Below, one piece after another: positions 1 to 64,000 of a stretch of DNA of 64,000 nt. Positions within the stretch are counted from its first letter, which is position 1, and each line of letters opens with the position of its first letter. The stretch is from Pseudopedobacter saltans DSM 12145 (GTDB lineage Bacteria; Bacteroidota; Bacteroidia; Sphingobacteriales; Sphingobacteriaceae). The translations under genes were made by a program, and so were the position numbers. Location of the stretch: assembly GCF_000190735.1 (NCBI RefSeq), contig NC_015177.1, positions 3,224,001 to 3,288,000 of the forward strand, given 5' to 3'. The notes under the pieces were generated by a model. It saw nothing but the letters and a program-made list of their open reading frames with translations. It was not told where the DNA came from and did not search any database.

Positions 1-609
1 GTTGTTGATATTTTAATGCAATCCCGGGAAGCTGTTGTGAATTATATGACTCCGCTAGGTCTTCATCATCTGATGGGATGGGATCATCACTACGGCCCGG
101 GACCATGGATCGCCAATAAGCCACGGGCAGACTGGACTTCGGTTTATTACCATAAAGCAGATAAAAACGGAATAGGTTTTAACAGAACCAGAACAGGAAG
201 TGATGCTGTTGACCAGTACCAGCCGCAATTGGCAAATGAATTTAATTCCACGAAAACCTGTCCCGAGAAATACCTGCTATGGTTCCACCATTTATCGTGG
301 GATTATCGTTTGAAGAATGGAGAGACGCTCTGGAATGGATTGGTGAAAAAATACTATCAGGGTGTGGAAGAAGTTTGGCAAATGCAAACTGCTTGGAATA
401 AATTAAATGGAAATATAGATCCTGAGATTCATTTGGCGGTAAAACAACTCTTTAGTATCCAGTACGACGATGCTGTAATGTGGAGAGATGCCTGCGTACT
501 TTATTTCAAACAATTCTCCGGTAAGCCAATTCCCGCAGGATTAGAAAAGCCTAAACACGATCTGAAATATTACGAAAGCTTAGAATTTAAATATGTCCCA
601 GGAATATAA
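1..609 (+). CDS. GH67 alpha-glucuronidase, C-terminal part (5' end outside window)
   Basis: The reading frame is open from base 1 and ends in TAA at 607-609, so only about the last 200 residues are present. GH67 enzymes remove 4-O-methyl-glucuronic acid from the non-reducing ends of xylo-oligosaccharides. The segment matches the family's C-terminal domain: the string MTPLGLHHLMGWDHHYGPGP near the start, then RADWTSVYYHKAD, and a Trp-rich helical end with LLWFHHLSWDY. The catalytic carboxylates of GH67 lie upstream and cannot be checked. The xylanase start follows 7 bases after the stop, so this is the upstream member of a xylan operon. The ATG at 16 is internal, not a true start. Confidence 0.93.
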   Translation, partial: VVDILMQSREAVVNYMTPLGLHHLMGWDHHYGPGPWIANKPRADWTSVYYHKADKNGIGFNRTRTGSDAVDQYQPQLANEFNSTKTCPEKYLLWFHHLSWDYRLKNGETLWNGLVKKYYQGVEEVWQMQTAWNKLNGNIDPEIHLAVKQLFSIQYDDAVMWRDACVLYFKQFSGKPIPAGLEKPKHDLKYYESLEFKYVPGI

Positions 610-616
610 TATTGAT

Positions 617-1696
617 ATGAAGACATTTATAGCAAAATCCTTTTGCACTGCCTTATTTACAGCATCGTTAACATGGGTGGCCCAGGCACAAGATGTTAAA
701 GATTTAAAAGATTATTATCAGAACTATTTTCCCATTGGTATTGCCGTTAATGTAAGAAGTCTGGAAGAACCACAGGCAGATTTTATTAAAAAGAATTTTA
801 ACAGTATAACGGCAGAAAACGACATGAAAATGGGCCCTTTACAACCTAAAGAAGGTATTTTCAACTGGAAAAATGCTGATCGAATAGTCGACTTTGCCTT
901 TAAAAATAATATGAAAATCAGAGGGCATGCCTTATGCTGGCATGAGCAGGCCGGAGATTGGATTTTTGTAGATAAAAATGGTAATAATGTAAGCCGTGAA
1001 TTGTTATTAGAACGATTAAGAACACATATACACACTGTAGTTAACCGGTACAAAGGGAAAATTTACGCATGGGATGTCGTGAACGAGGCCATTGACGACA
1101 ATCCGAATAACCTGCTTAGGAAATCTAAGTGGACGGAAATAATTGGCGATGATTTTATAGAAAAAGCTTTTGAATATGCCCATGAAGCCGATCCGAATGC
1201 GAAACTTTTCTATAACGATTATAATAGCGAAAGACCTGAAAAAGTAGAACGAATCTATACCCTTCTAAAACAATTGAAAGACAAAAACATTCCGATAGAT
1301 GGTGTCGGACTTCAGGCCCATTGGTCTATTTTTGAACCTTCAAGAAGTGAACTAGAGCATGCTATTCAAAAATATTCCTCTCTGGGATTAGAAATCCATA
1401 TTACTGAACTGGATGTTTCCATCTATAAATGGGAAAAAGAAAAAAGAGCTAAACGCCCAAATGAATCTGACGAATATACTCCTGAGTTACAAAAAGCACA
1501 GGCAAATAAATACCAAATGTTTTTCGAGGTATTTAGAAAATACAAGAAGAATATCACCAATGTCACTTTCTGGAATGCCACAGATAAATATACCTGGCTA
1601 GACCATTACCCTGTAGAAGGGCGTAAAAACTACCCTTCTCTCTTTGATATTAATGCTAAACCTAAAGCCGCTTTTTGGAAAGTCGTAAACTTTTAA
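617..1696 (+). CDS. GH10 endo-1,4-beta-xylanase, secreted
   Basis: A 359-residue retaining endoxylanase that cuts the beta-1,4 xylan backbone. The ATG at 617 is preferred over an earlier in-frame ATG at 593 because it starts directly at a signal peptide (MKTFIAKSF... ending AQAQ) and leaves a 7-base gap after the GH67 stop. The GH10 barrel is complete: ITAENDMKMGPL, GHALCWHEQ, acid/base Glu157 in WDVVNEA, nucleophile Glu264 in HITELDVS, and FWNATDKYTWLD near the end. There is no carbohydrate-binding module and no T9SS tail, so it probably acts in the periplasm or on the cell surface. It sits 4 bases before GH115 in the same operon. Confidence 0.97.
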   Translation: MKTFIAKSFCTALFTASLTWVAQAQDVKDLKDYYQNYFPIGIAVNVRSLEEPQADFIKKNFNSITAENDMKMGPLQPKEGIFNWKNADRIVDFAFKNNMKIRGHALCWHEQAGDWIFVDKNGNNVSRELLLERLRTHIHTVVNRYKGKIYAWDVVNEAIDDNPNNLLRKSKWTEIIGDDFIEKAFEYAHEADPNAKLFYNDYNSERPEKVERIYTLLKQLKDKNIPIDGVGLQAHWSIFEPSRSELEHAIQKYSSLGLEIHITELDVSIYKWEKEKRAKRPNESDEYTPELQKAQANKYQMFFEVFRKYKKNITNVTFWNATDKYTWLDHYPVEGRKNYPSLFDINAKPKAAFWKVVNF

Positions 1697-1700
1697 GATC

Positions 1701-4541
1701 ATGAAGAGACTAAGCTTTACCGTAATCCTATCCCTGTTATTTGCCCAGACTTTTGCTACTGGCTTAGAAACCATTGTCAGTACAAATGCTTTATCCAATA
1801 GCTTCCCCATTGTAGCCCAATCTAAAGCGAGTAATATTTTATACGATGAAAATGATTTTGACGGTGTAAAAAGAGCTATCAGAGATTTACAAAGCGATAT
1901 CAAAAAGGTTACCGATCTGGAACCGGCACTAAACAATAAAACATCTAAAACGACTATCATCATTGGAACTATCGGTAAATCTGCTTTGATTGATGATTTA
2001 ATAAAAAACAAAAAAATCAACGTAAACGGGATTACAGGCAGATGGGAAAGCACTTTAATTGAGGTTGTACAAAACCCTACAACAGACATTGAACAAGCTT
2101 TAGTAATAGCCGGAAGCGATAAACGAGGTACAATTTATGGTATCTACGAAATCTCTTATCAAGCAGGCGTATCTCCCTGGTACTACTGGGCAGATGTTCC
2201 GGTTAAGAAAAAAAAAGATCTCTATGTTAAAAATGGAAGGTACGTTTTAGAAAGTCCGGCCGTAAAATACAGAGGAATTTTTTTAAATGATGAAGCTCCC
2301 GCCTTAAGCGGCTGGGCAAAAAAAGAATTTGGCGGATTTAACCATCAATTCTACGAAAAGGTATTTGAACTGATTCTTAGACTAAAAGGCAATTACTTGT
2401 GGCCTGCCATGTGGGGAAGCGCTTTCAATGACGATGATAAATTAAACCCCTTAAAAGCAGACGAATATGGCGTAGTTATAGGAACTTCTCATCATGAACC
2501 TTTAACCAGAGCTCATGATGAATGGCGACGTTATGGAAAGGGGGCCTGGGATTATACCAAAAACGAAGAGGAATTAAAAAAATTCTGGAGAACCGGGTTA
2601 GAAAGAGTTGCTGACAAAGAGATTTTAGTGACTTTGGGTATGCGTGGCGACGGAGATGAACCCATGACCGAAGGAACTGCTACTGCCCTGCTTGAAAGAA
2701 TTGTCAAAGACCAAAGAGACATCATCAAAAATGTAACTCAAAAGCCTATTGAGCAAACTCCGCAAGTTTGGGCTTTGTATAAAGAGGTTCAGGATTATTA
2801 CGATAAAGGCATGCGTGTCCCGGACGATGTGACTTTACTATTGTGTGATGACAATTGGGGAAATCTTAGAAAATTACCTGATTTAAAAGAAGCACCAAGA
2901 AAAGGTGGTTATGGAATTTACTATCATTTCGATTATGTAGGTGGCCCCAGAAATTATAAATGGATCAATACTAATCCTATCCAAAAAACGTGGGAGCAGA
3001 TGAATCTGGTTTATCAATATGACGCCAACCAGATCTGGATTGTAAACGTAGGCGATTTAAAACCTATGGAATTTCCTATCGAGTTTTTTTTGGACTATGC
3101 GTGGAATCCGGACGCCATTCCATCAGAGCAACTAAAAAATTATACAGTAAACTGGGCAGAGAAACAATTTGGCGGTAAACACAGGAATGAAATCGCTGAT
3201 TTAATAGACACCTATTTAAAATATGCCGGACGTATAAAGCCCGAGCTACTGAATGCGGATACTTACAGCTTAACAAATTATAACGAATGGGCAAGGGTAA
3301 TTGCAGATTATGATGTCTTGCTGCAAAAAACCGTAGAAATCAAGTCTAAACTTCCGCAGATTTATCATGATAGTTTTTATCAATTGGTTTTGCATCCGAT
3401 AGAAGCAAACGCTAATCTGCACCATCTTTATTATGCACACGCTAAAAATAAACTTTTCGCTAAACAAGGTAGAAAATCAGCCAATCAATATGCTGAGGAA
3501 GTAGAAAAAAGATTTAAACAAGATGCCGAAATCACTAACTATTATAACAATATAATGGCCAATGGAAAGTGGAAACATATGATGGACCAAACGCATATTG
3601 GCTACACTTACTGGCAACAACCAGATTCTAATACTATACCAAAAGTCATCAGAATAGAGCTTATGAATAAACCTGGATTAGGAATAAGTGTAGAAGGAAG
3701 CGAGGAGTTCTGGATTGGGAAAAACGTTACAGGTGCAAAACTGGCAACATTTAATACTTTATCACAGGCGACACATTATATTGAGTTATTTAACAGAAGC
3801 AACGCAAGTTCCAAATTCAATATTAAAGCGCCTAAGTATATACATTTATCTAAAACAAATGGTATCTTGGAGAATGACGAACGCATTGCTGTTTCTATAA
3901 ACCGGAACCTGGCTCCAAAGGGAATAAGCAATAGCAACATTATCATATCAGGAAATGATGGTAGTAGAATCACAGTACCTGTTACTATTGACAATAGATA
4001 TACCGAAGCAAAGAATATATTTGTTGAACAAAATGGGGTGATTTCCATGGAGGCGCCACATTATTCCAGAGCAAACCATAATCGCCCTTTTTTCTGGAAA
4101 CATTTAGAGGACTATGGAAAGACCGCCGGCGGAATGACTGTTTATCCTTCTGCAGTTGCTGATCAAAAATTGGACAGCAAAACACCTTATCTGGAATATG
4201 ATATATTCATTAGCAACAAGGGGAATTACACTTTGCACACATTGGTAAGCCCTACCTTAGATTTTAAAAATGGTGAAGGCTTAAGATTTGCTGTTTCTAT
4301 AAATGATGAGCAGCCCGTAATTGTAGATATTACCAAAGACGATAATAAACCCGGCGTTTGGGACAAGGCAGTAGCCAATAGCATCAAAGCGTTTAAAACC
4401 AATTTCGAATTCTCTAAAACAGGAAAAAACACCATCAAATATTGGATGGTTTCTCCCGCAGTCGTATTACAAAAACTAATTTTAGATACCGGAGGTTTAA
4501 AACCAAGCTTTCTGGGACCAGAAGAAACATTTATCAATTAA
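1701..4541 (+). CDS. GH115 xylan alpha-1,2-(4-O-methyl)glucuronidase
   Basis: A 946-residue protein with a signal peptide (first 19 residues, ending QTFATG) and the multi-domain GH115 layout: an N-terminal domain with GSDKRGTIYGIYEIS, a TIM barrel with LRLKGNYLWPAMWGSAF, GTSHHEPLTRAH, GMRGDGDEPM and LLCDDNWGNLR, then helical and C-terminal beta-sandwich domains. Family members remove glucuronate side chains from internal and terminal xylose units of polymeric xylan, complementing GH67, which works on oligosaccharide ends. The start lies 4 bases after the xylanase stop. The length is normal for the family. Confidence 0.95.
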   Translation: MKRLSFTVILSLLFAQTFATGLETIVSTNALSNSFPIVAQSKASNILYDENDFDGVKRAIRDLQSDIKKVTDLEPALNNKTSKTTIIIGTIGKSALIDDLIKNKKINVNGITGRWESTLIEVVQNPTTDIEQALVIAGSDKRGTIYGIYEISYQAGVSPWYYWADVPVKKKKDLYVKNGRYVLESPAVKYRGIFLNDEAPALSGWAKKEFGGFNHQFYEKVFELILRLKGNYLWPAMWGSAFNDDDKLNPLKADEYGVVIGTSHHEPLTRAHDEWRRYGKGAWDYTKNEEELKKFWRTGLERVADKEILVTLGMRGDGDEPMTEGTATALLERIVKDQRDIIKNVTQKPIEQTPQVWALYKEVQDYYDKGMRVPDDVTLLLCDDNWGNLRKLPDLKEAPRKGGYGIYYHFDYVGGPRNYKWINTNPIQKTWEQMNLVYQYDANQIWIVNVGDLKPMEFPIEFFLDYAWNPDAIPSEQLKNYTVNWAEKQFGGKHRNEIADLIDTYLKYAGRIKPELLNADTYSLTNYNEWARVIADYDVLLQKTVEIKSKLPQIYHDSFYQLVLHPIEANANLHHLYYAHAKNKLFAKQGRKSANQYAEEVEKRFKQDAEITNYYNNIMANGKWKHMMDQTHIGYTYWQQPDSNTIPKVIRIELMNKPGLGISVEGSEEFWIGKNVTGAKLATFNTLSQATHYIELFNRSNASSKFNIKAPKYIHLSKTNGILENDERIAVSINRNLAPKGISNSNIIISGNDGSRITVPVTIDNRYTEAKNIFVEQNGVISMEAPHYSRANHNRPFFWKHLEDYGKTAGGMTVYPSAVADQKLDSKTPYLEYDIFISNKGNYTLHTLVSPTLDFKNGEGLRFAVSINDEQPVIVDITKDDNKPGVWDKAVANSIKAFKTNFEFSKTGKNTIKYWMVSPAVVLQKLILDTGGLKPSFLGPEETFIN

Positions 4542-4567
4542 ATTTTGTCACTTATAAACTAAAACAC

Positions 4568-5665
4568 ATGAAAAAGAAACTTAGATTTCCATACGCACTT
4601 GCCTTTTTGGCCTTAGCAGGAATATCTTGTCAGAACAACAACAAAAAGACGGGCCAACAAACAGCACAGGAAACAGCCGACACCTCCAAATTTCTAAGCC
4701 AGCCTTTGGTTACTGATTTATTCTCGGCCGATCCATCCGCGCATGTATTTGAAGGAAAGATTTACATCTACCCTTCGCATGACATCGATGCGGGAACTCC
4801 CGAGAATGATAACGGAGATCATTTTGATATGCGTGATTATCATGTGTATTCTATGGATAGCATTGGCGGGAAAGTTACAGATCATGGCGTGGTATTGAAA
4901 AAAGAGGATATCCCATGGGCAGGCCGTCAGCTTTGGGCTCCCGACGCTGCTTTCAAAAACGGAAAATACTATTTATACTTCCCCATGAAGGACAAGGAAG
5001 ATATCTTTAGAATTGGTGTCGCCACTTCTGATAAACCATATGGCCCTTTCAAACCAGAAGCTAAACCTATAGCGGGCAGCTACAGTATGGATCCGGCAGT
5101 ATTTACCGACACCGATGGTACTTCGTATATGTATTTTGGCGGAATCTGGGGCGGACAATTACAAAAATGGGAGAATGGCAAGTTTAATAAAAATGGTTCT
5201 ATGACCGATTCCCAAAAAGAAGAAGAACCTGCTTTGAGACCTCGTATTGCAAAAATGAGTGCTGATATGCTAAGTTTTGCAGAACCGGTTAAAGAGATCA
5301 AAATCCTGGATAAAGAAGGAAAAGAACTGCTAACAAAAGATCATGACAGACGTTTCTTCGAAGCTGCCTGGATGCACAAATACAACGGTAAATATTATTT
5401 ATCTTACTCTACAGGAGATACACATTTTATCTGCTATGCCATTGGTGATAATCCTTATGGTCCATTCACTTACCAAGGAGTAATTTTAGAGCCTGTACAG
5501 GGATGGACAAATCACCATTCTATTATAGAGTTTAATGGAAAGTGGTGGCTATTCTATCATGATACTCAGATTTCAGGAAAAACACATTTGAGAAATATCA
5601 AAGTTGCTGAACTGAAGTATAATCCGGATGGAACTATTCAGACCATCAATCCGATGAGGAAGTAA
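4568..5665 (+). CDS. GH43 family glycosidase lipoprotein (arabinofuranosidase/xylosidase type)
   Basis: A 365-residue five-bladed beta-propeller glycosidase. The open frame extends upstream into the GH115 gene, but the ATG at 4568 opens a lipoprotein signal peptide (LALAGISCQN, lipid-attached Cys) and is clearly the start, 26 bases after the GH115 stop. The three inverting GH43 carboxylates can be placed: Asp55 in SADPSAHVF, Asp175 in SMDPAVF and Glu265 in FFEAAWMHKY. In this operon it would remove arabinose or xylose units from arabinoglucuronoxylan at the cell surface. The exact specificity (alpha-L-arabinofuranosidase or beta-xylosidase) cannot be read from the sequence. Confidence 0.93.
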   Translation: MKKKLRFPYALAFLALAGISCQNNNKKTGQQTAQETADTSKFLSQPLVTDLFSADPSAHVFEGKIYIYPSHDIDAGTPENDNGDHFDMRDYHVYSMDSIGGKVTDHGVVLKKEDIPWAGRQLWAPDAAFKNGKYYLYFPMKDKEDIFRIGVATSDKPYGPFKPEAKPIAGSYSMDPAVFTDTDGTSYMYFGGIWGGQLQKWENGKFNKNGSMTDSQKEEEPALRPRIAKMSADMLSFAEPVKEIKILDKEGKELLTKDHDRRFFEAAWMHKYNGKYYLSYSTGDTHFICYAIGDNPYGPFTYQGVILEPVQGWTNHHSIIEFNGKWWLFYHDTQISGKTHLRNIKVAELKYNPDGTIQTINPMRK

Positions 5666-5691
5666 GATTTCGCAATTTTTTAACCATAAAG

Positions 5692-5733
5692 ACGCAAAGT
5701 GCTCAAAAATTTTCTGAGGCTTTGCGTTTTTTT
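5692..5733 (+). terminator. Rho-independent terminator after the xylan operon
   Basis: The arms acgcaaag (5692-5699) and ctttgcgt (5720-5727) pair perfectly over 8 bases with a 20-base loop. A run of T follows to 5733. It lies 27 bases after the GH43 stop and before the cytochrome gene, so it should end the GH67-GH10-GH115-GH43 transcript. Confidence 0.72.
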
Positions 5734-5789
5734 CACGGCAATCTCTTATCTTTTTTATTACATTAGTATTACACTAAAAACTGTTTAAA

Positions 5790-6182
5790 ATGGGATATAA
5801 GAAAATTACAACGATATCTGCCGTTTTATGTTTTGTCGCCTTACTGAGTGCATTTGCTCCCCAACAAGAGGACCAGAAAGCTAAAAACCTAAAGGTACTG
5901 CCGAAAAATATTAGTCACGACGAGCTTAAGAAGGTAATGGACGATTTTAAAGTTGCCTTAGGAGTAAAATGTAATTTCTGCCATGCAGCACGAACAGATG
6001 ACCCTAGCAAACTGGACTTTGCCAGTGATGAGAATAAACACAAAGAAATTGCCAGAAAAATGATGCGTATGACGGCAAAGATTAACAAAAGTTACTTTAA
6101 CAAAAAGCAGGAAGATGGGTCTTTAAAAGCCATATCATGTGCTACTTGCCATAACGGATTAAAACATCCCAAGATGATTTAA
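5790..6182 (+). CDS. Small periplasmic di-heme c-type cytochrome
   Basis: A 130-residue protein with an N-terminal export signal (hydrophobic residues about 8-23, ending SAFAPQQ) and two heme-c sites: Cys61/Cys64/His65 (CNFCH) and Cys117/Cys120/His121 (CATCH). The LPKNISHDELKKVMDDF segment before the first site and the overall size resemble the small Bacteroidota cytochromes annotated as photosynthetic-reaction-centre cytochrome c subunit-like, a name that reflects fold only. It would carry electrons in the periplasm; its partner is unknown. It stands alone between the xylan operon terminator and a convergent esterase gene. A link to sugar oxidation is possible but not shown. Confidence 0.88.
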   Translation: MGYKKITTISAVLCFVALLSAFAPQQEDQKAKNLKVLPKNISHDELKKVMDDFKVALGVKCNFCHAARTDDPSKLDFASDENKHKEIARKMMRMTAKINKSYFNKKQEDGSLKAISCATCHNGLKHPKMI

Positions 6183-6257
6183 CTTTAGGCATAGAATATT
6201 CATTAAACGGGGCCTGTAGACGGATTCGTTCTTTTTAAAAAAATCTCTGGAACGTTT

Positions 6258-6302
6258 AGGTTTCAATTTGATAGTATCAAAAGATACTATCAAATTGAAC
6301 CT
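6258..6302. repeat. Long near-perfect inverted repeat between convergent genes
   Basis: A 17-base perfect inverted repeat (6262-6278 with 6283-6299) surrounds an AAAA loop. It extends to about 22 paired bases if one T is bulged out (6258-6302). No T-run follows on either side. It lies in the 303-base gap 6183-6485 between the convergent cytochrome and esterase genes, so a bidirectional terminator or mRNA-protecting stem is the simplest reading. The rest of the gap shows no gene; bases about 6440-6470 carry cgcaaag-type words also seen in the terminator at 5692. Confidence 0.7.
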
Positions 6303-6485
6303 CCATATTAGGTATTTAAAATACTTCCCCTTATTTCATTTATTTCTCAAAAATACCTGGGCTGGTTCGATATGTTTCGTTCGAACTATAAATGAAACGG
6401 ATTTAAACCTGCCTTATAACGAAATTCGGATACGCTTTTAACTTTGCGTTCTTTGTCCCCTTTGCGGTCACTCTCTTCCACAAGC

Positions 6486-8447
6486 TTAAGGTACCTGAAA
6501 AGCCGATGCCGGCAAACCTTCCTTATTGTATAAATTTGCTTTAATCGGGTTATGGCTCCAACCGTATCTTAAACGCTTTGGATTTTTTACATCATCATTC
6601 CACACGATCACCTTATTTCCTTCTATTTTAGCTTTTGCCCATTTAAATTCTCCAGATGCATCTGCAACAGCAAAGTGCTTTAATTCCTCTTTATTTCTAC
6701 TCACTAAACCAGAGCCGACATGATGGAAAGTCAAGATAAACTCACCGGCTTTTATTTCGTAAGATTTCAGGGTTGGACCTGAGTAGACTACTTTTTTATC
6801 TCCATAAGCAAGGTATTCAGCTGCCAGTGCCAATCTGTCGCCAACAGTTTTTTTATTTAAAGGGTGAATATCGTTCCACTCTCCAATATCTGTAATAACA
6901 GCCATTGCTGTATTCGGAATACTCAAAGTTTTCCTTTGAACCTCTCTTAACTCGGCCCAATTACTTTCTTGGGGAGCGCTACTTTCTTCCATAAAATTCG
7001 CCAATTGCACATATAAAAATGGCAGTTGAGGTTTACTAAAATATACTCTCCAGTCTTTAATCAGATCGGCAAAAAGACTTTCATATTCCTTAGGATTTTT
7101 AGTATTCGATTCTCCCTGATACCAGATAACACCTTTAGTCGAAAAATTCTTTAAGGGTGCAACCAGAGCATTAAATAAACTGGCAGGCTGATAATGGAAA
7201 GTCACCTGGTTAGATGGCATCGGTGTAGATGAATAACCAACTTTGTAAAACCAATCGCCTTTAAGAGAAATAGTATCTTGTCCCAATGTCATTCCATAAA
7301 ACTTATCAGGAACGAATCCTCCATTACGGTTATTGGCTACTAACCTTACGGTAATGATATTTTTTCCTTCTTTCAATGTATTCTCGGGAATATTATATCG
7401 TCTTGGGGGATATTGATATCCGGTAGTACCAACTTTAACACCATTTATGTAAGCTTCGTCACGATCTACCAAAGCTCCTAAAATCAACATACTCGGTTTA
7501 CCTAATTGAGTTTTCGACAGGTTGACCTCTTTTTTAAACCAAATAACGCCACTGTTTCTTAAATTACCAGCAACATTCATATGCGTTTCCTGCTTATTTT
7601 CTATAAACGGATTTGATTTCCAAAGTCCCGGAACACTCATTTTCTCCCAATTCCCAAAATCAAGATTGTTATTCAACCAATTTTCTTTTAACCCTAAATC
7701 CTCCCTATCAATATTATTATTCCATGAATCAATCTTTTCTTTATCGGCTTTTAAAATACTGTCTACAATTCCTTTTTGCTTATATTTCATTAAAAGCTTG
7801 TAGTAATCAGGGTATTTTTTAATTGTCCCCTCTGGCAACCACGCTTCTGCAGGAGAGCCGCCGACCGCAATCCTGATCAATCCGATTGGTACATGATATT
7901 TTTCATACAATGCTTTTGCGAAAAAATAGCCAACAGCAGTAAATGCCCCTACATTTTCAGGAGAAGCCATTTTCCATCCTCCTGTTGCAAAATCTTTTTT
8001 CAGGTCATTAAATTCATAGGTGGTATTTACCGCGAAATGTCTTATTTTATCATTTTTACTATTTTCCACCAGACCCGGATATTTTACTTTCACCCGATCT
8101 ACAGGCAATTCCATATTCGACTGTCCCGAACATATCCAAACGTCTCCAATTAATATATTTTGAATCTCCAGTTGGTTCTTGCCTATAATCTGCATCGAAT
8201 ATGGTCCGCCAACTTTCATGGCTGGCAATTCGATCATCCAATTCCCGCCGCCATCCGCCTGAGTACGATAAACCTTATTTTGAAACTTTACGCTTACATT
8301 TTCAGCCTGATCAGCCCATCCCCAAATCTTTACTTTTTGATCTCTTTGCAAAACCATTCCATCACTTACCAACCGTGGTAATTTAACATCAGCATAAGCG
8401 AAAAATACGTTAAGTGACAGAATAATAGATAACAGTTGTTTTTTCAT
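6486..8447 (-). CDS. Sialate-O-acetylesterase-like SGNH esterase, probable acetylxylan esterase
   Basis: A 653-residue secreted protein (signal peptide MKKQLLSII... ending AYAD). An N-terminal beta domain with MVLQRDQKVKIWGWA is followed by an SGNH hydrolase interrupted by a jelly-roll-like insertion (about residues 240-400, with NVAGNLRNSGVIWFKKEV). Catalytic signatures are Ser110 in CSGQSNMELPV, GVIWYQGESN, and the late His in WNDIHPLNK. The family is annotated as sialate O-acetylesterase, but members in xylan loci deacetylate xylan (CE20-like), which is the likely role here. The downstream GH43 gene starts 10 bases from its start side, so the two are co-transcribed on the reverse strand, GH43 first. 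Confidence 0.88.
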   Translation of the reverse strand: MKKQLLSIILSLNVFFAYADVKLPRLVSDGMVLQRDQKVKIWGWADQAENVSVKFQNKVYRTQADGGGNWMIELPAMKVGGPYSMQIIGKNQLEIQNILIGDVWICSGQSNMELPVDRVKVKYPGLVENSKNDKIRHFAVNTTYEFNDLKKDFATGGWKMASPENVGAFTAVGYFFAKALYEKYHVPIGLIRIAVGGSPAEAWLPEGTIKKYPDYYKLLMKYKQKGIVDSILKADKEKIDSWNNNIDREDLGLKENWLNNNLDFGNWEKMSVPGLWKSNPFIENKQETHMNVAGNLRNSGVIWFKKEVNLSKTQLGKPSMLILGALVDRDEAYINGVKVGTTGYQYPPRRYNIPENTLKEGKNIITVRLVANNRNGGFVPDKFYGMTLGQDTISLKGDWFYKVGYSSTPMPSNQVTFHYQPASLFNALVAPLKNFSTKGVIWYQGESNTKNPKEYESLFADLIKDWRVYFSKPQLPFLYVQLANFMEESSAPQESNWAELREVQRKTLSIPNTAMAVITDIGEWNDIHPLNKKTVGDRLALAAEYLAYGDKKVVYSGPTLKSYEIKAGEFILTFHHVGSGLVSRNKEELKHFAVADASGEFKWAKAKIEGNKVIVWNDDVKNPKRLRYGWSHNPIKANLYNKEGLPASAFQVP

Positions 8448-8457
8448 TTTCTATGGT

Positions 8458-10116
8458 TTATAAATCGTCTTTCCCTGTATAGTCCAGATATTTAAAATGT
8501 GCTTCGTTGGAAGATGGCTGTCCATTGGAACTAGCATACAAACCAATAATACACCCTACAAATCCACCTGCTATTTTAGTACTCAGATATCTGCCATCGA
8601 CTTTATCTTTTACCAGCTTCCATTCTCCATTATTTTCGGCAAAGTAGAAAGCGTAATCAGCCCCATTGGCTACAACTTTCAATTGTACCTTACCCGACTT
8701 TTTAACCTGTTTCTGAATGACGAGATCCATAAATTGGTTTTCTGAACTTGCCCGATACAATTGCACCACATCATATTTCTCGAATTTGGATCTGCACAAA
8801 TAATAAAAGTGTTTTTCATTTTGGAAAATTACAATTCCTGCAGTTTCATTTCCATTTTTAGGCGTAAACTCAACTTCAGTACTCGCCTCAGCTTTCAAAT
8901 GCTGTAATCTTCGGCCTATAAACGAGGGATTTCCGGTTCCCAGAATGGTTTCAGGCCGTAGTTTCAGCGTCAGACCTTTTTGTTTGGAAAGAGAATACCA
9001 CGAATTGTCTTTCGTTCTCATGAACAGTAACGAATTGGCGATCGTATCTTTAAAAGTATAACGTTGCTGAAAATTTCCGTTTAAAGGAAAGGGAGCCTTT
9101 TCGGCTTGCTCTTTCCAATTAAAGGTATATTCGTACTGCACTTCCTCATGATCCGGATTAATAACGGGCCAGCCATCATCCGTCCATTTTACAGGTGCTA
9201 TAAAAGTCTCTCGGCCTGTATTATAATAATCGCCAGAATAAGGTCTTACAGCTAAAAACACTGCATAAGTATTTCCATCCGGGCCTTCAACCAAATCCGC
9301 ATGGCCTGTCGACGTAATCGGGTTAGATCTGTTTGGATTTAAGTTTCTTTGTGTTAAAATTGGATTTTTATCCCAGGGAATAAACGGACCTTTAACATCC
9401 TTACTTCTAAAAATCACTTGAGAATGGTTGATTGAAGTTCCTCCTTCCGCAGCACACAGATAATAAAAGTCCCCTCTTTTGTATAAATGCGGCCCCTCTA
9501 TCCAAACTGGTTTCTTAGCAAGGTCCACTCCACCATTTATCAAAATAGTTTCTTGCCCGCTAACTTTCAGATTTTGATAGTCAAACTCGTACATTCTGAT
9601 GGTTCTGTGTCCATCATACAAAGGTTTGAAATCCGGAGCATCACTATTATAAATGATATAAGCTTTATCTCCATCAAAAAAAATAGACGGGTCAATTCCC
9701 TTTACTTCGGGTAATTTTACTGGATTTGACCACGGACCAGCCGGATTAGTAGCCGTCACTACAAAATTTCCATCATTGTCGATATCTGTACAAACCACAT
9801 AAAAAATGCCTTTATGGTAGCTAATCGCCGGAGCAAACAATCCTCTGGATATCCGTTCACCCATAAAATCCATTTGTTCCGGTCTGTCGATAACATTTCC
9901 TATCTGCTTCCAATTTTTTAAATCTTTACTGTGAAAAACAGGAATTCCAGGAAAATAGGTAAAAGTGGAGTTAATTAAATAATAATCGTCCCCTACTTTT
10001 TCTATACTCGGATCTGGATAAAAACCTTTTAATATCGGGTTTTTAATGGTGATTTTGTCCTGGGCTACCGCTTGAATTGCCAAAAACAAACCTAATAATA
10101 AAGATAGTTTCTTCAT
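8458..10116 (-). CDS. GH43 beta-xylosidase/arabinofuranosidase with C-terminal beta-sandwich
   Basis: A 552-residue protein. The open frame starts at 10179, but the ATG at 10116 begins a clean signal peptide (MKKLSLLLG... ending AVAQ) and is preferred. The propeller shows Asp35 in FYPDPSIEKVGDDYYL, a second Asp in GIDPSIFF and the acid Glu in WIEGPHLYKRG. The C-terminal third (about residues 340-545) is the beta-sandwich seen in bacterial GH43 beta-xylosidases, with TPKNGNETAGIVIFQNE and FVGCIIGLYAS. It would cut xylobiose or arabinosyl groups. It is transcribed away from the GH95 gene across a 112-base gap holding a LacI-like operator. Confidence 0.93.
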   Translation of the reverse strand: MKKLSLLLGLFLAIQAVAQDKITIKNPILKGFYPDPSIEKVGDDYYLINSTFTYFPGIPVFHSKDLKNWKQIGNVIDRPEQMDFMGERISRGLFAPAISYHKGIFYVVCTDIDNDGNFVVTATNPAGPWSNPVKLPEVKGIDPSIFFDGDKAYIIYNSDAPDFKPLYDGHRTIRMYEFDYQNLKVSGQETILINGGVDLAKKPVWIEGPHLYKRGDFYYLCAAEGGTSINHSQVIFRSKDVKGPFIPWDKNPILTQRNLNPNRSNPITSTGHADLVEGPDGNTYAVFLAVRPYSGDYYNTGRETFIAPVKWTDDGWPVINPDHEEVQYEYTFNWKEQAEKAPFPLNGNFQQRYTFKDTIANSLLFMRTKDNSWYSLSKQKGLTLKLRPETILGTGNPSFIGRRLQHLKAEASTEVEFTPKNGNETAGIVIFQNEKHFYYLCRSKFEKYDVVQLYRASSENQFMDLVIQKQVKKSGKVQLKVVANGADYAFYFAENNGEWKLVKDKVDGRYLSTKIAGGFVGCIIGLYASSNGQPSSNEAHFKYLDYTGKDDL

Positions 10117-10163
10117 GCTTGCAACTGGGTTTACAGCCATGAAGTTAATAAATAATCTTGAAT

Positions 10164-10179
10164 ATGCAATCGGTTGCAT
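10164..10179. promoter_or_regulatory. LacI-type operator in the GH43/GH95 divergent gap
   Basis: The 16-base palindrome atgcaatcggttgcat matches the TGCAAYCGRTTGCA pattern found between susC and uxuA. It lies 48 bases upstream of the reverse GH43 start and 50 bases upstream of the forward GH95 start, so it could control both. LacI-family proteins bind such CG-centred palindromes; the actual binder is inferred. Confidence 0.75.
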
Positions 10180-10228
10180 TTATTTTTGAAAAAACATTTT
10201 TGTATTATTACTTGCAAATAAACCCGAA

Positions 10229-12535
10229 ATGAACCTTAAATCGTTTTTTACAATCTTGTTCGCACAAATCGCTTTTTTTATTTCAGCCACCTTGGCCCAG
10301 GATAAACAATTAAAACTATGGTATAACAAGCCTGCACTGGATTGGAATGAGGCTTTGCCAGTAGGAAATGGTTCACTGGGTGCTATGATTTTTGGAAATA
10401 CATTTAACGAGGTATTACAACTTAATGAATCGTCAGTTTGGGCGGGAAAAGATGAAGACTTTGTAAATCCCAGGGCAAAAGCCTCCTTAAAGAAAGTAAG
10501 GAATCTCTTATTTCAGGAAAAATATACAGAAGCACAGGATCTGGCTGATAGCTCGCTTATGGGCGATAAGAAAATATGGAGCTCTTATCAGGAATTAGGA
10601 AATTTGAGGCTGGATTTTAAAAAATCAAACCGATCTGTCTCTAATTATAACCGGGAACTGAATATTGAAAATGCTATTGCAACAACTACGTTTAATGTTG
10701 ACGGTACCCTTTTTGAAAGAGAAGTATTTTCAAGTGCCGTTGCCAACACCGTCTTTATTAAATTATCTTCTAATAAAACTAAACAAATCAGCCTGACTAT
10801 TGGAATGGACAGAGCCGGAAATCTGGCAAAAATATCAGCTAGTGATCATCAAATCTACTTAACGGAACATGTAAATAATGGCGTTGGCGTAATCTTACAT
10901 TCCATTGCAAACATCGCAAATAAAGGAGGGAGGCTAAGTGTAAGTAATAACAAAATTATAGTAGAAAATGCGGACGAGGTTGTTATAACTTTAGCAGCGG
11001 CTACAAACTTCAATCATACGAATCCTTTAGAAACGGTTAAATCAAGAATCTCTGAATCCTTAGCAAAAGCTTATCAGCAACATAAAGAGGAACATATTAA
11101 AGATTATCAGCAATATTTCAACCGTGTAAAACTGAATTTAGGCAACAACAATTCTTCACTATTCCCTACCGATGCCAGACTAAGTGCGCTAAAAAACGGG
11201 AACTTTGATCCTTCGCTGATTACTCTTTTTTACCAATACGGCAGGTATCTATTAATATCAAGTTCGCGACCAGGTGGATTACCGGCAAATTTACAGGGAA
11301 TCTGGGCTGAAGGATTACAGGTTCCATGGAATGGCGATTATCATATTAACATTAATGCACAGATGAATTATTGGCTGGCAGAAAACACCAATCTTTCTGA
11401 GATGCATATGCCTTTCCTGGATTATCTAACCAATCTTGGCAAAGATGGAAAGAAAACAGCCAAAGATATGTATGGTTTATCCGGAGAAGTCGCCCATTTT
11501 GCCAGCGATATTTTCTATTATACAGAACCCTGGGGAAAGCCAAAATGGGCGATGTGGCCAACGGGTTTAGCCTGGTGTTCTCAACATGCCTGGGAGCATT
11601 ATTTGTACACACAGGATAAAGCTTTTTTAGAGAAACAGGGATACGAGATCTTAAAACAATCATCTATTTTCTTTCTGGACTGGCTGGTTAAAAATCCTAA
11701 AACGGGATTGCTAGTTTCTGGTCCTTCTATTTCTCCTGAAAACACATTTAAAACTCCAGACGGCAAAATTGCTACAGTGATTATGGGTCCCGCTATGGAT
11801 CATATGATTATCAGAGAATTATTTGGTAATACGATTTCCGCAGCCCAAATACTCGGGAAGGATAAAAAGCTCGTAACGAAATTACAAAAAGCCTTAAAGC
11901 AATTGACTCCAACGCAAATTGGATCTGACGGCAGAATTTTAGAATGGTCCGAAGAGCTCCCTGAAGCAGAACCTGGGCATCGTCACATTTCACATCTTTT
12001 CGGTTTATATCCGGGAAGAGAGATAACAGACAAAAACCCCGAAACTTTTAATGCTGCAAAAAAAACGATAGACTATAGGTTGAGCCATGGCGGTGGTCAT
12101 ACTGGTTGGAGCAGAGCCTGGATTATCAACTTCTTTGCCCGACTTCATGATGGAGAAAAAGCTTATGAAAATCTGGAGCTTTTATTAAAAAAATCTACAT
12201 TATATAACCTGTTCGACAATCATCCCCCCTTTCAGATAGATGGGAACTTTGGAGCGACAGCGGGAATAACAGAAATGCTGATGCAAAGTCATACCAATCA
12301 AATTAATTTACTCCCTGCGCTGCCTTCTGTATGGAAAGACGGCGAAATATGTGGGATTGTTGCTCGTGGCGGTTTCGAATTAGATATTGTTTGGGGGAAC
12401 AACGAACTAAAAGAAGTTGTAGTTACTTCCAAAACAGGAAATACATTAAATTTGGAATATAAGGGAAAGGTACATCAAACTGCTACATCAAAAGGAAACA
12501 CCTATCGCTTTAATAAGAATTTAGAGCTTCTATAG
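10229..12535 (+). CDS. GH95 alpha-L-fucosidase/alpha-L-galactosidase
   Basis: A 768-residue secreted enzyme (signal peptide ending ATLAQ). Family landmarks in order: WNEALPVGNGSLGAMIFG near the N-terminus, SSRPGGLPANLQGIWAEG, the Asn-bearing NINAQMNYWLAE, the catalytic Glu in SISPENTF, GHRHISHLFGLYPG and IDGNFGATAGITEM near the C-terminus. GH95 enzymes remove alpha-1,2-linked L-fucose or L-galactose; in a xylan/pectin island either could cap a hemicellulose side chain. It is a single forward gene, divergent from GH43 and probably under the operator at 10164. Substrate preference cannot be settled from motifs alone. Confidence 0.94.
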   Translation: MNLKSFFTILFAQIAFFISATLAQDKQLKLWYNKPALDWNEALPVGNGSLGAMIFGNTFNEVLQLNESSVWAGKDEDFVNPRAKASLKKVRNLLFQEKYTEAQDLADSSLMGDKKIWSSYQELGNLRLDFKKSNRSVSNYNRELNIENAIATTTFNVDGTLFEREVFSSAVANTVFIKLSSNKTKQISLTIGMDRAGNLAKISASDHQIYLTEHVNNGVGVILHSIANIANKGGRLSVSNNKIIVENADEVVITLAAATNFNHTNPLETVKSRISESLAKAYQQHKEEHIKDYQQYFNRVKLNLGNNNSSLFPTDARLSALKNGNFDPSLITLFYQYGRYLLISSSRPGGLPANLQGIWAEGLQVPWNGDYHININAQMNYWLAENTNLSEMHMPFLDYLTNLGKDGKKTAKDMYGLSGEVAHFASDIFYYTEPWGKPKWAMWPTGLAWCSQHAWEHYLYTQDKAFLEKQGYEILKQSSIFFLDWLVKNPKTGLLVSGPSISPENTFKTPDGKIATVIMGPAMDHMIIRELFGNTISAAQILGKDKKLVTKLQKALKQLTPTQIGSDGRILEWSEELPEAEPGHRHISHLFGLYPGREITDKNPETFNAAKKTIDYRLSHGGGHTGWSRAWIINFFARLHDGEKAYENLELLLKKSTLYNLFDNHPPFQIDGNFGATAGITEMLMQSHTNQINLLPALPSVWKDGEICGIVARGGFELDIVWGNNELKEVVVTSKTGNTLNLEYKGKVHQTATSKGNTYRFNKNLELL

Positions 12536-12887
12536 TTTGCTTTATATTATTTGAGTTTGGACAAGAACATAGAACATATTTGTTCTTCTGAGCCTCATCA
12601 ACAAGTTCGCATATTGTAACCAACTTACCATGCTGAACTTGAATCAACATCTCTTAGATAGTGAGTGAGATGAATAATTATGCTTTCTATCTGAAAGTAA
12701 ATAGTAAAAATCAGGTGTTTATGTATAAACAGTACAAAAATGAGCGGCTGTATCCCTACAGCCGCCTCAACCAATTATAATAACCCATTACCTATGTGGC
12801 CAAATTGTAAAAGAGCAGAGTAATTATCTCAGCACTTGCAAAAGACATGTGATGTTTTTTTTGAAAAAATAAGACTCTTATTAAAAA
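12536..12887. other. Intergenic gap between convergent genes, with small hairpins
   Basis: No gene is visible in these 352 bases. They hold a 7-base inverted repeat at 12563-12587, a degenerate copy of a dispersed intergenic word at 12630-12660 (tgctgaacttgaatcaacat), and a 9-base perfect hairpin gcggctgta/tacagccgc at 12744-12765 without a T-run. One of the hairpins may serve as terminator for GH95 or the convergent parvulin-like gene. Confidence 0.5.
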
Positions 12888-14525
12888 TTAATATACTTTA
12901 TAATTGATTTCGTTTTTTACTGGATAAAGAGCCTTCAAATCTGTTAAATATGCAGTCATTCTATATTTGAGTTTTTCATTTCGTATCTCCTTTATTAAGA
13001 CTTCTTTCATTTCATTCATATTCTTAACTCTCTGACCAGATTCCGACTCCTTTACCACTACGACATATTGCCCATTGTGAAAGAACGGCCTTAGCACACT
13101 TCCATTGTTAATAGAAAAAATCATATTTTTAACAGTATCAGGAAAAAGAGTACTTTGATTATTTAATTGTTTCCGTTCTACATTTTTAATACCCAGTAGT
13201 TTATTTATTTCTCGTCCATCTTTTTTTAGATTTATCATGCCTGTTATAGCATTACTAAGGTTATCAAAATAGTAAATACTGACATTCACTTCTGTGGCCT
13301 GAATAAATCCTGCTTTACCTAAATCATATTTTTCCTTCAATTCTTTGTCAGAAATATTAATCCCTTCTCTCATTTGTCTTTCATATAGACTATAAATGAT
13401 ATTCTTTTTATAATTTTCTTTATCAAGTAAAAATCTACGTTCCCGCGTTAATCCATATTCCTTCGCTTTCTGATAAGCATAAACATCATAAACCATAGCC
13501 TGTAAATAGTAGTGAATATCAGCTTCTTGTTCTATTGCTCTTTTCAGCGGGAGATAATTGTAATAGTCAATAAATTGATTTACGGAAATAGTTTTTGTCT
13601 GCTTGTCGAAATTATAAGAGATGAGATTTAATTGTAGATAATCTGAAAATGTTTTTTTATCAAACTCATGCATTCCCCAATAGTTTGCCATATATTTTAT
13701 TAATCGAGACAGCGCTTCGTTATTTATAAATGCCTGTGATTTTTGCTCGATTTCTTTTTGATATTTTGCTCTTGCTTTTACTTGCTCTTCACGTACCAAG
13801 AAATTAATGATCTCACTTTTAATACTATTCATATCCGATTCAGATCTGATAGCAATGTCTTTTACATGAACAAGATAATAGCGGGTATTGGAAGATTCAA
13901 AAAAAATGATCTCATTCGATTTCAAAGCCGAAGCTATTTCTATTTTATTGTCAAACAGTGCAAAAGGCCATTTAAGGGTATCGACTTTAAATTCGGCAAC
14001 TTTGACTTCAGAATTCTTGGTGACTGCATTATCGAATTCTGAACGATTTCTTACAACACGTTCTCCTATAAGTTTAACAACTTGTTGATAGTTTTCAAAA
14101 TCTAAATACTCGACTATTATATTTTTTGAAGCAGCCCGTAAAGCATCCTCTGCTTCGCCTGCGGTCAACTCCTCCTTCGCCATTTTTTCATCAAGCAGTC
14201 CACCTGGTTGACTCAACACGAGGTGCTCCATGCCCTCAACTTTAGCGCTTACTTCTTTAAGCGTATCAAACCCTTTTTCGTAAGCATCAGCAAGTAAATA
14301 GGTATGGTTAACAAAGCTTTGAAGCCATTCTTTCACATGATCAGATGTTGGATTAGAATTATTTTTTCTGATAAAATCTACTTTAAAAATATTTAGATTC
14401 TTCTCCAGCTCATATTGGGTAATATCAACTTTCCCTATAGATAAAATTACCTTATCTGCTACTTGAGCTTGAATGTTTAAAAAATTGAAAACTAATAAAT
14501 GTAAAATAAAGAGCTTTTTTAGCAT
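12888..14525 (-). CDS. SurA/parvulin-like periplasmic peptidyl-prolyl isomerase or chaperone
   Basis: A 545-residue protein with signal peptide (MLKKLFILHLL... ending IQAQ). The N-terminal part resembles the SurA N-domain (ILSIGKVDITQYELEKNL). Two parvulin-like stretches are suggested by TRYYLVHVKDI (about residue 215) and HNGQYVVVVKESESG (about residue 490). Such proteins help outer-membrane and secreted proteins fold in the periplasm. It lies 109 bases downstream of the small secreted gene and is the last gene of the susC-susD reverse block, so it may serve that import system or its surface proteins. Sequence similarity to classical SurA is weak; isomerase activity is unproven. Confidence 0.7.
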   Translation of the reverse strand: MLKKLFILHLLVFNFLNIQAQVADKVILSIGKVDITQYELEKNLNIFKVDFIRKNNSNPTSDHVKEWLQSFVNHTYLLADAYEKGFDTLKEVSAKVEGMEHLVLSQPGGLLDEKMAKEELTAGEAEDALRAASKNIIVEYLDFENYQQVVKLIGERVVRNRSEFDNAVTKNSEVKVAEFKVDTLKWPFALFDNKIEIASALKSNEIIFFESSNTRYYLVHVKDIAIRSESDMNSIKSEIINFLVREEQVKARAKYQKEIEQKSQAFINNEALSRLIKYMANYWGMHEFDKKTFSDYLQLNLISYNFDKQTKTISVNQFIDYYNYLPLKRAIEQEADIHYYLQAMVYDVYAYQKAKEYGLTRERRFLLDKENYKKNIIYSLYERQMREGINISDKELKEKYDLGKAGFIQATEVNVSIYYFDNLSNAITGMINLKKDGREINKLLGIKNVERKQLNNQSTLFPDTVKNMIFSINNGSVLRPFFHNGQYVVVVKESESGQRVKNMNEMKEVLIKEIRNEKLKYRMTAYLTDLKALYPVKNEINYKVY

Positions 14526-14634
14526 AAACAGGTTATCAACTAAAAAATTAATAATGATTTTTTTTAACAGCTAACTCCAATTAAAATTAATTTCTAGTGC
14601 AATTGATCACTTGTTGTTGAATAACCGATTAGAA

Positions 14635-15015
14635 CTACCAATAGGCACCTATTTGACCTGTACCATCTTTAGTAGAACCGAGAGCTAAATAAAGAATGCC
14701 ATCTGTGTTCTCCGATGCAGAGAAAGTGGTTCCTCCATAATTCCCTCCTACACTTGAGGCTGTATAAAGCCACATACGACCTCCTAAATCTGCCTCTGCA
14801 CCAGTGATATTCCCTGATGAACTAATATAAAAATAAGTTGAAATAATAACCGGCACTCCCGGAGTTATATAATAAAGTTGCTGATACCCTGTACCATAAG
14901 CAGAGTAGCAAAAAACATTATGAGAACTCTGAATTCCACACTGTGCAAAAGTTTTAGTATTGTCTATTAACAACAGACAGAATGTAAAACATGATAAAAT
15001 TAGTAACTTTTTCAT
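14635..15015 (-). CDS. Small secreted protein of unknown function
   Basis: I do not recognise this 126-residue protein. A signal peptide (MKKLLILSCF... ending TFAQ) precedes a mature part of about 100 residues rich in Gly, Ser, Thr and Tyr, with two Cys close to its N-terminus (CGIQSSHNVFC) that could form a disulfide. The pattern is that of a small all-beta secreted protein. It is located between susD (98 bases upstream) and the parvulin-like gene, on the same strand, so it may be a surface accessory of the SusCD system. No T9SS tail or lipobox is visible. Confidence 0.65.
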   Translation of the reverse strand: MKKLLILSCFTFCLLLIDNTKTFAQCGIQSSHNVFCYSAYGTGYQQLYYITPGVPVIISTYFYISSSGNITGAEADLGGRMWLYTASSVGGNYGGTTFSASENTDGILYLALGSTKDGTGQIGAYW

Positions 15016-15069
15016 TTTTTGTTTTTAAAGGTTTACATAAACAATTGGAGTTAGCATTGAGAGGTTAAT

Positions 15070-15093
15070 ACAGAGGAGACTATGCTCCTCTGT
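15070..15093 (-). terminator. Hairpin downstream of susD
   Basis: Perfect 9-base arms acagaggag (15070-15078) and ctcctctgt (15085-15093) with a 6-base loop, 21 bases after the susD stop on the reverse strand. No T-run follows, so it may attenuate rather than end transcription, lowering expression of the two downstream genes. Confidence 0.5.
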
Positions 15094-15113
15094 GGTGATT
15101 ACATTTTAAGATA

Positions 15114-17075
15114 TTAATTATATCCTGGGTTTTGATAATTCTTTTTATAAGCCGCATCTCCACTCATCCGATCTAATTGCCCCTGAGGAATAGGTCTCAA
15201 ATAAAGATATTTTGGCAACTCTCTATTGACTGTAACAGGCGCTGTTCCACCTACTTGGGAAATACGATAAGAACCAGCATATTCCTCCCATTTTTGCGTC
15301 CGGGCTAAATCATGCCAACGATAGCCTTCACCAAAGAATTCTCTGGATCTTTCATCTAAAATATAGTTAATATCTATTACCGCAGGAGTGGCAGCCATCA
15401 TTGCCGCAGAGTTATCAGCAATCTTAGTGACATTTTCAGCCACATCAAACCTCCACTTTCCTGCTCTTGCTCTAATAACATTTATTAAATCACGAGCACT
15501 TTTTCCAGCTTGAACATTGGCGCCTTTAACAGCCGCCTCCGCCGCAACGAAATAGAATTCAGAAAACTTTAAAATATTAAAAGGGCGAGAACTTGCGATT
15601 TTGTCATCATTGTAATCGCTAGCCTTTCTATAAGCTCCTAGCTTCCATAGTCCAGGGTAAATATTTCTTGAAATTTTATCTAGCGGAATTACAAAGTCAG
15701 CCCTTCCAGGTAAAAATCCAGCTTCGGTACCATCCTGGTTAAGAATAACGTTATTTGGATTGGGGTTTGGATCTACTGGATAACTGATTCCTCCCGGATC
15801 AGAAGGCAGAAAAGAGAGTATTTTGTCATTCGGTGCTATTGGCAAATAATTTGCTCCGTATAAAATATTTTCTGCCCTATTGGGATTGAGTTTCCAAGTC
15901 GCTCTATAAACTGTCGTAAAAGTCCCATTAAACCTAGAGTCACTTGTTTTATCTGCAAATGTTCGCGTAAATACATCTATAGGAGGTGCCATACGCATCC
16001 ATGGTCGTGTATACGATTGACCAGCCTGAACTGTTCTAAACGTAGCATCAACAGAAGACCAGGTTCCAGCTGTTTTACTTGCTTTAAGATTCTGAAAATA
16101 CCATGTAACCATCCAACCCGCTTGGTTCTGACCATCGCCACCATCCCATCCGGTAATATTACTCTCGCTGTATTGAGCATTCGCCTCTGTATGATCAGCA
16201 AAGAGCATAATTTCACTATTACGATCATTTTGTGCGAGATTCACGTCATAAAAAGTTGGCTGTAAACTGTATGATCCGGGACTATCAATACCTGTTACCG
16301 CGATATCGTAGGCTTTTTGAAAATACCATTGTGCATCGTGCCCATCGGGATCGTTTCTAGCAGTTTCTGGATAAGTTGGAACATTATTTGGATTTTGAAG
16401 CCACCAACCATACGTCAAATAAGCCTTTGCTAACGTAAGACGAGCAACATTCTTTGTAACGGCTCCAATTACCCTTGGATTATCCTGTAACTCATTAATA
16501 GCTTGAAGTAAATCAGGAAATACACCTTTCGTATAAACCTCTGGCACCGTATTTCTAACAGAGGTTAAGGTTGGTGTAGTGTTATATTGGAGTATTCCAC
16601 CCCCTAAATCCAGAGGAACACCGCCGAAAGTCTGAACAAGAAGAAAATAGGAAAATGCTCTGAAAAATCTAGCCTCTGAAATGAGTGAGGGAGAAATACC
16701 CGCTTCAGTACCATTTGCTATGATGCCACTTGCTGAATTAATATTTGCGTAAGCAGTATTCCATAAAACGTCCCATCTACTATTTTGAGCATCGGGAATA
16801 CCCAAACCAGATAAATCCGCTGCTCTGAAATTTCCATCTGCCTGAGAGCCGTAGGTGTATTCATCTGTTCCAGTTTCCGTGGCATTATAATAATACGGTT
16901 GTCCGTAAAGCCTCCGCAACCCCGAGTACAAACCCGTTAATCCGCCTCTAATACCATCTTCAGTTTTAAAGAAACCAGGTTCAAATCTATCACGAGGGGT
17001 TTCTTCCAGAATATCATTACAGCCAGTTGCTAGAAACAAACTGGTAACTGCTAACATCTTATTTAACTTTTGCAT
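15114..17075 (-). CDS. SusD/RagB-family outer-membrane glycan-binding lipoprotein
   Basis: A 653-residue lipoprotein (lipobox FLATGC, Cys19) that forms the lid of a SusC transporter and binds oligosaccharides at the cell surface. Visible landmarks are DILEETPRDRF after the lipid site, the helical TPR-like region with SEARFFRAFSYFLLVQTFGGVPL, and the C-terminal DERSREFFGEGYRWHDLAR motif followed by the ending LYLRPIPQ. It is 11 bases downstream of susC. Given its neighbours (uxuA, xylanases, pectinases) it probably captures uronate-bearing xylan or pectin fragments; specificity is inferred from context. Confidence 0.96.
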   Translation of the reverse strand: MQKLNKMLAVTSLFLATGCNDILEETPRDRFEPGFFKTEDGIRGGLTGLYSGLRRLYGQPYYYNATETGTDEYTYGSQADGNFRAADLSGLGIPDAQNSRWDVLWNTAYANINSASGIIANGTEAGISPSLISEARFFRAFSYFLLVQTFGGVPLDLGGGILQYNTTPTLTSVRNTVPEVYTKGVFPDLLQAINELQDNPRVIGAVTKNVARLTLAKAYLTYGWWLQNPNNVPTYPETARNDPDGHDAQWYFQKAYDIAVTGIDSPGSYSLQPTFYDVNLAQNDRNSEIMLFADHTEANAQYSESNITGWDGGDGQNQAGWMVTWYFQNLKASKTAGTWSSVDATFRTVQAGQSYTRPWMRMAPPIDVFTRTFADKTSDSRFNGTFTTVYRATWKLNPNRAENILYGANYLPIAPNDKILSFLPSDPGGISYPVDPNPNPNNVILNQDGTEAGFLPGRADFVIPLDKISRNIYPGLWKLGAYRKASDYNDDKIASSRPFNILKFSEFYFVAAEAAVKGANVQAGKSARDLINVIRARAGKWRFDVAENVTKIADNSAAMMAATPAVIDINYILDERSREFFGEGYRWHDLARTQKWEEYAGSYRISQVGGTAPVTVNRELPKYLYLRPIPQGQLDRMSGDAAYKKNYQNPGYN

Positions 17076-17086
17076 AACTAGTAATT

Positions 17087-20000
17087 TTAAAAAGTGAAAT
17101 TAAGTCCTACTAAATAGTTTCGCGTGGCAGGTACATTATAACCTACTACAGGCAAACGTTGTACAATTTGAGTAGTAACAGCTTGATTTTGATTTCCGTA
17201 GGAGTTCGGTTCGGGATCCATACCTGACTCTTTATGAAACGGTGAAAATAAAACGAACGGATTTTGAGCGGTAAAATAAATTCTTGCTTGGCTAATACCT
17301 GCATTTTCCATCCACTTACCATTAAAATTATAGCCTAAAGAAATAGTTCTAATTTTCAAATAAGAGGCATCAAAATACGCCATAGTACTCATATACTTGG
17401 GATTATCTGCTGCTGTTATCCCTCCGGGTCTAGGATATTTGGCTCCCGTATTTTCAGGTGTCCAATAGTCCACACTAACGTTATTGTGTCGTCCATTCAA
17501 TAGGTTTAAATAACTAGTTCCTCCGTGTAAAGTGGAAATCAATGTACCACCATTCTTAAATGCAGCTACAATTCCTAAATCAAAGCCTTTGTAAGAGAAA
17601 CGAGTATTAAATCCTCCTTGAAATTTCGGGTCAAAGTCTAAAATCTGGCGATCAGCTGCGCCAATTTGTCTCACTGGAACACCATTATTATCATACTCTC
17701 CAGTATACTTAACCTTGATCATCCCTACATTTCCTCCTGGTTCTAGAACATTTAAATGAGAATCTCCAGTCTGCCAAAGTCCAATTCGCTCATAATCGTA
17801 AATAACATTAATAGGATGACCTACAAACCACCAGTTACCCTCATTCCTATCTGAGCCAGATGTCAGTGCTAATAATTTATTACGATTTGTGTATAAATTA
17901 ACTCCTGCTTCCCATCTAAAACCGTTTGGATTATCTATGATTACACCATTTAGAGAAAGCTCAAAACCTTTGTTTTCCGTTTCTCCTATATTACTGGTAA
18001 ATCTGTTTACACCGGTTGTTGGAGGCAAATCAACAGCTAAAAGTATATCTTTTGTGTGCTGTTTATAATATTCTATTGTACCACTTAAACGTCCTGCAAA
18101 AAGTCCGAAGTCTAAACCGAAGTTCCAGGTATTTGTGAACTCCCACCCTAAATTCTCGTTTGGCAATTCTGAGATAATATAACCAGTCTCATAACTTTCA
18201 TCTCCGTTATCTCCAAAGTTATAAAATCGATTACTTAACCTGCCCAAAGTAGCATAAGGAGCAACCGCCTGATTAGATGTTACTCCATAACCAACTCTTA
18301 ATTTCAATAAGCTTAAAGGAGTAACTTCACTCATAAAAGACTCCTGAGCTATGTTCCATCCTGCGGAAACTGCTGGATAAGTATGCCATTTTCTTCCGGG
18401 CGCTAATCGAGAAGAGCCGTCAGCTCTTAACGTAGCGGATAGCATATAACGATTATCATAATTGTACATCACACGCCCCATCCAAGATTGTAAGCCCCAA
18501 ACGGTATGACCTTGATTATCGGGATTAATTGTAATATTTCCCTGTGGAGCCTGCCCCAAGTTAAAATATTGAAAATGCTCTGCAGCCAGATCCCTTACAG
18601 AAATATCCGAACGGTAAAATGTATTTTCTTGAGCAGAATACAATCCAACCGCATTAAATTCGTGTTTACCGAATCTACGATCGTAAGTTAGTAAGTTTTC
18701 AATTGCCCAATCCGTCATTGTAGAATTGTTAATTCCTGCTGTTGAAGGTTCATTAGGGTTTGTAGCACTAGTAACCCCTTTTCCAGTAAAATTTCCACCG
18801 GTAGTTTGACGAATATTCAATCCTAAATTCACTCTAGCCTTTAAACCCTCAACCCAAGGCGCCCGAACCTCAACATACATATTATTATATGAGCCTAAAC
18901 CTTTGGCTTCACTCAACCATCTATCTTTTAAATCGTTTATTAAGTCCTTGGTCCACACCTTATAAGGATCTGTAGAAGCATATGTAGATCGCTTTAAGTT
19001 TCCATTTGCATCATACGGCGAAGCCAGGGGTGAAGCGCCCAATGCATCAGAAATGCCAACTTGATTACCTTCAGTAACTGTATAGCTGTTATTAGATGTT
19101 AAACCAAACCGGAAATACTTCCCAGCCTCCTGATCTACAGCGGCTCTTATAGAATATCTATTAAAATCATTAGTAGGCAGAACAGACTGATCTTTATAAT
19201 AACCTATACCAACAGAAAAATTACCTCTTTCTGAGCCTTTGGAAAGATTTACGTCATGACTCATCGTCATCGCATTCCTATAAAGTAAATCCTGCCAATC
19301 AGTATTTGCATTATCAAGCTCATCTGACGAAGGTGCAAAAGTTCCAATATTCAATTCTTGTTGAGTTTTAGTGGCTTCTGTTCTTAGACGAGCGAATTCA
19401 GGACCGTCCATCATTGGGACGCGGGAAAATAAATTCTTAAGCCCGTAAAAAGAATTATATGAAACTCTTGCTGCCTGGCCCTTCTGCCCCCTGAACGATG
19501 TAACTAAAATTACTCCATTGGCTCCGCGGGAACCATATATTGCGGTAGCAGAGGCATCCTTTAAAATATCTATACTTCTTATACTATTGGGATCAATATC
19601 ATTGATAGAACCCGAAAAAGGAATTCCATCTAAAACTACTAAAGGCGCATCTTGTCCAGAGTTTGGGTCAGCATTCAAAGATCGAGTTCCCCTAATACGA
19701 ATTTGCATTCCCGAACCAGGTCTGCTCGAAGTTTGTGTCATTTCTACGCCGGCAACACGCCCCTGTAAAGCCTGGGTAATATTAGCCGAAGGTACTTCTC
19801 TTAAGGCTTCTCCTTTTATTGAAGCTACAGAACCTGTCACTGCTTCAGCTCTTTGCGTACCATAACCTATCACTACTACCTCCTGCAAGTTCTTTTGGTC
19901 GGGATTTAATGTCACAGTAATATTTGTTTTTCCTGACACGTTGACTTCCTTACTTTCATATCCAATGTAGGAAACAATAATTGCAGATATGGAAGACGAC

Positions 20001-20212
20001 GACTTAAGCTCGAAATCTCCGTTAGCTCCCGTCAAGGTACTAGAAGTACCGCCTTTTGCTTTTACTGCAGCACCCGGTAAAGGCTGACCCGTTTCGTCCA
20101 GCACCCTACCTTTTAAATTTGCCTGGGCAAAAGCTCCCAGAGGCAAAATAAATGTCGCTATCATAAATAGCAACAATAATTTAGTTTTCTTTAATTGGTT
20201 GGCTTTGTTCAT
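17087..20212 (-). CDS. SusC/RagA-family TonB-dependent outer-membrane transporter
   Basis: A 1041-residue porin-like importer. Order of domains: signal peptide (cleavage after AFA at residue 29), CarboxypepD-regulatory-like domain (about 33-110, LKGRVLDETGQPLPGAAV), TonB box-like linker and plug (about 115-230, EVVVIGYGTQ, ALQGRVAGVEM, GANGVILVTS), then a 22-strand barrel to the terminal Phe (LVGLNFTF). It moves oligosaccharides bound by SusD into the periplasm using TonB energy. It is divergent from uxuA over a 476-base region with several LacI-like operators, which points to uronate-responsive control. Confidence 0.97.
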   Translation of the reverse strand: MNKANQLKKTKLLLLFMIATFILPLGAFAQANLKGRVLDETGQPLPGAAVKAKGGTSSTLTGANGDFELKSSSSISAIIVSYIGYESKEVNVSGKTNITVTLNPDQKNLQEVVVIGYGTQRAEAVTGSVASIKGEALREVPSANITQALQGRVAGVEMTQTSSRPGSGMQIRIRGTRSLNADPNSGQDAPLVVLDGIPFSGSINDIDPNSIRSIDILKDASATAIYGSRGANGVILVTSFRGQKGQAARVSYNSFYGLKNLFSRVPMMDGPEFARLRTEATKTQQELNIGTFAPSSDELDNANTDWQDLLYRNAMTMSHDVNLSKGSERGNFSVGIGYYKDQSVLPTNDFNRYSIRAAVDQEAGKYFRFGLTSNNSYTVTEGNQVGISDALGASPLASPYDANGNLKRSTYASTDPYKVWTKDLINDLKDRWLSEAKGLGSYNNMYVEVRAPWVEGLKARVNLGLNIRQTTGGNFTGKGVTSATNPNEPSTAGINNSTMTDWAIENLLTYDRRFGKHEFNAVGLYSAQENTFYRSDISVRDLAAEHFQYFNLGQAPQGNITINPDNQGHTVWGLQSWMGRVMYNYDNRYMLSATLRADGSSRLAPGRKWHTYPAVSAGWNIAQESFMSEVTPLSLLKLRVGYGVTSNQAVAPYATLGRLSNRFYNFGDNGDESYETGYIISELPNENLGWEFTNTWNFGLDFGLFAGRLSGTIEYYKQHTKDILLAVDLPPTTGVNRFTSNIGETENKGFELSLNGVIIDNPNGFRWEAGVNLYTNRNKLLALTSGSDRNEGNWWFVGHPINVIYDYERIGLWQTGDSHLNVLEPGGNVGMIKVKYTGEYDNNGVPVRQIGAADRQILDFDPKFQGGFNTRFSYKGFDLGIVAAFKNGGTLISTLHGGTSYLNLLNGRHNNVSVDYWTPENTGAKYPRPGGITAADNPKYMSTMAYFDASYLKIRTISLGYNFNGKWMENAGISQARIYFTAQNPFVLFSPFHKESGMDPEPNSYGNQNQAVTTQIVQRLPVVGYNVPATRNYLVGLNFTF

Positions 20213-20399
20213 AACTGAATAAATTTTCGTTCGTTTATTTCTTTAAGTGGGACGGGTTGTTTAGTAAACCGAAATTTCACTATACCCTAAATGCTAATCT
20301 CATTTTTAAGTTTATAAATGTTTATTATTTAAATGATCAATCAGCTTTTCGATTAAGCTTTAATTGGTTATGATAAAATTAAAAACTTAAATTGAATTT

Positions 20400-20413
20400 T
20401 GCAACCGATTGCA
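20400..20413. promoter_or_regulatory. LacI-type operator 1 (susC side)
   Basis: tgcaaccgattgca is an exact match to TGCAAYCGRTTGCA. It lies 188 bases upstream of the susC start and is the most susC-proximal site, so a role in susC control is likely. Confidence 0.75.
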
Positions 20414-20475
20414 TAAATTTTTCGTCTTTTTATATGATTTTTTTAAAAAACACTTTAATACAAGTCAAAAATAAC

Positions 20476-20494
20476 TGTTATCGGTTGCATAACA
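20476..20494. promoter_or_regulatory. LacI-type operator 2, imperfect core with longer arms
   Basis: The 19-base word tgttatcggttgcataaca keeps one perfect half-site (cggttgca). The other half is degenerate, but the outer tgtta/taaca arms are complementary. It lies between operators 1 and 3. Confidence 0.6.
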
Positions 20495-20615
20495 ATAAGA
20501 TACTTTTTGTTAGTTTTCTCAAATAATAGTATAAATCAGTCGAAACCAAACTTTGAAGAATTAGTTTGAAGACCAAATTGGTTTGATAGCAAAATAGAAA
20601 CTAAAAAACCAAAAC

Positions 20616-20629
20616 AGCAACCGATTGCA
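20616..20629. promoter_or_regulatory. LacI-type operator 3, abutting the uxuA -7 element
   Basis: agcaaccgattgca deviates from the consensus at its first base only. It ends at 20629, directly before the TAACTTTG box, so a bound protein would block RNA polymerase from the uxuA promoter. Confidence 0.72.
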
Positions 20630-20637
20630 TAACTTTG
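20630..20637 (+). promoter_or_regulatory. uxuA: Candidate -7 promoter element of uxuA
   Basis: TAACTTTG fits the Bacteroidota -7 consensus TAnnTTTG and lies 51 bases before the uxuA ATG. No clear TTTG -33 box is visible at the expected distance, which would suit an activated or tightly repressed promoter. A start site near 20643-20645 is predicted. Confidence 0.5.
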
Positions 20638-20659
20638 TATATTTACATCAAAGTTTATT

Positions 20660-20673
20660 TGATACCGATTGCA
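20660..20673. promoter_or_regulatory. LacI-type operator 4 in the uxuA leader
   Basis: tgataccgattgca keeps the ccgattgca half and a degenerate left half. It ends 15 bases before the uxuA ATG, inside the predicted 5' leader, and could act as a roadblock or as the second site of a pair with operator 3. Confidence 0.6.
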
Positions 20674-20688
20674 AAAAATATAAATAAA

Positions 20689-21858
20689 ATGAGTTTAATA
20701 CAAACCATGAGGTGGTATGGTCCTACTGACATTGTATCATTAAAAGATTTAAAACAAGCTGGCTGTACAGGCGTGGTTACAGCCTTACATCAAATACCAG
20801 TTGGAGAAATCTGGGAAATAAAAGAAATTGAAGAAAGAAAACATATAATAGAATTGGAAGGGCTGCGATGGGAAGTCGTTGAAAGCCTTCCTGTCCATGA
20901 CGATATTAAAAAGAGAAACGGCAATTACAAACTGTATATCAATAATTATATAGAAAGCTTAAGGAATCTTTCTGAATGTGACATTAAGGTTATTACTTAC
21001 AATTTTATGCCTGTTCTCGACTGGATGCGTACAGATCTGCAATACAAACTTTCGTCAGGAGCGCTGGCTTTGAGGTTTGAAAAATTGGCCTTTATAGCTT
21101 TTGATCTGTTCCTTTTAAAAAGGCCAGAAGCAGAAAAAGATTATTCCCCGAAAGACAGAGAAAAAGCCAAATCCCTCTTCGATAAACTCTCTCCAGCCGA
21201 GAAAAGCAAATTAAATTCTACCTGTTTGCAAGCATTACCTGGCAGTAAAGAAAACTTTACCTCAGAACAGGTTTTAGGACTTCTGAACGAATATAAAGGA
21301 ATAGATGCACAAATATTAAGACAGAATCTAGTTTCGTTTTTAGAAGAGATAACGCCGCTGGCAGACCAACTCGATATTCAATTAGCAATACACCCGGACG
21401 ACCCTCCATATCCTATTTTAGGACTGCCGAGAATAATGTCTACACAAACAGATGCTTTATATATAATGAATAAAGTACCAGCTAAATCCAATGGTTTCTG
21501 CTTTTGCAGTGGGTCTTTTGGAGCTCGGCCAGATAATAATCTTCCAGAAATGATTGATAAACTGGGATCCAGAATATATTTCACCCATTTAAGGAGCACG
21601 AAGCGTGACGAGTTGGGGAACTTCTATGAAGCCAATCATCTGAAAGGAGACGCAAATATGTTCGAAATCATCAAGCGCCTAGTTAGACTTATGAAAAAAG
21701 AAAATAGAGCCATTCCTATGCGCCCTGATCATGGACATCAAATGCTCGATGATTTAAGTAAAAATCCATATCCTGGTTATTCCGCTATAGGCAGACTGAA
21801 AGGTCTGGCGGAATTAAGAGGACTTGAATTGGGAATCCAGAAAATTTTAGAGCAATAA
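20689..21858 (+). CDS. uxuA: D-mannonate dehydratase
   Basis: A 389-residue metal-dependent dehydratase that converts D-mannonate to 2-keto-3-deoxygluconate in glucuronate breakdown. The frame is open further upstream (to 20635), but the ATG at 20689 begins the family N-terminus (MSLIQTMRWYGPTDIVSL) and clears the operators. Metal- and substrate-site motifs are CSGSFGARPDNNLPEMI, YFTHLRSTKRDE and MRPDHGHQMLDD. It is a single-gene forward unit, divergent from susC and convergent with exuT, and probably repressed through operators 3 and 4. Its product feeds kdgK and eda. Confidence 0.97.
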   Translation: MSLIQTMRWYGPTDIVSLKDLKQAGCTGVVTALHQIPVGEIWEIKEIEERKHIIELEGLRWEVVESLPVHDDIKKRNGNYKLYINNYIESLRNLSECDIKVITYNFMPVLDWMRTDLQYKLSSGALALRFEKLAFIAFDLFLLKRPEAEKDYSPKDREKAKSLFDKLSPAEKSKLNSTCLQALPGSKENFTSEQVLGLLNEYKGIDAQILRQNLVSFLEEITPLADQLDIQLAIHPDDPPYPILGLPRIMSTQTDALYIMNKVPAKSNGFCFCSGSFGARPDNNLPEMIDKLGSRIYFTHLRSTKRDELGNFYEANHLKGDANMFEIIKRLVRLMKKENRAIPMRPDHGHQMLDDLSKNPYPGYSAIGRLKGLAELRGLELGIQKILEQ

Positions 21859-21897
21859 AATAGAAAAGGCGGAGAAAATCTCCGCCTTTTCTATTTT
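21857..21897. terminator. Bidirectional terminator between uxuA and exuT
   Basis: A 19-base perfect inverted repeat (21857-21875 with 21879-21897), GC-rich in the middle (ggcggaga/tctccgcc) with a 3-base loop and flanking A and T runs. It begins on the last two bases of the uxuA stop codon and works in both directions for the convergent genes. Confidence 0.92.
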
Positions 21898-21924
21898 ATT
21901 TTATTTATTTGAAATCAATCAGTA

Positions 21925-23358
21925 TTACATTTCAACCATTTTCATTTTCGGCACCAAAGACTTCATTACAACCCACGCAATCAGGTAAGCCACCGCACAA
22001 ACAGAGAATATAATAAAATATCCTGCTTCTTCACCTTTGAATCCCATAAACACCATACCTGTTTGACCTGCATAATCGAAAAGTACTCCAGAACTTTTAT
22101 TGATAATAAAAGCACCTATACCCCCAGCCATACCGCCGATTCCCGTAACCGTAGCAATTGCTGATTTAGGGAACATATCTCCTACAGTAGAGAATATATT
22201 AGCTGACCATGCCTGATGTGCTGCACCACCGATACCGATTAAAATAACGGGAATCCAATAAGTAATATGCCCCAATGGCTGAGCAAAAAGAACCACTAAT
22301 GGAAAGAACGCAAAGATTAACATCGCCTTCATACGACCAGCATAAGGATTCATTCCTTTGTTCTCTACAAAATAAGTTGGCAACCAACCGCCAATAATAG
22401 ACAAAAGCGTAATAGCATATAAAACGAATATCGCCAACTGTCCTTCTACATCCGATGATTTAATTCCGTAAACAGAGCTTAAATAGGCCGGTGCCCAAAA
22501 TAAGAAAAACCACCATACCCCATCAGTCATAAACTTACCAAATGCAAAAGCCCAGGTTTGTTTGTGCTTAAAACACTCCACAAAAGACACTTTCTTCGTT
22601 TCTACTACTTCAGTTTGTACATTTTCAGCACTATCCTGTTGAATATAGGCAAGCTCCTCTTTAGAAACTTTAGGATGAACTTCTGGCTTCTGATACATAA
22701 ACACCCAAAATCCCATCCAAATAAAGCCTAAAGCACCGATGATGATAAAAGACATTTCCCATCCCCAATGCGCAGCAATAACCGGTATTGTGATTGGAGC
22801 AGCTAATGCACCAACAGTTGCTCCTGCGTTAAAAATACTTGTTGCTAAAGCTCTGTCCTTTTTAGGGAAGTATTCCGCGGTAGCTTTAATTGCCGCAGGA
22901 AAGTTTCCTGCCTCCCCAACCGCCAATACAAAACGTGCAAAAATAAATAAAGCTACACTCACGTTAAGTATCAGCCCAATATCATTAACGGTAGCGATTG
23001 CTTCTTTCGCTCCTTCAAAACCAACGAACCATTTTCCTGCCACAATTCCTGATGTAGCAATACCGCAATAAGCATGTAACACAGCTCCAATAGACCATAT
23101 ACCAATAGCCCATAAGAATCCTTTCTTGGTATCCATCCAATCGACAAAGCGACCGGCAAAAAGCATACTTACGGCATAAAAAATAGAGAATAAGGCCGTG
23201 ATATTTCCATAGTCATTATTTGTCCAATGAAATTCCGGAGCAATAAAATCTTTCCAGGTTAGCGACAGAACCTGCCTGTCTAGATAGTTGATTGTAGTTG
23301 CGAAAAACAAAAGGGCGCATATCGACCACCTGTATTTCCCTACTTTTTTTGTACTCAT
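21925..23358 (-). CDS. exuT: MFS hexuronate transporter (ExuT-like)
   Basis: A 477-residue inner-membrane carrier of the anion:cation symporter branch of the major facilitator superfamily, with about 12 membrane segments. Landmarks: RWSICALLFFATTINYLDRQVLS cut into the first helix, a loop arginine/aspartate pattern AGRFVDWMDTKKGF, VGEAGNFPAAIKATAEYFPKKDRA and IGGMAGGIGAFI late in the protein. It would import galacturonate and glucuronate. It is the last gene of uxaC-kdgK-eda-exuT, 23 bases after eda. Close relatives also carry galactonate or glucarate, but the operon makes hexuronate the best call. Confidence 0.9.
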   Translation of the reverse strand: MSTKKVGKYRWSICALLFFATTINYLDRQVLSLTWKDFIAPEFHWTNNDYGNITALFSIFYAVSMLFAGRFVDWMDTKKGFLWAIGIWSIGAVLHAYCGIATSGIVAGKWFVGFEGAKEAIATVNDIGLILNVSVALFIFARFVLAVGEAGNFPAAIKATAEYFPKKDRALATSIFNAGATVGALAAPITIPVIAAHWGWEMSFIIIGALGFIWMGFWVFMYQKPEVHPKVSKEELAYIQQDSAENVQTEVVETKKVSFVECFKHKQTWAFAFGKFMTDGVWWFFLFWAPAYLSSVYGIKSSDVEGQLAIFVLYAITLLSIIGGWLPTYFVENKGMNPYAGRMKAMLIFAFFPLVVLFAQPLGHITYWIPVILIGIGGAAHQAWSANIFSTVGDMFPKSAIATVTGIGGMAGGIGAFIINKSSGVLFDYAGQTGMVFMGFKGEEAGYFIIFSVCAVAYLIAWVVMKSLVPKMKMVEM

Positions 23359-23381
23359 GTCGTTTAATTTTTTAGGTTCTA

Positions 23382-24038
23382 TTATTTTGATTGTTTGATT
23401 AAAGTTAATGCTTTCAAAGCGTTTGCTTTTAAAGTAGCTAAATCGCCATTATCAAGAATTTCTTTCGTAATCATTTTACTACCCATTCCTACTGCACAAA
23501 CGCCCGACTTGAACCAGGTTTTTAAATTATTCTCCTCGATTTCTACACCACCGGTAGGAATGAATTTTTGACCTGCAAAAAGCTCTCTAATAGCTCCCAT
23601 AAAACCCGGACCTAAAATATTTGCAGGAAACAATTTAATCAATAAAGCGCCCAAAGTTTGTGCTTTACTAATTTCTGTAGGTGTCATACAACCTGGAACC
23701 CAAAGTAAATTGTTTGAATTAGCTACGTTAGCTACCTCTTCATTTACTGTTGGTGCAACAATATAATCAGCCCCAGCATCAACAAAGTCCTGCGCTTCTT
23801 TCGCCGTCTTGATAGTACCTATACCCAAATAAAATCCTTCTAAACCTTTAGTATTTTCCTTTAAAAATCTAAAATTTTCTAATGCAGCCGGGCCTCTGTT
23901 TGTATACTCTAAGGTTCTAACTCCTGCATCATACAGGGTATTGACAACATTCAAACTTAAGTTTTTGTCTTCATGATAGAACAAAGGCAACATTCCCTGT
24001 TCTATAATAATATCTAGTATTCCTTCTTTATTTATCAT
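23382..24038 (-). CDS. eda: KDPG (2-keto-3-deoxy-6-phosphogluconate) aldolase
   Basis: A 218-residue class I aldolase that splits KDPG to pyruvate and glyceraldehyde 3-phosphate, the last step of uronate breakdown. The TIM-barrel motifs are present: EYTNRGPAAL, GIGTIKTAKEAQDFVDAGADYIV, the Schiff-base Lys in LIKLFPANILGPGF, and the phosphate-binding IPTGGV. It starts inside the end of kdgK (11-base overlap), so translation is probably coupled. Confidence 0.96.
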   Translation of the reverse strand: MINKEGILDIIIEQGMLPLFYHEDKNLSLNVVNTLYDAGVRTLEYTNRGPAALENFRFLKENTKGLEGFYLGIGTIKTAKEAQDFVDAGADYIVAPTVNEEVANVANSNNLLWVPGCMTPTEISKAQTLGALLIKLFPANILGPGFMGAIRELFAGQKFIPTGGVEIEENNLKTWFKSGVCAVGMGSKMITKEILDNGDLATLKANALKALTLIKQSK

Positions 24039-25047
24039 GATTGTTTATAGTTTCAAAAATCTCTTCTTTAGTTGTTGAAGTAGCATCCGTTGGTATAAAT
24101 AACTTCTTATAAGCAGCTGCAGTTGCAAATTCCAAAGTTTCCTGATTTCCCAGCCCATTAACTATCCCAAATAACAAACCTCCCATAAATGTATCTCCAC
24201 TACCCACTTTATTTATGATTTTATCTGCAGCATACTTTTTAGAGCTATACAATTTACCTTTGGTGTATAAAGTGGTAGAATAACTAATTCCTTCTCCCGC
24301 TTCAAACCTGAATGTATTTGCTACCATTTTACATGATGAAAAACGATCTATAATTTCTTGCGAAGTTTTCGCGGAGTGCTCATAGTATTTTTCTAAAGTA
24401 TCTGGTTCAATCAACTCGTCATATAAAGGTGTTCCCAACATACGGTGAGCTGCCCAAATATTTCCCATAATTAAATCGCAATGTTCCGCGATTTCCGGAA
24501 GTATATCTACAGGGCTTTTTCCGTATTTCCAAAGTAATGCTCTAAAGTTTAGATCAAGCGCAACAAAGATTCCTCTTTCTTTACAGGCCTTTACAGCCTC
24601 CAGGCAAACGTTTGCAGCGCTTAACGAAACAGCAGGACATATTGCACTAAACTGAAAATGAGTAACGCCTTCTAAAACACTATCCCAATTGATATCACCT
24701 GGCTTTAGAAAATAAAAAGAAGAATAAGCTCTATCATATATAACACCTGAGCTTTTCAAATCTTTTCCTTCGTGAAGGTAATAAGTACCGATTCTTTCTC
24801 CTTGTAGAGCTACTCTAGAAGTATCGATATTCAGATCGTTGACATAATCTAGAATCTGATGTGTTAAAGAATGATCTGGGAGGGCTGTAAGATAAGAAAC
24901 GTCTACACCCCATTTTGCTAAAGCCGTCGCTACATTCAACTCCGCTCCGCCCACAAAAACAGAAACCTTATTGGCTTTTAGCCAGTTGGCTTCTGCATCT
25001 GGAGAGATTCTTAAAAGAAGCTCTCCAAATGTCAATACTTTCGCCAT
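24028..25047 (-). CDS. kdgK: 2-keto-3-deoxygluconate kinase (PfkB family)
   Basis: A 339-residue ribokinase-fold kinase that phosphorylates 2-keto-3-deoxygluconate to KDPG. PfkB signatures are FVGGAELNVATALAKWG near residue 32 and the catalytic anion-hole segment KVGSGDTFMGGLLFG near residue 290, with the base Asp inside it. The ATG shares one base with the uxaC stop (TAATG), a classic coupled arrangement, and the end overlaps eda. The pathway neighbours make this the KDG kinase rather than another sugar kinase. Confidence 0.94.
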   Translation of the reverse strand: MAKVLTFGELLLRISPDAEANWLKANKVSVFVGGAELNVATALAKWGVDVSYLTALPDHSLTHQILDYVNDLNIDTSRVALQGERIGTYYLHEGKDLKSSGVIYDRAYSSFYFLKPGDINWDSVLEGVTHFQFSAICPAVSLSAANVCLEAVKACKERGIFVALDLNFRALLWKYGKSPVDILPEIAEHCDLIMGNIWAAHRMLGTPLYDELIEPDTLEKYYEHSAKTSQEIIDRFSSCKMVANTFRFEAGEGISYSTTLYTKGKLYSSKKYAADKIINKVGSGDTFMGGLLFGIVNGLGNQETLEFATAAAYKKLFIPTDATSTTKEEIFETINNHDK

Positions 25048-26453
25048 TATAAATTAAAATAGTTTTTTGCATTGTTAAAACAAATGTCCTGAACTATCTT
25101 ACCAATCCATTTCTCATCATCAGGAATTTGTCCATTTTCCATTTCGTTCCCTAACAGATTACATAAAATTCTTCTGAAATATTCGTGTCTAGAGTAAGAC
25201 AAGAAACTTCTGGAATCTGTCAGCATACCAACAAATGTACTCAAAACCCCCATATTTGAAAGAGAATTTAATTGTTTTTCCATTCCATCTTTCTGATCAA
25301 GGAACCACCAGCCCGATCCGAACTGCATCTTACCTCTGGTCTTTCCGTCTTGGAAATTACCAATCATAGTTGCAAAAACATCGTTATCAGCAGGGTTCAG
25401 ATTATAGATAATTGTTTTCGCCAATTGATCTTCTAAACTTAAATTCCCTAAGAAATTAGAAAGACTTTGTGCCTGTGGATAATCGGCAATTGAATCATAA
25501 CCTGTATCCGGACCTAACCTTTTCATTTGTCCGTGGTTATTATTTCTAATAGCACCTAAATGAAATTGCTGCACCCAATCTTTTTCATGATAAATTTTAC
25601 TAACTTCTGTTAGAACGTAACCTGCAAATGCATCTACATCAGAAAAAGAGTCTACGGCACCAGCTAAGAACTTTTTAAATTCTTCTTTTTGTGCTGCAGT
25701 AAGAGAAATCTTAGATGGAACAGTATTCAATCCGTGGTCAGAAATTGAAGCACCATGCTCCGCAAAGAATTCAATTCTGTTTCTTAAAGCTGCAACCAGT
25801 GAATCAACATCTTTTATGTCTACACCTGACGCCTGAGATAATTTTGCTATATATGCTCTGTAATTACCTGCATCGCCAATAATTAATGATTTATCCGGTC
25901 TGAAAGATGGCTTTACTTTTATAGAAAAATCACTGTTTAATAAGGTTTTGTGGTACTCTAACGAATCCGTTGGGTCATCAGTTGTACCAACCATTACTAC
26001 ATTAAAACCTTTTAACAAACCTTGTGTAGAGAAGTTATCCTGAGCTAACAGCTCGTTACAATGATGATAAATTTCTTCAGCTGAATCCTCGTTTAAAAAT
26101 TTATTTATTCCAAACGGATTTTTCAGCTCCATATGCGTCCAATGGAACAATGGATTTCTGATTACTGCAGGAACAATTTTAGCCCAGGCTTTAAATTTTT
26201 CCAGATCACTGGCATCACCGGTAATATATCTTTCATCCACTCCCATGGCTCTCATAGCTCGCCATTTATAATGGTCACCTTTTAACCATATCTCAGTAAT
26301 TGTTTTGAACTTCTTGTTCTCCGCAATTTCGTTAGGAGGAAGATGGTTGTGATAATCTATAATAGGCATATCCTTAGCATAATCATGATATAATGCTTTT
26401 GCCTGTTTTGAATACAATAAAAAATCTTCTGGAATAACCGAACCTTCTTTCAT
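25047..26453 (-). CDS. uxaC: Uronate (glucuronate/galacturonate) isomerase
   Basis: A 468-residue amidohydrolase-fold isomerase that turns D-glucuronate into fructuronate and D-galacturonate into tagaturonate, the entry step for both branches. Motifs: IIDYHNHLPPNEI near residue 30 (metal His pair), RAMGVDERYITG, the GTTDDPTDSLEYH segment, and QFHLGAIRNNN late in the barrel. It is the first gene of a four-gene operon, with a LacI-like operator variant 115 bases upstream. Confidence 0.97.
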   Translation of the reverse strand: MKEGSVIPEDFLLYSKQAKALYHDYAKDMPIIDYHNHLPPNEIAENKKFKTITEIWLKGDHYKWRAMRAMGVDERYITGDASDLEKFKAWAKIVPAVIRNPLFHWTHMELKNPFGINKFLNEDSAEEIYHHCNELLAQDNFSTQGLLKGFNVVMVGTTDDPTDSLEYHKTLLNSDFSIKVKPSFRPDKSLIIGDAGNYRAYIAKLSQASGVDIKDVDSLVAALRNRIEFFAEHGASISDHGLNTVPSKISLTAAQKEEFKKFLAGAVDSFSDVDAFAGYVLTEVSKIYHEKDWVQQFHLGAIRNNNHGQMKRLGPDTGYDSIADYPQAQSLSNFLGNLSLEDQLAKTIIYNLNPADNDVFATMIGNFQDGKTRGKMQFGSGWWFLDQKDGMEKQLNSLSNMGVLSTFVGMLTDSRSFLSYSRHEYFRRILCNLLGNEMENGQIPDDEKWIGKIVQDICFNNAKNYFNL

Positions 26454-26567
26454 CTTTTAAATTTTTTTAATCGAAGAAGCTATCGCTTTCAGTCCCGCGT
26501 AGCTTATATGGAGATGTAAAATCGGAAAAACCACCGATTATATCATATAAGTCACCGTATTTTTTTA

Positions 26568-26581
26568 CGTAACCGATTACG
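26568..26581. promoter_or_regulatory. Variant LacI-type operator upstream of uxaC
   Basis: cgtaaccgattacg is a perfect 14-base palindrome around CCGA/TCGG, but its arms are CGTAA/TTACG instead of TGCAA/TTGCA. A degenerate half (accaccgattata) lies 39 bases away near 26530. It stands in the 166-base gap between uxaA and uxaC and could control the uxaC operon, by the same or a related regulator. Confidence 0.6.
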
Positions 26582-26619
26582 ATAGCCTCTTAATTTATAC
26601 TTTTGTTAAACTTATTCTA

Positions 26620-28275
26620 TTACAAACTCACTCCTCTTTTCCATGGAATAAAATCGTCCTGTCCGTGTTTTACGGCACTTACTTCTATTTCTCCGCTCGC
26701 TACCGCGATAACATAATCCAGAATCCTGGCACCTGCTTCCTCAATAGTTTCTTCACCTTCTATAATTGTTCCGGTATTGATATCGATGATATCACTCATC
26801 TTATTGAAAAGTGCAGTATTACTGCTTATTTTAATTACGGGAGTAATCGGGTTTCCAGTTGGGGTACCTAAACCTGTGGTAAACAATACTACGTTCGCCC
26901 CAGATCCAACTTCTGCCGTGGTACTTTCTACATCATTTCCCGGTGTACATAACAGATTTAAACCTGGTTTAGTCACTTTTTCCGGATAATCTAAAACCTC
27001 TACAACCGGAGAAGTCCCTCCTTTTTTTGCTGCTCCAGCAGATTTTATCGCATCGGTTATTAAGCCATCTTTGATATTCCCCGGAGATGGGTTCATATCA
27101 AAGCCAGAACCTGCCTCTTCTGCTCTTTGCTCGTAAGTACGCATCAGGTTAGAAAAGCGTTCGGCTTCGTTTACCGTTATGCATCTGTCGCTTAAATTTT
27201 GTTCTACTCCACAAAGTTCAGGGAATTCGGCCAAAATCACCGATCCACCTAAAGCGATTAACAAATCTGATGTATAACCAATAGCCGGATTTGCAGAAAT
27301 ACCCGAGAATCCGTCAGATCCACCACATTCTAAACCTATAGTGATTTTGCTTAAAGGAGCATCTTTTCTTACATTCTCATTTGCTTGTGCTAAACCTGCC
27401 ATAGTTTGTTTTAAGGCTTCAGAAATTAAATCAGCCTCTTTCCCTACCTGCTGTTGCTCTAAAATATATAATGGTTTAGAAAAGTTTGCGTCTCTTTTAG
27501 CAATCTCTTTTTGTAAAATAGAAACCTGCGCATTTTGACAGCCTAAGCTTAAAACGGTTGCTCCCGCTACGTTAGGATGGGTAATGTATCCTGCCAAAAG
27601 GCCGCATAATGTTTCCGCATCTTGTCTGATTCCTCCACAGCCACCATCATGTTTCAGGAATTTTATTCCATCTACATTAGGAAAAACTCTATTGGATTTA
27701 TCACTCTGCGTCTCAACAAAAACTTCTGTTTCTAAAAGATCACTCGGTTTTGCACCGGTGCGATACATAGCTATCAGTTTATCAGCCTGAGACAGATAAT
27801 CATTTTTGCGACCGTATCCCAAAGGCTCTATTAAAGCTTCTTTTAATACATCCAGATTTCTGTTTTCGCAGAAAACCATAGGTACAACTAACCAGTAATT
27901 TCCTGTTCCAACACTTCCATCTGCCCGGTGGTAACCTTTAAAAGTTTTGTCTTTCCACGCAGACACATCCGGAGTATTCCATGTTGTTTTTCTCTCTTCG
28001 CTAGTCTCAAAACCTAAAGCAGCATGTTTCAGGTTCGCTGTCGTTAACACGCTTCCCTTCTTTAAATCTTCCTGTACTTTCCCAACAAGAACACCATACA
28101 TAATTACTTCATCACCTTTTGACAGGTCTTGAGTAAGAAATTTATGTTTTGCCTGCACATTGTCGGAAAGTACAAAATCCTCTCCGCCGTAGTGAATAAC
28201 CTCTCCTTTGTTCAAATCCGTTAATGCAACCAATACGTTATCATTCGGATTTACCTTCAACACTATATGTTTCAT
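26620..28275 (-). CDS. uxaA: Altronate dehydratase
   Basis: A 551-residue enzyme converting D-altronate to 2-keto-3-deoxygluconate in the galacturonate branch. It is the single-chain form: a small N-terminal SAF domain (residues about 1-95) fused to the large D-galactarate dehydratase/altronate hydrolase domain, with HDGGCGGIRQDAETLCG, LGCQNAQVSIL, GLECGGSDGFSGISANP and LLCTPGNDVESTTAEVGSGA as Cys-bearing metal-site motifs. It lies 11 bases after uxaB. The usual enzyme is iron-dependent. Confidence 0.96.
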   Translation of the reverse strand: MKHIVLKVNPNDNVLVALTDLNKGEVIHYGGEDFVLSDNVQAKHKFLTQDLSKGDEVIMYGVLVGKVQEDLKKGSVLTTANLKHAALGFETSEERKTTWNTPDVSAWKDKTFKGYHRADGSVGTGNYWLVVPMVFCENRNLDVLKEALIEPLGYGRKNDYLSQADKLIAMYRTGAKPSDLLETEVFVETQSDKSNRVFPNVDGIKFLKHDGGCGGIRQDAETLCGLLAGYITHPNVAGATVLSLGCQNAQVSILQKEIAKRDANFSKPLYILEQQQVGKEADLISEALKQTMAGLAQANENVRKDAPLSKITIGLECGGSDGFSGISANPAIGYTSDLLIALGGSVILAEFPELCGVEQNLSDRCITVNEAERFSNLMRTYEQRAEEAGSGFDMNPSPGNIKDGLITDAIKSAGAAKKGGTSPVVEVLDYPEKVTKPGLNLLCTPGNDVESTTAEVGSGANVVLFTTGLGTPTGNPITPVIKISSNTALFNKMSDIIDINTGTIIEGEETIEEAGARILDYVIAVASGEIEVSAVKHGQDDFIPWKRGVSL

Positions 28276-28286
28276 TTTATTTATGC

Positions 28287-29789
28287 CTACACTGTCTGGC
28301 TATTTAATGCCGACAATACAGATTGATCTAATATATTTTGTAAATAACCGTTTACTACCATTTCAAAGTCTTCGATTTCTGTTAAATCGGTACCCCACAA
28401 TTTCTGATTACTCAGAATCGCTTTAACTACACCTTCTCTTCCGTTTTTATCCCACAACGCTATTACCTGTGCAGCTTTATCATCATTAATTGGATATTCT
28501 TCGCCGTCTACTTCTCCATAGTATTTGCCATCTTTCTCATAACCATTCATAAATGCGATATAAGCAGCAAAACCTAATGCCATTAATTCAGGAACCGAAT
28601 TAAATTTCTTTACATAATTTAGCAACAAGGGAATAACACGCATAGCTAACTTAGAAGTATAGTTCATAGTTATACTAATCCATTTATGCTCGATATGTGG
28701 ATTTTTAAAACGATCTATCACATTATCTGCAAAATCAATTGCCATCTGCTCATCAACCTCATAAGGAATAGATTTGGCAATTTCCTGCTTCATCAAATTC
28801 TCTACATATGCAAAAACGTCGGAATCGTCCATTGCCAGTTTCACGGTTGAAAACCCAGATAAAAAAGCAATACCACTGCTTAATGTATGTGTTCCGTTCA
28901 ACAATCGCATTTTTAGTTCACGATGTAAACCTATATCCGGTGTAACTACAACACCCGAATCAGACTTCGCAAAACTCAAAACATCTTTTACTTTTTCATT
29001 CCCTTCGATAGCCCATAAGCTATAAACTTCAGACATAATCAACAGCTGGTCTTTATAACCCAATTCTTGTTCTAAAGGCTGTTTCATATCAGCATGAGGT
29101 TTTCCAGGCACTATTCTATCTACCAGTGAATTACAAAAATGATTACATGTCTCAAGCCAGGTAATAAAATCTTCAGGAAGTTGATTTTGAAGTGCCAGCT
29201 CAATAATAATCTCTTTTAATTTTGTCCCGTTATCTGGAATCAGCTCTGTTGGAACTATTACCAAGCCCCTGTCTTTAGAACCGTTGTACATTTTATAACG
29301 ATGGTAAAGAACCGCCAATAATTTCCCGGGAAAAGAAACCGGTGGCTGGCTGTGTACATTGTCTTCTTCTAAACAAATGCCTACCTCTGTGGTGTTGGAT
29401 ATTACTACTTCTAAACTGGGACTTGCTGCAAAATCCAGAATTTCTTCCCATTGATTACTCGCCGTAAGTACCCTGCTTATTGCAGAAACCAGCTGATTCT
29501 CCTCTTTTTTCTCTCCGTTTTGAATTCCTCTGATGCAAATAGTGTATAAATTATTTTGTTGATCAAAATCGTTTGTACCGCCCTGATCAGTTGACTTTAC
29601 TACGACTACACGTCCGTTAAAGTTTCCTTCTAAATTTGCTTTATTAATATAATAATTAGGTAATCCTCTCAACAAAACTCCAGTTCCAAACTGCAAAACT
29701 TTTTCTGGTAACTCCAGGGTGCTAACTGGGGGACAAATCAAATTACTGTTTTTTGTTTTTAGCTGCTCTCTACTTAATAACTCCATCAC
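28287..29789 (-). CDS. uxaB: Tagaturonate reductase
   Basis: A 500-residue member of the long-chain mannitol dehydrogenase family, which reduces tagaturonate to altronate with NADH. Motifs include VLQFGTGVLLRGLPNYYI (nucleotide-binding start), DRIVPGKPH, and LRLLNGTHTLSSGIAFLSG near residue 290 with the active-site Asn/His pattern. The start is MMELLS; the second ATG (29786) is equally possible. It precedes uxaA and follows GH105, so the pectin-degrading and galacturonate-reducing steps are in one operon. Fructuronate reductase (UxuB) belongs to the same family, so a broader role is conceivable. Confidence 0.93.
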   Translation of the reverse strand: MMELLSREQLKTKNSNLICPPVSTLELPEKVLQFGTGVLLRGLPNYYINKANLEGNFNGRVVVVKSTDQGGTNDFDQQNNLYTICIRGIQNGEKKEENQLVSAISRVLTASNQWEEILDFAASPSLEVVISNTTEVGICLEEDNVHSQPPVSFPGKLLAVLYHRYKMYNGSKDRGLVIVPTELIPDNGTKLKEIIIELALQNQLPEDFITWLETCNHFCNSLVDRIVPGKPHADMKQPLEQELGYKDQLLIMSEVYSLWAIEGNEKVKDVLSFAKSDSGVVVTPDIGLHRELKMRLLNGTHTLSSGIAFLSGFSTVKLAMDDSDVFAYVENLMKQEIAKSIPYEVDEQMAIDFADNVIDRFKNPHIEHKWISITMNYTSKLAMRVIPLLLNYVKKFNSVPELMALGFAAYIAFMNGYEKDGKYYGEVDGEEYPINDDKAAQVIALWDKNGREGVVKAILSNQKLWGTDLTEIEDFEMVVNGYLQNILDQSVLSALNSQTV

Positions 29790-29807
29790 TTACTTTACTT
29801 CTTCTAT

Positions 29808-31748
29808 CTATTTTTTTGATTTAATTGTACTTTGCTTCAGCAACCATGTTGCTAATTCTTCGCTTGCTTTAAAATTGTCAAAACTAGCAGGTAGTTTTCT
29901 ACCATCTATGTATTCATTATATAACCATGGGTCTCCAACTGCGAAAACAGTTCCCTTGCCATATTTTGCTACAGCCATTGCCACATCACCATTATGATCT
30001 AAAACAGACTTAGCTGGTGATTTTATATTTAACGTACTGATTTCTTTCAGATATAACTTTTTCGCTTGTTTGAAAATTTCGTTGTTAGCTGGAACATGAA
30101 TTGCTCCCATTTCATATTGACTTCCCGTTACCGGATTTTTCAATTCTTCTTTAAATTCCATCCCGAAAGCACGTGGCAACGCATTGAATTTTTTTAGCTC
30201 ACAATGCTTATCGTCATTAGCCATCAGAACCAAAACACCACCTTTTTTAACCCATGCTTTTAAATTTTCTACAGATTGAGTGTCCATAAAATTTGGATTA
30301 GCCGTTTCACTTGCATCATCCGGATCAACGATAATATAAACTGCTGTATTTGCCAGATTTTTAGCGGTAGGTGCTTGTTTAAGTGTTTCCAAAGTCGCTC
30401 CTCGTTTAGCAAAATTTAGCCCCCATAGTGAGAAACCATTATTGTCTAACTCATCCCAAACATAGTGATAGCTCTCTGTTTGCCCTAATATGTTTTTACG
30501 GAACTCATTATTAAAATAATTGTCTAATGTTACTGTCTTTCCTTTTCCAACTTGCGGAAGATTTCTGATCTCCATTTCGCTTGCCGTCATCAGGAAAGCA
30601 CCAATTCCTTTGGGATCATCCTGCACAACTTTTTCGCTCATATAGTAGTCGTAACTACCATCACGATATGGATTTCCGCCCAAACCGGCCACGCTTACTG
30701 TTCCATTTAAATGCAATAGACCATCTGCTCCGCGCTCTAAAAATTTCTTTTTAATTCCTTCATATCCTTTCTGAGCAACAGCTTCATATTTATTTGGAAG
30801 ATAGCCTAATCTAACTCCTTTCGCCAAAGCATATACAAACATGCTCGATGCCGACGCTTCTTCATAATTACGCTCTCTGGTAGGCATATCCATTACCTGA
30901 TACCAAAGTCCGGATTTTTTATCCTGCACTTTTGTTACCGCTTCGGCGTAACGGTTTAAAATATCTATAATCTGCTTCCTTCCGGGATGATCTTTAGGAA
31001 AATAATCCAATACGTCAATCATTGCTATACCATACCATCCCATTGCTCTTCCCCAAAAATGAGGCGAATTTCCTGTTTCTTTATTTGCCCATCTTTGTTC
31101 TCTCGATTCGTCCCACGCGTGGTAAATTAACCCTGTTTTTGGATCTCTCGCTTCTTTTTCGATATGTGCAAACTGATTGGCTACATCAGTATAAATTTTT
31201 GTTTCATTAAACATGTAGGCCCATTCTGTATAAAAAGGCATTCCCATATATAAACCATCTAACCAAACCTGATTTGGATATATCTTTTTATGCCAAAAAC
31301 TACCTGCTTTCGTTCTTGGTTGCTGGTCTAATTGTTTTTTAAGTTGTTCTGCAGCTTTAAAATATTTCTGCTTCCCCGTCACCCGGTAAAGCAATAAAAG
31401 TGTTCTCCCGGTTTTTACGTTATCAATATTATAGTCTTCCAGTTTGTAAGTCTTAATATTTCCACTTTCATCTACATAGGTATCCATAGCTTTTTGCAGA
31501 TAGTCGAAATACTCTTTTTTTGCGGTACTTTCCCAAACATCTGTTATACCTTCCAGAAAAACTCCGGTTTCGTAAGTCCATTTCACTCTTCTGCTTTCGT
31601 TCTCAATGGGATAGGGCCATTTAGACATTATCGTTTTCGCAATCTCTTCCGAGATATTTGATTCGCCCTTCTGTTGAGCAACAGAAACGTTTAAACTCAG
31701 CAACGCTACCAAAGAAATTGTTCCAATCTTTTTTATAAAAGCCTTCAT
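29808..31748 (-). CDS. GH105 unsaturated rhamnogalacturonyl/glucuronyl hydrolase with extra C-terminal domain
   Basis: A 646-residue secreted protein (signal peptide ending VSVAQQ). Residues about 30-390 are the (alpha/alpha)6 GH105 domain with the catalytic Asp region VWLDGLYMGMPFYTEWA, SPHFWGRAMGWYGIA and EEASASSMFVYALAKG; it hydrates the unsaturated uronate left by polysaccharide lyases. Residues about 420-640 form a second domain, with YIIVDPDDASETANP, VLVLMANDD and GTVFAVGDPWLYNEY, resembling DUF4350/glutamine-amidotransferase-like folds. Its ATG shares a base with the GH28 stop. No polysaccharide lyase is in the window. Confidence 0.92.
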   Translation of the reverse strand: MKAFIKKIGTISLVALLSLNVSVAQQKGESNISEEIAKTIMSKWPYPIENESRRVKWTYETGVFLEGITDVWESTAKKEYFDYLQKAMDTYVDESGNIKTYKLEDYNIDNVKTGRTLLLLYRVTGKQKYFKAAEQLKKQLDQQPRTKAGSFWHKKIYPNQVWLDGLYMGMPFYTEWAYMFNETKIYTDVANQFAHIEKEARDPKTGLIYHAWDESREQRWANKETGNSPHFWGRAMGWYGIAMIDVLDYFPKDHPGRKQIIDILNRYAEAVTKVQDKKSGLWYQVMDMPTRERNYEEASASSMFVYALAKGVRLGYLPNKYEAVAQKGYEGIKKKFLERGADGLLHLNGTVSVAGLGGNPYRDGSYDYYMSEKVVQDDPKGIGAFLMTASEMEIRNLPQVGKGKTVTLDNYFNNEFRKNILGQTESYHYVWDELDNNGFSLWGLNFAKRGATLETLKQAPTAKNLANTAVYIIVDPDDASETANPNFMDTQSVENLKAWVKKGGVLVLMANDDKHCELKKFNALPRAFGMEFKEELKNPVTGSQYEMGAIHVPANNEIFKQAKKLYLKEISTLNIKSPAKSVLDHNGDVAMAVAKYGKGTVFAVGDPWLYNEYIDGRKLPASFDNFKASEELATWLLKQSTIKSKK

Positions 31749-33457
31749 TATTTAGTTTTTAAAATGCTTGGTTTAGCACCGTAATTAAATTCAACATTTG
31801 TTTTTGACGCATTTACATCAGAGTTTTTCAAAAGAATATCCGCGCTTCTCTCACCTGAAACACTGATCAGCATTCGGTCCTTTTTATCACTCTTAAAACC
31901 GTCGATGTTTATTTTTTTACTATTCTCCACAAAAATCAAAGGATTTTTATCAGATGTAATTAAATGAACGTTTTTAATGTTGATATTATTTCCTTCTATG
32001 ATCTCAATACCTGTCTTGGCTTCCAATGTTAAATCCTCCAGATAAATATTCTGTACGTTCATTTCAGGAATACCTCTTACAAACAAACCTTTATCTGCTC
32101 CGTTACAAACTACATTCTTAATATAAAAATTTTTAAACTGAGGAGTTGCTTCTGTAACAGGTTTAAACTCAGCTACCGGAGCTGGTCTTTTTTCTCCCGC
32201 CAAAGGTACCGGATCTTTTGCTTCATAATACATATCAAACAAAATCGCATCGCCCGGAATATCTTTCATATAAGAATTAGCAATATATACGTTTTCTACT
32301 ATACCACCTCTGCCTCTTGTAGTTTTAAACCTTAAACCAATATCAGTTCCTATAAATGAATTGTTGTATACATAAAGATTTTTAGCTCCGCCAGACATCT
32401 CACTTCCGATTACAAAACCGCCATGAGCATGGTAAACCACGTTATTCCTGACAATAACATCCTCCGTAGGCATAGCTCTTTTTCTGCCGGCTTCATCTCT
32501 TCCGGATTTGATACAAATACCATCATCTCCAACGTCAAAAGTAGAATTCTCTATCAATACATTTTTACATGATTCGATATCTATTCCATCTCCGTTTTGC
32601 GCATACCAAGGGTTTTTAACAAATACATTACGTAAAACAAGATCTTCACTCATTAGAGGATGAAGACACCATGCCGGAGAATTCTGGAAAGTTACGCCTT
32701 CTAAAAGAATTCGCTTTGAATTTGCTATTACAAACAGATTTGGTCTGTAAAAGTCTTTCATCGGCTCGTAATCAGCCAACTTACTTCCTGCCTTAAAGTA
32801 TCTTGCATTACCCGCTTCGTCTCCTTTTTTATAGCTTTCAGACGGCATCCAACTTTGGCCGTCTTTACTTAGTACTCCGCCAGAAGCTACCAGGTTTTTC
32901 CACTGAGAAGCTGTAAGCTTTCCTTTTTTTACTAAGCGCCAAACCTCTCCGCTACCATCGATAATTCCTTCTCCGGTAATAGCCACATTCTCCACATTAA
33001 ATGCTGAGATTGGAGATTCGTTAACCAGAGCAGGTTTCCCTTCCCAATTCCCTTCCACCAATTTGTACTGGCTTTTATCTTTGGTAAACAAAAGGATAGC
33101 GTCTCTTTTAACGTGTAAATTCACATTGCTTTTTAGCTGTATCGGCCCAGTTAACCAAACGCCGCCCCCTAAAAACACCACTCCACCACCATTTTTGCTA
33201 CAAGCATCAATGGCAGCATTTATACTTTTTGTGTTTAAAGTAATCCCATCGGGCTTTGCTCCGTATTTTTCTACATAAAAAGTGTCTTTTTTGAAAACGG
33301 GAGTCTTAATTGTAGGAAGTTTTACGTTAAATGTTTTTTCGAATAAAATCGAATCTGCTTTTTCTTCTGATGGATTACTGGCTTGCAAATCTACCGTTAA
33401 TAGGTTAAACACGGCGAATCCACACAAACCAAAATAAATTTTAGTAAGATTCTTCAT
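31748..33457 (-). CDS. GH28 polygalacturonase, secreted
   Basis: A 569-residue right-handed beta-helix pectinase with a signal peptide (MKNLTKIYFG... ending DLQAS). After the helix cap (YVEKYGAKPDGITLNTKSI) the catalytic set is present: NGDGIDIES, DVGDDGICIKSG with the paired Asp, GGFVIGSEMSGG with His before it, and a basic RGRGGIVENV. It hydrolyses polygalacturonan or rhamnogalacturonan. It is the first gene of the operon GH28-GH105-uxaB-uxaA, with a degenerate operator about 125 bases upstream. Confidence 0.95.
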   Translation of the reverse strand: MKNLTKIYFGLCGFAVFNLLTVDLQASNPSEEKADSILFEKTFNVKLPTIKTPVFKKDTFYVEKYGAKPDGITLNTKSINAAIDACSKNGGGVVFLGGGVWLTGPIQLKSNVNLHVKRDAILLFTKDKSQYKLVEGNWEGKPALVNESPISAFNVENVAITGEGIIDGSGEVWRLVKKGKLTASQWKNLVASGGVLSKDGQSWMPSESYKKGDEAGNARYFKAGSKLADYEPMKDFYRPNLFVIANSKRILLEGVTFQNSPAWCLHPLMSEDLVLRNVFVKNPWYAQNGDGIDIESCKNVLIENSTFDVGDDGICIKSGRDEAGRKRAMPTEDVIVRNNVVYHAHGGFVIGSEMSGGAKNLYVYNNSFIGTDIGLRFKTTRGRGGIVENVYIANSYMKDIPGDAILFDMYYEAKDPVPLAGEKRPAPVAEFKPVTEATPQFKNFYIKNVVCNGADKGLFVRGIPEMNVQNIYLEDLTLEAKTGIEIIEGNNINIKNVHLITSDKNPLIFVENSKKINIDGFKSDKKDRMLISVSGERSADILLKNSDVNASKTNVEFNYGAKPSILKTK

Positions 33458-33580
33458 AAAATGATCTACCTCTCACGAGCTATTCTGGAATACTCTCGAT
33501 ATTTGAGTTGATTAAAGCTGTTTATAGGCAATTTTAGCAAATTAAAACCCAGCATTATACTTTCAGCGCATATTTATTTA

Positions 33581-33593
33581 TGCAATCGTTGCC
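33581..33593. promoter_or_regulatory. Degenerate LacI-type operator upstream of the GH28 operon
   Basis: tgcaatcgttgcc keeps the TGCAA half and a CG centre but is one base shorter than the other sites, with a ttgc-type right half; a further ttgcat follows at 33602. On the reverse strand the string caacgattgcata resembles caaccgattgcata at operators 1 and 3. It lies 124 bases from the GH28 start. Confidence 0.45.
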
Positions 33594-33636
33594 GGTAAGG
33601 TTTGCATAATCTTTTTGAGCAGGAAACACGGCATTT

Positions 33637-34893
33637 TTAGCGGAATCTTAGGGAAAGCATGGTTATATCGTCCATCGCCTCCTCAGACCGATGACTTTTT
33701 TTAACATGAGACAATAATTCGTTGTGTATAATGGCCAAATCCAATTCTTTATTTTTCAGGATCAAACTTGTTAAAACCTCTTCTTCAATAACGTTCTCTT
33801 CCTCGCCGTCAAACTCCACCAAACCGTCTGTATAGTTAAAAACCATTGCTCCCGGAGTCACATTTATATTTCCAACATTTACAAAAGGCAGCTCTTCAAA
33901 CACTCCTATCATTACAGAACCACTCCTTAACAAAGTAGCTTCATTATTCTGTATTAATATTGGCGCTGCATGACCCGAGTTTATATATTCGATTTTACAG
34001 GTTTTGTTATTAAACTTACCCAAAAAAACGGTTATAAACTTTTCTCCTTTGGTATTTTTACAAACCAGGGTATTCAATTTGATTACCAATTCTTCCAAGG
34101 ACATTCCGGTACCTGCCAACGCTCTTAAACTCGCCTGAAAATTAGACATTAGTAAAGCGGCGGAAATCCCCTTTCCAGAAACATCTGCAATGCACCACAG
34201 AAATTCGTCTTCGTTAAGTTTAATCAGATCATAAAAGTCGCCTCCGATACTTTGATGAGGAAGATATACAGCATGAAAGTCAAAAATGCTATTAACTGGC
34301 AGTTCTTTGGGTATAAACATATTCTGTACTTTCCCTGCCAATTCAAGCTCTTTTTGAAGTCTTTCTTTCTGAATACGCTCTTTAAATAGCTTTTTGTTTT
34401 CTAAAGCAACAATTACAACATTTATCAGCGTACGTATATAATTGATCCTGTTTTTCACCAATATTCTATCCTTGGCCATCAAATCACCTACAAAAACATA
34501 AGCCAATGCCGATTCTTTATGAAAAATTTTGATAAAATATCTGAAATCTTTTAGAAGCGGATGAATATGACCTTTTAAATCGACAATTTTTTTATCATTG
34601 GCAAAATCAAGAACAAAGGGCGTGTAATTGTCTACCAGATATTCCCCTCCAAAGCTTGATATTAATTTATAGTTCCCGTCATCGTCTTTTATAATCAACA
34701 GGAAGTTTTGAATGCATAAGCTGTTTTTTAAGATCAGTTCCAGCATATCTATCAGCACTAAACTGGAAACATGTCTGTTTATGGCCTGAGTTATTTCAAG
34801 AAGTGTATTAAGCTCCGCCTGTCTGTCCAGCAACAGCTCTATTAAGTCTACTTGTTCGACTTCAGCCTCGGTGATATTATTATACTTATCCAA
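33637..34893 (-). CDS. GAF-type sensor with SpoIIE/PP2C serine phosphatase domain
   Basis: A 418-residue cytosolic protein. Residues about 20-190 look like a GAF-type sensory domain (ILEITQAINRHVSSLVLIDMLELI). A short coiled stretch (ERIQKERLQKELELAGKVQNMF) leads into the SpoIIE/RsbU-type PP2C phosphatase (about 195-418) with HQSIGGDFYDLI, WCIADVSGKGISAALLMSNFQ, NSGHAAPILI and FNYTDGLVEF, which keep the metal-binding Asp residues. Such proteins dephosphorylate anti-sigma-factor antagonists in partner-switching regulation. No antagonist or anti-sigma gene is adjacent, so its target is unknown. Confidence 0.9.
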   Translation of the reverse strand: MDKYNNITEAEVEQVDLIELLLDRQAELNTLLEITQAINRHVSSLVLIDMLELILKNSLCIQNFLLIIKDDDGNYKLISSFGGEYLVDNYTPFVLDFANDKKIVDLKGHIHPLLKDFRYFIKIFHKESALAYVFVGDLMAKDRILVKNRINYIRTLINVVIVALENKKLFKERIQKERLQKELELAGKVQNMFIPKELPVNSIFDFHAVYLPHQSIGGDFYDLIKLNEDEFLWCIADVSGKGISAALLMSNFQASLRALAGTGMSLEELVIKLNTLVCKNTKGEKFITVFLGKFNNKTCKIEYINSGHAAPILIQNNEATLLRSGSVMIGVFEELPFVNVGNINVTPGAMVFNYTDGLVEFDGEEENVIEEEVLTSLILKNKELDLAIIHNELLSHVKKSHRSEEAMDDITMLSLRFR

Positions 34894-34910
34894 AACGTCC
34901 CTAAATTTTA

Positions 34911-36062
34911 TTATCTAACCATTCTACCCTTCCAGTCGTATTTACCCGAATTCCCCACTAAACCGATATAAACCATATACACTGGATGAATTAAACTTAA
35001 CACAGGAACATATTTCAACAATTCACTTCGCTTATTAAAAGCAGTGACCTTTGAGAGAAACACTATTTCGAAAAGCATCTTCACAAGATACTGAAACAAA
35101 AAAGCTTTCATAGCATAATCAACAAAAAACGCCATAAAAAAGTTCGCTAACAGGAACGCGTTAAACAACCAAACAAAGACAGCAACGAAAACTATTCTTT
35201 TGTCTTTATACTTTGTACTTTTACTTGCCCAACGCTTCCGCTGAGAGATGAATTCTTTTAAAGTCTCTTTCGCCTGAGTATAAACTACTGCATCTTTTGA
35301 TTTACAAAAACCGATACCATCCGGATATCTTGTCCCTATTTTATGCAAAAGCAATTCGTCATCTCCCGAAGCTAGATTATCTATGCCTTTAAAACCGCCT
35401 ACTTCCAGAAAGGCGTCTTTTCTGTACGAAAGATTCGCTCCGTTACAAGTTGTAGGCATTTTATTTCCTATACCTGCGGCTCCCAGACCTATCAGGAATA
35501 GAAATTCCAACGTTTGCATTTCCTCGAAAGAATTTCTTTCTTCGAAATAACAAACCGGAGAACTAATCATTTTAAAATCTTTTTGCTCGTAGTAATTAAC
35601 TATAGTTTCCAACCATTTAGATCCCATATAACAATCGGCATCGGTTGTTACAATAAGCTCTCCCGAAGAGGTACTAATCGCTTCTGCAATTGCTTTTTTC
35701 TTGTACGAGTTGAGTATCTCTTTTTCGTTAAGCTGAACCAGCTTAACTCCGTCTTTTTGATAGCCCCTTATAATTTCAGCAGTTTTATCAGTTGAATGAT
35801 CGTCTACTACGATCAGTTCATAAAGCTGTCTGGGATAAGTTTGAACTAATATTGCATCAATTGTTCTGGCGATATTAGCTTCCTCGTTTCTTGCTGCTAT
35901 AATAATGGATACGGACGTTACAGGCTCCTTTTTTACAGCCCGAAAATCTGGTAATCTTAACCACCCCCTATTTAACAAAAGAAGCAACCCTACATAAAAT
36001 AAGGTTAATAAAGCACAAATGATATTAATAGTTATTACCAAAGAATTTAAGCTTAAAAACAA
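34911..36062 (-). CDS. Membrane-associated family 2 glycosyltransferase
   Basis: A 383-residue inverting glycosyltransferase. One N-terminal membrane helix (about 7-30) is followed by the GT-A domain: VTSVSIIIAARNEEANI, ELIVVDDHSTDKTAEII, LIVTTDADCYMG (DxD-like) and ASGDDELLLHK plus QRKRWASK, which match processive-type GT2 acceptor motifs. Two or three helices close the protein. It overlaps the upstream flippase-like gene by 38 bases on the same strand, so the two are one transcription unit, probably making and placing a lipid-linked sugar. Donor and acceptor are unknown. Confidence 0.88.
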   Translation of the reverse strand: MFLSLNSLVITINIICALLTLFYVGLLLLLNRGWLRLPDFRAVKKEPVTSVSIIIAARNEEANIARTIDAILVQTYPRQLYELIVVDDHSTDKTAEIIRGYQKDGVKLVQLNEKEILNSYKKKAIAEAISTSSGELIVTTDADCYMGSKWLETIVNYYEQKDFKMISSPVCYFEERNSFEEMQTLEFLFLIGLGAAGIGNKMPTTCNGANLSYRKDAFLEVGGFKGIDNLASGDDELLLHKIGTRYPDGIGFCKSKDAVVYTQAKETLKEFISQRKRWASKSTKYKDKRIVFVAVFVWLFNAFLLANFFMAFFVDYAMKAFLFQYLVKMLFEIVFLSKVTAFNKRSELLKYVPVLSLIHPVYMVYIGLVGNSGKYDWKGRMVR

Positions 36063-36996
36063 AAAAAGAACCGATGACAGCCGGTATCATCAGATTAACA
36101 AACCATATCAATGCAGCTGCAGACATAATTGCTATTTCCTGATTTGTAATAAATCCGAAAAAATAAGCCGCAGTCATTCCTCTGACTCCAAAATCAAGCA
36201 AATCTAACGAAGGTAAAGCAGACTGCACAAAAAATAATATAAATACCAGCAAAATACATTGATATATTGCAATTTCGGGAACCAAAAGTTTTATCACCAA
36301 TAAATACTGAGAGGTGAATACTGCAAACCTTAGAATACTGTAAAATATAATTAAGCACAATTCATACCTGGTGTAGGTCTCCAATATTTCAGAAAATCGC
36401 CTAAATTTCTTTAAAAAGCCTACGCCACCTATCAAACTGTTTAGCCAATGTATGTTAAAATAAAATACGACAAAGAATGAGCAATAAACCAGCGCAATAA
36501 AAGCGATAACAATAAAAACCCAAACATCCAGCTTCTGAAAAGTATTTATAAACCAAAGAATTGCAATTGCACCAAAAATATTAGTCAGCACCATTTGCGC
36601 AATATGGCCAACGCTCATGGCTACTACCCCTTTTATCCGCTTTGTGTTGGGAAGAAAGAAGACTCTTCCGCCGTATTCACCAATTCTGTTAGGGGTAAAT
36701 ACTGCCCAGGTCAATCCACAAAACACAGATTCTATCGATCGCCACAAACTAATTTTTTCAACCTTTCGGATAATATATTCCCACTTGATACTTTCTATAA
36801 ACCAGTTGAGGAACATCAACAGAAGTACACCAAACAAAGATATTCTCACTTTGGTTATATCCAGCCCTTTTATTAAATCTGCGAAATCTCTTAAATTTTG
36901 ATTGTTACTGAGCTTTTTATAGATAAAAACCGCTGCTAGTACCAATACCGCAAACTTGATTAAATAGCTTAAAATTTTCTTCTTGTCGGTAGCCAA
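36025..36996 (-). CDS. Flippase-like integral membrane protein (LPG synthase TM family, UPF0104)
   Basis: A 323-residue protein with about eight membrane helices and the motifs of the lysylphosphatidylglycerol-synthase membrane-region family: WFIESIKWEYIIRKV, FTPNRIGEYGGRVFFLP and the late LPSLDLLDFGVRGMTAAYFFG. Only the membrane part is present, not the aminoacyl-transferase domain, as in many glycolipid or flippase-associated members. Its end overlaps the GT2 gene, suggesting a shared lipid-sugar pathway. It is divergent from ruvC. Confidence 0.85.
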   Translation of the reverse strand: MATDKKKILSYLIKFAVLVLAAVFIYKKLSNNQNLRDFADLIKGLDITKVRISLFGVLLLMFLNWFIESIKWEYIIRKVEKISLWRSIESVFCGLTWAVFTPNRIGEYGGRVFFLPNTKRIKGVVAMSVGHIAQMVLTNIFGAIAILWFINTFQKLDVWVFIVIAFIALVYCSFFVVFYFNIHWLNSLIGGVGFLKKFRRFSEILETYTRYELCLIIFYSILRFAVFTSQYLLVIKLLVPEIAIYQCILLVFILFFVQSALPSLDLLDFGVRGMTAAYFFGFITNQEIAIMSAAALIWFVNLMIPAVIGSFFVFKLKFFGNNY

Positions 36997-37044
36997 TAGG
37001 ATTGTTTTTGTGCAATGTTAAGAAATTAGCTTAATATTGTGTCC

Positions 37045-37611
37045 ATGCAAAGAGAAAAATCCAAAGAACGTATCATTTTAGGTATAGACCCTGGTACTGC
37101 AGTTATGGGTTACGGCCTGATAAAAGAAACTGGAAGCAAAATCTCTTTGATAAATCTGGGAGTTATCCGTTTGGACCATTTAGATGATCATCCTTTAAAA
37201 CTTCAGCGAATTTTTGAAAAGACAAGCCTACTTATTGAGCAATACAAACCGGATTGCATGGCATTAGAGGCCCCATTTTATGGCAAGAACGTTCAGGTGA
37301 TGTTAAAGCTTGGCAGAGCTCAGGGCGTTGCAATGGCGGCCGGCCTGGCAAAAAATCTCCCGATTATGGAGTATTCTCCCAAAAAAGTAAAACAGGCTAT
37401 TACCGGAAATGGAAACGCAGGCAAAGAACAGGTGGCCGCCATGCTCATGCAGTTGCTTGATTTTAAAGAAACACCGGAATTTCTTGATGCTACGGATGGG
37501 TTAGCTGTTGCCGTCTGTCATTCTTTCCAAAAAGTATCTGACAACGGAAGTAGCAAATCTTATTCAGGATGGTCCGCTTTTGTAAAAGCAAATCAGAATA
37601 GATTAAAGTAA
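37045..37611 (+). CDS. ruvC: Holliday junction resolvase RuvC
   Basis: A 188-residue endonuclease that cuts four-way DNA junctions during recombination, with RuvAB. The acidic active site can be followed: Asp in ILGIDPGTAVMGYG, Glu in CMALEAPFYG, and the Asp pair in FLDATDGLAVAVCH. The GKEQVAAML segment is typical. The ATG at 37045 is preferred to a GTG two codons upstream. A possible TTAATATTGTG promoter word lies just before it. RuvA and RuvB are not adjacent. Confidence 0.96.
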   Translation: MQREKSKERIILGIDPGTAVMGYGLIKETGSKISLINLGVIRLDHLDDHPLKLQRIFEKTSLLIEQYKPDCMALEAPFYGKNVQVMLKLGRAQGVAMAAGLAKNLPIMEYSPKKVKQAITGNGNAGKEQVAAMLMQLLDFKETPEFLDATDGLAVAVCHSFQKVSDNGSSKSYSGWSAFVKANQNRLK

Positions 37612-37759
37612 TAAGCAGAACTAAATTAAAAAGCACATTAATGTTGTTGTGTAACAATAAGCAGACATTTCTGTCTCTAAATTCAATTTTGGTTATTTTT
37701 ATTTTTTAATAAAAAGATATACTCTTTTCTTGATTCTCAAATTGATTTAGATTGATATA

Positions 37760-38953
37760 ATGAATAAATTTCTTCGAAGTGCTTTATTAATTTCCATTGT
37801 CAGTTTAACTGCGTTTACTTCCTATGCTCAGGATAATTTAATAAACTCGTTAAGTAAAAACCAAAGTGAAATAAGCAAACAGTCTTTCACTTTTACCCCG
37901 ATAATTAATTTAACGAATACGTCTATTAAAAATCAAGGTTCTTCCGGAACTTGTTGGAGCTATTCTACAAACTCTTTTCTTGAATCTGAAATGATTAAAG
38001 CGGGAAGATCTGCGGTAGATCTTTCTGAGATGTTTATCGTCCGCAACTCTTATATAGAAAAAGGTAAAAACTATGTTAGAATGCATGGTGCGGTGACATT
38101 GGGAGACGGAGGTGCGCTTCATGATGTTATCAATATGTATGCAAAATACGGTATCGTTCCACAGGAAGTTTATACTGGTTTAAATTACGGAACAGACGTT
38201 AATCGCTTTGGAGAAATGGCAGCTATACAAGAGGGCGTATTAAGTGCAGTTGTTAAAAACCCGAATAATGTTCTTACACCAAACTGGATTAAAGCTTATA
38301 CTGCTGTTATTGATTCCTATCTGGGAGAAGCTCCGGAAAAATTCACTTATAACGGTAAAAGCTATACGCCACAAACCTTTGCTAAAGAGGTTGTAGGATT
38401 AAACCCACAGGATTATATAGAAATCTCATCTTTTAAGGATCAGCCTTTATATCAAAAATTCGTTTTGATGGTACCCGACAACTGGTCTTTCGATCAGGTT
38501 TATAATGTAAAAATGAACGAACTTACCGACATTATAGATAACGCTTTAAAAAGTGGCCATACTGTTGCATGGGCCACAGATGTGAGCGAAAAAGGATTCA
38601 GCTGGAAAAATGGGATAGCCTATGTTCCCGCCAGAGATTTCTCTATGATGAACGACACTGAAAAGGCCAGCATGTTTAACGGACCAAAACCCGAACTTAA
38701 AATTACGGAGGATATGCGCCAAAAAGCTTTTAACAACTACGAAACTACGGATGACCACGGGATGCACATTGTGGGCCTTGCAAAGGATCAAAATGGCAAG
38801 GAATATTACATTGTAAAAAATTCCTGGGGAGAATCTAATGATTACAAAGGTTATTTATATGTAACCAAAACTTTTGTTCAATATAAAACAACCTCCATTT
38901 TACTGAACAAAAAGGGCCTTCCTAAAGATATCAGGCAAAAATTGAAAATCTAG
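37760..38953 (+). CDS. C1-family cysteine peptidase (bleomycin hydrolase/PepC type), exported
   Basis: A 397-residue papain-fold aminopeptidase. Catalytic Cys is in NQGSSGTCWSYSTNSF, His in DDHGMHIVGLAKD and Asn in YYIVKNSWGES, the usual Cys-His-Asn order. Unlike cytosolic bleomycin hydrolases it has a signal peptide (MNKFLRSALLIS... ending SYAQ), as in many Bacteroidota members. It probably trims peptides in the periplasm. It is a single gene between ruvC and the Uma2 gene. Confidence 0.93.
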   Translation: MNKFLRSALLISIVSLTAFTSYAQDNLINSLSKNQSEISKQSFTFTPIINLTNTSIKNQGSSGTCWSYSTNSFLESEMIKAGRSAVDLSEMFIVRNSYIEKGKNYVRMHGAVTLGDGGALHDVINMYAKYGIVPQEVYTGLNYGTDVNRFGEMAAIQEGVLSAVVKNPNNVLTPNWIKAYTAVIDSYLGEAPEKFTYNGKSYTPQTFAKEVVGLNPQDYIEISSFKDQPLYQKFVLMVPDNWSFDQVYNVKMNELTDIIDNALKSGHTVAWATDVSEKGFSWKNGIAYVPARDFSMMNDTEKASMFNGPKPELKITEDMRQKAFNNYETTDDHGMHIVGLAKDQNGKEYYIVKNSWGESNDYKGYLYVTKTFVQYKTTSILLNKKGLPKDIRQKLKI

Positions 38954-39246
38954 TCGGTTCGTTGTTAGTCTTTAGATATTAGTGGATACGCCATAGTCTA
39001 TGTTATTTCCATTTTGGTTTCTCTCAATGTCAGTTTTGGTGTTTAACTGATTTTTATTGCATTGATCCTATTCAACGGACGCTGCTCGGACGAAAGGATT
39101 TATTATTGTCTGAGTTGATTATATACTATCTTAGTGATGTATTTCTTGAAGAAAACCTGAGCAAACTTAAATCTCCCCAAAGGGATACTTTTGGAACGCC
39201 TTTTTATAGATATATTTTTAAACTAAAAAAATTAGTATATTTGAGT

Positions 39247-39873
39247 ATGGAGAAGGTGAAAGCATATCCACAATCTGGCGAAAAAATATATTCATTGAAC
39301 GACATCAATGAATCGCTTACATATAGTTATTCCAATTACCTGAACTGGCTTTTTGATGAAAGGCTGGAACTTATTAGAGGCAAAATCTTTAAAATGAGTC
39401 CGGCCCCTTTAAGAATACATCAAAAAATATCTGTTAATTTGTTAAGAGCACTTGCTAATTTTTTACAAGGAAAACCCTGCGATGTGTATACTGCCCCTTT
39501 TGACGTACGCTTCCCAACAAAAAGTAAAGCCGACAAGGACATTTACACCGTTCTACAACCCGATTTATGTGTAATATGCGATAAAAGCAAACTTGATGAC
39601 CGGGGTTGTTTGGGTGCTCCTGACCTGGTAGTAGAAATCCTGTCACCAGGCAACAATAAAAAGGAGCTCTTAAATAAATACGAGATTTACGAAGAGTCTG
39701 GAGTAAAAGAATATTGGGTTGTCAGTCCAAGCGACAAAACATTATTGATATACACTTTAAATGAGACTGGAAAATACCAGCCATCCAAACTTTTTACCCT
39801 GAGTGAAGAAGTTACCTCATCCGTTTTACCGGGATTTGTGCTTAGTATTGATGCTGTTTTTGAAGATGAATAG
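39247..39873 (+). CDS. Uma2-family restriction-endonuclease-like protein
   Basis: A 208-residue protein of the Uma2 (DUF820) family with a PD-(D/E)xK nuclease fold. The core is RLELIRGKIFKMSPAP, LQPDLCVIC, GAPDLVVEILSPGNN and KYEIYEESGVKEYWVV, which hold the acidic metal ligands and a Lys. The frame runs upstream to 39106 from a TTG, but the ATG at 39247 gives the normal family length. A TATATTTG word at 39236-39243, close before the ATG, fits the Bacteroidota -7 element and would make the mRNA almost leaderless. Its function is unproven; the family is abundant in cyanobacteria and scattered elsewhere. Confidence 0.88.
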   Translation: MEKVKAYPQSGEKIYSLNDINESLTYSYSNYLNWLFDERLELIRGKIFKMSPAPLRIHQKISVNLLRALANFLQGKPCDVYTAPFDVRFPTKSKADKDIYTVLQPDLCVICDKSKLDDRGCLGAPDLVVEILSPGNNKKELLNKYEIYEESGVKEYWVVSPSDKTLLIYTLNETGKYQPSKLFTLSEEVTSSVLPGFVLSIDAVFEDE

Positions 39874-40126
39874 AACCAATTCCAGATACTGATAAGTCTT
39901 TAATTGGGAGCGGACTTTTTCAGTATATATTTAAATCTCCCAAAGATACATTACTCATTATTACATTATATCACTTGCCGGATTTTGCCAGTGTTTTCCG
40001 CATTTTACCGGCATCTCTTTATATTCCTTTGAGAGTTCCTCGCGAAATAGGGGTATTTTTCAAAGAAACTTCGAAGCAGTGTAGGAGAAGTTCAAGTAAA
40101 ATTGCTTAAATCTTAGCGGATTTTGG

Positions 40127-40534
40127 TTACCAGTTAAATTGAACTTCTTTCTTAATATCTGGATGCAAACTGTAAAACACCGGACAAGTCATGGCTGCAT
40201 TCTCTAAAATCTTTTTTTCCTTATCTGTATAGGCCAACTTATTCGGAAAATCAAAATTTACATAAATTTCCGATACTCTCCTGGGCTCTGTCGCCATTAC
40301 TTTTGTAACCTCTGCTTCCACTTCGCCCAAGTCAATCTTATGCGTGTTAGCAGCCATTCCCATAATAGTTATCATACAGTTGGCCAGAGATGTTGCCACC
40401 AAATCACTTGGAGAGAATGCTTCGCCCTTTCCATTATTATCTACCGGAGCATCTGTTACAATGGTTTCTCCTGATTTTAAATGGGTGGCTGTAGTTCTTA
40501 GAGAACCAATATATTTAACTTTTGACGTTGCCAT
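40127..40534 (-). CDS. OsmC/Ohr-family peroxide-reducing protein
   Basis: A 135-residue protein of the OsmC family, thiol peroxidases that detoxify organic hydroperoxides. The two reactive cysteines lie in SLANCMITIMGMAA and MTCPVFYSLHP. SPSDLVATSL precedes the first. The shorter YhfA-like form lacks the N-terminal part of Ohr. It is a single reverse gene with a 281-base upstream gap that contains the G-rich element at 40689. Confidence 0.93.
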   Translation of the reverse strand: MATSKVKYIGSLRTTATHLKSGETIVTDAPVDNNGKGEAFSPSDLVATSLANCMITIMGMAANTHKIDLGEVEAEVTKVMATEPRRVSEIYVNFDFPNKLAYTDKEKKILENAAMTCPVFYSLHPDIKKEVQFNW

Positions 40535-40688
40535 ATTATTCTTTTAAACCGTAAAAAGAGGAGACAAAGTTGTCACAGATAAAATCCGTACTATCAGCTT
40601 TGTTTGCACCCAACATTTTTTTATCCGAAAATTATTCGTATCTTATTTTTAACACAAAGATAAACTATCGATAAGATAATTTATAACT

Positions 40689-40736
40689 CCCCTATAAGTC
40701 TCCCTGAAGCCCCTATATACTCCCCTACATCTCCCC
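40689..40736 (-). other. Potential G-quadruplex motif (five G-tracts on the reverse strand)
   Basis: The forward strand shows C-tracts at 40689-40692, 40702-40704, 40710-40713, 40722-40725 and 40733-40736, separated by 9, 5, 8 and 7 bases. The reverse strand therefore reads four GGGG and one GGG tract, enough for an intramolecular G-quadruplex. This is striking in an AT-rich gap. It lies downstream of the reverse gene 40816-41382 and 155 bases upstream of the osmC-like start. No other feature was seen in the gap 40535-40815. Confidence 0.55.
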
Positions 40737-40815
40737 ATTAACTAATACTGAATTATTGCTTAATAAATATTTATTGCATACTTTTCCTAGTAAGCGCTAA
40801 AGACAGGAGATAGCA

Positions 40816-41382
40816 TTAATTCAAACGCCGCATTAATAACTCCTCTACTTTCTTAAAAAACTGTAATGGTTTTAATTGACGCCAGTGTAATTCATCCAAC
40901 TCCCCACCAAAATTGATATAATAGTCCAAATTGACACTTTTAAACTCTTCGACAACGTGTTCTCTAAAATTAACTCCAGCTATCCAGCCGTCCTCTACGT
41001 CCTGAAACCATTCCTCGTAATAGCAATCGTCAGATGCATGGAAATTTAAAACGTTCTCACCAATTAAAATGAATTTGTTAACTCCTTCATCCATCATTGT
41101 TTCTAAGATTTCTCTTTTTAACAGCATAATGTCATTGGTAATCGCATCGTTCCACTCACCGATAAATTCTATAACTGCATATTGCCGGTCATAATCAACA
41201 AATAATATCTTCAGATAAAGTGTTGGCGAGCCAAAGAAATCCCATTGTGGATGCAAGAGAAAATTGTATATCTGTTTATCGTAATAAAATTCGCTATATT
41301 CAGTATTAAAGAAAGGAGACCTATCATCCTCCGCCGCTATGTAATCATCTCTCCATTTATAGAAAGGCTCTATCTCATGCAT
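40816..41382 (-). CDS. Conserved-type cytosolic protein of unknown function
   Basis: I do not recognise this 188-residue protein. It has no signal peptide or membrane helix, is acidic and is very rich in Tyr, Trp and Phe (EFYYDKQIYNFLL, DDCYYEEWFQDVEDGW), with an alternating alpha/beta look (LKILFVDYDRQYAVIEFIGEW; FILIGENVLNF). It starts 11 bases after the murQ stop on the same strand, so it is probably co-transcribed with murQ. A link to cell-wall recycling is suggested only by that position. Confidence 0.75.
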   Translation of the reverse strand: MHEIEPFYKWRDDYIAAEDDRSPFFNTEYSEFYYDKQIYNFLLHPQWDFFGSPTLYLKILFVDYDRQYAVIEFIGEWNDAITNDIMLLKREILETMMDEGVNKFILIGENVLNFHASDDCYYEEWFQDVEDGWIAGVNFREHVVEEFKSVNLDYYINFGGELDELHWRQLKPLQFFKKVEELLMRRLN

Positions 41383-41393
41383 AGTCTTTATTT

Positions 41394-42209
41394 TTATACT
41401 TTTTGTCTTAAATATGCGTCTGCTGCTTTACGAACACTACCAAATTCCTCTAATAGTCGAATAGCAACATCTTCACTGGCATGAATTTCGGCCATCAACA
41501 TCTTAACCCCTCTATCCACTAATTTATTGTTTGTTAGCTGCATATCTACCATTTTATTTCCCTTCACATGGCCTAATTTAATCATGACAGCTGTACTGAT
41601 CATATTAAGCACCAACTTTTGGGCGGTCCCGGCTTTCATTCTGGTTGATCCGGTTACAAATTCTGGTCCAACAACCACTTCTATAGGACATTGAGCAACC
41701 GCAGCAATTGGACTTCCTGCATTACAAACTATACAGCCCGTTAAAAGACCTTCTTCATTAGCTTTTTTTAATCCCGACAGAACATAAGGCGTATATCCCG
41801 AAGCCGCAATTCCTATAACAGTGTCTTTTTCATTGATTTGATATGCCTTCAAATCCTTCCATGCCTGTTCTTTGTCGTCCTCAGCAAATTCTACAGCCCG
41901 TCTGATCGCTCCGTCTCCGCCAGCTATTATACCAATAACTTTATCAAAACCGACACCAAAAGTAGGAGGACACTCGGAGGCATCAACTACCCCTAGTCTT
42001 CCGCTTGTTCCCGCTCCGATATAAAACAATCTACCTCCGTTTCTCATTCTTGGAACAATAGACAAAATCAATTTTTCTATATTCCCGAGCACTTTATTAA
42101 TGGCCAAAGGAACTAAACTATCTTCGTGATTTATGCTAGACAGCAAATCAGAGACAGGCATCTTCTCCAAATCATTATATCTAGACTCTGACTCAGTGGT
42201 TTTTCCCAT
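41394..42209 (-). CDS. murQ: N-acetylmuramic acid 6-phosphate etherase
   Basis: A 271-residue SIS-domain enzyme that cleaves the lactyl ether of MurNAc-6-phosphate to give GlcNAc-6-phosphate and lactate, in peptidoglycan recycling. The sugar-phosphate site reads FYIGAGTSGRLGVVDASECPPTFG, with further signatures AASGYTPYVLSGL, EVVVGPEFVTGSTRMKAGTAQK and the C-terminal UBA-like helices. The frame extends to 42245, but the ATG at 42209 starts the conserved TESESRYNDLE segment. It is divergent from the S41 protease. Confidence 0.96.
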   Translation of the reverse strand: MGKTTESESRYNDLEKMPVSDLLSSINHEDSLVPLAINKVLGNIEKLILSIVPRMRNGGRLFYIGAGTSGRLGVVDASECPPTFGVGFDKVIGIIAGGDGAIRRAVEFAEDDKEQAWKDLKAYQINEKDTVIGIAASGYTPYVLSGLKKANEEGLLTGCIVCNAGSPIAAVAQCPIEVVVGPEFVTGSTRMKAGTAQKLVLNMISTAVMIKLGHVKGNKMVDMQLTNNKLVDRGVKMLMAEIHASEDVAIRLLEEFGSVRKAADAYLRQKV

Positions 42210-42348
42210 TATATATTCAAGTTTGGCCCAAATATCGAAAAACATTTTTGTTAATGCATTTTTCTTTTTATCAAAACAAAAACCTCTTTTTCGACAAAAA
42301 AAGTGTTTAATAACTAACTAGTTATTACATTTGAATACGGTTAGTTTC

Positions 42349-43950
42349 ATGAGTGCGAATAACAATAAATTTCTGTATATCCTTTGTATCTGTTTGGCTA
42401 TGATATTTAGCTTTATACTCGGCACAAAGTACGATCAGTACAGGATAGGGGAACGGATTTCCATTGATTTCAACAGGAATAATAAGGTAAACAAAGTTTT
42501 AAATCTGATAAGGAAAAACTATGTAGACTCTGTTAATGTAGATTCTATGGAGAACATGGCTATTGGAGAGATTTTAACTCACTTGGATCCTCACTCTGTT
42601 TATTTACCTCCTTCACAGGCTAAGAAGCAAAGCGAAAGCTTGGAAGGTAATTTTGAAGGTATCGGAATTGAGTATTATCTATTATCAGATACCATACTCG
42701 TTACATCAGTTAGACAAAGTGGCCCTTCAGAAAAAGCAGGCCTACAGAAAGGCGACAAAATAATTGCAGTAAATGGTGAACTTCTAACAGGGAAGGGGCT
42801 TTTGGCTTTTAACCTTGTAAATAAGCTTAAAGGTAAAAAGGGCAGCGAGGTTAAAGTTTCCGTAATTAGAAATGGAAATAAAAAGCCCTATCAATTTTCA
42901 ATTGTACGAGATCAAATCATGGTAAGCAGTATCGATGCTGCTTATATGATCAATAAAGAAACAGCCTATATCAAAATCAGCAAATTTGATATTAAAACCG
43001 AAGAAGATTTTACCAATAAGCTTTTATATCTGGAAGAAAAAGGTATGAAAAATCTCATTCTGGATTTAAGAGGAAATGGGGGAGGTTATTTAAGCGCCGC
43101 CACAAGTTTGGCCGATCACTTTTTAAAAGATAAGGACTTAATCGTTTACACGCAGGGCCTTCATGAGCCCAAAACAGAGTACCGGGCAACGGAAGGCGGT
43201 TTATTTGAAAAAGGAAAGCTAGCCATCCTGATTGATGAGCAAAGCGCTTCTGCCAGTGAAATAGTTGCCGGGGCAATTCAGGATTTAGACAGAGGAGTGA
43301 TCATAGGAAGAAGGTCTTTTGGAAAGGGGCTTGTACAGGAACAATTCAGTTTTGAAGATGGATCGGCGATGAATCTAACTGTCGCCCGATACTTTACGCC
43401 TTCCGGCAGATCTATCCAAAAATCCTATGCGAAAGGCAACAAGGCATATTATAACAGTTTATATAAAGACGATGAAGAAAATTTTTATATAGACAGTATT
43501 AAGAGAAATAATATTTCCAGCCATATTTTTAAGACAGTAAGTGGCAGGGTAATATATGATGGTAGCGGAATTACCCCTGATTATGTTATTTCAGTCGATA
43601 CATCGCATTTGACTGCATTTTATAAAAAAATAAACAATCAAAATCTGTTACTTGAGTTCACCTACAGATTTTTAGCGCAAGCCCCACTTTCTGAACAATA
43701 TAAAACAGCTGAACAATTTTACAACAACTACGCAGTTAGTGACCAAGATTTTTCCAGGCTGCTCGCCTTTTTAAAAGATAAAAATATTCAGGCAAGCCCT
43801 GAAGAGATTAAAAAATCCGGCATGCGGCTGAGAAATGAAATCAAATCTCTTTTAGCCAGGTTCCATTTTAAAGAGGAAGGCTTCTATAGAACTGTAAATG
43901 GTACAGACAGCATGCTGACCAAGGCGCTAGATGTTCTGACAAAAAACTAG
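42349..43950 (+). CDS. S41-family C-terminal processing protease with PDZ domain
   Basis: A 533-residue protease anchored by one N-terminal helix (FLYILCICLAMIFSFILG). A helical lead (RKNYVDSVNVDSMENMA) precedes a PDZ domain (about residues 95-180, SGPSEKAGLQKGDKIIAVNG). The catalytic Ser is in DEQSASASEIVAGA and the Lys in RRSFGKGLVQEQ, the Ser-Lys dyad of tail-specific proteases. The ATG at 42349 is preferred over the TTG at 42331. A TACATTTG word (42326-42333) fits a -7 element. It trims periplasmic proteins by their C-termini. Confidence 0.94.
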   Translation: MSANNNKFLYILCICLAMIFSFILGTKYDQYRIGERISIDFNRNNKVNKVLNLIRKNYVDSVNVDSMENMAIGEILTHLDPHSVYLPPSQAKKQSESLEGNFEGIGIEYYLLSDTILVTSVRQSGPSEKAGLQKGDKIIAVNGELLTGKGLLAFNLVNKLKGKKGSEVKVSVIRNGNKKPYQFSIVRDQIMVSSIDAAYMINKETAYIKISKFDIKTEEDFTNKLLYLEEKGMKNLILDLRGNGGGYLSAATSLADHFLKDKDLIVYTQGLHEPKTEYRATEGGLFEKGKLAILIDEQSASASEIVAGAIQDLDRGVIIGRRSFGKGLVQEQFSFEDGSAMNLTVARYFTPSGRSIQKSYAKGNKAYYNSLYKDDEENFYIDSIKRNNISSHIFKTVSGRVIYDGSGITPDYVISVDTSHLTAFYKKINNQNLLLEFTYRFLAQAPLSEQYKTAEQFYNNYAVSDQDFSRLLAFLKDKNIQASPEEIKKSGMRLRNEIKSLLARFHFKEEGFYRTVNGTDSMLTKALDVLTKN

Positions 43951-44046
43951 ATGGTGTTAGTTTTATTTTCTACAAACATTTTGGCAAAATACTTGTAGGC
44001 TTATCGGGTAATTTCAAGAATCATCTAACCTATAAATACTCATATC

Positions 44047-45300
44047 ATGAAAAACCTGACTCCCTTATTTTGCATAGCGATTTCAACTTTATACTTATCA
44101 TCTTGTTCGTCATCTAATTCTTCAGATGGCAAATTGCAGGACACCACAAAAACAATTAATGAAAATGGTCTTCCCGAACCGTATGCAACACGGCCCACTT
44201 CTAAAAACAGCAAAGTAATCAATTGGCCAAACGGTAAAACGCCAGTAGCTCCGGAAGGATTTGTGGTTAAACAATTCGCAAAAGGTCTTAAGAACCCAAG
44301 ATGGATATATCAGCTTCCAAATGGGGATATACTGGTGGCGGAATCTAATGGATCACAAAGTGCTAATAGAATTACCCGCTTTAGGGACACCAACAATGAT
44401 GGTATTCCCGAAGAACAAAATATATTTCTGGAAAACCTCAATCAACCATTTGGAATGTTATTAATTGGCAATACCTTTTATGTAGCCAATACCGATGGGT
44501 TAATAAGGTATTCTTATAGCAACGGAGATACAAAAATTACCGGATCAGGCAATAAAATACTAAGCTTGCCTGCGGGTGGATATAATAACCATTGGACAAG
44601 AAATATTATCACCAATTCCGACCATTCTAAAATATATGTTTCGGTAGGTTCTGGGAGTAACGTAGGGGAAAATGGTATGGACAATGAAGTCCGAAGAGCG
44701 AATATATTAGAAATTAACCCGGACGGTTCCGGCGAAATTATCTTTGCTTCTGGACTAAGAAATCCTGTAGGGATGGATTGGGCTCCCGGAACAAATGTGT
44801 TATGGACCGCCGTAAATGAGCGCGACAACTTGGGCGATGATTTAGTTCCGGATTATATTACGAGTGTACAAAAGGGTGGCTTTTATGGCTGGCCGTATTC
44901 TTATTGGGGAAAATACCCTGATCCGAGATTGAAAGGAGAAAGGCCAGATTTAGTAGCCAAAGCTATAGTACCAGATGTTAATCTTGGTTCTCATACCGCT
45001 TCATTAGGATTAGCATTTAATAAAGGAGATGCCCTGGGCTCTAAATATAAAGGTGGAGCATTTGTAGGACAACATGGCTCTTGGAACCGATCTGAGTTTG
45101 TTGGATACAAAGTTGTTTATGTTCCCTTTTCAAATGGGAAACCAAGCGGTAAACCAGAGGACTTTTTAACGGGGTTTATTGCTGATGCACAAAAAAGTGA
45201 AGTATATGGAAGGCCTGTGGGAGTCACATTTCTTCAGAATGGAAATTTACTGGTTGCAGATGACGCAGCGGGTATTATTTGGCATGTGGCAAGGAAATAG
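44047..45300 (+). CDS. Sorbosone/glucose dehydrogenase-like beta-propeller lipoprotein
   Basis: A 417-residue lipoprotein (LYLSSC lipobox, then a Ser/Asn-rich linker) with the six-bladed propeller of PQQ-type soluble glucose/L-sorbosone dehydrogenases. Landmarks: PRWIYQLPNGDILVAESN, GLRNPVGMDWAPG, GGFYGWPYSYWG and FVGQHGSWNRSEFVGYKV. Family members oxidise sugars or aldoses in the periplasm with PQQ, passing electrons onward. PQQ dependence and substrate are not demonstrated by the sequence. It is a single gene, ended by the terminator at 45309. Confidence 0.88.
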   Translation: MKNLTPLFCIAISTLYLSSCSSSNSSDGKLQDTTKTINENGLPEPYATRPTSKNSKVINWPNGKTPVAPEGFVVKQFAKGLKNPRWIYQLPNGDILVAESNGSQSANRITRFRDTNNDGIPEEQNIFLENLNQPFGMLLIGNTFYVANTDGLIRYSYSNGDTKITGSGNKILSLPAGGYNNHWTRNIITNSDHSKIYVSVGSGSNVGENGMDNEVRRANILEINPDGSGEIIFASGLRNPVGMDWAPGTNVLWTAVNERDNLGDDLVPDYITSVQKGGFYGWPYSYWGKYPDPRLKGERPDLVAKAIVPDVNLGSHTASLGLAFNKGDALGSKYKGGAFVGQHGSWNRSEFVGYKVVYVPFSNGKPSGKPEDFLTGFIADAQKSEVYGRPVGVTFLQNGNLLVADDAAGIIWHVARK

Positions 45301-45353
45301 CATAAACGAAAAAAGGTTAACCCGTTAAAGTTAACCTTTTTTGCGGTCTGGAC
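45301..45353. repeat. Direct repeat, copy 1 (terminator plus tRNA-Asp 3' end)
   Basis: These 53 bases match 45694-45746 at all but one position (45323 c versus 45716 t). The unit contains the hairpin terminator and the last bases of a tRNA-Asp gene (ggtctggac). Copy 1 directly abuts the stop of the dehydrogenase gene. Confidence 0.92.
45309..45342. terminator. Bidirectional terminator, copy 1
   Basis: Arms aaaaaaggttaac and gttaacctttttt pair perfectly over 13 bases with an 8-base loop. It ends the forward dehydrogenase transcript, and was once presumably the terminator of a reverse tRNA gene. Confidence 0.85.
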
Positions 45354-45436
45354 AGCTTGTCCGGTCTTTGACAGGAGAACTCGAACCCGTCTCGCTCGAA
45401 GCGAGATGACAGGCTTGTATTCTAACCTTCTGAATT
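45344..45436 (-). pseudogene. Decayed tRNA-Asp copy
   Basis: Read on the reverse strand this stretch keeps tRNA-Asp pieces in order: the D-arm/anticodon part (match to ggttagaatacannnctgtc), the T-loop (gggttcgagtt) and the 3' acceptor end (gtccagaccg). The 5' acceptor and D-stem are lost, and about 20 extra bases with a ctcgctcgaagcgag hairpin interrupt it. It cannot fold as a functional tRNA. Its left part overlaps the stop codon of the GIY-YIG pseudogene. Confidence 0.75.
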
Positions 45437-45696
45437 AATTTTAATAAGATTGGACGCTTGGAGACAGAGCCATTCTATATATTTTCTATTATATCTTTTC
45501 AATTGCTTTTCTCTAATCAATGCAGATCTTTTCGTCTCACATGCCTCCAGGTAAATAAGCCGCCATGGTATTTTGGATTTCGTATAACGACTTTTACCTT
45601 GGTTATGCTCTTCTACACGACGAATATAATCACTGGTAAAGCCTTTAATAACGTTCCGTCTTTCTCACTCTTAATGATATAAACATAATGCTCCAT
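45422..45696 (-). pseudogene. Frameshifted GIY-YIG nuclease gene
   Basis: On the reverse strand the ATG at 45696 begins MEHYVYIIKSEKDGT, the start of the small GIY-YIG nuclease family (UPF0213-like, about 90 residues). The frame is then lost: near 45650 one base is missing in the stretch that should encode the conserved (F/Y)YKGFT. The next frame continues with KGFTSDYIRRVEEHNQGKS, RYTKSKIPWRLIYLEAC and ALIREKQLKRYNRKYIEWL to TAG at 45422-45424. The length, 275 bases, is one short of a whole number of codons. The gene is flanked by tRNA-Asp copies. Confidence 0.85.
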
Positions 45697-45746
45697 AAAC
45701 GAAAAAAGGTTAACCTGTTAAAGTTAACCTTTTTTGCGGTCTGGAC
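45694..45746. repeat. Direct repeat, copy 2 (terminator plus tRNA-Asp 3' end)
   Basis: Second copy of the 53-base unit at 45301-45353, here attached to the intact tRNA-Asp. Its first three bases are the complement of the GIY-YIG start codon, so the nuclease gene fits exactly between the two copies. Confidence 0.92.
45702..45735. terminator. Terminator of tRNA-Asp, copy 2
   Basis: Same 13-base stem (aaaaaaggttaac/gttaacctttttt) with an 8-base loop, one base downstream of the tRNA 3' end on the reverse strand. Confidence 0.85.
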
Positions 45747-45810
45747 GGGACTCGAACCCGCGACCCCATGCGTGACAGGCATGTATTCTAACCAGCTGAA
45801 CTACCAGACC
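45737..45810 (-). tRNA. tRNA-Asp (GTC anticodon)
   Basis: A complete 74-base cloverleaf on the reverse strand: acceptor GGTCTGG pairing with CCAGACC, D-arm with AGTTCAGCTGGTTAGA, anticodon loop CTGTCAC, T-arm GCGGGTTCGAGTCCCGT and discriminator G. CCA is not encoded. It is the only functional tRNA in the window. Confidence 0.97.
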
Positions 45811-45828
45811 AATATTTTTAAGCTTCAA

Positions 45829-45895
45829 GGTTGACATTCGAACCCGAGACCCTCCCGACACGTCGGGATAGTCTAACCAGCTGAACTACCAACCC
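45829..45895 (-). pseudogene. Second decayed tRNA-like copy upstream of tRNA-Asp
   Basis: On the reverse strand it starts like tRNA-Asp (GGTTGGTAGTTCAGCTGGTTAGA). Its two ends still pair as a seven-base acceptor stem with two G-T pairs, but the anticodon arm is replaced by a palindromic CCCGACGTGTCGGGA and the 3' side of the T-stem is missing after TTCGAAT. It is 18 bases upstream of the intact tRNA. Confidence 0.7.
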
Positions 45896-45960
45896 TTTTT
45901 CCCGTTCCTTGCGATTGGGAGTGCAAATATAAACATTTGTTTCTATCTACAAACTTTTTT

Positions 45961-47037
45961 TTACAAAACTGAAGCGCCTTCCTTCAACTTCTCAGCATTC
46001 TCTGCAAATTGCAGTGCATCCAGAATTTCCTGTATCTCTCCGTTCATAACCGCAGGAAGATTATATAAAGTCAAACCTATACGATGTTCGGTAACCCTTC
46101 CTTGCGGATAGTTGTAAGTACGTATTTTGGCAGACCTGTCTCCGGTCGAAACCATGGTTTTACGTTTACTCGCAATTTCTTCATTGTATTTTGCCAATTC
46201 ACGCTCATAGAGTTTGCTACGTAACATTTCCATAGCCCGCTCTCTGTTCCCCAACTGTGAACGTTCTACCTGACAAACTACTACTATTCCAGTTGGTTTA
46301 TGTGTTAGCTGAACTTTGGTTTCCACTTTATTTACGTTCTGTCCACCCGCACCTCCAGATCTTGAAGTTTGCATTTCTATATCTGCAGGGTTAATTTCCA
46401 CGTCCACTTCCTCTGCTTCAGGCAAAACAGCAACAGATGCTGCAGAAGTATGTACACGGCCCTGAGTCTCTGTATCCGGAACACGTTGTACGCGGTGTAC
46501 TCCAGACTCATATTTTAAAGTTCCGTAAACATCTTCTCCGCTTACCTTAAAAACAACCTCTTTGTAACCTCCGTTAGTTCCATCTGTAACTTCAAGAACT
46601 TCTGTCCGCCAACCTTTTCCTTCACAATAGCGAGTGTACATTCTATACAGGTCTCCAGCGAAAATAGCGGCTTCATCACCTCCCGTACCACCTCTGATCT
46701 CCACGATAGCATCTTTCTCATCTCCCGGATCTTTTGGTACCAGCATTAATCTGATTTTGGCTTCCATTTCTTCCTTTTCAGGAATCAAAACATCTAACTC
46801 TTCTTTTGCCATTTCCCGCAACTCCTGATCTTTCTCGTTGGCTAAAATATCTTTATTGGTCGCTATATTGCTAACTACATTTTTATATTTATAGTATTCA
46901 TCTACTATCAGACCAAGATCCTTGTATTCCTTATTCAGCTGCGCAAAACGCTTCATGTCCTGCGTTGCCTCCGGATTCGACAATTCTCTTTCTACATCAT
47001 CGCGACGCAGCTTTATTGCTTCTAATTTATCTAACAT
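45961..47037 (-). CDS. prfA: Peptide chain release factor 1
   Basis: A 358-residue class I release factor that frees finished proteins at UAA and UAG codons. The stop-recognition tripeptide PDT (PxT type) is in [14 protein letters not shown], and the peptidyl-tRNA-hydrolysing GGQ is in [16 protein letters not shown]. The acidic EMQTSRS lead-in is typical. The frame extends to 47064, but the ATG at 47037 starts the canonical [11 protein letters not shown]. It is the last gene of the reverse group lpxH-like, unknown, prfA. Confidence 0.97.
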
Positions 47038-47097
47038 GATATGAAATCTATATCTGAAAACCAAGTCTTAAAATCCCTCATAACAGAGTAAATCAGA

Positions 47098-47907
47098 CTA
47101 GTCGTTTTTTAAAGACCACAAAGTTAATTGTTTTTCGCCTATTATCAGCAGGTGGTTGAGATACTTAATAAAATTTGTTGCATTTTCTACGTTGGGAATT
47201 TCAAGGGAAACCAACTGAAAGCTAAGAAAATCGTAAGCATAGAGCTTTCTTTCTTTTCCAAATAAAATCTGGCTCCCTTCTACTTCGAACTCACGGGGGA
47301 TTTCTATAACAGCGGTTTTATAAAAATTACCAAAACGATCAAAAATACGGATGCCTTCTCCTTTATCATTTATAAAAACGTAGGCGTCGTTAGCATACAA
47401 GTAGTTTGCCTTTATATCCAGGCCGTCTCGCTGATAAATATTTCCACTACGCAATTCATCAATAAAAGTATTACTCAACTTTTTAAGTTCCCGGTTGAGC
47501 TGATCGTAAACCCAATAGCCATTATTATTGGCTGATGCGACCAATGTTATCTGGACATCCGGATCTTTATTAAAAGAATATCTGTTAATTTCACTCAAAT
47601 TATTATTAAGGATTACGATTTGCTGATGTGCAGCATAAAAAACCAGTATCCTTAAAGGATCTTTGACATCAACCTGATCAATATCTCCAAAGTTCTTATT
47701 ACTGTACGACCATAGTTTTACGCCCTTAGAACTAAACTTTATGAGTTCATTATTAGGCTGTACAACATATATATTTCCGAATTGATCCAATTTAGCCAGC
47801 TTGCTTTCGATATCAATACTCGCTTCTTTATTGAATTTTTGGGAAAACAATAAAGGTCCTTGAAAGAGGAACAAGAATAGCAAAAAGAAAATCCGGAAAT
47901 GCTTCAT
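47098..47907 (-). CDS. Secreted propeller-like protein of unknown function
   Basis: I do not recognise a named family for this 269-residue protein. It has a signal peptide (MKHFRIFFLLFLFLFQ... ending LLFSQ), then repeating short beta units (FGNIYVVQPNNELIKFSSKG, NNGYWVYDQLNRELKKLS, ANDAYVFINDKGEGIRIFD) that look like blades of a small beta-propeller. Its start is one base after the stop of the lpxH-like gene, so the two are translationally linked; prfA follows at 60 bases. This may mean an envelope role. Confidence 0.8.
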   Translation of the reverse strand: MKHFRIFFLLFLFLFQGPLLFSQKFNKEASIDIESKLAKLDQFGNIYVVQPNNELIKFSSKGVKLWSYSNKNFGDIDQVDVKDPLRILVFYAAHQQIVILNNNLSEINRYSFNKDPDVQITLVASANNNGYWVYDQLNRELKKLSNTFIDELRSGNIYQRDGLDIKANYLYANDAYVFINDKGEGIRIFDRFGNFYKTAVIEIPREFEVEGSQILFGKERKLYAYDFLSFQLVSLEIPNVENATNFIKYLNHLLIIGEKQLTLWSLKND

Positions 47908-47908
47908 A

Positions 47909-48661
47909 CTACAACCATTTCTTTAGTTCAACTTTTTCTCCATCAAACTGTGCATAGCAGGAATCGTTTACCCACTCTCCTAAATTTACATAGGTGGTCT
48001 TTTCATTTAAAGGAAAAATAAAAGGATTATGTCTATGTCCAAAAATCAGGTAATCAAATTCTCCAAATTTCTTTTGGATATCCTGATAAGTATCTATTGC
48101 CCAATTTTTCTCAAAGTCTTCGTCTGGTTTCCAAAGATTTTTATTGTTAGCTAAGCGGCTTTTACTACTCCAATAATTAGCAATTCCAATTCCCAGATTA
48201 GGATGTATTCTGGCAAAGAGCCATTGACAAAAACCACTTCTAAAAAAGTTCTTTAATATTTTATAACTTTTATCTCCATCTCCCAAACCATCTCCGTGGT
48301 GAATAAAGAAACGCTTCCCTTCGCGTTCTATAATCAGCTCGTCACTGATTATTTGCAGATTAAATTCTTTCTTAAAATAATCGAAAACCCACATATCATG
48401 ATTCCCTTTAAAGAAATACAGCTTTATTCCTGCATCACTTAATTCTGCCAGCTTACCCTGAAGACGTATAAAACCTTTGGGGATAACAGCCGCGTATTCG
48501 AACCAGAAATCAAAAATATCTCCAACAAGAAAAACTTCTGTTGCATCGCCTTTAATAGAATCCAGCCAGGCCACAACCCTAGCTTCACGTTCGCGACTCG
48601 TTTTATAATTAGGAACTCCTAAATGAAAATCAGATGCAAAATATAGTTTTGTTTGTTTCAA
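47909..48661 (-). CDS. UDP-2,3-diacylglucosamine diphosphatase (LpxH-like metallophosphoesterase)
   Basis: A 250-residue calcineurin-type phosphoesterase. Metal motifs occur in order: ASDFHLGV, GDIFDFWFEY, KGNHDMWVFDYF, HHGDGLGDGD and FGHRHNPF. The FDFWFE and HHGDGLG strings are characteristic of the LpxH/YbbF group, which hydrolyses UDP-2,3-diacylglucosamine to lipid X in lipid A synthesis. It heads the group with the propeller-like protein and prfA. Confidence 0.88.
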   Translation of the reverse strand: MKQTKLYFASDFHLGVPNYKTSREREARVVAWLDSIKGDATEVFLVGDIFDFWFEYAAVIPKGFIRLQGKLAELSDAGIKLYFFKGNHDMWVFDYFKKEFNLQIISDELIIEREGKRFFIHHGDGLGDGDKSYKILKNFFRSGFCQWLFARIHPNLGIGIANYWSSKSRLANNKNLWKPDEDFEKNWAIDTYQDIQKKFGEFDYLIFGHRHNPFIFPLNEKTTYVNLGEWVNDSCYAQFDGEKVELKKWL

Positions 48662-48711
48662 AAGCTTAATTCTAAACTGTAAAAATAAACTTTCTAAATT
48701 AATCTTATCAT

Positions 48712-48750
48712 AAAAAAAGCCCCCGGTATTTTATTAAACCGGAGGCTTTT
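48712..48750 (-). terminator. Terminator of the YXWGXW-repeat gene
   Basis: The stem aaaagcc-ccgg pairs with ccgg-ggctttt (one mismatch) around a 12-base loop. Read on the reverse strand it ends in a run of seven T, 19 bases after the stop at 48769. Confidence 0.85.
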
Positions 48751-48768
48751 ATAACAAATCTATTTACT

Positions 48769-50088
48769 TTATCTGCTTGGACGTTCGGATCTACCTCCCG
48801 AATTTCCCCTATCCATACTTGGTGCAGAACTTCTACCTTCACTTCTAGGCATACTGGAACCTGAAGGGCGCTCCATACGTTGAGGAGGAGCTTGTTGAAC
48901 CCGTTCCTGCCTTTGAGGTGCCTGTTGAACCGGCTCTTGTCTTTGCGGAGCATTTTCTCTGCTTGGAACTTCTCTTCTTTCAGCTCCGGACGGCCTGCCT
49001 TCTGCAGAACCAGGTCTCTCCATCCGTTGCGGTTGAGACCGATCTGTTCTGGTAGGCGCGCCTTCTCCGGAAGAATTTTCTCTTTGAGGTCTTTCTGTCG
49101 GTCTCGGAGTTCTATCAGGAGTTGAACTTCTTTCTGAAGCCGAACCTCTGTCCGGATAAGTTCCTCTGGAAGGAGTTCCGCCATTATCTACTCTAGATGG
49201 TCTGTTTGAAATACCGTTACCATTTCTGTTATCGCCGGTTTGTGGCCTCGAATTAGTTGTAGGCCTATTGTCTCTAACATTACCATTTTCAGTTCTTGAA
49301 GGCCGTGAGTTGTTATCTCTTGAAGATACGACTCTGCTCGGCGCATCATTAGCTCCACGATCTATCTGTGGACGATAAACACTTATAGAATTTCTATCAA
49401 TCCTCGCGGCGCCCGGTCTAGAAGAATTTTCTATTCTGTGAACCTGAACGTTACTTCCGGTAGCTCTTCTAACATCTCTTGCTGATGGTCCCGACACATA
49501 TCTCACACTATTATTTACATAAACGTTATTGATAATAGTTGTATTTCTGATAATGGTCACGTTCCTTCTGGGATTCCAGTAGCTGCCGTAATTGTTATAA
49601 TAGATATAACGTTGCGGGATAAACACCCAATAAAAATCCGGGTAATATCTTGGTCCTATGTTGATATTTACTGTTAGTCTAGGTCCCATTGGCGCCCAAC
49701 CATAATAACCACCACCTGTTCTCCAATCTACCCATGCTGGCCCCCATACAGTGTCCGGAACCCAAATCCAACCATCATAGCTGTCATAATACCATCTTCC
49801 ATAGTGGAACGGAGCCCAACCCCATTCGTAATCAGACGCCCAGGTATTTCCATACTGCGTCATTATCCACCTACCATTTGTATAATATGGTCTAAAATCA
49901 GAACCGACATTAGGTCGCCACACATAACCATATTCGGGATTATCTATCCAATCGCCATAATAAGACAGCTCGTCGTAAAAGACTTGCAAAGAAACATTAC
50001 GATTCTGAGCATGTGTAGTCCCGCTGGTAAAACTTAAGAATGCAATCATGAATCCTAAGCCTAAAATCATTTTTTTTAAAGTTGACAT
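48769..50088 (-). CDS. YXWGXW-repeat (DUF6600-like) secreted protein with long charged low-complexity tail
   Basis: A 439-residue exported protein. After a signal peptide (ending GTTHAQ) residues about 35-135 carry many Trp/Tyr repeats (YGDWIDNPEYGYVWRP, SDYEWGWAPFHYGRW, GYYGWAPMGP). Residues about 150-200 are Asn/Tyr/Val-rich (RNTTIINNVYVNN). The last 220 residues are disordered-looking, rich in Arg, Ser, Pro, Gln, Asn and Gly with repeats of RQERVQQAP and SRPSR type. Such proteins are common in Bacteroidota and of unknown function; a sticky envelope or matrix role is plausible. No partner gene is adjacent. Confidence 0.88.
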   Translation of the reverse strand: MSTLKKMILGLGFMIAFLSFTSGTTHAQNRNVSLQVFYDELSYYGDWIDNPEYGYVWRPNVGSDFRPYYTNGRWIMTQYGNTWASDYEWGWAPFHYGRWYYDSYDGWIWVPDTVWGPAWVDWRTGGGYYGWAPMGPRLTVNINIGPRYYPDFYWVFIPQRYIYYNNYGSYWNPRRNVTIIRNTTIINNVYVNNSVRYVSGPSARDVRRATGSNVQVHRIENSSRPGAARIDRNSISVYRPQIDRGANDAPSRVVSSRDNNSRPSRTENGNVRDNRPTTNSRPQTGDNRNGNGISNRPSRVDNGGTPSRGTYPDRGSASERSSTPDRTPRPTERPQRENSSGEGAPTRTDRSQPQRMERPGSAEGRPSGAERREVPSRENAPQRQEPVQQAPQRQERVQQAPPQRMERPSGSSMPRSEGRSSAPSMDRGNSGGRSERPSR

Positions 50089-50348
50089 CTTAAAATCCCC
50101 TTTCGTTTTGGAGTTTTAGTTAAACGCTTTCGCTAATTTTACGATATATATGTAACAACATAATTACCGAATTTTAAGCTCTTTCATCAACTATTTTCAT
50201 CCCAATTTTAAATTTTTAATATTATTAACCGTCTTAAACACCGTTTATAAGCGGGTTTAATATATAGACTGTAAAAAACACAAAAGGTAACATGGTCATC
50301 CTCATAATTTTTATTGGGGAGATAAACAGGAATGACGTAATTTGCAAA

Positions 50349-51062
50349 ATGGATAAAGGAATATTATACCTCATCCCGGTGGTGATGGCAGAAAATGCAG
50401 TAAATAAATCTTTAACTCCTTATCTCGTTGACACGATAAATGCTATTACAGAATATATTGTGGAGAATGAAAAAACAGCTCGTAAATGCCTGAAAGATGC
50501 TGGACTTAAAACGCCTCAAAAAGATTTATTGATCCATGACTACGGAAAACACCAGCGGAGTCAGGGACTGAATAAGTTTTTTAAAGGTCTGGAGCAAGGG
50601 AGGAATGTGGGACTAATGAGCGAAGCAGGCTGTCCGGGGATAGCAGACCCAGGAGCAGATATCATTGCAGAAGCACACAGACGGGGGATAAAAGTAGTCC
50701 CTTTAGTAGGCCCAAGCTCTATTATTTTAGCACTCATGGGATCGGGATTTAATGGGCAAAGCTTCGCATTCAATGGATATTTGCCTATTGATAAAGGAGG
50801 AAGAACCAAAAAGGTAAAAGAACTGGAATCTTTATCGGAACGTTTGGACCAAACACAAATATTCATCGAAACTCCGTTTAGAAACAACCAGCTTTTAGAA
50901 GAACTTTTGCGAAGTTGCAAAAGAGATACCATGCTTTGTATTGCTTGTGATTTAACGGCGGAAAGCGAGCTTATTTCTACTAAAACCATTCAGGACTGGG
51001 CAAAAAGCAAACCCGACCTGCATAAAAAACCTACTATTTTTCTGATATATAGAAAAAAATGA
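50349..51062 (+). CDS. RsmI-like SAM-dependent tetrapyrrole-methylase-fold methyltransferase
   Basis: A 237-residue enzyme with the tetrapyrrole-methylase fold: GILYLIPVVMAE at the start, GRNVGLMSEAGCPGIADPG at the SAM site, VVPLVGPSSIILALMGSGFNGQSFAFNGYLP and ETPFRNNQLLEELL. These match RsmI, which 2'-O-methylates C1402 of 16S rRNA, but the N-terminal half is shortened and divergent, as in the Bacteroidota-type homologue. The ATG at 50349 is preferred to an upstream GTG-type extension at 50292. Its stop overlaps the next start by 4 bases (ATGA). Confidence 0.85.
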   Translation: MDKGILYLIPVVMAENAVNKSLTPYLVDTINAITEYIVENEKTARKCLKDAGLKTPQKDLLIHDYGKHQRSQGLNKFFKGLEQGRNVGLMSEAGCPGIADPGADIIAEAHRRGIKVVPLVGPSSIILALMGSGFNGQSFAFNGYLPIDKGGRTKKVKELESLSERLDQTQIFIETPFRNNQLLEELLRSCKRDTMLCIACDLTAESELISTKTIQDWAKSKPDLHKKPTIFLIYRKK

Positions 51063-52096
51063 GTATCCCTTCAAGTTCTTCGGTATTAATAAGAGGCGTA
51101 AATATCCCTTCATTGGCTTTGAGCTGCTATTTAGCACAAGCCGGCATCAACGTACTTTTAATTGATGAAGAATCTCGTCTGGCTAAAGAAAACGAATTCG
51201 TTTCTTTTGATAGTTATTCTACAGATTTTTTGAATGAGATCAGAATCAAGACAGACGTAAACAGCTCGACAAAGGACTTCTTTAAAAACGCTAAAGAGAT
51301 ATTATTGCACAAAATGTGCACTGTAAGCTGGGGAACAAGCATCGTCCGAAATGACCTCGGAAAAGATTTTCAACTGATAGATCTTCACAACAAGATATTT
51401 CAACATCAGACTTCTTTTTTTATTGATTCTGAAAAGCTGGAAATCAATTCGGACCTAAACCTATCTATTAAAAATGTCGCTCTTTTTTCCTGGAAAATTG
51501 AAGGGATCATCAATGGAAATTTAAATCAGCACATTTTAACACAACAAAAAATTGAAGAAAACTTGCTGGAGGCTTATGCGTTAAAGAAGCCCAATATTTT
51601 AGAAAAGTTTCTCAAACAAAAAAATAATGCTTTCAATTTAAGGGAAAGCAAGTTAAATCTCCATCTAAGCCAGCAAAGGATTATAGAAGCCGGAGATTTG
51701 CTACCTAATCTGGCCGTTTTTGACGAGCGACTAAAACAGGAAACTAATTTTTACAACTGGTGTAAATTTGGAGAATTTCATCTGCTTATTTTAGGTTCGA
51801 CATCTCAACACAATCTATTCAACGTTGCGAAATGGATAAAATCCAATTTCCCGTTAAGGTTGTTTTATTTACCTAACTCGGAAAGCAACGAGCAAATATT
51901 CGACTATTTTAGCGTAATCGAAGGCGAGAAAAAACTGATTATTGTAAGGCCCGACAGGTATATCGGATTAATTCTGGATCGCCTGGATTTGGAAGTTCTG
52001 GAAAATTACCTCGCCAACGTTTTGCAATTGCAGACAAAAGGAAAGCCAATAAGCCAAAAACTCATTGGCTCCAATATCATTGAAAATTACCCGTGA
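51059..52096 (+). CDS. FAD-monooxygenase-like protein with degenerate cofactor motifs
   Basis: A 345-residue protein. It begins like a class A flavin monooxygenase (SVLIRGVNIPSLALSCYLAQAGINVLLIDEE), but the GxGxxG loop is replaced by RGVNIP, and the usual FAD-contacting GD motif is not evident. The late RPDRYIGLI resembles the LVRPDGYVA end of phenol-hydroxylase-type enzymes. It may therefore be a non-catalytic or differently used relative. It is translationally coupled to the RsmI-like gene (ATGA) and overlaps the convergent miaE-like gene by 10 bases. Confidence 0.72.
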   Translation: MSIPSSSSVLIRGVNIPSLALSCYLAQAGINVLLIDEESRLAKENEFVSFDSYSTDFLNEIRIKTDVNSSTKDFFKNAKEILLHKMCTVSWGTSIVRNDLGKDFQLIDLHNKIFQHQTSFFIDSEKLEINSDLNLSIKNVALFSWKIEGIINGNLNQHILTQQKIEENLLEAYALKKPNILEKFLKQKNNAFNLRESKLNLHLSQQRIIEAGDLLPNLAVFDERLKQETNFYNWCKFGEFHLLILGSTSQHNLFNVAKWIKSNFPLRLFYLPNSESNEQIFDYFSVIEGEKKLIIVRPDRYIGLILDRLDLEVLENYLANVLQLQTKGKPISQKLIGSNIIENYP

Positions 52097-52695
52097 ATGG
52101 TTTCTTTCTTACCGTAATTTTGGATTACCTGCCCTTCGTAATCAAGCCATTCTTTCCAACGCTGATCCACATCTATGCCTTCTCCATATTTTCTGGCCAA
52201 GCCGATAAAAAGTGTATAATGGTTTGCTTCTGAAATCATCAGCTCATGATAGAACTCAGAAAGCTCCTGATCTGCCACATTTTCAGAAAGCACTTTAAAA
52301 CGCTCGCAGCTTCTGGCCTCTATCATCGCGGCAAATAAAAGTCTATCCACCAAACTTTCTGTCTTTCTGGCCTGCCCTCCGCCTTTCTTAAGAAATTTAA
52401 TCAGCTCATTCACATAATCATCCTTACGTTCTCTCCCAAGTGTATACCCTCTTTGCAGAATAATATCGTGAACTCTTTTGAAATGGTCCATTTCTTCCTG
52501 CACTAGTAAAGCCATCTCCTGTACCAGATCTGAAAGTTCAGGATTCTGTACAATTAAAGTGATAGCATTGGACGCTGCTTTTTGTTCGCAAAAAGCGTGA
52601 TCTGTCAATAACTCCTCTATATTGCTTTCAACTACATTTTTAACCCAAAACGGATCAGTAGGTAGTTGCAGTTTAAACATCGTTTTCTCACTCAT
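52087..52695 (-). CDS. miaE: tRNA-(ms2io6A)-hydroxylase-like diiron protein
   Basis: A 202-residue ferritin-like protein that hydroxylates the isopentenyl group of modified A37 in tRNAs. Four-helix diiron ligands are visible: Glu in CEQKAASNAI, EExxH in QEEMDHFKRVH, Glu in EARSCERF and ExxH in SEANHYTLF. The start is either 52695 (MSEKTM) or 52680 (MFKLQLPTDPFWV); the second fits the family N-terminus. It is downstream of nadD on the reverse strand. Confidence 0.9.
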   Translation of the reverse strand: MSEKTMFKLQLPTDPFWVKNVVESNIEELLTDHAFCEQKAASNAITLIVQNPELSDLVQEMALLVQEEMDHFKRVHDIILQRGYTLGRERKDDYVNELIKFLKKGGGQARKTESLVDRLLFAAMIEARSCERFKVLSENVADQELSEFYHELMISEANHYTLFIGLARKYGEGIDVDQRWKEWLDYEGQVIQNYGKKETIHG

Positions 52696-52732
52696 AATCT
52701 TTAGCTTATAGTACTAACAAAAATTATTCGTC

Positions 52733-52783
52733 ATTGCGAGCGAAGCAAAGCAACCTCTAAAGACAAGCTATTTTCCTCGCAAT
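52733..52783. repeat. Intergenic palindromic repeat between nadD and miaE
   Basis: Arms attgcgag (52733-52740) and ctcgcaat (52776-52783) pair over 8 bases around a 35-base interior with cgaagcaaagcaacctc. It resembles dispersed intergenic words (cgtcattgcgag...gcaa) common in this group of bacteria. It may act as an mRNA stem or terminator. Confidence 0.55.
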
Positions 52784-52825
52784 AACATCTTTTTGTTTTT
52801 TATAGCGTTTTGGTCATCTATAAAA

Positions 52826-53398
52826 TTAGCTATATAAACCTTTACTATCTATAAAATCAAATACATTATCCGGAATAAAAAAGCGTACATCTTTTTTATC
52901 ATGGATTGATTTCCTGATGAAAGTGGAAGAAAGCTCCATTAACGGCGTATCGGTTATCGTAACCGATGGATGCTTAGCCAATTCTCCTCCATCATATTCA
53001 GGCCTTGGATATACAAAAATCTGATAATCCCTTAAAATAAGCTCGTAATTCTTCCACTTGTTCAAAGTTCTTAAATTATCACTTCCCATGATTAAAACAA
53101 AATTATGTTCGGGATAGATATCTTTTAAATGCGTTAAGGTATCTATTGTATAGGAAGGTTGAGGCAAACGTAGCTCTACATCACTCACCTCAATATTTTC
53201 AGCCTTTTCTATTGCAAGTTTGGCCATCTCCAACCTGTCATAAACATGAATCAGGTCTTTCTTCTCCTTTAAAGGATTATGTGGAGAAACAACTAACCAA
53301 ACTTTATCCAAATCGGTATGGTTGGCCATATAATTAGCTATAATCAAATGCCCCATATGAATGGGGTTAAAAGAACCAAAAAACAAACCTATTTTCAT
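52826..53398 (-). CDS. nadD: Nicotinate-nucleotide adenylyltransferase
   Basis: A 190-residue nucleotidyltransferase that joins nicotinate mononucleotide and ATP in NAD synthesis. The substrate motif is GLFFGSFNPIHMGHLIIAN at the N-terminus, with FVLIMGSDNLRTLNKWKN mid-protein and SSTFIRKSI at the C-terminal end. It follows gmk (116 bases) on the reverse strand, the usual Bacteroidota order yicC-gmk-nadD. Confidence 0.96.
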   Translation of the reverse strand: MKIGLFFGSFNPIHMGHLIIANYMANHTDLDKVWLVVSPHNPLKEKKDLIHVYDRLEMAKLAIEKAENIEVSDVELRLPQPSYTIDTLTHLKDIYPEHNFVLIMGSDNLRTLNKWKNYELILRDYQIFVYPRPEYDGGELAKHPSVTITDTPLMELSSTFIRKSIHDKKDVRFFIPDNVFDFIDSKGLYS

Positions 53399-53514
53399 TA
53401 TTTTTTTATTCTCAAATTAGTCATTAATTACTTGACATACCAGACTATGGACTATTGACCATTATATATGGACATCCAAAGTTTATGGACATTCGGACAT
53501 CGGTCTTTCGACTT

Positions 53515-54084
53515 TTATCCGATAAAATTTAACAACAAATCTTCTGCTTCTTTACAAGCTATTTCTAAATCGAAGTTTTTCAATTGCACATCAAATTTAG
53601 GCGAATAAGCCAGTTCTTTTTCTGCCTTAGCAAAACGCTCTTTTAATTTCTCTTCAGAATCGGTACCTCTTCCAGCCAGACGCTGTTTCAAAACATCAAG
53701 AGACGGAGGTTGTACAAATATGGCTAAAGCATTCTCTCCATATTTTTTTTTCAAACGCAAGCCACCTTCAACATCAATATCAAAAATCACATGCTTGCCT
53801 TCGTCCCATATCCTTTGAATCTCACTTTTCAATGTTCCGTAAAATGTGCCGGTATAAACTTCTTCAAATTCTACAAACTCGTGTTTGGCTACTTTATGTA
53901 GAAAGTCTTCATTACTAATAAAATAATAATCTTTTCCGTCTACTTCCTGCCCTCTGGCACTTCTGGTTGTCGCGGATATGGAGAAGGATATTTTATCTGG
54001 AAATTTATTTAATAGATGATGTACTATAGTGGTTTTACCTGCTCCCGACGGCGCAGAAAATATGATTAATTTACCTTGTTTCAT
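53515..54084 (-). CDS. gmk: Guanylate kinase
   Basis: A 189-residue kinase that converts GMP to GDP. The P-loop is FSAPSGAGKTTIVHHLL, followed by the GMP-binding SISATTRSARGQEVDGKDYYF and VIFDIDVEGGLRLKKKYG, with the lid arginines in RLAGRGTDSEEKLKERF. Only six bases separate its ATG from a block of four AAAGTTG repeats in its leader. Confidence 0.97.
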   Translation of the reverse strand: MKQGKLIIFSAPSGAGKTTIVHHLLNKFPDKISFSISATTRSARGQEVDGKDYYFISNEDFLHKVAKHEFVEFEEVYTGTFYGTLKSEIQRIWDEGKHVIFDIDVEGGLRLKKKYGENALAIFVQPPSLDVLKQRLAGRGTDSEEKLKERFAKAEKELAYSPKFDVQLKNFDLEIACKEAEDLLLNFIG

Positions 54085-54090
54085 TTTTTA

Positions 54091-54120
54091 AAAGTTGAAA
54101 GTTGAAAGTTGAAAGTTGAA
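54091..54120. repeat. Heptanucleotide tandem repeat (AAAGTTG x4)
   Basis: Four perfect AAAGTTG units (54091-54118) plus two more bases lie between yicC and gmk, directly before the gmk start on the reverse strand. A looser ctttaaac-type repeat follows to about 54160. Such arrays can change unit number by slippage. Confidence 0.85.
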
Positions 54121-54159
54121 GGTGTTTTACTTTAAACCTTTAACTCTAAACTTTAAACT

Positions 54160-55035
54160 CTACAATACATTTAACAACTGCTCTTTTATTTTCTCTAATT
54201 CTTCTTTCATCCCCACAACCAGTTTCTGGATATTGGCATCATTCGCCTTGGATCCCATTGTATTCACCTCTCTTCCTATTTCCTGCGAAATAAATCCGAG
54301 CTTTTTACCACTTGCATCCTTTTGCTCCAAAGTTTGGATGAAATAGCTACAATGCGTTCTTAAGCGAACTTTTTCTTCGGTAATATCAAATTTATCAACG
54401 AAATAAATCAGTTCCTGTTCTAACCTGTTATAATCAACCATCTCTTTCCCAACTGCGTCTTTAAGATAATTATCTAACCTTTCCCTAAAGACAGGTACTC
54501 TTTTTGGCTCATGAACTTCTATTTCTTCAAGATAAGCCAGAATATTTTGAATCCTTAGGATCAGATCTTTCTCAAGCTCTTTACCTTCAGTTTCTCTAAA
54601 ATTCTGAAAATTCTGTATTGCCTGATAAAATACATCCAGTACGGATTTCCACTCTTCTTCGGAAATAGCTGCTTCATCAAACTTTATCACCTCTGGCAAA
54701 CCTAACGTAAGGCTTAACAAATTACTGCTGTCTTCACCTAACGCTGTAGCTGTTTGCTTTAGTTCCTTATAATAAAACTTTAATAATTCATGATTAATGG
54801 CGCCGGATTTAGCTTCTACACTGCTATTCTCATTAATTATTGACACCGTCGCTTTACCACGCTCAATTAGTCTGTTACACTCATTCCTTAAAAAGAATTC
54901 TTTTTCTGAGTATGCTTTAGGAAGCTTAAGATTTAATTCCAGAAATTTACTATTCAGAGACTTGATTTCTACGGTGTATTTGCCGCCTGCAATATCTGTA
55001 GATGCGACTCCGTAGCCTGTCATTGATTTTATCAT
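54160..55035 (-). CDS. YicC/YloC-family endoribonuclease
   Basis: A 291-residue protein with the two YicC regions: N-terminal MIKSMTGYGVAS...KSLNSKFLELNLKLP (residues 1-40) and the C-terminal half with EGKELEKDLILRI, VDYNRLEQELIYFVDKFDITEE and the signature SQEIGREVNTMGSKANDANIQ. Members are toroidal endoribonucleases acting on RNA in the cytosol. It is the first gene of the yicC-gmk-nadD group. Confidence 0.94.
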   Translation of the reverse strand: MIKSMTGYGVASTDIAGGKYTVEIKSLNSKFLELNLKLPKAYSEKEFFLRNECNRLIERGKATVSIINENSSVEAKSGAINHELLKFYYKELKQTATALGEDSSNLLSLTLGLPEVIKFDEAAISEEEWKSVLDVFYQAIQNFQNFRETEGKELEKDLILRIQNILAYLEEIEVHEPKRVPVFRERLDNYLKDAVGKEMVDYNRLEQELIYFVDKFDITEEKVRLRTHCSYFIQTLEQKDASGKKLGFISQEIGREVNTMGSKANDANIQKLVVGMKEELEKIKEQLLNVL

Positions 55036-55252
55036 TTACAAAGATAAAAATAAGCAGCAAGTATTTAATAGTAAGTAAAAAGATTGAAGAGCAGTCTTTC
55101 CTGATAGTATAAAGGAGAAAACCTGAATGAGAATTGATAGGACAGAAGAAATCAGCTCCCTAAAGTTAAGGCACCACAATAGCCAGAGATGGTCTTAAGA
55201 AAAAGCATCCTTCGTTCATCTTCCGTTAAGAGAAGCTTTAGAGTATAGCCAT

Positions 55253-55543
55253 TTAATAATTAGTTAAGTACTCCCGAATAGCCTGATGATATACCAATTT
55301 ACCTTTAGGCGTACGGTAGGCCACTCCTGCTTTCTTATGTACATCGGCAATAATAGCTTTCGCATAAGCCACTGCTTCTTTAAACCTATTGCGTTTATCT
55401 TTTTGATGACTGCTGGGCACCACTTTGCTCATATCCGGTATTTTACTCACCACAGTACCATAATTATAAGTCTTTAAAACTAACTGGTCACAAATTTTGC
55501 CGCTCATGCCTTGCATGATTACATTTCTTTTCACTTTTGCCAT
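55253..55543 (-). CDS. Small basic protein of unknown function
   Basis: A 96-residue, Lys-rich protein with no signal peptide or membrane helix (MAKVKRNVIMQGMSGKICDQ; YRTPKGKLVYHQAIREYL). A pattern of a short N-terminal beta segment followed by a basic helix (KDKRNRFKEAVAYAKAIIAD) recurs in small Bacteroidota proteins of unknown role, but I cannot name the family. High pI suggests nucleic-acid binding, without direct evidence. It stands alone between yicC and a forward gene. Confidence 0.72.
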   Translation of the reverse strand: MAKVKRNVIMQGMSGKICDQLVLKTYNYGTVVSKIPDMSKVVPSSHQKDKRNRFKEAVAYAKAIIADVHKKAGVAYRTPKGKLVYHQAIREYLTNY

Positions 55544-55759
55544 GATTAAAACTTAAGGTTTACATATATTAATACCCAAAGCATAAAAATGTAACCCAAA
55601 GACAATCAGCACAATAAACAAGACACGACTCTAACCACTCTTTTGCATAGTCGCAAATCTCATATCTCACTTCTCAAATCCTCATATGTTAAAACATCTT
55701 AAATTTTAGAACTTCTGAAGGATATAAGGTAATTTAGTTTAGAATTGATATCGGAACCG

Positions 55760-56476
55760 ATGAAAAAGTTATTTCTATCTTTCGTTTTACTCAGTATCAC
55801 CTCATTTATTTTTGCCCAGGAAACCTTCGAGGTAAAAGGTATTATTTTCAATCAAAGCAAACAAAGGGTAGCAAGCGTTAATATAGAAAATCAAAGGAAT
55901 GGCAGATTGGCGACATCGGACCAATGGGGAACTTTTTCTATCGAGGTTGCTGTAGGCGATTCTCTTTTCTTTAAAAAGGATGGATTTCAGGATGCTGCAA
56001 AGTTTATTTCTACTAAACAGAATCTGGTAATTTACCTCAATCAGGGCATTACGTTAAATGAGGTTATTGTAAAGGAAAAAAGCAAAGCAGCCGAACAGAA
56101 AGAAGCTTTAGACGATTATCGGGCAAAAGGTATTTATTTTAATGGTAACCCTCCGCTTTTATTCTCCATCTTTCATCCGCTGTCTGCTATCCACGAATTG
56201 GTAAGTAAAGATGCGGCAAACGCAAAACGCTTCGGCAATTATATTTCCAGAGAGAATGCTCAATCAGCTGTTGATATTAAATTCAATAAACGTTTGATAT
56301 TGGAACACACCTCGATAAAAGAAGAAAACGTTGCAGAATTTATGTACTACTATCGGCCAAGGCCCGAAATGGTAGCTAAGTGGAACCAATATGACAATAT
56401 TCGCTATATACAGGATTCTTATAAAAAGTTTGTGAAAGAGAAAAGTGAAAGGGATAGTTTAGAGGAAATTAAGTAG
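55760..56476 (+). CDS. Secreted protein with carboxypeptidase-regulatory-like domain
   Basis: A 238-residue protein with a signal peptide (MKKLFLSFVLLS... ending IFAQ) from the ATG at 55760. Residues about 20-105 are a CarboxypepD-regulatory-like beta domain (FEVKGIIFNQSKQRVASVNIEN; GTFSIEVAVGDSLFFKKDGF). The remainder is a mostly helical, charged region (EKSKAAEQKEALDDYRAKG, FMYYYRPRPEMVAKW). This layout is common for Bacteroidota envelope proteins of unknown function. An atcggaaccgat palindrome overlaps its start codon. Confidence 0.82.
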   Translation: MKKLFLSFVLLSITSFIFAQETFEVKGIIFNQSKQRVASVNIENQRNGRLATSDQWGTFSIEVAVGDSLFFKKDGFQDAAKFISTKQNLVIYLNQGITLNEVIVKEKSKAAEQKEALDDYRAKGIYFNGNPPLLFSIFHPLSAIHELVSKDAANAKRFGNYISRENAQSAVDIKFNKRLILEHTSIKEENVAEFMYYYRPRPEMVAKWNQYDNIRYIQDSYKKFVKEKSERDSLEEIK

Positions 56477-56945
56477 GGGTTGGAATGTTGAGTTTTTAAT
56501 TTTTAATGTTGGAATTGAAATTCGCCTATATATAAATGTCCTTATCTCTCTGTTCTAACACACTATCAGTATCCTGATACCGAAACATATGGTTTAACTG
56601 TATCGTTTTAGAATATATCTGCGTATTGAGAATAATATCAATTAACCAATTAGAGCCATACAAAGACGTAATCATGGTTTTCTAAAAGTGAAAAAAGCCC
56701 TTTTAGCAAGACTACTTTATATATCTGTTAATTAATCATTTATTGATATAAGATTTAACTCTAGTTAAAAACCAAATGAACATATTAAACTTAATTTAAC
56801 ACACATAAAATGAACAAATTGATTTCGATCGATCACAACAGAAATACAAATATATTATCTTTTATTTATTATTATTAACAAAACCTTACAAATACCGCTT
56901 AATTAACTTATATTCAAACAGAAACTAATAAAAAACTATAAACCT
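56477..56945. other. AT-rich upstream region of the lipoprotein cluster
   Basis: No gene is visible in these 469 bases. A 7-base hairpin ctaaaag/cttttag (56682-56706) is the only structure noted. The last 200 bases are very AT-rich and probably contain the promoter of the lipoprotein gene at 56946, but no clear TAnnTTTG box could be assigned. Confidence 0.5.
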
Positions 56946-57479
56946 ATGAAAACTATTAAAACAAAACTTATTCTGTTTATTTTGAGCTGTACGCTACTGA
57001 CAACAGGTATGAAGTGCAAAAAAGACAGCCAACATCTAAATAATGATCAGTTGCCTGCTGTTACTCAAAACGGTGCAAATACTTTTGGTTTTTTGCTGAA
57101 TGGGGAGGTTTGGCTGCCGAAAGGAGGATTATTAGACCAAAAACTTGATTTGTCATATGATCCTAATTATAAGGGTGGGTCTTTCGGTATTTTTGCCAAT
57201 AGATATTTGTCTAGTAAAGATAAAATGAAACTAAGCATTGGATTGACAGGTGTAAATAATACAGGCACCTATTATTTTAATAATAATGGAATAATATATG
57301 ATGACAGTAAATCGAACTGTTATTACTACGAAAATAGAATAGTCTCCGGTTCAATTACCATTACCAAAATAGACTTAACCAATAAATTTATTTCCGGCAC
57401 ATTTGAATTTAAACTTGAAAAAGACGGTTGCCCAACCATTAATGCTACACAGGGTCGTTTTGATTTAAAAATAGAATAA
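56946..57479 (+). CDS. DUF6252-like small lipoprotein, copy A
   Basis: A 177-residue exported protein (MKTIKTKLILFILSC... with TTGMKCKKD, typical of Bacteroidota lipoproteins). The mature part has the QLPAVTQNGANTFGFLLNGEVWLP motif close to its N-terminus and a beta-rich body ending GTFEFKLEKDGCPTINATQGRF. The motif resembles small DUF6252-type domains, of unknown function. It is paired with the truncated T9SS-hydrolase gene 16 bases downstream and duplicated as copy B at 57800. Confidence 0.78.
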   Translation: MKTIKTKLILFILSCTLLTTGMKCKKDSQHLNNDQLPAVTQNGANTFGFLLNGEVWLPKGGLLDQKLDLSYDPNYKGGSFGIFANRYLSSKDKMKLSIGLTGVNNTGTYYFNNNGIIYDDSKSNCYYYENRIVSGSITITKIDLTNKFISGTFEFKLEKDGCPTINATQGRFDLKIE

Positions 57480-57723
57480 CTAAAACCCGTATATTATGAA
57501 AAAATTCTACTTCTTACTCATCATTAGCTTGACGGGCATAAGGTCTTCCTATGCGCAGGATACTACATCTTTAGCCGGCAAAATGCAGTTTATTTTTGCC
57601 CAGCTTAACCGCAACGATATTGCCACGGGCTTTTTAGAAGAAAGGGCATTCCCTTTGGTTTCACTAACTCCATTTAATGGCAGCCTTACCGATAGCAACA
57701 AGGTACAGCTAAATACCCTGCGA
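57303..57723 (+). repeat. Tandem duplication unit, copy A (high-identity part)
   Basis: This stretch aligns to 58154-58576 at roughly 90% or more by eye, covering the end of the lipoprotein gene, the short spacer and the first 228 bases of the hydrolase gene. The upstream halves of the lipoprotein genes are clearly more diverged. Confidence 0.85.
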
Positions 57724-57735
57724 TTCCTATTTTAG
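57496..57735 (+). pseudogene. Truncated N-terminus of T9SS-hydrolase, copy A
   Basis: A 79-residue frame with a signal peptide (MKKFYFLLIISL... ending SYAQ), nearly identical to the first 75 residues of the gene at 58349. Similarity ends abruptly at 57723; four more codons lead to a stop. It lacks all of the hydrolase and sorting domains and is the remains of the tandem duplication. Confidence 0.85.
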
Positions 57736-57799
57736 AAAATTTAGCAAAATATCTTATTAAAAAATAATTTTTATCTTTAATTAATCAAACAATGTGTTT

Positions 57800-58330
57800 A
57801 TGAAAACTCTTAAAACCAAACTTATCCTGATTATTTTGGGCTGTACGCTAATAACAGGCATGAAATGTAAAAAGGATAACCAACAGCTAAGTCACGACCA
57901 ATTGCCAGCCATTACTCAAAATGGCGCAAATACATTTGGTTTTTTACTGAATGGGGTGGTTTGGCTGCCTAAGACACCGTTATTAATGGAAAGATTAGAT
58001 TTGACTTACGACCCTAATTATAAGGAAGGGTCTTTAGGTATTATTGCTAATAGATACCTATCAGAAGAAAGTGAAATGAGGATTAGTATAGGTTTAACAG
58101 GTGTAAATAAGACTGGTATATATTATTTTAATAATAATGGAGTTATTTATAGTGACAGTAAATCAAATTGTTATTATTACGAAAATAGAATAGTCTCCGG
58201 TTCAATGACCATTACCAAAATAGACTTAACAAATAAATTCATCTCTGGCACATTCGAATTCAAATTGGAAAAAGACGGTTGCCCAACCATTAATGCCACA
58301 CAGGGTCGTTTTGATTTAAAAATAGAATAA
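57800..58330 (+). CDS. DUF6252-like small lipoprotein, copy B
   Basis: A 176-residue paralogue of the protein at 56946 (ATG at 57800 preferred to GTG at 57794). It keeps GMKCKKD, AITQNGANTFGFLLNG and the ending GCPTINATQGRFDLKIE. Differences cluster between residues 55 and 95 (TPLLMERLDLTYDP here, GGLLDQKLDLSYDP in copy A). The reading frame is intact, unlike the downstream hydrolase. Function unknown. Confidence 0.78.
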   Translation: MKTLKTKLILIILGCTLITGMKCKKDNQQLSHDQLPAITQNGANTFGFLLNGVVWLPKTPLLMERLDLTYDPNYKEGSLGIIANRYLSEESEMRISIGLTGVNKTGIYYFNNNGVIYSDSKSNCYYYENRIVSGSMTITKIDLTNKFISGTFEFKLEKDGCPTINATQGRFDLKIE

Positions 58331-58576
58331 ACTAAAAACCCGTATATTATGAAAAAATTCTACTTCTTACTCATCATTAGCTTGACAGGCATAAGGTCTT
58401 CCTATGCGCAGGATACTACATCTTTAGCCGGCAAAATGCAGTTTATTTTTGCCCAATTGAACCGAAACGATATTTCAACAGGCTTTTTGGAAGAAAGGGC
58501 ATTCCCTCTGGTTTCGCTAACTCCATTTAATGGCAGCCTTACCGATAGCAACAAGGTACAACTGAATACCCTGCGG
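58154..58576 (+). repeat. Tandem duplication unit, copy B (high-identity part)
   Basis: Partner of 57303-57723. Here the hydrolase gene continues beyond the repeat, so copy B is the more complete one. Confidence 0.85.
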
Positions 58577-61424
58577 GCAACTTATTTTACCCATTACACC
58601 GCCTGCATGTTGGCTACTAATCCTATGATGCCGATAGATAGTTTAAATAATCGTATTAACCAATACCTACCCCTTACTAATACAGTACCCATAGCCATAC
58701 ATTTTGGAGAAATGAATGCCTTTAAAAGCGACGCGGTAACCAATAACCTGATAAGCATTAGCGGAGACGACGTATTATATGATGTACCCGGCCGTCTGCA
58801 AAATCCTTATCTGTTGAAGCCTTTGTTTGCCGCGGCCCCGCTGAAAAGCGATTTTGCCACAGGAAATTTTGCGCTGGTATTTAAGCCCAATCTGTTTTTT
58901 TAGTAATAGTACTTTAACGGTAAGCGCATTATATATAGATTTTGATGATGGCAACGGTTACCAAACTGCCGGTTGGAACGCTGTGCTATACCCTGGTTAT
59001 ACCACACCGGGTACTAAAAATATTAAGTTGAAGATAGTGATGAGCAACAGTAACCAGTACGAGTGCTATGCGCCTGTTACCGTAGCTAATATCCCTGCAT
59101 TGGAACGCTACTCTTCTTCGCCACCGACACCGGTGTACTTTAATGCAACAGGAAACCACAGCGGCGGCAGGGCTTTTGTACGCTATAGTAGCAGTAATAG
59201 CACCAGCTATCTAAAAAAACCTTTGATTGTAGTAGAGGGCTTTGATGCAGCACAAATTGCCCCGAATTTAGCTGGAAGAAATTATACTTATAGCCATTTT
59301 GTTGAAGCTTTAAGTAGAGTTTCAGATTTAGGTTACGACTTCAACTATCAGTTAGATGACATTGCTGGTTATGATTTGGTTTTTATAGACTATAACTACG
59401 GTACAGATGATATAGTCAGAAATGCCAATTTATTTAAGGCGGTACTTAACTGGGTAAATGCAGACAAAGCTTTGGGCGGCAGTACCCAGCAAAATGTAGT
59501 ATTGGGTATTAGCATGGGCGGTTTGGTAGCTCGTTATGGTCTGGCACACATGACCAAGAATAATGAGGTCACAGACACCCGTTTGCTTATTACACATGAT
59601 AGTCCTCATCAGGGTGCCAATGTACCGGTTGGGCTGCAAGAAATTGCCCTAAATATAGGAAGGGTAAATCTCATGGGTTACAACATAGATAAGGTGATGC
59701 CAGAATATGCAGAGGTTAAGGCTTTAATAGCAGAACCTGCTACCAAACAATTATTAATGTATAGGGTAGAGGTACATGAAAATCAATTATTCCCATATTT
59801 TAACTTTTTAAATTACTATTACTCCACCATAGAACAAAATACCTGGTTGACCAGCGTGTACAGACCTATGGTAACTTTTTCTACCTCAGACCCACAACCA
59901 ACCTACCGGTTTATAGCTACTAGTCAAGGTTCAGAATGTGGAACCCAGTTATTTAGTCCCGGTGCTAAGCTGCTTAATGTACAGGGCAATGCTGCTGGGA
60001 TTTTGATGCCATTTTTAGGTGTTTACAGTAAGGCAAATGCCAGCATAGAAGCCCACGCACTTCCTAACATTGGTGCTAGCAATCAAATCGCAAAAATAGA
60101 TATTTGGGTAAAAAAATACTTTTTAGGGATTAGGATAGATAAAGACGTCTTTAAATATACTAAGACTATAAACAACTCCTAATTTTTACCTATAGATGGT
60201 ACCTCTGGTGGCACATCTCCAATTGGGGCATTAACTTTATCTCCAACTCCTGCTATAGGACAATCACTGGGTGATTTCTTTAGCTTGTTATATCTGGGCA
60301 GATTAAACACGGCCACTTTAAGTGATTTCGCATTTGTGCCAACGCCCAGCGCTTTAGATATTCAAACTTATAATGTACCAAGCTTATCATCAACTTATGT
60401 TAACGGCTGGAACCCAACTAACCCTTCAAGAGCAGAAACTTTTATCGCACAGGATGCTTCTGTCAGCATATATAACGAAAGTCATACACGTTTTACTGCC
60501 CGCAATGCCGAATGGTTATTTAAAGAAATGGAGAACGTGGCTGGCAATACTTTAAATTGTTCAAGCACTTGTTTTCCAAACACAAATAATGCATTAATCA
60601 CTGGCCCCACTCAGCTCTGTAGCACAGCCACCTATCAAATTCCCAACCTACCAACAGGATCAACTGTTACGTGGACGGCTTCAGGGTTGGAGATAGTTTC
60701 TTCGAATAATAAACAGATAACTGTTAAGCCCGAAGGAAACGGTTTGGCAGTTATAACAGCTTCCATTGCTACTAAATGTGGAAATATTGAAGTAAGTACG
60801 GACCCTATCTTCGTTGGACAGCCCAATACTGCTGGAATTACGGAAGTTTACAATGACGGAATGGGTTCCGGTAGCTGGACCTTATGCAGCAATGCCCCCG
60901 GTTATGACAACTACTATAATACTTTCTCCTATGAGATTTACGCAATTGATTCAGAACAGGTACCTCCTTTCACTCTACATTACCTGTTACGGAACGACGA
61001 TGGTAGTATATATTACCAAAATCAGCTTTCCGCATCGTCAACTAGCGGAATGGCGTTTTTGCCCAATAACATTCCTATAGGATTTTATAATCTTGAAGTG
61101 TGGCTAAGTGGAGGACCATGTAACCAAGCCGGAGAAAGAAACGAAAGCTGGATAGAAGTAAAAAACTGTGGCTATTCTCCTCAATTTGCAATTTACCCAA
61201 ATCCAACTAACAGCAGCCTAAATATAGAATTAGATAGTAGAAAAGAGATGGATAAAGAAATCTCACTCTATAATGATAAGGGGACAAAAGTGAGAACAAA
61301 CACAATGAGAAAAGGGGAAACAAAAACCGCATTAGATACCAGAGATCTTCCTAACGGCACCTATTTTCTACACATTAAAGAAGGAAAAGAAACTATCAAA
61401 CGGCAGATTATTATACAACACTAA
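58349..61424 (+). pseudogene. T9SS-secreted alpha/beta-hydrolase (lipase-like), split by a frameshift and a stop
   Basis: Three frames join to one protein of about 1,020 residues: 58349-58903, 58900-60182 and 60183-61424. The first switch is at a seven-T run (58895-58901); removing one T joins NLFF to SNSTLTVSALYIDFDDG. The second lesion is an in-frame TAA at 60180-60182, after which the same frame continues (FLPIDGTSGG). Domains: signal peptide (ending SYAQ), alpha/beta hydrolase with LIVVEGFDAAQ, nucleophile GISMGGLVARYG and THDSPHQGANVPVG, a PKD/Ig-like unit (ITGPTQLCSTATYQIP) and a T9SS type A sorting domain (FAIYPNPTNSSLNI ... GTYFLHIKEG). It may be a dead gene, a sequencing error at the T-run, or phase-variable. 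Confidence 0.8.
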
Positions 61425-61924
61425 TCTCGATATTATGGAGCGGAGCATCAAATTCAGATAGCTTCGCTCTTTTAGCTAAAAACGAGATGACATCCTATGT
61501 TAAATTGCTGCATCACTCGGGAGGTTCGGAAGATTAAATTCATAAGTTATAAGCTATAACCATTGTTAATCACTCCTTCCCATCCCCTCTAAATCATAGA
61601 TTATACCCATTAAAAAGATTTCACAGAAAAAATGTACCGTACGCAAATCCGTGGAATCAGACAATCCCTCTATAATCCGTGATTCAGACTATCAAATTTA
61701 CACACAGCCCCTTCCTCAACAATACACAATACTTATCCACCACTTTACATTTCAACAAGCTAAATGTGACTCCATACTTTTAAATATGAAATCTACTTGA
61801 ATGAAATAAAATCTATTTGTAACAACTCAAGTAAGCTTACTATGAGCCTTATAAAAAGGGATACAGTCTTGGTAAAACATGAGAAACATTCCAATAACTA
61901 GTCTTGATACCTGATACTAAAAAA
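61425..61924. other. Gap between the T9SS gene and rnc
   Basis: No gene or terminator is evident in these 500 bases. They hold scattered repeats typical of spacer DNA, including two related aatccgtg words at 61647-61685 and a short acgagatgaca word at 61483-61493 that is also seen in the tRNA-Asp remnant. Confidence 0.5.
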
Positions 61925-62653
61925 CTAAACTCCCAACATCTCACAGGTCTTTTCAGCAGCCAATTTCTCAGCATTCTTCTTGTTGTAATCAACGCCGGTA
62001 GCCATGAGCTCCCCGTCGATAACAACCTGAATAGTGAAAAGCTTATCACTATCTCCTTCCTGGTTTGGAATTAAGTTGAATTGGATTTCTTTGGATAAAC
62101 GCTGACACCACTCTATCAGTCGGCTTTTAAAATTAGTTTCGGTAACTTCTAAAGTATGAATATCAACATGGGGGTTTAATATTCTGTTGATTAAGAAATC
62201 CTTTGTAAAGTTATAGCCTTTATCCAGATACACTGCTCCTACTAAAGCTTCGAAAGCATCTCCCAGTAAAGAACTTTGTTTGGATGAAATATTAACGGTG
62301 GACGGGTCAAACTCAATTAGCTTATTAAAGCCAAGTTTTTTCCCTAACTGGTTGAGGTTTGCTCTGCTTACTATTTTAGAGCGCATTTCGGTCAAAAAAC
62401 CTTCATCCTTATAAGGATACATTTTAAACAGAACTTCGGCGACTACGGCTCCTAAAACAGCATCTCCCAGAAACTCTAATCGTTCGTTACTGTTTTTTAC
62501 ACCTTTCTTTATACCCAATGCAATAGATTTGTGCCTAAAAGCCATTCTATATAAAGAAAGGTTTCCAGGCACAAATCCTATTAAATTTCTTAAGGCCTTA
62601 ACGTAATTACGATCAGGTGAAAGATATAGTTTGTAAATCTTAGAAATAGCCAT
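61925..62653 (-). CDS. rnc: Ribonuclease III
   Basis: A 242-residue double-strand-specific endonuclease for rRNA and mRNA processing. The RNase III signature NERLEFLGDAVLGAVV is present, with the second metal-site motif GDAFEALVGAVYLDKGY. A dsRNA-binding domain closes the protein (residues about 175-242; KSRLIEWCQRL, KKNAEKLAAEKTCEML). It follows fabF on the reverse strand, the usual order fabF-rnc. Confidence 0.96.
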   Translation of the reverse strand: MAISKIYKLYLSPDRNYVKALRNLIGFVPGNLSLYRMAFRHKSIALGIKKGVKNSNERLEFLGDAVLGAVVAEVLFKMYPYKDEGFLTEMRSKIVSRANLNQLGKKLGFNKLIEFDPSTVNISSKQSSLLGDAFEALVGAVYLDKGYNFTKDFLINRILNPHVDIHTLEVTETNFKSRLIEWCQRLSKEIQFNLIPNQEGDSDKLFTIQVVIDGELMATGVDYNKKNAEKLAAEKTCEMLGV

Positions 62654-62708
62654 GCAATAAGACGTTTTACAAAATACTATAAGACGCTATACTCCGCAAC
62701 GGCTACTC

Positions 62709-63962
62709 TTAATCCTCATACTTTTTGAAAATTACAGATGCGTTATGGCCGCCAAAACCAAATGTATTGCTTAGCGCTGCATTAACTTCCCTTTTTTGGG
62801 CTTCATTGAATGTAAAATTCAATTTAGGATCCAATTCAGGGTCATCGGTAAAGTGATTAATTGTAGGAGGAACGATTCCATTTCTAATCGCAAGGATAGA
62901 AGCAATAGACTCTACAGCTCCCGCAGCCCCCAATAAGTGGCCTGTCATAGATTTTGTAGAACTAATGTTCAGATTATATGCTGCTTCTCCGAATAATGAT
63001 AATATAGCTTTAGTTTCGCCAATATCACCCAGCGGAGTAGAGGTTCCGTGAACGTTGATATAATCGATATCGTTTATAGTTAAGCCAGCGTCTTCTAAAG
63101 CAGACTGCATCACCAATTTAGCACCTAAACCTTCGGGATGCGGAGCTGTAATATGATTTGCGTCTGCACTCATACCACCGCCTACGATCTCTGCATAGAT
63201 TTTAGCACCTCTGGCCTTCGCATGCTCTAAGCTTTCTAAAATGATAGTTCCTGCACCTTCTCCCGCAACAAATCCATCTCTGTCTTTGTCAAACGGTCTT
63301 GAAGCCGTAGCCGGATCATCATTTCTTGTAGAAAGTGCATGCATCGCATTAAATCCGCCTATACCGGCTTCATTAATAATCGCTTCCGAACCACCTGATA
63401 CGATAATATCTGCTTTACCTAAACGTATGTAGTTAAAAGCATCAATTAAAGCATTGGTAGACGAAGCACATGCAGAAACACATGCAAAATTTGGCCCACG
63501 TAATCCATATTTCATTGATATATGCCCCGCGGCAATATCAATAATCATCTTTGGGATGAAGAATGGATTGTACCTTGGGGTACCATCTCCTTGCGCAAAG
63601 TTTGTAACTTCATCAAGAAAAGTTTTTAAACCACCAATACCTGCACCCCAGATTACTCCGATACGGTTGGTATTTAGTTTCTCAAAATCTAATCCTGCAT
63701 CTTTAACCGCCTCGTCTGTACTAACTAAAGCGTATTGCACAAACGGATCTAATTTACGGGCTTCCTTTTTGTCTAGAAAATTCTCAGCCACAAAGTTCTT
63801 GACCTCGCAAGCGAACTTTGTCTTAAACTTTTCTGTATCAAAACGAGTAATAGGAGCAGCACCGCTTACTCCATTGATTAAACCGTTCCAGTATTCTTCG
63901 ACAGTATTACCAATTGGGGTAAGCGCACCTAGTCCTGTTACTACAACTCTTTTAAGCTCCAT
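62709..63962 (-). CDS. fabF: Beta-ketoacyl-ACP synthase II
   Basis: A 417-residue condensing enzyme of fatty-acid elongation. The Cys-His-His set is complete: Cys in ACVSACASSTNALIDAF, His in NVHGTSTPLGD and His in STKSMTGHLLGAAGAVES; the ending NTFGFGGHNASVIFKKY is canonical. The start MELKRVVVTGLGALTPIG is unambiguous. acpP normally precedes it and would lie beyond base 64,000; only 38 bases of upstream sequence are visible. Confidence 0.97.
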   Translation of the reverse strand: MELKRVVVTGLGALTPIGNTVEEYWNGLINGVSGAAPITRFDTEKFKTKFACEVKNFVAENFLDKKEARKLDPFVQYALVSTDEAVKDAGLDFEKLNTNRIGVIWGAGIGGLKTFLDEVTNFAQGDGTPRYNPFFIPKMIIDIAAGHISMKYGLRGPNFACVSACASSTNALIDAFNYIRLGKADIIVSGGSEAIINEAGIGGFNAMHALSTRNDDPATASRPFDKDRDGFVAGEGAGTIILESLEHAKARGAKIYAEIVGGGMSADANHITAPHPEGLGAKLVMQSALEDAGLTINDIDYINVHGTSTPLGDIGETKAILSLFGEAAYNLNISSTKSMTGHLLGAAGAVESIASILAIRNGIVPPTINHFTDDPELDPKLNFTFNEAQKREVNAALSNTFGFGGHNASVIFKKYED

Positions 63963-64000
63963 CTATTCGGTTAAGAGTTAATTACTTTACGTTTTTTTCT

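Follow-up and report, generated by a model that had tools for sequence, protein, structure and literature searches.

tRNA genes are favoured landing sites of mobile DNA, which usually enters them via integrases. Among the systems known to us, SegB of the T-even phages is by analogy the closest to the locus described here, and its best precedent. T4 segB sits between tRNA genes, as tabulated in PMC2988022. According to the account of phage T6 in PMC13096335, SegB is essential for the tandem amplification of a segment that contains tRNA-Tyr and segB, a process that needs phage recombination genes and shows microhomology between the 5′ end of the tRNA and the 3′ end of segB; the survey of phages and archaeal viruses given there reports no favoured isotype. 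The Bacteroidota units that we describe are similar in that a free-standing GIY-YIG gene lies beside tRNA genes, and the junction between tRNA 5′ end and nuclease 3′ end is of the same kind. They are set apart by that description of SegB, which is phage-borne and favours no isotype, whereas the Bacteroidota units are chromosomal and partly structured by isotype. They also differ from SegB in their short, nearly domain-only ORF and their palindrome-bearing tRNA-like sequence. In the open-licence literature available to us, no report of tRNA-linked GIY-YIG genes on bacterial chromosomes was found.

The GIY-YIG superfamily is described as nicking or cleaving DNA with a domain that holds a catalytic arginine and glutamate (PMC2988022; the residues in part from general knowledge). 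Five proteins, four tRNA-linked and one from the sister clade described below, all match PF01541 at 46-72 bits (cut-off 22.6), and Y5, Y16, G18, R26, H30 and E62 are invariant across 16 aligned rows. The intact proteins thus belong to the superfamily; the window copy is frameshifted. Within the domain stretches of the five proteins we found only GIY-YIG and an overlapping T5orf172 match (20.3 bits against a cut-off of 20 in one protein, below it in another), and no separate DNA-binding module. The closest solved structures by sequence are 1zg2 (E=2.9e-14), 1ywl (9.4e-14) and SLX1 (4.4e-7). The UPF0213 proteins (BH0048, EF2693) are thus the nearest by sequence among solved structures and are likewise short; nothing on a tRNA linkage of UPF0213 was found in the literature searched. 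SLX1 has further domains and a partner protein, unlike the tRNA-linked ORFs. Endonucleases of the I-TevI type and of group I introns share the GIY-YIG domain, and an NCBIfam intron model is the best match in 4 of the 5 proteins, but scores no higher than 23.6 bits (cut-off 56.05); the ORFs have a median of 83 aa. With this model far under its cut-off and the tRNA uninterrupted, a group I intron was rejected. The REP/RAYT (TnpA-REP) systems offer another likeness, a small enzyme gene amid short palindromic repeats that also occur solo. As far as the sources describe it, RAYT is a tyrosine (HUH) enzyme, whereas the enzyme associated with the repeats here is a GIY-YIG protein and not an HUH/Y1 transposase, and the Bacteroidota repeats are tRNA-derived.

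The window is a stretch of 64,000 nucleotides of the Pseudopedobacter saltans DSM 12145 chromosome. The sequence-only reading had proposed a small GIY-YIG pseudogene bracketed by direct repeats, between duplicated tRNA-Asp ends and with a decayed tRNA alongside. This arrangement was confirmed, the gene lying between an intact tRNA-Asp and a decayed copy of it (Table 1). The repeat is real, with two 53-nt copies that are 98% identical, and the start codon does lie at its edge: CAT at 45694-45696 is the minus-strand ATG and the end of the tRNA-proximal copy. The gene reads MEHYVYIIKSEKDGT, then shifts frame and continues with GFTSDYIRRVEEHNQGK... up to the TAG at 45422-45424; because of this early frameshift the label of pseudogene is correct. 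Its Pfam match spans profile positions 18-74. On the minus strand, tRNA-Asp is followed by the terminator, the ATG, the frameshift, the rest of the domain, the TAG within the decayed tRNA-Asp-like sequence and a second terminator; the distal repeat copy that carries this second terminator abuts the stop codon of a convergent neighbour gene. The 53-nt repeat is the outer part of a larger duplication that runs from about tRNA position 8 to the 3′ end and includes the terminator. ARAGORN and Rfam both find a single intact tRNA-Asp at the locus, and neither recognises the second tRNA-Asp-like sequence upstream of it, which has TCCCGACGTGTCGGGA where the anticodon arm would be. Local alignment of the upstream with the downstream sequence scores 62.5, against at most 12.0 in 10 shuffles. 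Between the window repeats no ORF longer than 74 aa is found on either strand; no integrase is thus seen within the element, and an island of the integrase type was rejected. An identical second tRNA-Asp of the same genome (G000:C1:3943139-3943213) is free of a GIY-YIG gene; its upstream flank and terminator are similar to those in the window.

Table 1 Features of the tRNA-Asp locus in the window.
Feature	Position	Strand	Evidence
Distal repeat copy: tRNA 3′ end and terminator	45301-45353	-	Repeat search
Decayed tRNA-Asp-like sequence, matching the tRNA from about position 8, carries palindromes	45343-45440	-	
Palindrome TCTCGCTTCGAGCGAGA within the decayed tRNA-Asp-like sequence	45390-45406	-	
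GIY-YIG nuclease ORF, ~90 codons, frameshift near start (pseudogene)	45422-45696	-	PF01541 E=1.8e-8
Proximal repeat copy: tRNA-Asp 3′ end and hairpin terminator, terminating on the GIY-YIG ATG	45694-45746	-	Repeat search
Intact tRNA-Asp(gtc), host gene and presumed target	45736-45810 (Rfam 45737-45810)	-	ARAGORN; Rfam RF00005, 67 bits
Second tRNA-Asp-like sequence, upstream of intact tRNA-Asp, palindrome in place of anticodon arm, no GIY-YIG gene	45830-45894	-	
Palindrome TCCCGACACGTCGGGA in the upstream tRNA-Asp-like sequence	45853-45868	.	1 match in window, 0.02 expected
prfA, adjoins tRNA-Asp	45961-47064	-	NCBIfam equivalog

Two explanations had been offered for this locus, a tRNA-targeted insertion by a small element and a duplication followed by decay. 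The comparison of orthologous sites and the search for related genes both favour the element. Among 18 genomes of the genus, 16 have a match to tRNA-Asp, which lies beside prfA in all 16; the GIY-YIG gene occupies this site only in the window genome and is absent from the other 15. Fourteen of these 15 sites consist of the tRNA and its terminator with no tRNA-like sequence in the 450 bp read, and the remaining one (G012) holds two solo tRNA-Asp-like hairpin repeats. For tRNA-Met, found in 16 of the 18 genomes and with common flanks in 15, the GIY-YIG gene is present in 3 of 16 and absent from 13. Filled and empty alleles of one orthologous site thus coexist (Asp 1/16, Met 3/16), where an empty Asp site means GIY-YIG absence together with a reading of 450 bp and an empty Met site means GIY-YIG absence, so that old decayed tRNA-like sequences may be present. 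The alignment score of the tRNA 3′ end is a poor detector of decayed copies: for Asp it is 11 at the filled site, 6-10 at the 14 sites without a tRNA-like sequence and 16 in G012, and for Met the three filled sites score 10 to 27 and the other 13 score 6-9. The step between filled and unfilled sites may be a loss as well as a gain, since recombination across the direct repeats could also excise the gene exactly. Terminators vary among genomes, and by eye both repeat copies bear the terminator of their own genome (window Asp, G009 Met), which indicates local duplication or homogenisation. A dispersed, damaged tRNA-Asp copy (L217, G013:C36) carries the downstream flank and terminator of its parent.

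The related genes adjoin tRNA genes between repeats across the Bacteroidota. The window genome has 10 PF01541 matches, 9 of them above the cut-off. Five of the matches, all short, adjoin tRNA genes: a tandem pair at tRNA-Val and single copies at Arg(cct), Ser(gct)/Pro and Asp. From the 18 genomes of the genus and 71 of the order (a single GTDB family, nine genera) we collected 197 distinct GIY-YIG loci, and 83 of them have a tRNA or tRNA-like sequence within 450 bp. On a protein tree of 194 rows, tRNA linkage is found in 79/81 rows on one side and 2/113 on the other, a deep split that is weakly supported (64); the forks are built on about 71 columns. The sister side serves as an internal control, with the same fold, similar size and the same genomes. 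On this tree the window protein pairs with another Asp-linked one (support 94, long branches).

A profile built from 16 tRNA-linked domains (E<=1e-12), with linkage itself no part of the search, matched 121 of 198 Bacteroidota genomes and 72 of 104 genera. In 70 loci taken from this search, 76/100 GIY-YIG matches have an ARAGORN tRNA no more than 450 bp away, in each case on the same strand (a few counted twice in overlapping loci); of the 24 without a recognised tRNA, several are inner members of arrays. The adjoining tRNAs cover 14 amino acids (Val, Asp, Asn, Met, Ala, Arg, Ser, Pro, Lys, Gln, Gly, Cys, Leu and Thr). As loci were drawn from the best matches, these frequencies describe strong family members. 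We also selected by protein alone, taking the best 80 of at least 362 relatives by alignment to the Val type, of which 3 repeat loci of other sets. All 80 have a tRNA or tRNA-like sequence within 500 bp: 55 an intact tRNA-Val, 12 a Val-like sequence only (67 Val in all), and 13 another isotype (Met, Arg(tct), Asn, Lys, Ile, Phe or Glu-like). Every one of the 93 ARAGORN calls is on the strand of the GIY-YIG gene. Record titles name Pedobacter, Mucilaginibacter, Sphingobacterium, Flavobacterium, Polaribacter, Echinicola, Fluviicola and Bacteroidales as hosts. The contrast of the two tree sides together with this selection makes coincidence untenable, and it was ruled out. An intact tRNA, a GIY-YIG ORF and a tRNA-like copy, all sharing a strand, make up a recurrent Bacteroidota unit that is frequently repeated in tandem. 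Four Val-type units (L321, L353, L369 and L371) come from metagenome bins named Actinomyces, Kuenenia, Bifidobacterium and Limnohabitans; these reflect either binning errors or spread outside the Bacteroidota, and are taken for binning errors. Of 50,697 phage records the Val-type query matched 2, and of 72,556 plasmid records 5, with identity below 60% throughout; a further search gave 2 viral contigs at 33-39%. With no close match there, carriage by phage or plasmid was rejected.

The tRNA-linked ORFs are mostly domain (129 copies; median 83 aa, quartiles 81-88, maximum 148). Their genes stand alone beside a tRNA gene, as those of free-standing homing endonucleases do in intergenic regions beside their targets, the tRNA being the presumed target here. 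An intact tRNA precedes the ATG by less than 130 nt in 113 loci, and in 95 of these a matching copy of the tRNA 3′ end follows downstream; at other loci (many Ser, some Arg, Ala and Pro) the intact tRNA is the downstream copy. Sixty-five of the 95 have no further GIY-YIG gene behind that copy; here the end of the repeat falls within 15 nt of the ATG in 19 loci, coincides with the tRNA 3′ end in 16 others, overshoots the ATG by more than 15 nt in 12 and takes an intermediate position in the remainder. The start-codon junction of the window is therefore real and not the rule. The stop codon falls inside the downstream tRNA or tRNA-like sequence in 79 of 133 cases, before it in 52 and after it in 2, with peaks at tRNA position 8 (12 loci) and position 21 (8 loci). 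Some Val loci (including rows of L016, L227, L262 and L281) were labelled Lys by the tRNA library, which affects these stop positions and the stem, TCC-palindrome, flank-sharing and 157-row tree counts given below. We counted 53 tandem runs, 50 of them of the tRNA type, although some are one array in overlapping loci; they reach 7 copies, with units mostly of 320-400 bp. At L039 (G001:C1:2471000-2478500), seven tandem 358-bp units of GIY-YIG gene and Val-like sequence have identical GIY-YIG scores, with an eighth ~1.3 kb away, in what looks like a very recent amplification.

A palindrome recurs in the tRNA-like copies. A perfect stem of at least 7 bp is present in 82 of 134 of them, 28 of 124 intact tRNAs and 23 of 402 shuffles, with a contribution from terminators at the edges. 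A TCC-led palindrome of at least 6 bp lies within 170 bp downstream of 138 of 238 tRNA-linked GIY-YIG genes, against none in shuffled sequence and 9 of 122 in the sister clade; the other 100 of the 238 regions are without it. The form TCCCGA..TCGGGA occurs in 96 of 238 tRNA-linked regions and 1 of 122 sister-clade regions. Most non-Met units use it, whereas Met-linked units, 17 of 20 of which have a palindrome, carry TCCGCC..GGCGGA in 13 of these. Arg units are mostly without the TCC form, and some have CCTGCC..GGCAGG. Because the palindrome stands in for the anticodon stem, ARAGORN assigns the anticodon TTA, which would decode the stop codon UAA, to two Val-like copies at L002 (1025-1102 and 1400-1477) that it still calls tRNAs. 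Within the window genome the TCCCGA palindrome has 40 sites, against 1 for the reversed pattern, in mixed contexts that include REP-like repeats. Four pairs of these sites in G000:C1 lie 1639 bp apart (270416/272055, 926355/927994, 2651680/2653319 and 2981668/2983307), the flanks being identical in the two pairs that were read; they are probably four copies of one insertion sequence.

We think it rather probable that the locus is a decayed member of a family of chromosomal, free-standing, homing-type nuclease elements that target tRNA genes. The unit anatomy, the isotype association, the arrays, the filled and unfilled sites, the selection on the protein and the recurrent palindrome are observed by comparison and fit this reading. 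Cleavage, movement, repair route, expression and the role of the palindrome would follow a scheme like this. The mobile part would be a minimal GIY-YIG ORF with a tRNA-like remnant fused to its 3′ end. The nuclease would nick or cut the tRNA gene of its isotype, and recombinational repair would place the ORF between a regenerated intact tRNA and another copy of the tRNA 3′ end that includes a terminator; the host would thereby retain a working tRNA. Recombination between the repeats could then yield tandem arrays or delete the unit. As the ORF is on the strand of the tRNA, read-through expression from the tRNA promoter is possible. The palindrome in the tRNA-like sequence would probably be the recognition or protection site of the element itself. 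The window copy is dead, and its likely function is read from its relatives.

Several features count against this reading. The ORF median is 83 aa, while the characterised homing enzymes of the SegB kind have DNA-binding modules. The intact tRNA beside the gene should stay cleavable, which the model must explain. The scattered isotypes and inherited flanks described below also weigh against it, as do the junctions within 15 nt of the ATG in only 19 of 65 loci and the 100 regions without the TCC palindrome. The palindrome-bearing tRNA-like sequence is an obvious candidate for aiming so small an enzyme. It is conceivable, though we think it quite unlikely, that a domain-only nuclease owes its specificity for tRNA genes to this hairpin-bearing sequence in its own tail, acting as a DNA hairpin end or as a guide transcript. 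The former would be a GIY-YIG counterpart of REP/RAYT, and the latter has an anatomical analogy in nucleases whose guide RNA overlaps the 3′ end of their gene.

The strongest rival explanation, which we nevertheless hold to be unlikely, is a REP-like system in which a tRNA-born extragenic palindrome is mobilised by the GIY-YIG protein as RAYT serves REPs, with specificity coming from the repeat and not from homing. The sister-clade genes speak for it, as 65 of 112 are flanked by direct repeats above the 99% level of mismatched pairs and 47 are below, and so do the solo tRNA-Asp-like sequences without a GIY-YIG gene in G012 and in the window, and the TCCCGA palindromes inside REP-like repeats elsewhere in the window genome. 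However, the solo tRNA-like sequences adjoin their parent tRNA, and the dispersed L217 copy by eye shows no inserted palindrome and retains its parental downstream flank. There are few extra tRNA-Asp copies in the 18 genomes, where solo repeats were sought for Asp and Met, and the genes within REP arrays and those at tRNAs fall on opposite sides of the tree. A REP system would scatter its palindromic repeat in many copies; here the tRNA-like sequences were seen near parent tRNAs, and TCCCGA occurs at the 40 sites in mixed contexts. At the sister-clade loci read, including L001 and L003, the repeats are REP-like, which suggests an association of GIY-YIG genes and REPs in the Bacteroidota.

Alternatively, the protein might attack the tRNA of its isotype as RNA, with the transcript of the adjacent tRNA-like sequence as a neutralising decoy, a type III-like toxin and antidote arrangement that we find improbable. 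It would explain the isotype association, and some tRNA-like sequences do keep a cloverleaf: ARAGORN calls Val-like copies with an altered anticodon arm, and one folds with z -2.42. The fold test has little power, since the intact tRNA-Asp itself reaches only -0.99; the upstream tRNA-like sequence of the window (shifted stretch 45819-45892) gives -1.39. Against such an arrangement, known GIY-YIG enzymes, to our knowledge, act on DNA, in agreement with the description of the superfamily cited above. At stem pairs 4 and 5, 203 of 216 cells are Watson-Crick and 5 are G-T, which fits a DNA palindrome better than an RNA, although hairpins in the 108 of 248 regions that passed the filter were chosen partly for pairing, which biases the count upward. 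Solo tRNA-like sequences and broken GIY-YIG copies also exist.

The distribution over isotypes and hosts bears on a further alternative, that tRNA and GIY-YIG gene form a unit inherited vertically, often lost, and retained because it serves the host, for example in tRNA gene dosage or repair. The protein phylogeny follows tRNA isotype better than host family, with several isotypes scattered. A tree of 157 tRNA-linked rows has 48 isotype changes against 119.3 when shuffled, a contrast inflated by near-copies. On a stricter tree that keeps a single row for each combination of genus and isotype (75 rows, excluding singleton isotypes and rows that contain stops, and with mislabelled loci that have an intact tRNA-Val relabelled), there are 34 isotype changes against 57.3 when shuffled and a possible minimum of 14 (0/200 shuffles as low), and 42 host-family changes against 47.5 (1/200 as low). 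Met (7 rows; support 100/99), Leu(taa) (3), Arg(cct) (3), Gly(tcc) (2) and Arg(tcg) (2) each form a single clade. Val needs 4 changes in 10 rows, Ser(gga) 3 in 6 and Asn 6 in 9; Asp and Ser(tga) barely cluster (each 6 in 7), and Ala (7 in 7), Ser(gct) (5 in 5), Arg(acg), Leu(gag) and Pro(cgg) do not cluster at all. The scattered isotypes, Asn among them, point to loose specificity or switching; the nuclease lineages appear to have retained their isotype for long in some cases and to have switched it in others.

Same-isotype pairs have a flanking gene in common in 86 of 117 cases within a genus, 98 of 198 within a family and 20 of 317 across families, the last to be compared with 33 of 6066 for different-isotype pairs across families. 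Inherited position therefore accounts for part of the pattern within a family and for little across families. The sharing among close relatives agrees with vertical descent, as does selection: dN/dS has a median of 0.11 in 39 tRNA-linked pairs, where the Ser(gct) group gives the highest value of 0.70, and a median of 0.09 in 29 sister-clade pairs, the pairs of both sets being non-independent, which suggests purifying selection at the protein level on the tRNA-linked genes. A passenger kept by the host is nonetheless very improbable in our judgement, as 297 of 317 cross-family same-isotype pairs are without a common flanking gene in the short flanks compared, occupancy within the genus is patchy (1 to 7 of 18 genomes per isotype), and pseudogenes, arrays and isotype switches occur. 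A simple duplication of the tRNA and its decay, with an unrelated gene trapped in the middle, would account for the window locus alone, but as a general explanation it is refuted by the 79/81 versus 2/113 and the 80/80, and we allow it practically no chance.

A protein of ~83 residues thus appears to be specialised on tRNA genes phylum-wide, in separate lineages for several isotypes, with the intact tRNA left in place. These units form a large family of small, selfish-looking elements in the Bacteroidota, often with one type of enzyme per kind of tRNA. If the proposed reading is true, it would explain many of the small GIY-YIG genes and pseudo-tRNAs in Bacteroidota genomes and would provide a chromosomal counterpart of the tRNA amplification driven by SegB. 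It would also offer a simple system for asking how so small a nuclease chooses its target, and the recurrent palindrome makes the question of recognition directly testable.
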